A stretch of 38,239 nucleotides of DNA from Frankia sp. R82 (lineage in GTDB: Bacteria; Actinomycetota; Actinomycetes; Frankiales; Frankiaceae), in the NCBI RefSeq assembly GCF_023716925.1, contig NZ_JAMQQG010000040.1, positions 1-38,239 on the forward strand. The letters are read 5' to 3'. This document shows, piece by piece, positions 1 to 38,239 of the stretch. The translations under genes were made by a program, and so were the position numbers. Numbering within the stretch: the stretch's first letter is position 1; each line of letters starts with the position of its first letter. The notes beneath the pieces are model-generated. The model saw only the letters and a list, made by a program, of their open reading frames with translations, did no database searches and had not been told where the DNA came from.

Positions 1-45
1 CGCCGTGTGATCGGCTGCGGGGCTTTGACCTGTCTCAACCTGACG

Positions 46-118
46 TGCGCTCGGAGGGAATCGAACCCCCAACCTTCTGATCCGTAGTCAGATGCTCTGT
101 CCGTTGAGCTACGAGCGC
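46..118 (-). tRNA. tRNA-Arg (anticodon ACG)
   Basis: Read on the minus strand, the segment folds into a complete cloverleaf. The 7-bp acceptor stem is GCGCTCG/CGAGCGC (118-112 with 53-47). The D arm is GCTC...GAGC. The anticodon stem TCTGA/TCAGA encloses the loop CTACGGA, giving anticodon ACG. The T arm is GGGGG-TTCGAAT-CCCTC, and an A discriminator lies at 46. The 3' CCA is not encoded. ACG reads CGN arginine codons after A34-to-I editing. A short inverted repeat (123-137) lies just upstream of the tRNA 5' end. Confidence 0.95.
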
Positions 119-673
119 GTGCCCGCCACCGTGGCGGCCGGCGTTGCCAGCTTACAGCACGCCGACGGCGACTCCGGCACCCGGACCGCGTCGGGGCGAT
201 CGTAGTCCGTCCGATGCCCGGAGTAAGTGATCTACGTGGGTCGGAGGCCGCGGGGTGAGCCACGGCGGACCGGACAGGTCGGCGGCCCCGGACACGTCCA
301 AGCCTCGGGGCGCGCTGGGCCGATGCCTCGGGAGGGTGGATCAACGACGATGCCCCACGTATCGACCGTGCCCGCATACCGGCCCGGCCCAGCCGGAGTC
401 GGCACGCGTCCATGGCCACGCCGGCGATGTCCGGCCTGCCTGCGGGCCTCGCGCTCGATCCGCCCGATTGAGCGGGAGTACGCGAAAGGGCCGCTCGGAC
501 CTCGGCGCCCAGCAATCCCGGAACCCGGTTGTCCGGGCGGGGGTTACGGACCTTTTCCCCGACACCGGCCACGTACGATCTGTAGGGATCTCCTCGGGCG
601 GACGGCTGTTCTGGTGTCGGGTTCCGGCTGCACGGGGACGGTCCGTGTCAGCGGCGGATCAGGCCTCGGGGGA
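119..673. other. Intergenic region between tRNA-Arg and the TIR gene
   Basis: About 555 bp without a convincing gene. The TIR reading frame stays open upstream to 227, but that translation is Arg/Gly/Pro-rich with no domain-like character, so I do not treat it as coding. A small inverted repeat, CCGCCAC-C-GTGGCGG, sits at 123-137. The TIR gene promoter must lie here, but I cannot pick out a clear -35/-10 pair. Confidence 0.5.
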
Positions 674-2122
674 ATGGTGACGCAGCGGTTGACCGACGAG
701 GAGATACGCGAGCTCGCGCGCGCCTTCTACCGTCAGATCGAGGTCCTGTCCCTGCTCGAGCGGGCCGGGCTGGAGCGTCACCAGCAGCCGTCCTGGTCAG
801 GTCAGAGCGCGCAGGAGTACTGGCAGGGGATCAATCGGCTGGTCGAGTCCGGCCAGCTGCCCGACGGGCGCCTGAAGATCCTTACTGCGGCCGGGCGTGA
901 CTTCAAGGCCAACAGGACCTTCCTCAAGGGCATCGAGCAGGCTGCCGCCGCGGCGCCGGCGGGCGTCCTGCTCGCGGTCGACTCGGTGGTGCTGATGGCG
1001 GATGGCACCTTGGTGCCGGTGGACTGGCGGCTGGGTCTGGCCGGCATCGTCGATGACGCCGCGCGGCGATGTGGCCTCGCGGTGGGCACCATCGTCCACC
1101 GGCAGCGGGATACCAGTCTGACGGGTGCGGTCCGGGACCGCGCGGCTGCGCCGATGCTCGTCGGGGCCTTCGCGGCCGAGCTGGCCGGTGCGCTGGCGGT
1201 CCATAACGGCGAACGGGTGGGTGCGGAGCGGGTACGGCTCCGACTCGCCCTGCATGCCACCGCCGACGCACCTCCAGCCGCACCCGGCGCCGGTGCGGGC
1301 GCCGACAACCCCAGCCCCGCGCTCGACGGGCCGGCGGCGGCGCTGACCCATCGCCTCGTCGACGCGCCGGGACTGAGCCAGCTCCTGCGCAGCGACCCGG
1401 CGGCTGATCTGGGCGTGATCCTGTCGTCCGCCCTTTACGACGCAACGGTTCGCCACAGCGTGCACGGCCTTGATCCCACGGTGTTCCGCGAGATCAAGAT
1501 CGATCTTCCCCGTGGTGTCCCGGTTCTGCCGGCCGTGCGCTCCGCCTGGGTGACGGTTCCACGCCCGGCCACCGGCTCGGCGAGCGATGCCGCGGCCCGC
1601 CCCGGGCAGGCCGCGAACGGCCTGGCGCCGTACCACCCTCGGCCGGCGGCGGTTCCCGGAGACCACCGGTGGGACTACCTCATCTCGGTCGCGGACGAGG
1701 ACGGCGGCTGGGGTGCGTGGATCGCCTGGGAGCTGGAACAACGCGGTTTTCTGGTGCACCTGCAGGCCTGGGACGTCCTCCCGGGGAACAATCCGGTGAT
1801 CCAGATGGACCAGGCGGTTCGCCACGCCGAGAAGACCCTTCTGGTGCTGTCGGAGAATTATCTGCGGGCGCCGGAGGTCCAGGTTCAGTGGACGATCGCC
1901 TGGCGTGGCGACCCCACCGGAATTCAGCGGCGGCTGGTGCCGGTGCGGGTCGCCGCATGCCGACCGGAAGGCATACTGCACGGAATTTCCTATATCGACC
2001 TGGTCGACCTGGACGATTCCGACGCCCGGGAAGCCTTCCACCGTGGCATCGATGCGGTGCTGCGCGGCCGTAACCGCCCGACCTCCCCGCCGCCCTTCCC
2101 CGGCCCACGCGCTCAGTCCTGA
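674..2122 (+). CDS. EAD1-like / cyclase-like / TIR domain protein (putative immune or signalling effector)
   Basis: A 482-residue protein with three regions. Residues ~4-86 (LTDEEIRELARAFY, then a conserved W..Y...I..L...G.L pattern) resemble Effector-Associated Domain 1, an adaptor that joins conflict-system proteins by like-with-like contacts. Residues ~97-300 resemble the nucleotidyl-cyclase-like domain of actinobacterial effectors: VDSVV near 100, HNGERVG..RVRLRLALHA in the middle, then LDGPAAALTHRLVDAP. The expected second acidic/glycine loop is not recognisable. Residues ~333-465 form a TIR domain (WDYLISVADED, WIAWELE, QAWDVLPGN, TLLVLSENYL, DPTGIQRRLVPVRV). The position normally occupied by Glu in the family's 'EW' motif is Gln405, and SYA is SVA, so NADase activity is doubtful. 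I chose ATG 674 because GGGG lies just upstream and the EAD begins at once. It stands alone, with no partner gene next to it. Domain assignments are by eye. Confidence 0.8.
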   Translation: MVTQRLTDEEIRELARAFYRQIEVLSLLERAGLERHQQPSWSGQSAQEYWQGINRLVESGQLPDGRLKILTAAGRDFKANRTFLKGIEQAAAAAPAGVLLAVDSVVLMADGTLVPVDWRLGLAGIVDDAARRCGLAVGTIVHRQRDTSLTGAVRDRAAAPMLVGAFAAELAGALAVHNGERVGAERVRLRLALHATADAPPAAPGAGAGADNPSPALDGPAAALTHRLVDAPGLSQLLRSDPAADLGVILSSALYDATVRHSVHGLDPTVFREIKIDLPRGVPVLPAVRSAWVTVPRPATGSASDAAARPGQAANGLAPYHPRPAAVPGDHRWDYLISVADEDGGWGAWIAWELEQRGFLVHLQAWDVLPGNNPVIQMDQAVRHAEKTLLVLSENYLRAPEVQVQWTIAWRGDPTGIQRRLVPVRVAACRPEGILHGISYIDLVDLDDSDAREAFHRGIDAVLRGRNRPTSPPPFPGPRAQS

Positions 2123-2166
2123 CCGGCCCTGTGGTCAGCGCGGGCCGTTCGAGGAAACCCGGCGGA

Positions 2167-2205
2167 TCCGGCACCGTCCGGTTCGTTTCTGCGGACGGTG
2201 CCGGA
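2167..2205. terminator. Bidirectional hairpin terminator between convergent genes
   Basis: A perfect 14-bp inverted repeat (2167-2180 with 2192-2205) encloses an 11-nt loop. It lies between the stop of the TIR gene and the stop of thiC, which converge. There is no T-tract, as is common for actinobacterial hairpin terminators, so it could serve both strands. Confidence 0.75.
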
Positions 2206-2223
2206 CGGCGCGGACAGCAACGG

Positions 2224-4174
<1,951 letters not shown>

Positions 4175-4199
4175 CGATGTGCGATGTGCGATTACGGCA

Positions 4200-4229
4200 A
4201 GAATAGGCCACCGGAGTTCCGCTCGTCCA
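4200..4229 (-). promoter_or_regulatory. Candidate thiC promoter
   Basis: On the minus strand, TGGACG (4229-4224) and TATTCT (4205-4200) are separated by 18 bp, a plausible sigma70-type -35/-10 pair placed just before the riboswitch. Between it and the aptamer lies a 7-bp direct repeat, ACATCGC on the minus strand, in two full copies plus a partial one at 4174-4193. Assignment is by eye. Confidence 0.45.
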
Positions 4230-4260
4230 CGAAAACCCGTTTTCCTGTCGACCGCCGCGG

Positions 4261-5910
4261 TCAGTCCGAGTCCGCGGCGGATGGCGCCGCCTGTCCCAGG
4301 TAGCTGACCTCGATGAGGTCGGGACGTGCGGTGAGTTCGGCGGCGGACGCGGTCAGTGCGACCCGTCCGCGGTCGAGGACGTAGCCGCGGTCGGCGACCC
4401 GTAGCGCGAGCGCGGCGAACTGCTCGACGAGCAGCACCCCGGTGGACGTCTCCGCCGCGATGGTGCGCAGCAGCTCGAGCAGCCGCGGTGCCACACCGGG
4501 CGCCAGGCCGAAGGACAGCTCGTCCACCAGCAGCAGCCGCGGCCGGCGGACCAGGGCGACGGCGAGCGCCAGCCGCTGGCGTTCCCCGCCGGAAAGCTCT
4601 CCGGCCGGCCGGTCGAGCAGGCCGGTCAGCGGCGGGAACCAGCCGAGGACCCGGTCGATCTCGCCGCGGTGGGCCCGTCCGGCCGCCATCCGCAGGTTCT
4701 CCCGGACGGTCAGCCGGCCCAGCGCGCCCCGGCCCTGCGGGACGACGGCCAGGCCCCGGCGGGCCAGTGCGCTCGGCACCGGCCGGCGCACCCGCTCCCC
4801 CAGCAGGGTGAGCCGCCCGGCGGTGACCGGCAGCTGGCCGGCCGCGGTGCGGATCAGCGTCGTCTTGCCCGCGCCGTTCGCCCCGAGCAGCGCCACGATC
4901 TCCCCGGCCCGCACCGTCAGCGACACCTCACGCAGCACCGGACCCTCGTGATAGCCGCTGGTCACCGCCGCCAGTGCCAGCAGCTCCTCCCCCACCCCGC
5001 CGGGGGCCTGCGACGCCCCGCGACTCGACGCCCCCGACGCCCCCGACGCGGCCGACGCCCCTGACACGGCCGACACGGCCGACACGGCCGCGGGCGGGTC
5101 GGGGGGTGCCTCGGTGGTCTCGCCGAGGTAGGCGGCCCGCACCGCGGGGTCGGCACGAACGGCGTCGGGACGGCCTCCGGTGACGATCCGGCCGCGGTCC
5201 AGGACGAGCACGTGGTCGCAGACGTCGAAGACGAGCCGCAGGTCATGGTCGACGAGCAGGACAGCCACGCCACGACTGGCGATCCGGCGGATCCGGGCGG
5301 CGAGGTCCGTCCGGTCGGCGGGGTCGAGACCGGCGGCGGGCTCGTCGAGCAGTAGGACACCGGGTTCGCCGGCCAAGGCCCGTCCCACGGCGACGGCGGC
5401 CCGCTCGTCATGGGTCAGCGTCGCCGGCAGCAGACCCGCGATCGGCTCCAATCCGAACTCCCCGGCCCGCGGCCCGCCGGAGCCCGCAGGTGGCCCGCCG
5501 GAGCCCGCATGCGGCCCACGGGCGCGCAAGCCCCTGGGCCGCGGTTCGCCGGAGCGCGGTTCGCCGGAGCGCGGTTCGCCCGAGTGCGAACTCGACGGGG
5601 CGACGACGGCGAGGTTCTCCTCGACGTCCAGGCTGTCGAACAGTTCCAGGGCCTGGAAGGTACGGGCGAGGCCGTGGCGGGCCCGGGCATGCGGCGGCAG
5701 GCCGGCCAGCGGGACACCGTCCAGCGTGATCTCGCCAGAGAAGATCGCCGCGAAGCCGGTGAGGGCATCGATGAGGGTTGTCTTGCCGGCGCCGTTCGGG
5801 CCGATCAGACCGGTGACGCTGCCCGCGGCCAGGGTGAACGAGACGTCCTCGACGATACGGGCGCGGCCCTGCCCGGCGGACAGGCCCACGACGTCCAACC
5901 GGCCGCTCAT
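4261..5910 (-). CDS. Fused LivG-LivF branched-chain amino acid ABC transporter ATPase
   Basis: A 549-residue cytoplasmic protein with two ABC ATPase domains that are normally separate subunits. The first (LivG-like, ~1-270) has Walker A GPNGAGKTT at 37-45, a Walker B ending LLLDEP and the H-loop LVDHD. Its signature is LTHDERAAVAVGRAL from residue 165, lacking the usual SGG/SYGE. The second (LivF-like, ~305-540) has GANGAGKTT, ELSGGERQRLALA, LLLVDELSFGLAP and LLVEQ. Two low-complexity insertions occur: GEPRS/AGSGGP repeats inside the first domain and a Ser/Ala/Val-rich linker between domains. The ATG overlaps the stop of the fused permease gene (ATGA, 5907-5910), so translation is probably coupled. 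Substrate is inferred from family, not shown. Confidence 0.92.
   Translation of the reverse strand: MSGRLDVVGLSAGQGRARIVEDVSFTLAAGSVTGLIGPNGAGKTTLIDALTGFAAIFSGEITLDGVPLAGLPPHARARHGLARTFQALELFDSLDVEENLAVVAPSSSHSGEPRSGEPRSGEPRPRGLRARGPHAGSGGPPAGSGGPRAGEFGLEPIAGLLPATLTHDERAAVAVGRALAGEPGVLLLDEPAAGLDPADRTDLAARIRRIASRGVAVLLVDHDLRLVFDVCDHVLVLDRGRIVTGGRPDAVRADPAVRAAYLGETTEAPPDPPAAVSAVSAVSGASAASGASGASSRGASQAPGGVGEELLALAAVTSGYHEGPVLREVSLTVRAGEIVALLGANGAGKTTLIRTAAGQLPVTAGRLTLLGERVRRPVPSALARRGLAVVPQGRGALGRLTVRENLRMAAGRAHRGEIDRVLGWFPPLTGLLDRPAGELSGGERQRLALAVALVRRPRLLLVDELSFGLAPGVAPRLLELLRTIAAETSTGVLLVEQFAALALRVADRGYVLDRGRVALTASAAELTARPDLIEVSYLGQAAPSAADSD
5541..5585. repeat. Three 15-bp tandem repeats inside the ATPase gene
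   Basis: The unit GCGGTTCGCCGGAGC occurs three times in a row (5541-5555, 5556-5570, 5571-5585; the last copy is slightly diverged). It encodes the in-frame five-residue repeat GEPRS on the minus strand. The length change is a multiple of three, so slippage alters only an insertion loop of the first ATPase domain. Confidence 0.85.
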
Positions 5911-8087
5911 GCGGCACCGCCTGAGCGGTCGGCGCGATGCGCACCGACGGGACGGCCCGAGCCGGTTGAACGACCGGAGCCGGCGGGGCGGCGGCTGGTG
6001 GGCAACCAGCCGAAGGCGGGCAGCCAGCCGGGCAGCGCGGCCAGCCGGGCGTCCACGCCCCCGGACCGGCCGCTGGGATCCGGGCTGCCGTCCGGCGGTG
6101 CCGCGTCGCGCCGCGAGGTCCGGGCGGGGCGGTGGACGAGGCCCGCGGGGCGCAGCACGGCGAGCGCGACCACGGCAAGTCCACACAGCACCTGTTGGTA
6201 CTCGCCAAGCCCGAACATCCGGTCGAGGGCGGTGAAGACCAGCCCGTTGGGGGCGAGCAGGCCCGCGACCACCGCCCCGCCGACGCTGGTCACTCCGCCG
6301 ACGGCAGCGATCGCGAGAAACAGCAGCGACGCGGTCACGCCGAACGAGTCCAGCGAGAGCCGACCCTGGCTGTAGCCGATGAGGCAGCCGCCGAGGCCGG
6401 CGATCGCGGCCGACAGGGTGAACGCCAGGATCTTGGTGCGGCGCACGTCGATCCCGGCGGCCGCGGCGGCGCGCTCGTTCGCCCGCACGGCGAGCATCTC
6501 CCGGCCCAGCGGCGCGGTGCGCAGCCGGGCGACCCCGTAGCCGCAGGCGGCGAGCACCGCCAGGGTCAGCAGACCGTAGCGGGTGCGGGGGAAACCATCG
6601 CCGGAGATGCCGAGGTCCAGGCCGAACACTGTGGGGCTTGGCACCGACGAGCCCTTGAGACCGCCGGTGACCAGCGGATTGCCGAACACCGCCTGCTGGA
6701 TCGCGACACCCGCCACCAGCGTGATGAGCGCGAGATCCACCCCGCGCAGCCGCCGCGACACCACGCCGAGGAACAGCCCGGCGGCGGCGGCCGCGATCGT
6801 GGCCAGGATCGGGGCGATCGGGAAGGGCACCCCAAGCTCACCCTGCAGCCGGGCCAGCAGGAATCCGGCGACCCCGGCCAGGGTCATCTGGGCCAGCGAC
6901 AGCTGGCCGACATACCCGGTGAGCACCACGAACGACAGGCAGACCACCGCCGCGGCGAGGCTGCGTTCCAGGCCGAGTCGGTAGTTCCCGGCCAGCACGA
7001 ACAGGGCGATCACCCCGACGACGACGCCGACGAGCAGACCGGCCAGCGGACGGCGGGACGGCGTGACCACGGGCAGCGGTGCGGTCGCCACCGCGCCCGC
7101 GGACCGGCCCGGGATGAGCGTGCCGCGCCGCCCGGCGACGACCAGCACGCCGATCATCGGGATCAGCTCGCGCATGCCCTGCTGGTTGAGCCAGGACACG
7201 TCCTGCTGCAACGGCAGCAGCACCGCCTGCGCCATGCCGATGGCGAGCGCGCCGGCCACGGTCAGCCCGAACGACGACAGCCCGCCGATCAGCGCCGCGG
7301 CGAGCGCCGGGACGACCAGCAGCGAGTAACCGGTCGGGTTCAGCGAGCTGATCGGGGCGACGAGAATGCCGGCTAGGGCCGCGAGCACGGCGGCGAGCAT
7401 CCAGTTCACCGCCGCGATCCACGCCGGGCGCCGACCCAGCAGGGCCGTGGTCTCCTCGTCGTCCGCGACGGCCCGGGTGGCCAGACCGAACATCGTCCAG
7501 CGGGACACCGCCCACAGCCCGACCGCGGCCACGACGACGATCGCGGCGAGTAGCAGCCGGTCACTGGACACGGTCGCGCCGGCCACGTGCAGGGCGTGCT
7601 GGGGCAGCACCGGGGTGAGGAACCGGTTGCCGGTGCCGAACTGGATCACTGCCACCTGCTGCAGAGCAATGGTGAGCCCGACCGCGGCGACCACCGTCAT
7701 CATCGGCTGGGCGCGGCGCAGCGGACGGAACACGAGCAGGTAGGTGACCAGCGAGAGCAACGCCGCCATCACCAGCGAGACAGTCAGCGCCAGCGCGAAC
7801 GACGGGGTATCCGTCAGATGAATTCGTGGCGGCAATCCGACGACCGGCAGGACGAGATCCCCGACCTCGCGGAGTTCGGCATATTGATATGTCGCATACA
7901 TGGCGAAAGCGCCATGTGCGATGTTGATGACGCCGGACGCCCGGTAGGTGAGCACCAGCCCCAGGCCCAGCGCCGCGTACACCGCGCCTGGTCCCAGGCC
8001 CAACAGCAGGGCGGCTACATACGTGTCCACGGGGCTCCCGAGCAGGCGGACGACATCCCGGCCGGCCGGCGGGCGCGCGGACGACAC
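5907..8087 (-). CDS. Fused LivH-LivM branched-chain amino acid ABC transporter permease
   Basis: A 726-residue integral membrane protein. The N-terminal half (~20-320) is LivH-like: LLGLGPGAVYAALGLGLVLTYRASGVINIAHGAFAM, then repeated hydrophobic helices and AALIGGLSSFG. The C-terminal half (~345-650) is LivM-like: AAAVVCLSFVVLTGYVGQLSLAQ, AVRANERAAAAAGIDVRRTKILAFTLSAAIAGLGG, AVGGVTSVGGAVVAGLLAP. The last ~70 residues are a Pro/Gly/Ser/Arg-rich cytoplasmic tail. Start GTG 8087 is uncertain; GTG 8030 has GGGAG upstream but is only 4 nt away and would cut into the first helix region. It is operonic with the fused ATPase downstream and divergent from the binding protein gene. Confidence 0.92.
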   Translation of the reverse strand: MSSARPPAGRDVVRLLGSPVDTYVAALLLGLGPGAVYAALGLGLVLTYRASGVINIAHGAFAMYATYQYAELREVGDLVLPVVGLPPRIHLTDTPSFALALTVSLVMAALLSLVTYLLVFRPLRRAQPMMTVVAAVGLTIALQQVAVIQFGTGNRFLTPVLPQHALHVAGATVSSDRLLLAAIVVVAAVGLWAVSRWTMFGLATRAVADDEETTALLGRRPAWIAAVNWMLAAVLAALAGILVAPISSLNPTGYSLLVVPALAAALIGGLSSFGLTVAGALAIGMAQAVLLPLQQDVSWLNQQGMRELIPMIGVLVVAGRRGTLIPGRSAGAVATAPLPVVTPSRRPLAGLLVGVVVGVIALFVLAGNYRLGLERSLAAAVVCLSFVVLTGYVGQLSLAQMTLAGVAGFLLARLQGELGVPFPIAPILATIAAAAAGLFLGVVSRRLRGVDLALITLVAGVAIQQAVFGNPLVTGGLKGSSVPSPTVFGLDLGISGDGFPRTRYGLLTLAVLAACGYGVARLRTAPLGREMLAVRANERAAAAAGIDVRRTKILAFTLSAAIAGLGGCLIGYSQGRLSLDSFGVTASLLFLAIAAVGGVTSVGGAVVAGLLAPNGLVFTALDRMFGLGEYQQVLCGLAVVALAVLRPAGLVHRPARTSRRDAAPPDGSPDPSGRSGGVDARLAALPGWLPAFGWLPTSRRPAGSGRSTGSGRPVGAHRADRSGGAA

Positions 8088-8192
8088 GGTGGACGGGGCG
8101 GTGCGGGCGTGCTCATCGCATCATGTCCGTTCGGCCGGGTCGGCGCTTCCCCGTCCGGAATCCAGGTGGGTGGGAGTGTAACTTGACCGCCC
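8088..8192. promoter_or_regulatory. Divergent promoter region of the Liv-type importer
   Basis: A 105-bp gap separates the divergent starts of the fused permease (minus) and the binding lipoprotein (plus), so both promoters and any shared operator must lie here. On the plus strand TGTAAC at about 8177-8182 could be a -10, which would give a very short leader before GTG 8193. I see no clear -35. Confidence 0.4.
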
Positions 8193-9428
8193 GTGAGACA
8201 AGCTTCCCGCGCCCTGTTCGCCTTCTCCGTCGTCCTCTCCGTCGCCGTCGCCGGTGTCGGATGCACGAGCCAGCGCGGTGGCTCGTCCGGCGGCGTATCT
8301 CCCGGCGCCTCGGCCAGCACGCTGACCGGCACGCCGATCACCCTCGGTTTCGTCACCGTCGAGAACTCCGCCCTCGGCTCCTACCCGGAAACGCGCCGCG
8401 CCGCGCAGGCCGCGGTGAACCGGGCGAACTCCACGCTCGGTGGGGTCGGTGGCCGCCCGCTGCGGCTGGCCACCTGTGCCACCGACGGGTCGCCGGAATC
8501 GTCCCAGAACTGCGCCAACCAGCTTGTGGCGGAAAAGCCGGTCGCGGTCGTCGGCGGAATCGACTTCGGCACCCAGGCCGCGATGCCCATCTACGAGTCG
8601 GCACACATACCGTACGTCACCGGATCGCCACAGCTGTCCGGTGAGCTCGATTCGAAAAACGCGTTCGCCCTGTCGGGCGGTTCGGTCGCGGAGCTGCTCG
8701 GCCTCACCGAGTACCTGACGTCGACGAAGCACATCCGCAGTGCGCACGCACTGTACGTGGACCTGCCCGGGCTGCTGACTGCGGCGATCCAGGGTTCGCA
8801 GAACATCCTGCGCAAGAAGGGGGTCACCGACGTCAAGCTCATCGCCGAGAAGGCGGACGCCGCCGATTTCGCCCCCGCGGTGACCCAGGCCGCCGCCGGC
8901 AACCCGGATGCGATCATCGTGGTGTTCCAGGCGGCGGCGTGTGCCCGCATCGCCCAGGCGGCCGCCTCGCTGAACGTGCGCAGCGACATCTACTTCGTCG
9001 GTGCCTGCGCCTCCCCGGCGGTGCCGCGGGCCGCTGGCGGGAAGACCGCGAATCTGTACTTCGCCTCCAGCTACCTGCCGGTTCCCGCCAGCGGCGGGGA
9101 CGCTGACACGGCCGCCTTCCGGGCGGCAGTGCCGGACGCCGACCGCACCTCCGCCTCCCAGGGGGCGTTCTCCACCGTGCTGGACCTGCGGGCGCTGCTG
9201 GCGAAGCTTCCCCAGCCGAACGCGGCAGCATTGACCACCGCCCTGCAGGCCACGTCGAACGAGCCGAACGTGATGGCCCACCCGTACACCTGCGACGGCA
9301 AGCAGCTCAGCATCTTCCCGGCGGTGTGCAACTCCGCGGTCCGGCTGCTGCGCTGGCAGAACAACGCCTTCACCGATGTCACCGGCAGCTGGGTGGACGG
9401 CCGCCAGCTGACCAGCCTGATCAACTGA
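8193..9428 (+). CDS. ABC transporter substrate-binding lipoprotein (Leu/Ile/Val-binding type)
   Basis: A 411-residue exported binding protein. It has an Arg-containing N-terminus, a hydrophobic stretch (~8-22) and the lipobox-like VAGVGC with Cys at ~24, so it is probably lipid-anchored outside the membrane. After a Gly/Ser linker the mature part shows the two-lobe periplasmic-binding-protein type I pattern: TPITLGFVTVEN, VNRANSTLGGVGGRPLRL, VVGGIDFGTQAAMPIYE, then NPDAIIVVFQAAACARIAQAA. It is divergent from the fused permease/ATPase operon, and the three genes together would make a complete importer. Ligand cannot be told from sequence; amides, urea or short peptides are alternatives to branched-chain amino acids. 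Confidence 0.9.
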   Translation: MRQASRALFAFSVVLSVAVAGVGCTSQRGGSSGGVSPGASASTLTGTPITLGFVTVENSALGSYPETRRAAQAAVNRANSTLGGVGGRPLRLATCATDGSPESSQNCANQLVAEKPVAVVGGIDFGTQAAMPIYESAHIPYVTGSPQLSGELDSKNAFALSGGSVAELLGLTEYLTSTKHIRSAHALYVDLPGLLTAAIQGSQNILRKKGVTDVKLIAEKADAADFAPAVTQAAAGNPDAIIVVFQAAACARIAQAAASLNVRSDIYFVGACASPAVPRAAGGKTANLYFASSYLPVPASGGDADTAAFRAAVPDADRTSASQGAFSTVLDLRALLAKLPQPNAAALTTALQATSNEPNVMAHPYTCDGKQLSIFPAVCNSAVRLLRWQNNAFTDVTGSWVDGRQLTSLIN

Positions 9429-9444
9429 CGGCCGTCCGCCGGCT

Positions 9445-11442
9445 TCAGATCTCCACGACGGCCTGGGCGAACTGCGAGCGGTAGAGCCGCGCGTAGGCAC
9501 CGTCGGCGTCGAGCAGGGTCTCGTGGTTGCCCTGCTCGACGATCGCCCCGTTCTCCAGCACGAGGATGGTGTCGGCGTCCCGGATGGTGGACAGCCGGTG
9601 GGCGATCACGAATGCCGTGCGCCCGGCCCGCAGGGTCGACATCGCCTGCTGGATGAGCACCTCGGTGCGGGTGTCCACCGAGCTCGTCGCCTCGTCGAGG
9701 ACGAGGATGAGCGGCTCGACCAGGAACGCCCGGGCGATCGTGATCAGCTGTTTCTCCCCGGCGCTGACCCCGGTGCCCTCGTCGTCGAGCACCGTGTCGT
9801 AGCCGTCCGGCAGGGTCCGCACGAACCGGTCGACATGGGCGGCCCTCGCCGCGGCGACGACCTGTTCGCGGGTGGCCCCGGCCGCGCCGTAGGCGATGTT
9901 CTCGGCGATCGTGCCGCCGAACAGCCAGGTGTCCTGCAGCACCATGCCGATCTGCGCGCGCAGGCCGTCGCGGGACATCGTGGCGATGTCGATCCCGTCC
10001 AGGGTGATCCGCCCGGACGTCACGTCGTAGAAACGCAGCAACAGGTTGATCAGCGTGGTCTTGCCGGCGCCGGTGGGCCCGACGATCGCGATGGTGTGCC
10101 CGGGCTCCGCGACCAGGGACAGATCCTCGATGAGGGGCTTGTCCGGTTTGTAGCGGAAGCTGACGTGCTCGAACGCCACCCGACCGCGGGGCTGCGGCGA
10201 CACCACGGATTCGACCGGATCCGGAGACTGTTCGTCGACGTCGAGCAGCTCGAACACCCGCTCGGCTGACGCGATGCCGGACTGCAGCAGGTTCGCCATG
10301 CTGGCCAGCTGGGTCATCGGCTGGCTGAACTGGCGCGAGTACTGGATGAACGCCTGTACGTCACCGATCGACAGTGAGCCGGAGGCCACCCGCAGCGCGC
10401 CGATCACCGCCACCAGCACGTAGTTGACGTTGCCGATGAACATCATCGTTGGTTGCATCAGCCCGGAGATCGACTGGGCCCGCCAGCTCGCCGCGTACAG
10501 CGCCTCGTTGTACTCCCGGAAGGTCTGCGCCGACTCCTCCTGCCGGCCGAACGCCCGGACCAGGGTGTGCCCGGTGTACATCTCCTCGATGTGCGCGTTG
10601 AGCCGTCCGGTGAGCCGCCACTGGGCGACGAACTGCGGCTGGGCCAGTTTGCCGACCCGGGTCGCCACGAGCACCGACACCGGGACGGTCACGACCGCGA
10701 CCAGCGCCAGCTCCCAGGAGATCCAGAACATCACCGACAGCACGCCGCAGATGGTCAGCACCGACACGACCAGCTGGGCGATGCTCTGCTGCAGGGTCTG
10801 CCCGAGATTGTCGATGTCGTTGGTGACCCGGCTGAGCACCTCCCCGCGGGGCTGGCCGTCGAAGTAGCGTGCGGGCAGGCGGGCAAGCTTGTGCTGCACC
10901 TCGGAGCGCAGGTCGCTGACGACCCGCTGGATCGCCCGGGTGGTCATCCGGGCCTGCACCACCCCGGCGATGCCGGCGAAGGCGTAGATCAGGGCGACGC
11001 CGAGCAGCACCCGACCGATGGCGTCAAAGTCCATCCCGTTGCCAGGGGTGATGTGCAGCGAGGAGAGCAGATCGGCCTGGGTGCCGTGGCCGGTCGCCCG
11101 CAGTGCCGCGACCGCGTCCTCCTTGGACGTGCCGGCGGGCACATGGCGGCTGAACACCCCCGCCAGCACCAGGTCGGTGGCATGCCCGAGCAGCCGTGGA
11201 CCCGTGACGTTCAGGGCGACGTTGACCACCGCGAGCAGCCCGGCGACGACCAGGACCGTCCGCTGCGGGCGCAGTCGGCCCAGCAGCCGCCGGGTCGACC
11301 CGGCGAAGTCCGCCGACTTCTCCCCCGCGCCCTGACCGGCGAGAAACCGGGCCGGCCCGGCCATCGGAGCCGGCCCGCGACGCGGGGCCGGCATGCTGGC
11401 AGCACCACCGGCGGTCTCGGTCGGACCGTCGTTCCCGCTCAC
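9445..11442 (-). CDS. ABC exporter subunit with catalytic Walker B (heterodimer partner 2)
   Basis: A 665-residue half-transporter: a Pro/Ala-rich N-terminus, six transmembrane helices (~65-370) and a C-terminal ATPase. Walker A is GPTGAGKTT, Walker B VLDEATSSVD with catalytic Glu ~584, and the H-loop is IAHRLST with His ~615. Its signature is VSAGEKQ (~559-565) instead of LSGGQ. Starting GTG overlaps the stop of the upstream exporter gene by 4 bp (GTGA, 11439-11442), so the two are translated together. Relative to typical half-transporters it has an extra extracytoplasmic loop between TM1 and TM2 (residues ~95-140). It probably exports hydrophobic compounds or lipids; the substrate is unknown. 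Confidence 0.93.
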   Translation of the reverse strand: MSGNDGPTETAGGAASMPAPRRGPAPMAGPARFLAGQGAGEKSADFAGSTRRLLGRLRPQRTVLVVAGLLAVVNVALNVTGPRLLGHATDLVLAGVFSRHVPAGTSKEDAVAALRATGHGTQADLLSSLHITPGNGMDFDAIGRVLLGVALIYAFAGIAGVVQARMTTRAIQRVVSDLRSEVQHKLARLPARYFDGQPRGEVLSRVTNDIDNLGQTLQQSIAQLVVSVLTICGVLSVMFWISWELALVAVVTVPVSVLVATRVGKLAQPQFVAQWRLTGRLNAHIEEMYTGHTLVRAFGRQEESAQTFREYNEALYAASWRAQSISGLMQPTMMFIGNVNYVLVAVIGALRVASGSLSIGDVQAFIQYSRQFSQPMTQLASMANLLQSGIASAERVFELLDVDEQSPDPVESVVSPQPRGRVAFEHVSFRYKPDKPLIEDLSLVAEPGHTIAIVGPTGAGKTTLINLLLRFYDVTSGRITLDGIDIATMSRDGLRAQIGMVLQDTWLFGGTIAENIAYGAAGATREQVVAAARAAHVDRFVRTLPDGYDTVLDDEGTGVSAGEKQLITIARAFLVEPLILVLDEATSSVDTRTEVLIQQAMSTLRAGRTAFVIAHRLSTIRDADTILVLENGAIVEQGNHETLLDADGAYARLYRSQFAQAVVEI

Positions 11443-13172
11443 GCGGCCTCCTGCTCGGTGAGTTGGGACAGGACGATCTCGCGGTAGGTCGGATTGCCTG
11501 CCATGAGTTCGTGGTGGGTGCCGGTCCCGACGACCTCGCCGGCCTCAAGCACGATGATCTGGTCGGCATCGCGGATGGTCGCCACCCGCTGGGCGACGAT
11601 GACCACAGTGGCCTCGGCCGTCTGCTGCGCGAGCGCGGCGCGCAGCCGGGCGTCGGTGGCATAGTCGAGGGCCGAGAACGAATCGTCGAACAGGTAGATC
11701 TCCGGTCGGCGCACGAGCACCCGGGCGATCGCCAGCCGCTGGCGCTGCCCGCCGGAGACGTTGGTGCCGCCCTGGGCGATGGAGCTGGCGAGGCCGTCGG
11801 GCATCGCCTCGACGAACTCGCGGGCCTGGGCGATCTCGAGGGCGGCCCAGAGTTCGGCGTCGGTCGCGTCCGGGTTGCCATAGCGCAGGTTCGATGCGAC
11901 CGTTCCGGAGAACAGGTACGGCCGCTGCGGGACGATGCCGACGGTGCGGCTGAGCACCGCGGGGTCGAGCTCGCGCACGTCCACCCCGTCGACGAGCACG
12001 GCGCCCTCGGTTGCCTCGGCGATCCGCGGGACGAGCCCCACCAGCGTGGTCTTCCCGCTGCCGGTACTGCCGATGATCGCCGTGGTCCGCCCGGGGCCGG
12101 CGGTGAGACTGACCCCGCGCAGCACCGGGATCTCCGCGCCGGGGTAGCGGAAGCCGACGCCGCGCAGCTCCAGCTGGCCGACCCCCCGCAGCTCCCGCAC
12201 CGGCACCGCCGCCGGCCGCAGGGACGACTCGGTGCCCAGCACCTCGTGGATGCGCTCCGCGCACACCTCGGCGCGCGGAATCATCATGAACATGAACGTC
12301 GCCATCATCACCGACAGCAGAATCTGCATCAGATAGCTGAGGAAGGCGGTAAGCGCGCCGATCTGCATCTCGCCGGCGTCGATGCGGTGCGCGCCGAACC
12401 AGATCACCGCGACGCTGGAGAAGTTCACGATGGTGAACACCAGCGGGAACATCATCGCCAGCAGGTTGCCGAACCGCAGCGAGACGCCGGTCAGGTCGTC
12501 GTTGGCCACGCCGAACCGCTCGCGCTCGTGCCGGTCCCGGACGAAGGCCCGGATCACCCGCAGGCCGGTGATCTGCTCGCGCAGGATCCGGTTGACCGTG
12601 TCCAGGCGCTCCTGCATGCCCCGGCCCAGCGGCCGCATCCGGCGCACGATCAGCCCGATCGCGACCAGCAGCGCCGGCACGATCGCCACCAGCAGCAGAG
12701 ACAGCACCGCGTCCTGGTTCACCGCCAGAATGATTCCGCCGATGCACATGATCGGCGCGGAGACCGTCAACGTGGCACCGAGCAGGACCACCATCTGCAC
12801 CTGCTGCACGTCGTTGGTTGCCCGGGTGATCAGCGAGGGGGCGCCGAAGCGGCTGACCTCACGGGCCGAGAACGCCTGCACCTGGTCGAACACGGCGGCC
12901 CGCAGGTCGCGCCCGACCGCCATGGCGGTACGTGCCCCGGCCATCACCGCCGCCCCGGCACAGATCATCTGCACCACGCTGACACCCAGCATGACCGCAC
13001 CGATCCGCAGGATGTAGCCAGTGTCGCCGACGACGACACCGTGATCGATGATGTCGGCGTTCAGCGTCGGCAGGTAGAGCATCCCGAGTGTCGCCACCAG
13101 CTGCAGCGCCACCAGCACGGCGACGGCCCGGCGGTAGCGGCCGAGGTACACCCGCAGAAGTCGGATGAGCAT
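11439..13172 (-). CDS. ABC exporter subunit with degenerate ATP site (heterodimer partner 1)
   Basis: A 577-residue half-transporter: six transmembrane helices in ~1-310, then an ATPase domain. Walker A GSTGSGKTT and the signature NVSGGQRQR are canonical. Walker B reads YLFDDSFSALD, with Asp497 replacing the catalytic Glu, and the H-loop reads IVAQRVATI, with Gln528 replacing His. Together with the non-canonical signature in the partner gene, this is the known pattern of heterodimeric exporters with one hydrolytic and one degenerate site (TM287/288, BmrC/D type). ATG 13172 has GAGG 5 nt upstream. It is first in a two-gene operon. Confidence 0.94.
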   Translation of the reverse strand: MLIRLLRVYLGRYRRAVAVLVALQLVATLGMLYLPTLNADIIDHGVVVGDTGYILRIGAVMLGVSVVQMICAGAAVMAGARTAMAVGRDLRAAVFDQVQAFSAREVSRFGAPSLITRATNDVQQVQMVVLLGATLTVSAPIMCIGGIILAVNQDAVLSLLLVAIVPALLVAIGLIVRRMRPLGRGMQERLDTVNRILREQITGLRVIRAFVRDRHERERFGVANDDLTGVSLRFGNLLAMMFPLVFTIVNFSSVAVIWFGAHRIDAGEMQIGALTAFLSYLMQILLSVMMATFMFMMIPRAEVCAERIHEVLGTESSLRPAAVPVRELRGVGQLELRGVGFRYPGAEIPVLRGVSLTAGPGRTTAIIGSTGSGKTTLVGLVPRIAEATEGAVLVDGVDVRELDPAVLSRTVGIVPQRPYLFSGTVASNLRYGNPDATDAELWAALEIAQAREFVEAMPDGLASSIAQGGTNVSGGQRQRLAIARVLVRRPEIYLFDDSFSALDYATDARLRAALAQQTAEATVVIVAQRVATIRDADQIIVLEAGEVVGTGTHHELMAGNPTYREIVLSQLTEQEAA

Positions 13173-13183
13173 ACGATCCTCTC

Positions 13184-13219
13184 AGCTACTCTCGGCCACT
13201 ATAAGCTACTTTCCACTAC
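13184..13219. promoter_or_regulatory. Direct repeats upstream of the exporter operon (possible operator)
   Basis: AGCTACT occurs at 13184-13190 and 13204-13210, exactly 20 bp apart, and CACTA recurs at 13197 and 13215. This is two helical turns, 12-40 bp before the exporter ATG. On the minus strand TTATAGT lies between the repeats and could be a -10 element. No regulator gene is adjacent. Confidence 0.4.
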
Positions 13220-13392
13220 GCACCGTGCGCTCGGCGCAGACCGGGCAGCCCGGCCAACCGCCGCCCGAGGCCACCCTCCGGGGTCGGGCCGCGACGAGGC
13301 GGGCATCCTGCTCCTGGGGCATGCCTGCGCGGGCACTGTCCGGCGCCGGTGGTCAACTCCTGTCCGGAGGGCTCCGCTGCGGATGCGTAGTG

Positions 13393-13426
13393 ACCTTACG
13401 ACCTGACCCGGACTTCAGGTCAAGGT
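13393..13426. other. Strong inverted repeat (hairpin)
   Basis: ACCTT (13393-13397) and GACCTGA (13400-13406) pair with TCAGGTC (13415-13421) and AAGGT (13422-13426), giving 12 bp with a 2-nt bulge and an 8-nt loop. It is not next to any gene end. It could be an operator for a dimeric regulator, since it is a near-palindrome, or an orphan terminator. Confidence 0.55.
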
Positions 13427-13494
13427 ATTTCCGACCGGGGGTCCGCCGACGTGGCGACCTCGCGGTCGTGGCGCCGACGACCACGCCGGACGGA

Positions 13495-13532
13495 CCAGAT
13501 TGCCGAGCAACGCCCAGATTGCCGAGCAACGC
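13495..13532. repeat. Exact 19-bp tandem duplication
   Basis: The 19-bp unit CCAGATTGCCGAGCAACGC is present twice head to tail with no mismatch, in otherwise unassigned intergenic DNA. Confidence 0.9.
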
Positions 13533-14230
13533 ACCGAAACCGGCGATGCCGGAGACATCCGCAGCACCATGCCGAGCGAACCGAAAACGTCCACACGGCG
13601 AACCGGCAATATACAGCGCCCGGTCCGCCCCTCCGGCCGAACAGCAATCGGGCGGCAGCGCCCGCGCCGTTCAGGAGTTTCCCGAGACCAAACAACAGAC
13701 GATTTACCGGTCCGGGAAGTCCGGGATCCGGTCCTTCCCAAGGCAACCGCCACAACAGCCATCGGGTGGACGGGGGCATCCCGGCGGGTCGTTCCACTCC
13801 TCGGCGCAGGGCCGGGGCGGCCGGATTTTCCCGCCGGCCTCGGTTACGTCCGCCTCGCACGTGCCCCTCGCCCGGGCTCGCCGGGCCGGTGCCGGGAATG
13901 CGGTGCAACCGCGAAGGTCCGCGCTATCCCGACCGGCTCTCGACCCGAAAGTCAACGCTTGGCGCGGATGGCACTCGCGAGGGTTTGCACGTCTACGTTG
14001 TGGCGCATCTGACGGGTCCGCCGAGGTACCGAACGGCTAGTCTTTGTGACGGCCATAGGCCAAGGGACAGGCAGAGCGATCCGCCGTTCGATCGTCGGAC
14101 GGCGACAGACTGCCAGCGGGCGACGAGCTGTTCGTGTTCGCCGGGCAGCCGTGTGCTCACGGGCAGCGGGGAGTGCCGCGCCGGCTCGGATTCGGATGTA
14201 CCACGACGACGACGAACGGACGGTACGGCG

Positions 14231-15421
14231 ATGCCCCTTTCCGGAGCCCGGCCACGCGGCCCGAAGGCCGAGCTCGAGAACAAGAGCCAGCTCGCGCTGC
14301 TGCACCATCTCCACGAGCTCAACCAGCCGTACCGGGTCAGCTACGAGATGGTCGTCCGTAAGGTCTGGGTGGACGACGAGGACGCTCGCATCCGCCGCTC
14401 CCGGGCCCGTGACCTGAGCCGTCAGTTCCGCGGCGACAAGGACATCGACTGGCATGTCATCGAGAACTACCTTGAGCTCCTCTTTCCCGACGACCACGAC
14501 GAGCTGCACGCACAGCTCACCCACGCCCGCCCGCTGTTCGTCGCCGCGTTCGGCCCGGATGCGGCCGACGAGGCCGGTCCCGACGACGGTTCGGCCACCG
14601 CACCCAGCCCTGAATACGTCGCCGAACTGGAACGCCAGCTCGCCGAGTCCCGGATGCGCGCCTCCTTAGCCACCGCCCTGCTGGTGATCGTCCGCTCGGA
14701 GAACGCCGCTCTGCGTGGCAGGAACGTGTCCTTCGGCTGGTTCGACGCCACGCCCGGCGCCGACGACCACGCTCCGCACGACCGGGACGGCGACGAACGC
14801 GCGACTCTGCGTGATCGGGTCACGCCGAGTGGCCGTACGTCGCGCAGCGGCCAGGCCTCACCTGGCGGCCAGGCTGCACGGGCTGGCCGCGCCGCGGCGG
14901 AGCGCCCCACGTCCGGCAACGGCGCGTCCCATGATCCGGCAACCGCGCCGATCGCCCGCCCACCCGCTCGGCGCAACGTCCACCGCCAGCGTCGGGGCAC
15001 CGCCGGCCCGGCCCGGCCCACCCCCATCGCGGGGCGGCTCTACCCAAGCGCCGCCCCGTCGCTCGCCGCTGCCGTCGCCGCCGCCGTGGCAGCCGCCAGA
15101 TCCGCACCATCCGCATCTTCCCCCGCCGCGTCAACCACCCCGGCAACCGCGGCGTCCGCTCGTCCGGCGACCGGCCGCACGGTGGCTGCCCGCTCGGCGG
15201 CCACCCGCACGACGAGCAACCGCGCCGCGAACAGCCCGGCGGCGGGCCTCCAGCCGGTGGGTGTCCAGCCGGCCGGCGGCCAGACCTCGGGCCTGCAGAC
15301 AACAGGCGTCCAGGTGATGGGCAAGCAGAGGACGGGCAACCGGATCACCGGCAGTCGGACGGCGGACGGCGAACCGGATATTCTCGCGGCAGGTCCACCG
15401 CGCCGACGCCGCGGGCGCTGA
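14231..15421 (+). CDS. Hypothetical protein with conserved-looking N-terminus and five-residue repeat tail
   Basis: I do not recognise this 396-residue protein. Residues ~12-110 look like a folded, charged, helical domain (KSQLALLHHLHELNQPYRVSY, then VVRKVWVDDEDARIRRSRARDLSRQF, then WHVIENYLELLF). A helical segment follows at ~134-165 (AELERQLAESRMRASLATALLVIVRSENAALRG), possibly a coiled coil. From ~185 on it is Ala/Pro/Arg/Ser-rich low complexity. Near residues 337-385 there are about eight five-residue repeats of pattern xxGxQ, drifting to xxGxR. The tail is very basic (RRRRGR end), so nucleic-acid binding is possible but only inferred. ATG 14231 was chosen because the folded part begins there; the ribosome binding site is weak. 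Confidence 0.7.
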   Translation: MPLSGARPRGPKAELENKSQLALLHHLHELNQPYRVSYEMVVRKVWVDDEDARIRRSRARDLSRQFRGDKDIDWHVIENYLELLFPDDHDELHAQLTHARPLFVAAFGPDAADEAGPDDGSATAPSPEYVAELERQLAESRMRASLATALLVIVRSENAALRGRNVSFGWFDATPGADDHAPHDRDGDERATLRDRVTPSGRTSRSGQASPGGQAARAGRAAAERPTSGNGASHDPATAPIARPPARRNVHRQRRGTAGPARPTPIAGRLYPSAAPSLAAAVAAAVAAARSAPSASSPAASTTPATAASARPATGRTVAARSAATRTTSNRAANSPAAGLQPVGVQPAGGQTSGLQTTGVQVMGKQRTGNRITGSRTADGEPDILAAGPPRRRRGR

Positions 15422-15553
15422 CACCGCCTCCACCGCAGGAAGATCACATGGTCTGGCCGGGCGCGGATGCTTGACGGCGCCGATTATGGGCATCCCGCCC
15501 ACAGTCACCCGACCACCTGGCCGGGCGTCACTGCAGACGGGAGAGCGTGCACC

Positions 15554-15970
15554 ATGGATCGGGAGACATTTGTCAAGCTGCTCAACGACGATCTCAGCTC
15601 GGAGTACCAGTCGATCATCCAGTACATCCAGCATGGTGCGACCATCACCGGCCCGCAGTTTCTCGCCATCGGTGACGAGATCAAGCGCCATCTGCCACAG
15701 GAGCTCAGCCACGCGACGATCCTGGCGGAGCAGATCTCCTTCCTGGGCGGCACACCGACCGCCGAGGTCTCCACGGTTCGTTCCTCCATCAGCCCCGAGG
15801 ACGCCCTGCGCACTGACCTGGCACTGGAGTCCGAGCAGCTCGACCGCTACCGCGAGCGAGTCGGCCAGGCACACGACCTCGGTCTCGCCGACGTTGCGGA
15901 GGCTCTCCGGCCACTGCTCGAGCAGACTCAGGAACACGTCCGCGACCTGCAGTCCGCGCTCGGACGCTGA
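15554..15970 (+). CDS. Ferritin-like / bacterioferritin-type protein
   Basis: A 138-residue, almost wholly helical protein. The pattern SSEYQSIIQYIQHG, followed ~30 residues later by QELSHATILAEQI, matches helices A and B of ferritin-like di-iron proteins (Glu and ExxH metal ligands). C-terminal helices carry SEQLDRYRERVGQA and EEHV-like QTQEHVRDL. It is slightly short for classical bacterioferritin (~155-160 residues), so it may be a ferritin-like oxidoreductase or a stress protein rather than an iron-storage shell. ATG 15554 has GGGAGAG about 8 nt upstream; an in-frame start at 15467 adds an unlike, Pro/His-rich leader and is less likely. Confidence 0.8.
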   Translation: MDRETFVKLLNDDLSSEYQSIIQYIQHGATITGPQFLAIGDEIKRHLPQELSHATILAEQISFLGGTPTAEVSTVRSSISPEDALRTDLALESEQLDRYRERVGQAHDLGLADVAEALRPLLEQTQEHVRDLQSALGR

Positions 15971-15994
15971 GCCACCGGACTCCGCCAGGCCGCT

Positions 15995-16070
15995 CAGACG
16001 CCAGGCTTCTCGGACGCCAAGACCCTCGGACGCCAAGACCCTCAGGCGCCAAGACCCTCAGGCGCCAGGG
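15995..16070. repeat. 16-bp tandem repeat array after the ferritin-like gene
   Basis: Four units of 16 bp plus a partial fifth (15995, 16011, 16027, 16043, 16059). The core ACGCCAAGACCCT is best kept in the second and third units; the first and later units differ at a few positions. There are no spacers, so it is not a CRISPR array. It starts 25 bp after the stop codon. Confidence 0.9.
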
Positions 16071-16114
16071 ATCGATGGCGGTCGCGAGGACAGCGCCACC
16101 CGTCCACCCCATCA

Positions 16115-16140
16115 CCCCGCCGATCGCCCGGTCGGCGGGG
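16115..16140. terminator. Hairpin terminator between convergent genes
   Basis: A perfect 9-bp stem, CCCCGCCGA (16115-16123) with TCGGCGGGG (16132-16140), around an 8-nt loop, lies between the convergent ferritin-like and yccF genes. No T-run follows. Confidence 0.7.
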
Positions 16141-16159
16141 TCAGCGTTGATCGGACCGG

Positions 16160-16552
16160 TCAGACGAAGGCGTGGTGGGAATCCGAGTCGACGATCTCCT
16201 TACCAAGCGGCAGCAGGGAGACCGGGATGAGCTTGAAGTTCGCCAGGCCCAGCGGGATCCCGATGATGGTGAGGCACAGCGCGATCCCGGTGGTGAGATG
16301 GCCCAGGGCGAGCCACCAGCCGGCGAAGATGATCCAGAGCACGTTGCCGATCAGCGATGCGTCCCCGGCGTCCGGCCGATCGACCAGGCGCCGCCCGAAC
16401 GGCCACAGGGCGAAGTTGGCCATCCGCAGCGATGCGATTCCAAACGGAATCGTGATGATGAGGATGAAGCACACCAGCGCCGCCAGCAGATATCCGAGGG
16501 CGAGCCACAGGCCGCAGAAGACCAACCAGATGACGTTGAGCACGACGCGCAC
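16160..16552 (-). CDS. yccF: YccF-family inner membrane protein
   Basis: A 130-residue membrane protein with the internal duplication typical of YccF (DUF307). The first copy is NVIWLVFCGLWLALGYLL...IPFGIASLRMANFALWPFGRR; the second is NVLWIIFAGWWLALGHL...IIGIPLGLANFKLIPVSLLPLGKEI. Four hydrophobic segments are visible. Function is unknown for the family. I chose GTG 16552 because it starts just before the first helix and has GGGAG about 9 nt upstream; the frame continues upstream to 16696 but that part is unlike YccF. Convergent with the ferritin-like gene. Confidence 0.9.
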   Translation of the reverse strand: MRVVLNVIWLVFCGLWLALGYLLAALVCFILIITIPFGIASLRMANFALWPFGRRLVDRPDAGDASLIGNVLWIIFAGWWLALGHLTTGIALCLTIIGIPLGLANFKLIPVSLLPLGKEIVDSDSHHAFV

Positions 16553-16845
16553 GGTCGACCGCTCCCTCTCACACCACGAGCCGACCCACCCAGGCCAGCC
16601 ACCTGACGATCCCGCCGGGACGGCCCCGGCAGGGAAACTCCCACTACGGTGTACCCCGTCCGGAACGTCTTCACGAGTCCGGCGGTCGCCGGCCACCAGG
16701 CGCGATCACAACCATCGACCGGGGGCGTTCGCCGCCGAGACTGGTTACCTTCTGGGATGAGACAACCGCGGGGAGCCAACGAATCCGCGCGACGCCCCAT
16801 AGAGCACCCGGTGGGTTCGCGGGGCCGACAGCCCGGGATAGGTGG
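16553..16845. promoter_or_regulatory. Divergent promoter region, yccF and cbs
   Basis: A 293-bp gap separates divergently transcribed yccF and cbs. Promoters for both must lie here. I find no clear operator, inverted repeat or RNA motif; assignment rests only on gene orientation. Confidence 0.4.
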
Positions 16846-18246
16846 ATGACCGGTATGCAGGTTTTCGATCATGTGGTCGATCTGGTCGGCAACACGCCGC
16901 TGGTCGCACTGACGCCGACGCTCGAGCAGACGCCTGCCCCGCTGCTCGGCAAGGTGGAATATCTCAGTCCGGGCGGTTCGGTGAAGGACCGGGTGGCGCT
17001 GGCGATGGTGGCCGCCGCCGAGGAGTCGGGAGCGCTGCGGCCCGGTGGCACGATCATCGAACCGACCAGCGGCAACACGGGAGTGGGGCTGGCGCTCGTC
17101 GCGGCGCGCCGGGGCTATTCGTGCGTGTTCACGATGCCCGACAAGATCAGCGAGGAGAAGCGGGCGGTGCTGCGCGCCTACGGCGCGGAGGTGGTCGTCT
17201 GCCCGACCGCGGTGGCGCCGGACGACCCGCGCTCCTATTACGAGGTGGCTCGGCGGCTGGTCCGCGAGACACCGGGGGGCTGGAGCCCGGACCAGTACTC
17301 CAACCCGCACAACCCGGCGGCACACGAGGCGACCACCGGCCCGGAGATCTGGCGGGACACCGACGGCCGGGTCACCCACTTTGTTGCCGGGATCGGCACC
17401 GGCGGCACCATCAGCGGCGTCGGTCGCTACCTCAAGGGCGTGTCCGACGGGGCCGTGCAGGTCGTCGGCGCCGACCCGCAGGGTTCGGTCTACTCAGGTG
17501 GCACCGGTCGGCCGTACCTGGTCGAAGGGGTGGGGGAGGACATCTGGCCGGCGACCTACGACCGGTCGGTGGTCGACCGGGTGGAGGCGGTCAGCGACCG
17601 CGAGTCGTTCCTGATGACCCGGGAGCTGGCCCGTCGCTGCGGCCTGCTGGTCGGTGGCTCCTGTGGGCTGGCCGTGGTTGCGGGGCTGAGAATCGCCCGG
17701 GAACTGGGGCCGGACGGTCTGGTCGTCGTCCTGCTGCCGGACTCGGGCCGCGGCTACCTGTCGAAGATCTTCAACGACGAGTGGATGTACGAGTACGGCT
17801 TTCTCGAGCCACCGCAGACCGGCCCGACCGTCGCCGACGCGTTGGCCCACAAGTCCAGCCAGGTCCGGTGGACGGACGCTCCGCCGGACCTGGTGCACGT
17901 CCATCCGGACGAGACCGTCGGGACCGCCATCGGCTACCTGCGGGAGTACAACGTGTCGCAGCTGCCGGTGGTGGCACACGAGCCGCCGCTGCGGGCGGCG
18001 GAGGTGGCCGGGGCAGTGCTCGAACGGCACCTGCTGGCGGCGGTCTTCGCGGACCGTGCCGCCGTCGATGATCCGGTGACCAAGCATCTGTCTCCCCCGC
18101 TGCCGATGGTCGGCAGCGGGGAGCCGCTGTCGCGGGTCGTGACGGTCCTCGGCGACGACCCGGCTGTGCTCGTTCACGACGACGGCAGTCCGGTCGGCAT
18201 CCTGACCCGGTCCGACCTGCTGAGTTTCCTGGCCGCGACACCGTAG
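16846..18246 (+). CDS. cbs: Cystathionine beta-synthase
   Basis: PLP enzyme that joins homocysteine and serine to cystathionine, first step of reverse transsulfuration, in the cytosol. Residues ~5-320 are the fold-type II domain: GNTPLV, then GGSVKDR with the PLP lysine K47, PTSGNTG (73-79), GIGTGGTISG phosphate loop, GGSCG near the end. Residues ~335-460 hold two CBS domains (VHPDETVGTAIGYLREYNVSQLPV and VLVHDDGSPVGILTRSDLL), which in other enzymes bind adenosyl ligands. AGGTGG directly abuts ATG 16846 but lies 9 nt before ATG 16855, so the second ATG (463 residues) may be the real start. The next gene begins 10 bp after the stop. Confidence 0.95.
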   Translation: MTGMQVFDHVVDLVGNTPLVALTPTLEQTPAPLLGKVEYLSPGGSVKDRVALAMVAAAEESGALRPGGTIIEPTSGNTGVGLALVAARRGYSCVFTMPDKISEEKRAVLRAYGAEVVVCPTAVAPDDPRSYYEVARRLVRETPGGWSPDQYSNPHNPAAHEATTGPEIWRDTDGRVTHFVAGIGTGGTISGVGRYLKGVSDGAVQVVGADPQGSVYSGGTGRPYLVEGVGEDIWPATYDRSVVDRVEAVSDRESFLMTRELARRCGLLVGGSCGLAVVAGLRIARELGPDGLVVVLLPDSGRGYLSKIFNDEWMYEYGFLEPPQTGPTVADALAHKSSQVRWTDAPPDLVHVHPDETVGTAIGYLREYNVSQLPVVAHEPPLRAAEVAGAVLERHLLAAVFADRAAVDDPVTKHLSPPLPMVGSGEPLSRVVTVLGDDPAVLVHDDGSPVGILTRSDLLSFLAATP

Positions 18247-18255
18247 CGTGACGGC

Positions 18256-19596
18256 ATGGACGCCACCGCCGCCACCGCCACGGACGACCCCAGTGTCGCG
18301 GACGGTTCCGCCAACGCCACCACCGCTGCCGCCAGGCCGTCGGCCGGACTCGGCCAGGCCCCGGCCGCCAGTTTCGAGACGATCGCCATCCATGCCGGTC
18401 AGGCGCCTGATCCGGCGACTGGGGCGGTGGTCCCGCCACTGCATCTGGCCTCGACGTACGCCCAGGACGGCGTCGGGGGGTTGCGCGGCGGGTTCGAGTA
18501 CAGCCGGTCGGCGAACCCGACGCGCGCCACGCTGGAGACCTGCCTTGCCGAGCTCGAGGGTGGCCGGGCGGCGTTGGCGATGTCGTCCGGCATGGCGGCC
18601 ACCGACACGGTGCTGCGCGCCGTCTGCCGACCAGGCGATCACGTGGTCATCCCGGCCGACGCCTACGGCGGGACGTACCGGCTGGTCGCCCGGGTGCTGG
18701 CGCAGTGGGGCGTCGAGCACACCGCCGTCGACCTCGCCGACGTCGAGGCGACCCGGGCGGCGATCCGGCCGGGCGTCACCCGCCTGCTGTGGTGCGAGAC
18801 GCCGACCAATCCGATGCTGACGATCGCCGACATCGGTGAGCTCGCGACGCTCGCTCACGACGCTGGCGCCCTGCTCGCCGTGGACAACACGTTCGCCTCG
18901 CCGTACCTGCAGCAACCGCTGGCCCTCGGTGCGGACGTGGTCGTGCACTCCACCACGAAGTACCTCGGCGGGCACAGCGACATCGTGGGCGGCGCGATCG
19001 TCACCGCCGACCCGGATCTCGCCGAACGGCTGCGTTTCCTGCAGAACGCGGCCGGGGCGGTGCCGGGGCCGTTCGACTGCTGGCTGCTGCTGCGCGGCAT
19101 CCGGACCCTCCCGGTACGGATGGACCGGCACTGCGCGAACGCCCGGCACGTCGCGACCCACCTTGCGGCCCATCCGGCGGTCGATACGGTGCGGTATCCG
19201 GGTATGCCTGGCCATCCCGGCTATCCGGTTGCGGCGAAACAAATGCGGGATTTCGGCGGAATGGTGTCGTTCACCCTACGGGGTGGCCGCGACGCCGCCC
19301 TCGCGCTGTGCGCCCGGACCAGGATTTTCACCCTGGCCGAGTCACTCGGCGGGGTCGAATCCCTCGTCGAGCATCCGGCCAGCATGACCCATGCGTCGGT
19401 CGCGGGTTCACCGCTTGCCGTTCCGGAGAACCTGGTCCGGCTGTCCGTCGGCATCGAAAACGCCGACGATCTGACCGCCGATCTGCGCCAGGCGCTGGAC
19501 GGCCTGCCCGCGACCGTTGATCCGAACGCCGGTTCCATCACCGCTGGCACAACCGCCGCCGGCTCCGGCGCCGGCGTCCCGAGAGGTTCGTCCTAG
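18256..19596 (+). CDS. metB: Cystathionine gamma-synthase / gamma-lyase (Cys/Met metabolism PLP enzyme)
   Basis: A 446-residue PLP enzyme of the Cys/Met family. Motifs: IHAGQAPDPATGAVVPPLHLASTY, YSRSANPTR, the PLP loop MSSGMAATD, ETPTNPML, AVDNTFASPYLQQP and the lysine motif STTKYLGGHSD with K235. The first ~35 residues are Ala/Thr/Ser-rich and unlike the family. Located directly behind cbs, it most likely splits cystathionine to cysteine (gamma-lyase) and so completes homocysteine-to-cysteine conversion. Synthase and lyase cannot be separated by eye, and mycobacterial homologues annotated metB sit in the same arrangement. Confidence 0.93.
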   Translation: MDATAATATDDPSVADGSANATTAAARPSAGLGQAPAASFETIAIHAGQAPDPATGAVVPPLHLASTYAQDGVGGLRGGFEYSRSANPTRATLETCLAELEGGRAALAMSSGMAATDTVLRAVCRPGDHVVIPADAYGGTYRLVARVLAQWGVEHTAVDLADVEATRAAIRPGVTRLLWCETPTNPMLTIADIGELATLAHDAGALLAVDNTFASPYLQQPLALGADVVVHSTTKYLGGHSDIVGGAIVTADPDLAERLRFLQNAAGAVPGPFDCWLLLRGIRTLPVRMDRHCANARHVATHLAAHPAVDTVRYPGMPGHPGYPVAAKQMRDFGGMVSFTLRGGRDAALALCARTRIFTLAESLGGVESLVEHPASMTHASVAGSPLAVPENLVRLSVGIENADDLTADLRQALDGLPATVDPNAGSITAGTTAAGSGAGVPRGSS

Positions 19597-19663
19597 CTCG
19601 ACCGGCCAGGGTCGGATTACACCTCGATGCGTACACCACGGACGGTGCACCTTACCCGGCCGT

Positions 19664-19776
19664 TGCGGACGATATATGTGCACGATCTGGAGATGCGGAC
19701 GACATAGCGATCCTTAAAAGGTTAAGGTCATGTTGCTGCGTTGGAGGTCACGGGCCGAGAAGTCACGGGCGGAGAA
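19664..19776. repeat. Short direct repeats upstream of the TPR-like gene
   Basis: TGCGGACGATAT (19664-19675) recurs with one mismatch at 19694-19705, 30 bp apart. Then a 15-bp unit, GTCACGGGCCGAGAA (19747-19761), is followed directly by a copy with one change (19762-19776). Both pairs lie in the 251-bp gap before the TPR-like gene and may be regulatory. An A/T-richer stretch (19712-19730) lies between them. Confidence 0.6.
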
Positions 19777-19847
19777 CACATGGCTGCACGTGTGGGCAGG
19801 GCGGGCACACACCCGGCCCCTCAGGCCGCGAGCGTCAGGAGCACCGC

Positions 19848-20870
19848 ATGGGCGCCTCGGCAGACCGTCGCACTCTCCTACGGCACGGCGCGGTCGCGTA
19901 CGCCACCCTCGCCGTCGGCGCAGCCGCTTTCGGGGGCGTGTCCGTCCTGGCGGGGGGCGCGGTGAGCTTCCCGGCGGCCGACAGTCGCACTGCGCTCAAC
20001 GAGGTCGAGTCCGCGCTGCGCACGCTGGCGCGCAGGTGGGAGACGACACCGCCCGCGGAGCTGGTGTCCCGGCTGGCCATCCTCGATCAGCAGGCCCGCA
20101 CGATCGGGCGGTGGCGCCTCGGCGAGGCGCTGCGGCAGGACTGGATGCGCACGCATGGCCGCATCCTGGTCATGACCGCGGTCGCGCAGGGAGACGCCGG
20201 CCTGCCGGCCCGGGCGACGGCCTCGGCCCGCGCCGCGCTCGTCCTCGCCCGCCACGTCGGCGATTCCATCTCCGTGGCCCATGCCCGGGTCGTGCTGGCC
20301 GAGCTTGCCGCCTACGCGTTCGCCAGCACCGACGACGGCCTGCAGCTCGCCCGCGCCGCCCGGGCGACCGCCCCCCGGGCACACACCGCGATCCTGGCCA
20401 TCACCACCGAGGCACACATCATGGCCGCCCGGAACATGCCGATGACCGGAATCGTCGAGGTGCTGCGCGAGGCTGACGCCATCGCCGCGACGCTGCCCGC
20501 CGGCACCCCCGGTTACAGCCTGGACGGTATCCATCCGGCCTACCTACCGACGTTCGGCGGTGCGGCGCTGGTGGCCGCGGGTTCACTGACCGAGGGGGAA
20601 CGCCGGCTGGCCGAGGCGGCGGGCCTGTTCGACCGGGCCCGAGCCTCCGGCGCACTGGCCGCCGTGCGGCTCTACCAGGCGTCCGCCGCAATGCGCGGAC
20701 GCGACCTCGACCGGGCGCAGGCCCTGGCGACCCGGGCACTGGCCGCGTCGGCGGTGCGACCCAGCAGCTGGCTGTCGAACGGCATCCTCTCCCTCGCCCA
20801 ACGAGCCGGCCAGCACGGGGCGGACTGGTCCGGCCTGGTCGTCCAGGCCAGGGAATGGTCGCCGGCCTGA
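19848..20870 (+). CDS. TPR-like helical repeat protein with N-terminal hydrophobic segment
   Basis: A 340-residue protein. An Arg-rich start (DRRTLLRHG) precedes a hydrophobic stretch (~14-40), so it may be membrane-anchored or exported; a true Tat motif is not present. The rest is Ala/Leu/Arg-rich paired helices typical of TPR arrays (SARAALVLARHVGDSISVAHARVVLAELAAYA, DGLQLARAARATAPRAHTAIL, GERRLAEAAGLFDRARASGALAAVRLYQASAAM, LDRAQALATRALAAS). Similar helical domains are found C-terminally in actinobacterial XRE-family regulators, but no helix-turn-helix is present here. AGGAG lies 6 nt before the ATG. Partner and function unknown. Confidence 0.75.
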   Translation: MGASADRRTLLRHGAVAYATLAVGAAAFGGVSVLAGGAVSFPAADSRTALNEVESALRTLARRWETTPPAELVSRLAILDQQARTIGRWRLGEALRQDWMRTHGRILVMTAVAQGDAGLPARATASARAALVLARHVGDSISVAHARVVLAELAAYAFASTDDGLQLARAARATAPRAHTAILAITTEAHIMAARNMPMTGIVEVLREADAIAATLPAGTPGYSLDGIHPAYLPTFGGAALVAAGSLTEGERRLAEAAGLFDRARASGALAAVRLYQASAAMRGRDLDRAQALATRALAASAVRPSSWLSNGILSLAQRAGQHGADWSGLVVQAREWSPA

Positions 20871-21708
20871 GCTGTGGTGTTTCTGGTGCCATGTCGTGTG
20901 TACCACCAGCCTCCAATCACCGCGATGACCAGAGCGACCGTCACCACGGCCGCGAACCACAGCAGATGCACAAAACCTGGAGACGAAAGAGCGACTGACG
21001 ACCCACTACCGAAGGGTCGTGAAGGTGTAATGTTCGGGACGATCTGCAGCGGCGGCGGGGTGGCCCGGACGCCGGGCGGACTGTGAATTGGCACGGCGCC
21101 ACGCTATCCGCTGCCAGACAATGCCCGGAGACCGGGTGCGCCAAACGAGGCAACCTGGCGGACACCCTGGTGTTTCCGTTCGAAGAATGACCGCGAAGTG
21201 CCGCGGACGCAGGACATCCACCCCGGCATCCCACCCGTCATCCAGATGTCATATCCAACGTGACCCCACAGTTCATCGTCGCGCAGCACCCGGTTCAGCC
21301 CGGCCGCCGAGCCGAGTTCGACCCGAAGGTGGCGGCCTGTGTCCCGCACCACTGTTCCTTACCTGTGGCTCGCGACTCCCGAAGGTGGCTCACTTCTCCT
21401 TACGGCGAACCGCCATCGCGGCCCTCGCACCGTGTCAGACACGCTTCGCCGCACCCGCAGGAATCCGTCCGGGGCCGGCAGGAGTCGGTGGCATCCAGCG
21501 GGATCCAACGCCGTCAGGCCGGCGCTGGCAGGGCCGGCCTGACGGCGCAGGCACGGGGGCGGCCGGCGAGCGCCGACCTCCGGCCGGCCCGAGTGGCCCT
21601 TCCCGGAATGTGTGGAACCGGACGCAGACGTGTAGGTCGACGTATAGCGGGTAATTCCCCGACAGCCATGGATCACCGCCAGGGCCCACTCTTACAGAAG
21701 GAGCCGGT
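20871..21708. other. Intergenic region with a long hairpin
   Basis: About 840 bp with no well-supported gene. On the minus strand a frame from GTG 21094 encodes a plausible single helix (WFAAVVTVALVIAVIGGWWY, near 20950-20900) but runs ~200 bp antisense into the TPR-like gene; I leave it unannotated. A 15-bp perfect hairpin lies at 21509-21547. Confidence 0.5.
21509..21547. terminator. Perfect 15-bp hairpin (orphan terminator-like)
   Basis: Arms 21509-21523 and 21533-21547 are perfectly complementary around a 9-nt loop. It lies ~640 bp beyond the TPR-like gene and ~160 bp before the next start, with no T-tract. It could end a transcript leaving the TPR gene or insulate the small membrane protein gene. 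Confidence 0.6.
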
Positions 21709-21918
21709 ATGAGCACCCGGGTCGGTACCCGAACCAGCAGCATCAGTCTGGGAACACTGCTCTACCTCGTGATCGGGGTCATCATCACCGCAAGCCAGGA
21801 CTACTGGAACTTCACCGACTGGGACGGCCACGTACTGGCCAGCTTCTTCACCGCGGCGATCGCGACCCTGCTGTGGCCACTGGCCATCTTCTATCACTTC
21901 ATTCTGACGCCCCGCTGA
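21709..21918 (+). CDS. Small two-helix membrane protein
   Basis: A 69-residue protein with a Ser/Thr/Arg-rich start, a hydrophobic helix (~13-28, LGTLLYLVIGVIITAS), a polar segment with aromatic and acidic residues (QDYWNFTDWDGH) and a second helix (~43-64). It is unrecognised but very likely real: AAGGAG lies 5 nt before the ATG, and the hydrophobic pattern is clean. Flanked by 380 bp of non-coding DNA downstream, it is probably a single-gene unit. Confidence 0.75.
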   Translation: MSTRVGTRTSSISLGTLLYLVIGVIITASQDYWNFTDWDGHVLASFFTAAIATLLWPLAIFYHFILTPR

Positions 21919-22302
21919 TCCCGCTCGACTCCCCGTCACCTGCGGCATCGGCCGTGGAATTCGGCCTCTCGCACCGCCGCGACCGGCGCCGTGCGGGCCG
22001 ATCCTGTTCCGGTGGACGATGACCGGCCCCGAGTCGTCCGGAAACAGGGACCTGCCATTCAGGGCAGTCCGGACGATCCGACCTCGAGTCCACGTTCCGA
22101 CCGATCCTGCGATGCGCGGGACACGCATCGCAGGCATTTCCGTCGGACGGCCGTCCTGTCTTGGCGCAGTCACCAGCCGGTAACATTCGCAGTCGTTCCT
22201 GCGCGACCGCGGATGTGCACCGGCCTGCTTCGCTAGACTTCGCGGCGCCACCACGTCACTTTTTGCGATGGTGGCCCGCGAGCGAATCAGGGAGGCCGTC
22301 CG
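21919..22302. other. Leader region of the FMN reductase gene
   Basis: 384 bp without a gene. The last 60 bp hold a bulged hairpin (22241-22280) directly before the ribosome binding site of the FMN reductase gene. Nothing else recognisable. Confidence 0.5.
22241..22280 (+). promoter_or_regulatory. Hairpin immediately upstream of the FMN reductase gene
   Basis: CGCGG and GCCACCA (22241-22245, 22247-22253) pair with TGGTGGC and CCGCG (22269-22280), giving 12 bp with a one-base bulge. The 15-nt loop carries five T. GGGAGG follows 9 nt later, then the ATG at 22303. It may be an operator palindrome, an attenuator or an mRNA stabiliser. Confidence 0.5.
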
Positions 22303-22854
22303 ATGGAACCGAGCCGGATCGTCAGCGTGGTGGGCAATCCCAAGCCCGCCTCCCGCACCCGGCAGGTTGCCGAGGCGGTGGCTGCCCGGGTCGAGACCGT
22401 GTTGGCCGCGGCCGGCCACCCGGCAACCACCGAGGTCATCGAGGTGAGTGAGCTGGGCGCCGGCCTGCTCGGCTGGGGAGACCCCACCGTCGCGGCGGCG
22501 CTGGCCACGATCCGCTCTGCCGACGTGCTGGTGGTCGCGACCCCGACCTACAAGGCGACCTACACCGGGCTGTTGAAGTTGCTGCTCGATCAGATCGGGG
22601 GCGGCGAGCTCGGCGGCCTGCCGGCCATCCCCGTACAGGTGGCCGCCGCGCCGCAGCATGCGCTCGCCGTCGAGGTCCACCTGCGGCCGGTGCTCGTCGA
22701 GATCGGCGCCGCCTGCCCGACGACCGGCGTGTTCGTCCTCGACTCACAGCTCGACCAGCTGCCCACTCTGCTCGACACATGGGGCACGGTGAACCTGCCG
22801 GCGGTCAGCGCGCTCGTCGCGGCCCGACGCGCCGTGCCCGCCTCGGCGGCCTGA
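22303..22854 (+). CDS. NADPH-dependent FMN reductase (flavodoxin-like)
   Basis: A 183-residue flavodoxin-fold oxidoreductase of the SsuE/MsuE group, supplying reduced FMN from NAD(P)H in the cytosol. VSVVGNPKPASRTRQ (~8-21) is the phosphate-binding loop and TPTYKATYTGLLKLLLDQI (~80-98) the second FMN-contact region. ATG 22303 has AGGGAGG 7 nt upstream. No sulfonate monooxygenase gene is adjacent, so its partner flavoenzyme is elsewhere; an LLM-class monooxygenase occurs at the right end of the window but is ~15 kb away. Confidence 0.9.
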   Translation: MEPSRIVSVVGNPKPASRTRQVAEAVAARVETVLAAAGHPATTEVIEVSELGAGLLGWGDPTVAAALATIRSADVLVVATPTYKATYTGLLKLLLDQIGGGELGGLPAIPVQVAAAPQHALAVEVHLRPVLVEIGAACPTTGVFVLDSQLDQLPTLLDTWGTVNLPAVSALVAARRAVPASAA

Positions 22855-22918
22855 GTCCACCGAGCCCGCTGCGCGACGACGCCCCGGCGGCCAGGCACCG
22901 GTGCGCGCGGTGGGCGTG

Positions 22919-23620
22919 TCATGGCAGAAGGTCAGATCGTCCATCCGGTAGGCCGGGCAACTCCGGGCGAACCGGGAGAGGTGCTGCGGGCTGCCCGCCG
23001 ACGCCCGGTTGCCCCGGTCGGCCGTACTGGCCCGGATCAATGACGGTGCCGCTGGCGGGCAGTCCGGGCGCGGCCCCTGCCCAGGCCGGCGGCACAGTCG
23101 CAACCGGCGGCACGGTCGCAACCGGCGGCACGGTCAGGTCACCGGCCGGGGCGGTGGGTACCACAGGAACCACAGACGCGGGCGGGCTGGCCGGGACGGC
23201 GGGTACGGCCGGCAGGCCCGGGATGGTCGAGATAGTGGGGGTGGTCGGCAGCCGGCTGTCGGCCCCGGCACCGGTCGGCGCCGGGGTGGCGCCATAGATC
23301 GAGTCCGGATAGGGCGGCAGCGTCGGCACCGGCGGGGCAAGCGCGACGCCGCTCTGGCCGCCGGCTTCGAGCCCGAGCTGGCTCTGCGCGACCCGCTCGG
23401 CCCGCACATCCGCATCGGCATCGGCATCGGCGTGGACACCGAGCGGGGCAGCGAAGCCGAAGGCCGTGACCGCAACAGTGAATCCGACCCCCGCCACGAT
23501 CAGCCCGCGCCGCCGATCCTGGATGTTCAGCCGATCCACGCGGCCACACACCGTCCCGGCAATTCCGGCGATCATGACTGTGACGGCGAGCAGGGCCAAC
23601 GCCATGGCGACTGTCGGCAT
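22919..23620 (-). CDS. Membrane protein with Pro-rich exported tail (paralog of the upstream gene)
   Basis: A 233-residue protein. TM1 (~2-24) is followed by a short cytoplasmic loop RVDRLNIQDRRRG, TM2 (~36-56), an (AD)n run, and a ~150-residue Pro/Val/Thr/Ala-rich tail with repeats such as VPPVATVPPVATVPP. Its first 60 residues share architecture and the DRRRxxIVxGxG...AFG pattern with the gene at 23687-25057, so they are tandem paralogs. The tail is probably outside the membrane and may be a glycosylated stalk; that is inference. ATG 23620 was chosen because GGGGG lies 5 nt upstream and TM1 starts at once. A 66-bp gap separates it from the paralog. Confidence 0.7.
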   Translation of the reverse strand: MPTVAMALALLAVTVMIAGIAGTVCGRVDRLNIQDRRRGLIVAGVGFTVAVTAFGFAAPLGVHADADADADVRAERVAQSQLGLEAGGQSGVALAPPVPTLPPYPDSIYGATPAPTGAGADSRLPTTPTISTIPGLPAVPAVPASPPASVVPVVPTAPAGDLTVPPVATVPPVATVPPAWAGAAPGLPASGTVIDPGQYGRPGQPGVGGQPAAPLPVRPELPGLPDGRSDLLP

Positions 23621-23686
23621 CGGGCCCCCAGATCGTGACGGTTGACCGGGCAGCCACACCGTATCTCACTGAGAGTTATTAAGCTG

Positions 23687-25057
23687 TTACGAAAAGCGCC
23701 GTGTCGGGCGCGGCCCGGACCCATGACCTGCCACCCGCACCGGATCCGAGACCTGCTCACGCCGGGGCAGAATGACGGGCGGTTGCGGATTCGGCCGTGG
23801 CTCGATCGGGCTCAGCGATACCGGAGCACCCGCCGGTCCAGCCGAGGAGGCCGAGGTCCGGGACGGCACGGACGACTCCGACGAGGCCGGCGTCCACCAG
23901 GGAACCGACGGAGTCGACGTCCGCGTGGGAGTCGACGCGCCTGCCGTCCGTGACGACCCCGAGGAAGCCGACGTCCGCGTGGGGGCCACGGTCTGGGAGG
24001 AGGAAGCAGGACGGGGGGAGACCGAGGGACGGGACGGGGCTGGAGTCGAGGGTGTGGGCGTCCGTGGGGACACCGACGCCCGGGTCGGCGTCCGCGGTGG
24101 GGTGGACGACCCGCCGCTCCCGGACTCACCGCCGACCGACCCGCCACCATCGCCGTCCGAGGTGGACGGCGACTTCGACGAGCCACCACCGCCCGCCCGC
24201 GTCGGCGTCGGCGCACTGCCGCGCGACGGAGTAACCGTGCGCGGCGGCGTACTCCGGGGCGCAGTAGTCCGGGGCGCAGTAGTCCGGGGCGCAGTCGTGC
24301 GCGGCGGCGTACTCCGGGGCGGAGTCGTCCGGGGTGGGGACGTCCGGGGTGGGGACGTCCGAGGCGGAGTCGTCCGGGGCGGAGTCGTCCGGGGCGGGGA
24401 CGGCGGTGCGGTGGTGCGCGGCGGGGTCGGCGCAATCGTCCGAGGCGGGGGCGGGGGTGCCGGCACGGTGACACGGGGTGGGGTGGTCCGTGACGGGGCC
24501 GGTGGTGGCGCAGCCGGCGGTGGCGCAGCCGGCGGCACCTGGGTTCGAGGCGGCGGCACCTGGGTTCGAGGCGGCGGTGCGCCATCGGCGCCTCCGGAGC
24601 TGGTCCGACCCCCGCCCGCCGGAGCCGAGGGGGCCGCTTTTCCTCGCCCGGAGGAGCCGGCCCGCACCGATGGCGGGTTGCCGCCGGAGCCGGCGTCGGG
24701 CAGTGGTCGGCTGTAGGCAGCCGGGCTCGAGCCACCCGCCGTCGGATCGCCTTCGGTGCCGGCGGCCGGGCCGGTGGCACCGGGTGGATCAAGACGTCGT
24801 GCGTCGGCCGGGACGGAGCCGGACGGGCGCGGCAGCAGGATCGCTCCGTTGGAACGATCATGACTACTGCCGTCCCCGGTACCGATACCGTTCGCGGCCA
24901 GCACGCCGAAGGCCAGCATGGCCACCGAGCCGGCACCGGTGACGATGCCAGCCCGACGGCGGTCGTGAATCCAGGCCCATTCGGCCCGACCGCGGGCCAG
25001 GCCGAGGATGCCGGCGAAAATTACCAGCCCGGCGACAGCCAGGCAGAAATACATCAT
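23687..25057 (-). CDS. Membrane protein with long TPPR-repeat tail
   Basis: A 456-residue protein with TM1 (~2-22), loop ARGRAEWAWIHDRRRA, TM2 (~38-58), then ~400 residues of Pro/Thr/Ser/Arg low complexity. The central part repeats TTPPR/TSPPR/TAPRT units about 20 times (residues ~185-270), preceded by PPPRTQV repeats. A Gly/Ser-rich stretch with SDGDGGGSVGGESGSGG follows. It contains no catalytic domain that I can see. The tail is highly basic, so binding to an anionic wall polymer is conceivable. Tandem ATGs at 25057 and 25054 follow a GGGGG motif. It is first in a likely two-gene unit with its shorter paralog. Confidence 0.7.
   Translation of the reverse strand: MMYFCLAVAGLVIFAGILGLARGRAEWAWIHDRRRAGIVTGAGSVAMLAFGVLAANGIGTGDGSSHDRSNGAILLPRPSGSVPADARRLDPPGATGPAAGTEGDPTAGGSSPAAYSRPLPDAGSGGNPPSVRAGSSGRGKAAPSAPAGGGRTSSGGADGAPPPRTQVPPPRTQVPPAAPPPAAPPPAPSRTTPPRVTVPAPPPPPRTIAPTPPRTTAPPSPPRTTPPRTTPPRTSPPRTSPPRTTPPRSTPPRTTAPRTTAPRTTAPRSTPPRTVTPSRGSAPTPTRAGGGGSSKSPSTSDGDGGGSVGGESGSGGSSTPPRTPTRASVSPRTPTPSTPAPSRPSVSPRPASSSQTVAPTRTSASSGSSRTAGASTPTRTSTPSVPWWTPASSESSVPSRTSASSAGPAGAPVSLSPIEPRPNPQPPVILPRREQVSDPVRVAGHGSGPRPTRRFS
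24246..24402. repeat. 15-bp coding minisatellite (TPPR repeats)
   Basis: About ten units with 15-bp periodicity, CCGGGGCGGAGTCGT-like on the plus strand, encode TTPPR/TAPRT on the minus strand. Being in frame, copy number changes would lengthen or shorten the stalk without frameshift. Smaller repeats lie beside it (a 21-bp pair near 24539-24580). Confidence 0.85.
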
Positions 25058-25171
25058 GGAGACCCCCCGCGGGCGCAGTCGCCTACCAGACTAGGGGCGA
25101 TCCAGTGGTTTTCCAGCCAGGAGCCAGAAAGCGTTTCTTCCCTTTCTCGTCTCGTGACGGATATCACCGGT

Positions 25172-26824
25172 TCAATCGGTATGCGAACCTGACGAAGCAA
25201 TCCGATCGAGGATACCTGCAGTATCGGTCCCGGCCGGAAGGGTACCGAAAGCGAGACCCCGGTCACCGGCCAGCCGGGACGTGCAGAACGCATCGGCAAC
25301 CGCCGTCGGCGCATGCTGGACAAGGAGGGAGCCCTGAAGGACGAGCGCGAGACGCTCTACCAGCCGCCGCGCCGTGAACGGCTCGCCGGCGGCGGCAAGC
25401 TGTGGAAGGAGCTGGTCCCAGGCCCGATCGAGCCGCCGGTCCGCACCACGCGCCGCGTCGACCTCGGCAGTCAGGGCCGCCAGCGCCCCGGGCTGACGGC
25501 CCAGCGCCCGCAGAACGTCCAGCGCGTTGACGTTCCCGGCACCTTCCCAGATTCCGTTCAGCGGCGCCTCACGGTACAGGCGGGGCATTCCCGACTCCTC
25601 CACGTAACCGTTTCCGCCCAGGCACTCAAGTGCCTCCACCACCACCCCCGGAACCCGTTTACACACCCAGTACTTCGCCACCGCCGTCGCGACCCGTCGA
25701 AACTCCCGTTCGCTGTCGTCACCACGCACGGACCGGTCCACCGCCCCAGCCACCCGCATCACCAAAGTGGTGGCCGCCTCGGTTTCCACGACGAGATCCG
25801 ACAGCACGTTGCGCATCAACGGCGCGTCCAGGAGCAGGCCACCGAATGCACGTCGGTGCCGGACGTGATGAGCGGCCACCGTCACCGCCGCGCGCATTCC
25901 GGCCGCGGCGGCGAGGGCCGCGTCGAGGCGGGTGAGCGCGACCATCTCGAGAATGACGGCGACACCGCGGCCCTGCTCGCCGACCAGCCAGCCGTGCGTG
26001 TCGTCGAACTCCGGCTCGCTGCTGGCGTTGCTGCGGTTGCCAAGCTTGTCCTTCAGGCGCTGGATGCGGAAGGTGTTGCGGCTGCCGTCGGGCAGTACCC
26101 GCGGGACGAGGAAACACGACAGCCCACCAGGTGCCTGGGCCAGTACCAGGAACACGTCGTTCATCGGTGCGCTGGTGAACCACTTGTGCCCGCGCAGCCG
26201 GAAGGTTCCGTCGGCGGTGGGGGTGGCCGTCGTGGTGTTCGTCCGGACGTCGGACCCGCCCTGCTTCTCGGTCATGCCCATGCCAGCAAGCAGCCCCGCC
26301 TTGGTCTCGGGCACCCGCAGCCCCGGGTCGTACACCCGGCTGGTGAGCAGCGGCTCGTACCGGGCGGCCAGCTCCGGCGCGACCCGCAGGGCCGGAACCG
26401 CCGCGTACGTCATCGACGCCGGACACAGATGCCCTTGTTCCACCGTGCCCCACACCAGGATGTTCGCTGCCCGGGCGACGTGGGCACCGGGGCGCGACCG
26501 CGCCCACGGCGCCCCGGCCATCCCCTCGCGCACGGCCACGTCGAGCAGGGCATGCCAGGCCGGATGGAACTCGACCTCGTCGATCCGGTGCCCGTAGCGA
26601 TCGTGGGTGCGCAGCTCGGGGGGAAACCGGTCGGCCTGCTCGGCCCAGTGCAGGGACTGCTCGGAGCCGGCGAGGGCGCCGAGTCGACACAGGTCGGGCA
26701 GATGCCAGCTCGCACCCTCGCGCGCCAGCGCCGCCCGCAGAGCCGGATCGGCGGACGGATCATGGCCGACCAGTGGCGGCGGCTGATTGGTCACCTGATG
26801 GGTGCTTCCGGTCGGCGAGCTCAT
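25172..26824 (-). CDS. aidB: AidB-type acyl-CoA dehydrogenase family protein
   Basis: A 550-residue flavoprotein of the acyl-CoA dehydrogenase superfamily, close in length to E. coli AidB (541). Motifs: MTEKQGGSDVRTNTT (FAD/substrate region), GHKWFTSAPMND, RIQRLKDKLGNRSNASSE, LEMVALTRLDAALAAAAGMRAAV, RRAFGGLLLDAPLMRNVLSDL, ALECLGGNGYVEESGMPRLYREAPLNGIWEGAGN. AidB is linked to the DNA alkylation response and also binds DNA; that role is known for E. coli only. ATG 26824 is chosen over an upstream frame reaching 27100, because the family homology starts near here and AGGGG precedes it. No ada/alk genes are adjacent. Confidence 0.92.
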   Translation of the reverse strand: MSSPTGSTHQVTNQPPPLVGHDPSADPALRAALAREGASWHLPDLCRLGALAGSEQSLHWAEQADRFPPELRTHDRYGHRIDEVEFHPAWHALLDVAVREGMAGAPWARSRPGAHVARAANILVWGTVEQGHLCPASMTYAAVPALRVAPELAARYEPLLTSRVYDPGLRVPETKAGLLAGMGMTEKQGGSDVRTNTTTATPTADGTFRLRGHKWFTSAPMNDVFLVLAQAPGGLSCFLVPRVLPDGSRNTFRIQRLKDKLGNRSNASSEPEFDDTHGWLVGEQGRGVAVILEMVALTRLDAALAAAAGMRAAVTVAAHHVRHRRAFGGLLLDAPLMRNVLSDLVVETEAATTLVMRVAGAVDRSVRGDDSEREFRRVATAVAKYWVCKRVPGVVVEALECLGGNGYVEESGMPRLYREAPLNGIWEGAGNVNALDVLRALGRQPGALAALTAEVDAARGADRRLDRAWDQLLPQLAAAGEPFTARRLVERLALVLQGSLLVQHAPTAVADAFCTSRLAGDRGLAFGTLPAGTDTAGILDRIASSGSHTD

Positions 26825-27312
26825 CGTGACCCCTGCCTCCTCTTCCGCTGCCTGCCCGACCACGATGCGCCACCCGTCCGTCGCCGGCCAGTACCGCCGA
26901 CCGGACCATCGGAGATGTCGGACTGGCCCGCCGACATCCGTACCAGGACGGCGCCGGTCAGCCTGCGGCAATTCACGGGGGAGCCGCGGGCCGATGTGCT
27001 GCCCACACCATCCCCGGGCCAACCGGTGGGCCGACCGACGACGTGTTAATTGATTCCGCCGACCGCGGTCTCCTGGCACGCACTGGTTATCCACGTGCAT
27101 CGGCCGGCATCCGCCGGGCAGGCGGTCAGCCTGGACCGCAAACAGCGTGACGGTGCCGGCCGGGGCGGCGAGACCCGGCCGGATCGTCCGGGTCTCGCCG
27201 CCCGATGTCGCCGCGGGTCACCCGGGGGCGGGCCTGACCCGGCCCGCAGTGATGTGCGTCGGGCCGCGATCATCTGGTCCTGCTCCGCAACCCTGACTGG
27301 AGTTAGTCAATC
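26825..27312. other. Intergenic region upstream of aidB with a 16-bp hairpin
   Basis: About 490 bp with no convincing gene. It must hold the aidB promoter. The main structure is the perfect hairpin at 27163-27203. Just before the small ORF, TGACT/AGTCA (27294-27298, 27305-27309) form a small hairpin with GGAG in its loop. Confidence 0.5.
27163..27203. terminator. Perfect 16-bp hairpin (orphan terminator-like)
   Basis: Arms 27163-27178 and 27188-27203 are perfectly complementary around a 9-nt loop. It is not downstream of any recognised gene, and no T-tract follows. It may shield aidB's promoter region from transcription arriving from the right. Confidence 0.6.
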
Positions 27313-27585
27313 GTGCCATTACACAGAGCACTCACAGATGCGGAAAGTGACGACCTTCACCTGCTGCATCGATTACTGAAGGTCAGCAATAAGACACGGA
27401 TCATCGCCGCCCTCCATCCACTCTCGCCCCCCTCTCCAGCACGCAAGGTCATGGTCGAGAGCATGGATCTCAAAAAATATCACCCAGAGATTTTGGATCG
27501 CTACTTTCAGTATCCGCAATCCTGCGCTACGGAGAATCGACGAGTCCGCCTCCGGGACGTCTCCGAACCACTCCATTGCCACTGA
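27313..27585 (+). CDS. Small hypothetical ORF in an A/T-richer island
   Basis: An unrecognised 90-residue frame from GTG. It starts RALTDAESDDLHLLHRLL, then KVSNKTRIIAALHPLS, and later MDLKKYHPEILDRYFQYPQSC. Composition is clearly less GC-rich than the rest of the window, with codons such as TTA, AAA and AAT, which suggests acquired DNA. TGGAG lies ~10 nt upstream in a hairpin loop. The beginning recalls the LTDxE...L start of some transposases, but I see no DDE motif or terminal repeats, so I do not call it one. Confidence 0.3.
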   Translation: MPLHRALTDAESDDLHLLHRLLKVSNKTRIIAALHPLSPPSPARKVMVESMDLKKYHPEILDRYFQYPQSCATENRRVRLRDVSEPLHCH

Positions 27586-27612
27586 CCACACACTGCGCAG
27601 TCGGGGCGCAGC

Positions 27613-27656
27613 CATACGAGTGGGGGCACCGAAATCTGTCGGCAGATACTCGTATG
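27613..27656 (+). promoter_or_regulatory. Nested hairpin in the leader of the double GGDEF gene
   Basis: CATACGAGT (27613-27621) pairs perfectly with ACTCGTATG (27648-27656). Inside, ATCTG (27634-27638) pairs with CAGAT (27643-27647) around TCGG, directly stacked on the outer stem, leaving a 12-nt one-sided bulge GGGGGCACCGAA. This is well-ordered RNA-like structure 50-95 nt before the GTG start. It does not match the c-di-GMP riboswitch classes I know. Confidence 0.55.
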
Positions 27657-27664
27657 CTCAGCCC

Positions 27665-27688
27665 TTATCGGGTGCATTTGGCCGATAA
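27665..27688 (+). promoter_or_regulatory. Second leader hairpin of the double GGDEF gene
   Basis: TTATCGG (27665-27671) pairs with CCGATAA (27682-27688) around a 10-nt loop, and the stem runs directly into AAAAGGA, the likely ribosome binding region. The start GTG is at 27707, ~14 nt from the GGA. The pairing could modulate access to the ribosome site. Confidence 0.5.
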
Positions 27689-27706
27689 AAGGAATTTTCA
27701 CTCACG

Positions 27707-30700
27707 GTGAGATCCGTCGAGTCCGGATGGTGTGGTCGGACGGGGCAGGACATGTGTGGACGTGGCCGCAGCGGCCAGCGGGAGGCTCGCGCACGCTCGC
27801 GCCTCCTGCAGCCCGCGGCCGTGCTGCTGGCCGTGGCCATCCTCGGTGCGCTGGCACTCGTGCTGGGCAATGATCTGCTGCGACGCGAAGAACAGGCTCG
27901 GCTGGCGGCCCGTGCTGCCCTGGTCGAACGGCTCTCGGGTTGGGAGTCCACCAGCGCATCGCCCGCCCTGCTGGCCGCCGCCGCGCACAGTCTGCCCTTC
28001 CGCCCGGGCGACCCGGCCAACGCGGATCTGCTGCTGCGGCTGCAGATCTCCGCCTCAGGCGATGTGAACCACCTGCTGGTTCTGCTGGACCGGGATGGCC
28101 GGGTCAGTGCCGCCTACCCGGCAGGCGCCAGGGTGGAGGCGGCCACGCTCGGCAGGGCGTGGTCTGCCGCGCTGGCGGGGCGCTCCGGTCTGTCCCCCGT
28201 CATCGTCGAGGGTGCGCTGCCACGGCGGGCAACGCTCGTCCCGATCGGTGGGCCGCTGCCCTGGGCAGTGCTGGTCGCGGTGTCGACCGATCAGGTCCAC
28301 CTGATCATCGGCGACGGCATGGCCGCGTTACTCGGTGCCGGTGCCGGCACCGTGTCCACGGTCGACCCCACCGGCGTCGCGCTGACCAGCACCGACCCGG
28401 CCGCCGTGGGCACCCACATCGTCGACGCCGCCGAACTGGCCACCTCCACGACCACCCGCGGCACCGGCACCGGCAGCTCGGTCGCACCGGCTTCGGGCAC
28501 CCACATCTGGCGCACCTGCGGACCCGACGGCGAGGTCGTCAACATCGCCGCCCGGCAGACGGGGACGGGCTATTTCACCTACTTCCGGCAACCCGCTGGC
28601 TCGCTGTACTCCGACCTGCGTTCCCGCGGCCACCGCCGCAACCTGACGCTGTTGTGCGTGGCCCTGACGGCCACCCTGAGCATTCTGTTCATCGCACTGC
28701 GGCGCGCACTGTCGGCCCGCCAGACCGAGAACTGGTTACGCTCCCTGTTCGCCGCGGCCAGCGACATCGTGCTCGTCACCGATCGGACCACGGCCATGGT
28801 GTTCGTCAGTCCGGCGATCGAGACGATGCTCGGATATCGTGCAGCCGACTGGTCGGGACGCCCCGTCACCGACCTCGCGCATCGGGACGATGCCCACCGG
28901 CTGCGCCGTCTGGTCGAGGACCCGGACCAGGCACACGGCTCGGAACTCGGCCTACGGTTACGCACCGCTTCGGGCGGCATCGCCTGGTTCGACGTGGCCG
29001 CCCGGCCGCTGCCCGCTCACGGCAGCCCCACCGAAATGATCATTACCTGCCACGCCGCCGGTCAGCGCAAGCGCCTGCTCGACCAGCTCACCCATCAGGC
29101 CCGCCACGACGCTCTCACCGGCCTGCTCAACCGATCGGCCTTCACCGAACGGCTAGCCGCCGCGGTGGGCGCCGCCACGGCCGAAGACAGCACCGCCACG
29201 GCCGGGAGCACCGGACGGCCGCTCGCGGTGCTGTTCGTCGACCTCGACCGGTTCAAGCCCGTGAACGACACCTTCGGGCATCTCGCCGGCGACCGGGTGC
29301 TGCGCGAGATCGGCACCCGGCTGCGGGCGGAACTCGGGCCACGGGCCGCCGGCGCCCGGTTCGGCGGCGACGAGTTCGGCATCCTGCTGCCCGACACCGA
29401 CGCCCGCGCCGCCGGCGAGGCGGCCACCCGCATCATCTGCTCCTTCGGACGGCCGGTCTTCATCGACGACGACACCGCGGTGCGGGTCGCCGCCAGCGTC
29501 GGCATCGCCCTCACCGACGTGGCCACCCCGACCGAGTCGCTGCTCCAGTTCGCAGACCAGGCCATGTACCAGGCCAAACAGCTCGGCCCTGGCCGTTTCG
29601 CACTGCGGGTGGGCAGCGCCCTCGACACGCACCCGTCCACCGGCTGGCGTAGCCGGCACACCGTCGGCGGCTTCACCGTGATCGAACCTGCCGACGACAG
29701 CCGACGCGACGCCATCGCCCTGGAGACCCACCGGTCGAGCCCGCACCGGTCCCCCGAGCGGGCCGGCACTGGTAGCCCGCAGGTCCCCTCCCAGCCGGGC
29801 GCTGGCCCGCAGGATTCCCGTCCGCCGGGGGCCGGCCCGCAGCACCCCGCCACCCGGGCCCGCAGTGACCGGGGCGCACCGCGACGCGGCCGGCGGCATC
29901 GGTCGCGGACCCGATGGTCGTCCACCCGGCGGGGGCGGACCCGGGGCACCCGTCGGGCACGCCGGGCATACGGCGTACTGCCGAGCGTCATCAGCCTGCT
30001 GGTCCTGGCCATGATGATCCTGGCCAGTGCGACGACCATCGTGGCAGTCGAGCACACCAACCAGCGCCGCCTCGACGACCGACAGATCCGGCAGGCCACG
30101 CAGCTGGCGAACACGACAGCAAAGATCATCTCCCAGCTCAACCAGCCGAGCTATCTGATCGCCCCGATCTCCGCGCTCCCCTGGTCGCTGACCGACCGGG
30201 CGGCCGATGCCCGGACGCTGGACTCGATCGCCGGTCCCGACCTGTCCACTCCGGACGTCGTGCTCGCCCTCGTCGATCTCGGTGGCCAGCCGCTCGCGGT
30301 GCGCCCGTCCGGGGCGAAGGTGCCGATCGACCCGGGCAGCCGGGTCTGGGAGCTCGCCCGCGACGGCGGCCTAAACGTTGTGGTGGCCGGCCCCACCACG
30401 CCGCGCCAGGGACTCCACCCGCCGGTCGACGACGTCCTGGCGGTCAGCGTCGTTCCGGTCCGGCGTGACGGCCGCGATGTCGCCTTTCTCCTGCTCACCC
30501 GAGCCCTGACCCGGGCGTCCGTCGCGGAGCTGGCCAGGGCGCTGGGCATCCTGCCCGACAGTGGACAGACCAGCGGGACGACGAACGCGTCCAGTCCGAC
30601 CGGGCGGTCCCGCCCCGCCATCACGATCACCCTGGTCGATGCCGACGGCCACGCGGTGATCTCGACCGACCGCGCTCTCCTGGGACGGACGCTGGTCGAC

Positions 30701-31855
30701 CCCGCCCAGCTGCGATCGGTCCGGCCAGGTAACAGCCGGCAGGTGGTGCTGCGCACCGCAGGCGGTGCGCAGCTCGCCGACGTGGGCGTCATCCCGGCCG
30801 TGCCCAGGCCGTACTACCTGGTCCTGCGCCAGGACGGCCGGATGGTCGAGGGCCCGTCACCCGGCCGTCCGGCCAGCGACCTGGTCGTGTACGCGCTGGT
30901 GATCGTCACCGCTGCCGCGCTGCTGTGGACCCTGCTGCGGGAGAGTCAGCGGACCCGGCGGGAGGGCGCCCGGCTGACCATGCTGCTCCACGAGTCCCAC
31001 GACATCGTGGTGGTGCTCAACCGGGCCGGCCGCGCCACGTTCATCACCTCGGCGGTCGAGGGTCTGCTCGGCCACCGGGCGGTCCACCTGCTGGGTCGAC
31101 CGCTGCTCGACCTCGTCCACCCCGGCGATCGGGCGGCGGTGCAGGCCTACCTCGACGCGCACCCGTGCGGCGGGGCGAGTCCGGGCCCGGACTCCCTGCT
31201 GGACATCCGCCTGTACACCGCCACCGGCGACCACCGCTGGTTCGACCTCGCGGCCGCCCGGCGCGCCGGGCCACTGGGGCGCGATCTGATGGTGACCTGC
31301 CATGAGGTCGGCGAACGCCGTCGGCTGCAGGCCAGGATCTGGTGGCAGGCCAGCCACGACACCCTCACCGGCCTCGGCAGTCGGATAGGCCTCGCCGACC
31401 GGCTCGACCGGCTCGCCGACGCCCGCACCCCGTTCACGATCCTGCTGATCGACCTGGACGACTTCAAGCCGGTGAACGACACCTTCGGCCACCATGTCGG
31501 CGACGAGGTGCTGCGGGTCATCGCGACCCGCCTCGTCGCGATCGCCGGTGTCGCCCCGGACGACGTGTTCCGCCTCGGCGGCGACGAGTTCCTCATCGTG
31601 CTACCCGAGGCCGACGAGAGCGCCGTGCGCACCATCCTGACCGATGCCCGCCGGACCATCGCCACCCCGGTGGACGTCGCCGGTCGGACCTTCACCATTC
31701 GCGCTGCCGTCGGCGTCGCGTCCTCCCGCGGCCTGACCGGTCCCGACCCGGGCAGGCCCGACCCGGATGCCGTCATCCGCCGCGCCGACGCGGCCATGTA
31801 CGCCGCCAAGCGCACGTCCCGCGGACCCAGGCAGATGCACCCCACCCCCCGCTGA
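27707..31855 (+). CDS. Double-module membrane diguanylate cyclase: two (sensor-PAS-GGDEF) units in one protein
   Basis: A 1,382-residue protein with two copies of the same layout. Module 1: TM1 (~34-53), extracytoplasmic sensor region (~54-311), TM2 (~312-331), PAS (~345-445), GGDEF domain with GGDEF at 553-557. A basic, Pro/Arg-rich linker (~640-755) follows. Module 2: TM3 (~760-783), extracytoplasmic region, TM4 (~1059-1077), PAS (~1085-1190), GGDEF at 1291-1295. Both GGDEF domains keep FKPVNDTFGH and the catalytic loop, so both could make c-di-GMP; neither has the RxxD inhibitory site upstream. No EAL domain is present. One chain with both could form the required GGDEF dimer internally. 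GTG 27707 is the start used; ATG 27752 is an alternative. Confidence 0.9.
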   Translation: MRSVESGWCGRTGQDMCGRGRSGQREARARSRLLQPAAVLLAVAILGALALVLGNDLLRREEQARLAARAALVERLSGWESTSASPALLAAAAHSLPFRPGDPANADLLLRLQISASGDVNHLLVLLDRDGRVSAAYPAGARVEAATLGRAWSAALAGRSGLSPVIVEGALPRRATLVPIGGPLPWAVLVAVSTDQVHLIIGDGMAALLGAGAGTVSTVDPTGVALTSTDPAAVGTHIVDAAELATSTTTRGTGTGSSVAPASGTHIWRTCGPDGEVVNIAARQTGTGYFTYFRQPAGSLYSDLRSRGHRRNLTLLCVALTATLSILFIALRRALSARQTENWLRSLFAAASDIVLVTDRTTAMVFVSPAIETMLGYRAADWSGRPVTDLAHRDDAHRLRRLVEDPDQAHGSELGLRLRTASGGIAWFDVAARPLPAHGSPTEMIITCHAAGQRKRLLDQLTHQARHDALTGLLNRSAFTERLAAAVGAATAEDSTATAGSTGRPLAVLFVDLDRFKPVNDTFGHLAGDRVLREIGTRLRAELGPRAAGARFGGDEFGILLPDTDARAAGEAATRIICSFGRPVFIDDDTAVRVAASVGIALTDVATPTESLLQFADQAMYQAKQLGPGRFALRVGSALDTHPSTGWRSRHTVGGFTVIEPADDSRRDAIALETHRSSPHRSPERAGTGSPQVPSQPGAGPQDSRPPGAGPQHPATRARSDRGAPRRGRRHRSRTRWSSTRRGRTRGTRRARRAYGVLPSVISLLVLAMMILASATTIVAVEHTNQRRLDDRQIRQATQLANTTAKIISQLNQPSYLIAPISALPWSLTDRAADARTLDSIAGPDLSTPDVVLALVDLGGQPLAVRPSGAKVPIDPGSRVWELARDGGLNVVVAGPTTPRQGLHPPVDDVLAVSVVPVRRDGRDVAFLLLTRALTRASVAELARALGILPDSGQTSGTTNASSPTGRSRPAITITLVDADGHAVISTDRALLGRTLVDPAQLRSVRPGNSRQVVLRTAGGAQLADVGVIPAVPRPYYLVLRQDGRMVEGPSPGRPASDLVVYALVIVTAAALLWTLLRESQRTRREGARLTMLLHESHDIVVVLNRAGRATFITSAVEGLLGHRAVHLLGRPLLDLVHPGDRAAVQAYLDAHPCGGASPGPDSLLDIRLYTATGDHRWFDLAAARRAGPLGRDLMVTCHEVGERRRLQARIWWQASHDTLTGLGSRIGLADRLDRLADARTPFTILLIDLDDFKPVNDTFGHHVGDEVLRVIATRLVAIAGVAPDDVFRLGGDEFLIVLPEADESAVRTILTDARRTIATPVDVAGRTFTIRAAVGVASSRGLTGPDPGRPDPDAVIRRADAAMYAAKRTSRGPRQMHPTPR

Positions 31856-31865
31856 CGCACCCGGC

Positions 31866-31915
31866 CGCCACCGCCCGCCCACCGCCACCGCCCGCCCGCC
31901 GGTCGACCGACCGGC
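31866..31915. terminator. Hairpin between convergent genes, preceded by CCGCC repeats
   Basis: GCCGGTC (31898-31904) and GACCGGC (31909-31915) form a 7-bp stem with a 4-nt loop between the converging double GGDEF gene and the kinase-like gene. Just before it, a 17-bp C-rich unit is repeated (31866-31900). Confidence 0.55.
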
Positions 31916-31953
31916 CGACGAGAGCGCAGGTCAGCGGGCGACCCGGCGGCGGG

Positions 31954-32616
31954 TCAGCGCGACGGGGTGGCGGCGGTGGAACGGGCGAGGTGGAGGGTGG
32001 CGGTCCAGCGGGCAGCCTCGGCATCGTGGCGCAGGTCAGCGCCGATCAGCTGGGCGAGCGGACGCAGCCGGCCGGCGCGCGCCTCGTCCGCCGGCGGCTC
32101 GTGCCCGGACGGACGCACCCCCAGGCGCAGGTCCACCCCCGCGGGGCCGGTGCGCACCGACAGCCAGGCTCGCTCGCCGGTGGCGTGCGGGTTGCTCGCC
32201 ATCAACAGCACCTGGACGGCGGCCAGGACCACCGCGATCTCCGCATCGCTCGGCGGGTTCTCCTCCAGGTGCAGCTCGGTGTCGAGCCGGTCCACAAGCA
32301 GGCCGGCGACGCGCTGGTCGAGGCCGGCGGTCAGGGCGGCCGGAGCGTCATGGCCGAGGCGGAAGATGCTGGGTGGCAGCTGCAGCTCGAAGGTGGTGGC
32401 GCGCAGCCGGTCCTCGATCTCCACGACCCGTTCGGCGAGCTCGCCGGGCAGGCGGCGGCGCACACTCGCCAGTTCCAGCAGAACGGCGGTGAACTCCTGC
32501 ATCGGCCCGTCATGCAGCCGGACGGCCATCGCCCGTTGGCCCCGTTCCTGGAGCGCGACCAACAGCCGCAGCAGCTCGTCCGGCCGGGCCTCGGTCCCAC
32601 CGCCGCGGGTGCTCAT
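31954..32616 (-). CDS. DesK-like histidine kinase fragment with degenerate ATP domain
   Basis: A 220-residue soluble protein. MAVRLHDGPMQEFTAVLLELASVRRRL contains a HisKA_3-type phosphoacceptor box with His35. The remainder follows the length of a HATPase domain (LLMASNPHATGERAWLSV takes the place of the N-box), but the G1/G2 glycine boxes are absent, so it probably cannot bind ATP in the normal way. It may act as a phosphotransfer protein. Its ATG overlaps the stop of the response-regulator gene (ATGA, 32613-32616), so the two are co-translated. Convergent with the double GGDEF gene. Confidence 0.65.
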   Translation of the reverse strand: MSTRGGGTEARPDELLRLLVALQERGQRAMAVRLHDGPMQEFTAVLLELASVRRRLPGELAERVVEIEDRLRATTFELQLPPSIFRLGHDAPAALTAGLDQRVAGLLVDRLDTELHLEENPPSDAEIAVVLAAVQVLLMASNPHATGERAWLSVRTGPAGVDLRLGVRPSGHEPPADEARAGRLRPLAQLIGADLRHDAEAARWTATLHLARSTAATPSR

Positions 32617-33071
32617 CCGCGTTCGGGCGTGCCGGCGGGGTCGGCGGCAGCGGCGGGCAGCAGCCGCCGGATCTCGGCGACGATCTGCTCGGCGGTGAAC
32701 GGCTTGCCCACCACGGGGATGTCCGACGGGAGCTCGTCGAGGCCGGGTGCGCCGGTGAGCAGCAGGCAGCGCCGCACCACCGCCGGGTCGCCGCGGCGCA
32801 GTTCGTCCACCAGATCGGTGCCGGGACGCCCCTGCAGACGGACGTCGATGATGATCGCGTCATACCCGGCGGGGTCCAGCCGCAGCGCCTGCGCCACCGA
32901 CCCGGCCTCACTGACCTCGAAGCCGGCGGCGTGCAGAATCCGGCTGAGCAGACTACGCAGCATGTCGTTGTCGTCCACGACGAGCACCCGCGCCGCGCGG
33001 GCGACCCGAGCCGGCCGGCCGCCCGTGTCGTCCCCGCCGTCGGCGGGCGTGCCGGTCGACGGACCGTTCAT
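32613..33071 (-). CDS. Single-domain response regulator (REC)
   Basis: A 152-residue protein with a Gly/Pro-rich leader (~1-28) and a CheY-like receiver: acidic pair VLVVDDND, phosphoacceptor Asp76 in AIIIDVRLQGRPG, LLLTGAP and the conserved Lys in VGKPFT. No output domain is present, so it works by protein contact or phosphotransfer. ATG 33071 has a GGGGGCGAG motif directly before it; an in-frame start at 33104 is less likely. It lies between the hybrid kinase (133 bp upstream) and the kinase-like gene (overlapping), giving a probable phosphorelay cassette. Confidence 0.9.
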   Translation of the reverse strand: MNGPSTGTPADGGDDTGGRPARVARAARVLVVDDNDMLRSLLSRILHAAGFEVSEAGSVAQALRLDPAGYDAIIIDVRLQGRPGTDLVDELRRGDPAVVRRCLLLTGAPGLDELPSDIPVVGKPFTAEQIVAEIRRLLPAAAADPAGTPERG

Positions 33072-33204
33072 CTCGCCCCCAGGTTCACCGCGCCGCCCGT
33101 CCACGGTAGGCGGGATCTGTCCTCGCCAACCTACCGGTAGCGACGCACTCGCCCAGGGCAGCCAAGGACAGTGGTGGTCCCTCCCGCGGGGTTTTTCGCG
33201 GCCT

Positions 33205-35181
33205 TCAGAAATCCTGCGGGCTGTCGAGCACCTCCCGCACCCGGGCCAGCAGCTCCTGCTCGGAAAACGGCTTCGGTAGCAGCGTCAGCCCGGGGTCGAG
33301 GGTGCCGTTGTGCGCCAGCACCGGGTAGGCGTAGCCGGACATGAACAGCACCCGGACGTCCGGGCGGTGCCGGTGCACGAGTTCGGCCACCGTCCGGCCG
33401 AGGACCTGTGGCATCACGACGTCGGTCAGCAGCAGGTCGATGCGGGTGGGGTGGCTCGCGGCGATCTCGACGGCGCGGTGGCCGTCCGCGGCGATGATCA
33501 CGTCATAGCCGTTGCGGACCAGCAGTCGGCGGGTGACCTCGCGCATCGCCCGTTCGTCCTCGACGACGAGGATGGTCTCACCGCCGGTGAGCACCGCCGC
33601 CTCGCTTGCCGGCTCGGGTACCACGGCCACGCTGTCGACCGCCGGCAGCAGGATGCTGACGGTGGTGCCGAGGCCGACGTCCGAGAAGATCTCGGCGTGC
33701 CCGCCGGCCTGGGTAACGATGCCGTAGACGGTGGCGAGCCCCAGGCCCGAGCCCTCGCCCTTGCGTTTGGTGGTGAAGAACGGCTCGAACGCGCGGCTGA
33801 CCGTCTCCGGGCTCATGCCCGACCCGCTGTCGCTGATCCGCAGGTGGACGTGCCGGCCGGGCTTGATCCCGGGCCGCCCGGCGGCGATGTCGTCCTGGAT
33901 GTGGATGTTGGCCGTGTCGATGGTGAGCTTGCCCCCGCCGGGCATCGCGTCCCGGGCGTTGACGGCCAGGTTGACCAGCACCTGCTCGAGCTGGCCGGCG
34001 TCGGCGAACACCGCCCACGGCTCGGTCGACGCCACGGTGATCAGCTCGACGTGTTCCCCCAGGGTGCGCCGCAGCATGTCCTCGATGTCCGCCACGACGT
34101 CGTTGACGTTCAGCACCCGCGGCTGGACGACCTCCCGGCGGCCGAACGCGAGCAGCTGATGGGTGAGCTGGGTGGCCCGTTCGGCCGCTCGCTGCACCTG
34201 GTCGATGTCCCGGCGGACCGGCTCCCAGGCGGGCTCCCCGCGTGCGGCGGCGGCCGAGACCACCTCGGAGATGAACGCGGTGTAGTTGATGATCACGCCG
34301 AGCAGGTTGTTGAAGTCGTGCGCGACCCCGCCGGCCAGCTGACCGAGGCTTTCCAACCGCTGCGACTGGTGCAGCTGCGCCTCGATCCGTTTGCGCTCGG
34401 CCTGGGCCCGCAGCCGCTCCCGCTCGGCCTGGGCCTCCAGCCGCTCGGTCACGTCGCGGATGGCGGCGGAGACGAGCAGCCCCTCCTCGGTCTCCAGCGC
34501 CGACAGGGAGATCTCGGCCGGGAACTCGCTGCCATCGCGGCGACGGGCGGCCAGCTGCATCTGGGCGCCCATCGGGCGGGGCTGCGGATCGGCGAAGTAC
34601 CGGGTGCGGTGACCCGGGTGCTTGCTCCGGGCGGCCTCGGGGACGAGGACCTCCACCGACTGACCGTGCAGTTCCTCCCGGCTGTACCCGAACAGACGCT
34701 CGGCCTGGGCGTTCACCAGCGCGATCCGCCCGTCGGAGAGAACGCCGACGATGGCGTCCGGCGCCGAGTCGAGCAGGCCGCGGAACTTGGCCTCCGCCCG
34801 CTTGCGATCGGTGACGTCACGGACGGCGGCAGTGATGAGCACCCGCTCGTCGAGCTGGATCGCGGCCAGGGAGATCTCCGCGGGGAACTCGCTGCCGTCG
34901 CGGCGCCGCCCGGCGAGCTCCATGCCCAGACCCATCGGCCGCGGCTGTGGCTCCCGCAGGTAGGACGCGCGGTGGCTCGGGTGCAGGGCCCGGGCCGACT
35001 CGGGGATCAGGATCTCGACCGGCTCGCCGAGCAGCTCCGCGCGGGTGTAGCCGAACAACCGCTCGGCCTGCGCGTTGACGAGCGCGATCCGTCCGTCCGC
35101 ATGCACGCCGACAATCGCGTCGGGTGCCGCATCCAGCAGGCCGCTGGCAAAGGTACCTCTGCCGTCTTCCAGGTCAACCAC
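33205..35181 (-). CDS. PAS-PAS hybrid histidine kinase with C-terminal receiver
   Basis: A 658-residue soluble kinase. Two PAS domains (~13-125 and ~138-250) are close copies of each other (APDAIVGV...[16 protein letters not shown] in both). A short coiled coil, rich in AQAERERLR, leads to the HisKA domain with [11 protein letters not shown], His288. The ATPase domain has [28 protein letters not shown] and [14 protein letters not shown] receiver at ~540-655 has VVEDE, Asp587 in LLLTDVVMP and LPKPFSE. There are no transmembrane segments, so the signal is probably cytoplasmic (redox, light or ligand on PAS). Start GTG 35181 is the only near option with the PAS intact; its ribosome site is poor. 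Confidence 0.94.
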
Positions 35182-35240
35182 CCCACAGGGTGAACATCAG
35201 GCTACGCAAGGACAGATGGTAGCGCCGATCCGGCCGCGGA

Positions 35241-36608
35241 TCAGCATTGCGGCACGATCTGCCGCCGTGCTGTCGCCACCTGACCGTGATCGGCCAGCAC
35301 CGCCTCGGCCGCGCGCCGGCCGGAGAACAACGCCCCCTGGATGGACGGGGTGTCCCGGTGGTCACCACAGACGTACACCCCGGACGGGGTACGCACCGGG
35401 CGGCGCAGCACGTGCGGGCTGGCGAGCGCGGGCAGCGCCCGCGCCACCGGGTAACGCGCGAGCAGCGTCCACCCGGTCGTGTCGGTGCCGTACAGGCTGG
35501 CGAGGTGACGGCGTACGGCCAGTTCGTCCGGGCCCGCGCCGCCGGCGGGCAGGCCGTCCAGGGCGGAACCGGGTGCGGGCGGACCACCCGCGTCGGCGTC
35601 GGCGGGGACGCCGAGCACGGATGCGGCGATCAGCGCCGATCCCGGCGGTGCGTAGGACGGCGCCACCTCGCTGAGCACCACCGTGTTGAGCACCGGGCCG
35701 CGACGCCCCGGCCGCACCGTTCGGTGGGGGTCGCTGGACCCCTCGACGACGAGGACCCCGCGCCGCAGCGGGGAGGCGTCCGTCCGGAAGTAGTAGGTGG
35801 TCACCCCGCGCCAGGTGGGTTCGGTGATGCCGGGGACCAGTCGGGCCGCGGTCGTCCCGTCGGTGGCGACGATGACCGCCCGCGCGACGAGGGACTCGCC
35901 GTCGCGCGAGCGCACGCCGGTCCGGGTCACGATGTCGGCCGGGCAGCCCAGGCGCACCGTGCCCGGTTGCAGCCGGGCGGCAAGCTGGCGGGGTAGCGCG
36001 CCCATGCCCTCGGCCGGTAGCACCGGCGGGCGGGTGGCGAAGCTGCGCCACACCAGATGGAAGAACCGTGCCGAGGTGTCGAGGTCGTCCTCGAGGAAGA
36101 TGCCGCGCAGCAGGGGGGCGAGCACCCCATCGATGGCCTGCGTGGACAGCCCGCGGGCGCGCAGGTCGGCCCGGGTGGATCGGTCGGGGCCGGCGACCAG
36201 CTCGGCCGGGCGGGTGACGCGGTCCCGGGCGGTCAGCGCGACCAGCCGGGCGAGATCGCCGGCCCGCAGCGCCCGGCCCGGCACCAGGCCGGCCAGCGCC
36301 CCCGCGCCGCCGGAGGGATCTCCCAGCCGCACCGAGCGGACGCCGTCGCGCAGCAGCAGGCCGCGCACGAACGGGCGGGGCCGCAGCGCCGGCAGATCGA
36401 TCTGGCGGACCACCTCCGGGTAGGCGGGCAGCAGCACCTGGAAGCCGCGGTCGAGCAGGAACCCGTCCACCTGGTCGGTGCGCACCCGACCACCCACATC
36501 GTCGGCGGCCTCCCAGACCGCCACCGACAGACCCTCGGCGGCGAGCAGCGTCGCGGCGGACAGCCCCGCGAGCCCCGCGCCCACAATCGCCACGTCGACC
36601 GTCTGCAT
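35241..36608 (-). CDS. FAD-dependent oxidoreductase (amine oxidase / phytoene desaturase-like)
   Basis: A 455-residue flavoprotein. The N-terminal Rossmann motif VAIVGAGLAGLSAATLL, the downstream acidic VWEAADDVGGRVRTD and the C-terminal GVYVCGDHRDTPSIQGALFSGRRAAEAVL are those of the NAD(P)-binding Rossmann/amine-oxidase family. Related enzymes act in carotenoid, porphyrin or amine oxidation; the substrate cannot be told here, and no carotenoid genes are adjacent. ATG 36608 (GGGGTGG upstream) is preferred over an upstream frame reaching 36830. A 59-bp gap leads into the hybrid kinase gene, so co-transcription is possible. Confidence 0.9.
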   Translation of the reverse strand: MQTVDVAIVGAGLAGLSAATLLAAEGLSVAVWEAADDVGGRVRTDQVDGFLLDRGFQVLLPAYPEVVRQIDLPALRPRPFVRGLLLRDGVRSVRLGDPSGGAGALAGLVPGRALRAGDLARLVALTARDRVTRPAELVAGPDRSTRADLRARGLSTQAIDGVLAPLLRGIFLEDDLDTSARFFHLVWRSFATRPPVLPAEGMGALPRQLAARLQPGTVRLGCPADIVTRTGVRSRDGESLVARAVIVATDGTTAARLVPGITEPTWRGVTTYYFRTDASPLRRGVLVVEGSSDPHRTVRPGRRGPVLNTVVLSEVAPSYAPPGSALIAASVLGVPADADAGGPPAPGSALDGLPAGGAGPDELAVRRHLASLYGTDTTGWTLLARYPVARALPALASPHVLRRPVRTPSGVYVCGDHRDTPSIQGALFSGRRAAEAVLADHGQVATARRQIVPQC

Positions 36609-36724
36609 CGCCACCACCCCACGCTCACCCGTGCTCGACCCGTACCTGAGTTCGTACCGCAGCCGGCGCCTGGATGGGACGAGGCAGCGCCGGTCGGCCG
36701 GACGTGGTGAGCCGACGGGGGGGC

Positions 36725-37144
36725 TCAGCGGTGGCGTTCGGGGCGCAGGATGAGGGTCGCGTCCGGGAAGCGGCGGGTGTAGCGGACGGCGGCCCGCCGC
36801 GGCGAGCCGGCGGACCACTCCAGCGTCCACTCGACGCCGACGAGGTCGAGCAGCGACCGCAGCCGGCCCTCGAAGTCGTCATGGGCCTCCTGCTCGGCGA
36901 TCCGCGCCGCGCACATGACCGTTTCCACGCCGAAGGCGCAGTAGACACCGGCTGTCCACCGGGCCCACCGGGCCCACCGCTCCATCGTCGCGATCAGCAC
37001 GAGGCGGGCGCCAAGGCGAGCAGCGAGATCGGCGGCGACCAGCACATCGGCCAGGTCCGACACGTCGCCCGCCCGCAGACCGACCACCACATGGCGATCG
37101 GTCTGCACCGGCGGCTGTGCCGTCGAGCGCTCCACCCGTTCCAC
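36725..37144 (-). CDS. Universal stress protein-like (degenerate)
   Basis: A 139-residue protein with a UspA-like alternation: HVVVGLRAGDVSDLADVLVAADLAARLGARLVLIATM, a helix ending AHDDFEGRLRSLLDLVGVEW, then PDATLILRPERH. The ATP-binding GxxGxxxxxxxxGS(S/T) motif of many UspA proteins is absent. GTG 37144 has a consensus AGGAGG 4 nt upstream, which settles the start, though the frame is open to 37195. It heads the minus-strand run of oxidoreductase, hybrid kinase and regulator genes. Confidence 0.7.
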   Translation of the reverse strand: MERVERSTAQPPVQTDRHVVVGLRAGDVSDLADVLVAADLAARLGARLVLIATMERWARWARWTAGVYCAFGVETVMCAARIAEQEAHDDFEGRLRSLLDLVGVEWTLEWSAGSPRRAAVRYTRRFPDATLILRPERHR

Positions 37145-38054
37145 GTTTCCTCCTGCGTTGCCTTTCCCGGTGCCCGAGCGCCTGCCGGTGTGCACGGGAT
37201 TATCTCGCCTGGGGCCCTGCGGCGTTGGAAGTACGATGCACGGTCCGTACCCCCTTCGCCTTCAGATCATCTCTCGGGACACGAGGAGGCCGGGATCGGG
37301 CCGCCGGCCGGCATATCCGTGCCGCCCGCCGTACCTCGACCGCCACGCCCGCTCCGCTCTTGTTACCGCTCGTGCCGGTGGTTCTTACCGGCCGCACCTG
37401 TCGGCCGTACTCGACGGCCATGCCAGCCCGTATGGCCAGCCCGTATGTCCAGCCGGTAGGGCCAGCCGGTGGGGCTGTTTGATCCCGTGACTATTAACCG
37501 TTGCCGCCGATTGTGGCAACCACGGCGGAAAAGGGGAAGGGTTCGCCCGATATTGACACTCAGGCGTGCCGCCCCGGCCAGGTGACGACGCAAGGGCCAT
37601 CACCCGGGCGACCCGGGCGCCCACCTCCGGTGTTCCCTTGCGGGACAGGGTTCATCAGCATCACTGTCAGCTGCGCCGCGGGCTACCCGGACGTGCCGAT
37701 CCCCGCTCCACAGCCCTTGCCGGTGCGCCTGCCGGAACACCTGCCGACGGTTCCGGCGCGGCCCGTGCGGGCGTCCGGTGCCGGCCATCAATGCATTGCC
37801 GGCCAGGGCCACCCAAAACCTTCCGTGTGCGGCAGATTTTCCGCACAACCGTGCCAGAACCACGTCAGATCCACTCCGGATGCGACGCGGATGCACCCTG
37901 GGCACGCGGCGGATCCGCGCCGGATCCGCGCACCGGAACCGCCACTCGGGCCCGTCCCGACAATGGCAACAGCGGCCGACGTGAGGAGTCTCGACTATGT
38001 TGCTCGCTAAGTAATTCGCCCGCCTCACCGCCGGCCTGGCGCCGATCCCGGCGG
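37145..38054. other. Intergenic region with tandem repeats
   Basis: About 910 bp without a convincing gene. Elements seen: four 13-bp tandem units (37423-37474); a 6-bp hairpin GTTGCC/GGCAAC (37500-37520); a 7-bp hairpin TGTGCGG/CCGCACA with a T-rich loop (37826-37847); and two exact copies of an 11-bp unit (37910-37920, 37921-37931). A plus-strand frame (37501-38010) is open but Pro/Arg-rich and unlike a protein. Confidence 0.5.
37423..37474. repeat. Four 13-bp tandem repeats
   Basis: Units CCAGCCCGTATGG, CCAGCCCGTATGT, CCAGCCGGTAGGG, CCAGCCGGTGGGG follow one another without spacers (37423, 37436, 37449, 37462). Divergence is graded left to right. They lie about 280 bp before the universal-stress-like gene on its upstream side. 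Confidence 0.85.
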
Positions 38055-38055
38055 T
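38027..38055 (-). terminator. Hairpin at the end of the LLM monooxygenase gene
   Basis: ACCGCCGG (38027-38034) pairs with CCGGCGGT (38048-38055), an 8-bp perfect stem that overlaps the last base of the stop codon of the minus-strand LLM gene. No T-run follows. Confidence 0.55.
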
Positions 38056-38239
38056 CAGTTTTCCAGCGGCGCCAGTTCAGCCGCGAAGGAATCCAGGAAC
38101 GCGGGCCAGCCGCCCGGCTCGATGGCCGGGTGAACAACGAACTTGCTGACGCCGACGGCAACGTACTCGGCGATCGCCGCCCGCGCCGCCGCCCAGCCGA
38201 CCGGCAGCAGCCGCGCCGGGTCGGCCGCCGGGTCGCGCC
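38055..38239 (-). CDS. LLM-class flavin-dependent monooxygenase, C-terminal part (truncated by window)
   Basis: The last 60 residues of a gene that enters from the right. ARLLPVGWAAARAAIAEYVAVGVSKFVVHP followed by GGWPAFLDSFAAELAPLEN fits the C-terminus of luciferase-like (LLM) oxidoreductases, many of which use F420 in actinobacteria; the pattern 'YVAVGVSKFVV.P' is the final strand-helix of the TIM barrel. The cofactor cannot be told from this fragment. The start is outside the window. Confidence 0.75.
   Translation of the reverse strand, partial: RDPAADPARLLPVGWAAARAAIAEYVAVGVSKFVVHPAIEPGGWPAFLDSFAAELAPLEN

Follow-up and report, generated by a model that had tools for sequence, protein, structure and literature searches.

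Gene and domain architecture

The forward strand of the window (the whole 38,239-nucleotide stretch of Frankia sp. R82 DNA analysed here) holds a single open reading frame at 27707-31855, free of internal stops, whose predicted product is a double-module diguanylate cyclase (DGC; Table 1). Translation probably begins at the ATG rather than at the upstream GTG, since the 45-47 nt between the two, strongly conserved across 11 aligned Frankia orthologs, contain 1-2 base indels and would therefore not be coding in a common frame. GC3 stays at 0.84-0.94 from residue 81 through the C-terminus, the linker between the modules included, which argues that the fused frame is coding throughout.

Table 1. 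Features of the dual cyclase gene and its surroundings (window positions; amino-acid numbers counted from GTG 27707)
Feature	Position	Strand	Basis
AidB-type acyl-CoA dehydrogenase, divergent neighbour, kept in clade	25172..27100	-	
Conserved non-coding leader, core ACTCACGGTGAGATCCGTCGAGTCCGG	27652..27751	+	conserved in 11 Frankia orthologs
Double-module diguanylate cyclase CDS	27752..31855	+	most likely start ATG 27752, 1367 aa; longest frame from GTG 27707, 1382 aa
TM1 (aa 36-54)	27812..27868	+	hydropathy
Sensor 1, extracytoplasmic double-Cache (dCache) domain	27890..28642	+	AF2 mean pLDDT 86.9; Foldseek to PDB 7k5n E=1e-6
TM2 (aa 313-331)	28643..28699	+	hydropathy
PAS 1 (aa 345-440)	28739..29026	+	Pfam PF00989
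GGDEF 1	29099..29587	+	Pfam PF00990; genome search 128 bits
GGDEF 1 primary I-site position, GPRA in place of RxxD	29336..29347	+	alignment
GGDEF motif 1	29363..29377	+	
Variable Arg/Pro/Gly-rich inter-module linker, net +17 over 121 aa	29609..29971	+	mean pairwise identity 21%; composition
TM3 (aa 761-779)	29987..30043	+	hydropathy
Sensor 2, dCache homologous to sensor 1	30074..30880	+	AF2 mean pLDDT 78.5; Foldseek 9heh E=1.2e-7; hhalign
TM4 (aa 1059-1077)	30881..30937	+	hydropathy
PAS 2	30974..31315	+	second Pfam PAS stretch; profile alignment to PAS 1
GGDEF 2	31349..31822	+	genome search 117 bits
GGDEF 2 primary I-site position, VAPD in place of RxxD	31550..31561	+	alignment
GGDEF motif 2	31577..31591	+	
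Convergent neighbours, 3 genes, kept in most of clade	31954..35181	-	

Read from the N-terminus, the chain runs twice through the order TM-dCache-TM-PAS-GGDEF. In Pfam, PAS and GGDEF each match the protein in two stretches (GGDEF E=4e-70), with PF00990 scoring 235 bits over its two stretches against a curated cut-off of 23.8, and hydropathy gives four TM peaks, one pair flanking each extracytoplasmic sensor. The TM pattern, together with the basic linker, keeps both modules N-in.

AF2 models of both sensors display a double PAS-like extracytoplasmic fold behind a long N-terminal helix, a feature of the dCache superfamily, and match solved dCache domains in the PDB (Foldseek), including those of amino-acid chemoreceptors and DctB. 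One of these matches, 7k5n, is the proline-bound ligand-binding domain of a DGC from Aeromonas caviae. Pfam dCache_1 has no match in the window protein; among the ortholog sensors, one sensor 2 matches dCache_1 at 1.7e-5 and three match sCache_3_2. The canonical amino-acid-binding dCache motif, sought by eye, is represented in the window protein solely by R-x-W, and we do not claim it. Identity is lower for sensor 2 than for sensor 1 in 96% of protein pairs (mean 33.5 vs 41.9%), and because sensor 2 evolves faster the two may be unequal inputs and not a pair of equivalent keys.

Active sites and primary I-sites

Both active sites are intact in the window protein, with DLDxFKPVND...GH..GD and GGDEF present in modules 1 and 2. 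Across 34 dual proteins, which are mutually related and amount to far fewer than 34 independent tests, the D, D, F-K, N-D, G-H and G-D positions are invariant in both modules, with the exception of one F-to-L in module 2. The GGDEF motif is equally constant save for SGDEF in 3 module-1 copies, and one module-2 row is cut by a contig end. Mean pairwise identity is 52% for GGDEF1 and 49% for GGDEF2, indicating similar constraint. In each module, 21 residues separate the conserved Thr from the conserved Asp of DxLTG, and this equal helix length is what in-register GGDEF pairing would need.

The primary I-site RxxD of product-inhibited DGCs (PleD/DgcR type) is found in 0/2 modules of the window protein. 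A sequence-only reading of the same DNA had proposed two complete sensor-PAS-GGDEF modules in one polypeptide, both keeping the catalytic motif and both lacking the RxxD inhibitory site. All three points are borne out: the Pfam stretches, the four TM peaks and the two dCache models account for two full modules, every catalytic residue checked is present, and the I-site positions read GPRA and VAPD.

When RxxD was mapped on a tree built without the I-site loop columns, the 100/100 clade holding the window gene was found to miss it from module 1 in 16/16 members and from module 2 in 15/15 readable ones. The pattern varies in the other clade, where RxxD occurs in both modules, as in L071, or in one, namely in module 1 only (L084, L086 and L087) or in module 2 only (L063, L083, L078, L082 and L062, the last of which reads RPGE in module 1). 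Loss of RxxD is the simpler reading because single-module relatives carry it. Within the window gene's clade, the module-2 I-site loop, measured from D-x-FK to GGDEF, has grown from ~40 to 144 residues; L077, L081, L075 and L079 have insertions of up to ~105 residues in this loop, directly before an intact GGDEF.

The RxxD of one GGDEF domain normally binds product to the partner domain (PMC8041772). From the missing motif, we infer that product feedback at the primary I-site would be weak, and because both halves are without RxxD, input and protein level, and not product at that site, are expected to determine the output.

Occurrence and duplication history

Unbroken dual frames, 34 in total with that of the window, occur in 27/35 Frankiaceae genomes, among them single-contig genomes matched to F. 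alni ACN14a, F. casuarinae CcI3 and EAN1pec. Ca. Frankia nodulisporulans has a full-length relative of the same architecture (best segment 69% identity). An unbroken dual frame is absent from 8/35 genomes. G013 and G031 give no match to the sensor-1 profile, and in G009, G026, G029 and G034 the sensor-1 match falls on a short frame at or close to a contig end. In L085 (G023) and L086 (G024), the dual cyclase is split over two frames inside module 1, by decay or draft-sequence error. Several Frankiaceae also possess additional dual cyclases that lie away from the conserved neighbourhood (L062, L074, L078, L082, L083 and others), with differing I-site patterns.

The sensor-1 profile matches 33/35 Frankiaceae genomes and, elsewhere among 394 genomes of the class, just G127 and G192. 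These two encode a single-module protein in which the sensor leads directly into GGDEF, without PAS, and which reads RADD at the I-site position; a third, weak match lies in the order of G127. In 41 genomes of another actinobacterial order, no frame with two GGDEF matches was seen by eye among the matches listed, which we take as a hint.

Identity between the two halves of the window chain is 32% for the sensor, 40% for PAS and 45% for GGDEF. The sensor 1 and sensor 2 profiles align with probability 100 and E=2.9e-44 (hhalign), and the two PAS-GGDEF parts with E=2e-107; since both parts are homologous, the duplication took in the whole module, beyond PAS-GGDEF alone. In a 65-module tree rooted on single-module proteins, the module 1 sequences group in one clade and the module 2 sequences in another, the two are sisters, and their internal branching is largely mirrored. 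A PAS-GGDEF-only tree with 20 other GGDEFs returns the same split with every other GGDEF outside it (support 90). Because the separate module clades branch in parallel, a single tandem duplication of the whole module, predating the Frankiaceae radiation, explains the relationships among these sequences. The dual protein has persisted from the origin of the family onwards.

The sequence-only reading had also pointed to an old duplication, and the rooted tree with its two module clades agrees; the profile match between the two sensors extends the event to them. Its suggested search for other dual-module GGDEF proteins yielded the family described above. The danger that it named, an assembly artefact, or likewise a sequencing artefact that fused two genes, could draw on the draft state of the window genome (370 contigs) and on the split frames in relatives G023 and G024, but has next to no probability given that many independent genomes, some of them single-contig, have the dual frame unbroken, and given the conserved neighbours, and the coding GC3 that continues across the linker.

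Neighbourhood and leader

The upstream acyl-CoA dehydrogenase gene is found in 14/15 other members of the window gene's clade, and the downstream receiver and kinase genes in 12/15, within the flanking stretch compared; these neighbours are missing beside the genes of the other clade. The convergent trio consists of a 220-aa ORF without a Pfam match, a receiver protein (32613-33104), and a PAS-PAS-histidine kinase-receiver protein (33205-35181). Adjacency kept in most of the clade suggests that this trio shares a pathway with the dual cyclase. The 220-aa ORF carries an HDGPMQ-like motif.

The core of the leader occurs once in the entire genome, and the leader may be an operator or a structured leader, but Rfam has no match within it, and its consensus fold shows almost no covariation (-0.15 kcal/mol). 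The BldD box has the consensus TNACNCWGNGTNA. A candidate box before the gene, TCACTCACGGTGA, differs from it by one mismatch and was rejected, the window holding 3 matches against 2.95 expected by chance. Elsewhere in the window are a tRNA gene at the contig edge (46-118, minus strand) and a TPP riboswitch (4078-4185, minus strand) ahead of thiC (2224-4086, minus strand).

Link to nodules

Frankia are nitrogen-fixing bacteria that live in alder root nodules. In the F. alni nodule proteome, FRAAL0771 / WP_011602011.1, a 'diguanylate cyclase' of low spectral abundance, is 7.17-fold over-abundant in Alnus nodules and is the sole diguanylate-cyclase label in the table of most over-abundant nodule proteins (PMC8951365). 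The same study reports thiC as 12.8-fold over-abundant in nodules and labels FRAAL0800 as thiC (PMC8951365). In G001, the genome matched to ACN14a, the sole thiC match lies at 874 kb and the dual frame at 836.2-840.8 kb, with no other GGDEF gene below 968 kb. From tag 0771 to tag 0800 there are 29 tags, or ~30-40 kb, and a rough gene count between the two loci is 18, with gaps. Because this tag spacing fits the distance between thiC and the dual frame, FRAAL0771 is very probably the ACN14a copy of the dual cyclase, judged by its position relative to thiC. Strain ACN14a is reported to be transformable (PMC6769113). In CcI3, five diguanylate cyclases, whose names are not given, are lower in ammonium-grown cells (PMC3188489).

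Discussion

c-di-GMP is made by two facing GGDEF domains that contribute one GTP each, and the known DGCs are symmetric homodimers (PMC8041772). We propose, with a probability of roughly 0.55, that the Frankia protein is a membrane-bound diguanylate cyclase with the form of a covalent GGDEF pseudo-dimer. The ancestral module presumably acted as a homodimer, and a fused homodimer, once duplicated, would pair most simply with itself. In each half, a dCache sensor held between two TM helices is followed by PAS, a short helix and GGDEF. Ligand at one or both dCache domains would send a signal through the TM segments, PAS and helix; GGDEF1 would then face GGDEF2 of the same chain, each with one GTP, to form c-di-GMP, in an amount that would follow input and protein level. 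It is possible that two different signals are required, as in an AND gate. For the fuller proposal, namely a covalent pseudo-heterodimer with non-identical but complete half-sites and no primary-site feedback, fixed in Frankia and Parafrankia and raised in root nodules, we would put the chances at about even.

A different arrangement, which we regard as rather doubtful but worth serious attention, is that the chain tethers two separate cyclases, with GGDEF1-GGDEF1' and GGDEF2-GGDEF2' pairs forming across two chains and giving an OR-like or additive output. Such pairs would be symmetric homodimers like those of the known DGCs (PMC8041772), and presumably like those of the single-module relatives. 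The long, variable linker does not force intrachain pairing; its 121 flexible residues permit intrachain and interchain pairing equally. Moreover, RxxD has been lost from module 1 alone or from module 2 alone in some clades, so the regulatory sites can drift separately. That both active sites are conserved across the family agrees with mutual need and also with two interchain pairs, since each pair serving its own signal would likewise select for both. Redundancy between independent modules, however, should allow one of them to degenerate in at least some proteins, as the N-terminal GGDEF of Cph2 has, and 0/34 proteins have a catalytically degenerate module; nor was either module found in the family standing alone as an intact gene. 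Neither of these last two points is decisive.

It is also conceivable, but improbable in our estimation, that catalysis falls to one module while the other serves mainly as a regulatory or scaffold partner, for example if sensor 2 has no ligand. The lower conservation of sensor 2 and the enlarged module-2 I-site loop in the window gene's clade would be in keeping with such a division of labour, whereas the catalytic residues of module 2 are conserved equally to those of module 1.

Because DGCs have been studied as symmetric homodimers, a mutation in a homodimeric DGC always strikes both half-sites. A conserved two-in-one chain would make it directly testable how much each half-site and each sensor contributes, and whether two signals are combined. 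If the pseudo-heterodimer is real, half-sites and sensors could be altered separately, which homodimeric cyclases do not allow. The protein would, in addition, identify a source of c-di-GMP in the actinorhizal symbiosis, its F. alni ortholog being in all probability FRAAL0771.

Among known enzymes, single-module dCache-PAS-GGDEF membrane DGCs share the same domains in the same order, with catalytic residues present, whereas the Frankia protein has the module twice per chain and RxxD missing from both. Other DGCs are also without a primary I-site while retaining GGDEF; here, in contrast, the lack is common to both halves of one chain and fixed in one clade. Mammalian transmembrane adenylyl cyclases consist of tandem membrane-plus-cyclase halves that arose from duplication and have specialised, with one catalytic site. 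The likeness of layout is an analogy only, as the membrane parts are unrelated and both Frankia halves keep the full residue set. Cph2 likewise has a pair of sensor-linked GGDEF domains in a single chain, but is light-sensing, includes an EAL phosphodiesterase, and has a degenerate N-terminal GGDEF that is thought to be non-functional (PMC5812497). GAF and EAL, both features of the Cph2 family, do not exceed the Pfam cut-off in the window protein, and both Frankia modules, unlike those of Cph2, are membrane-bound, homologous along their full length and intact. In the open-access literature we found no chain that repeats a complete membrane sensor-GGDEF module in two homologous copies, Cph2 being the sole directly comparable case. 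Chains with two GGDEF domains are thus already known from Cph2, and two complete homologous membrane sensor-GGDEF modules per chain are a new variation on that design.
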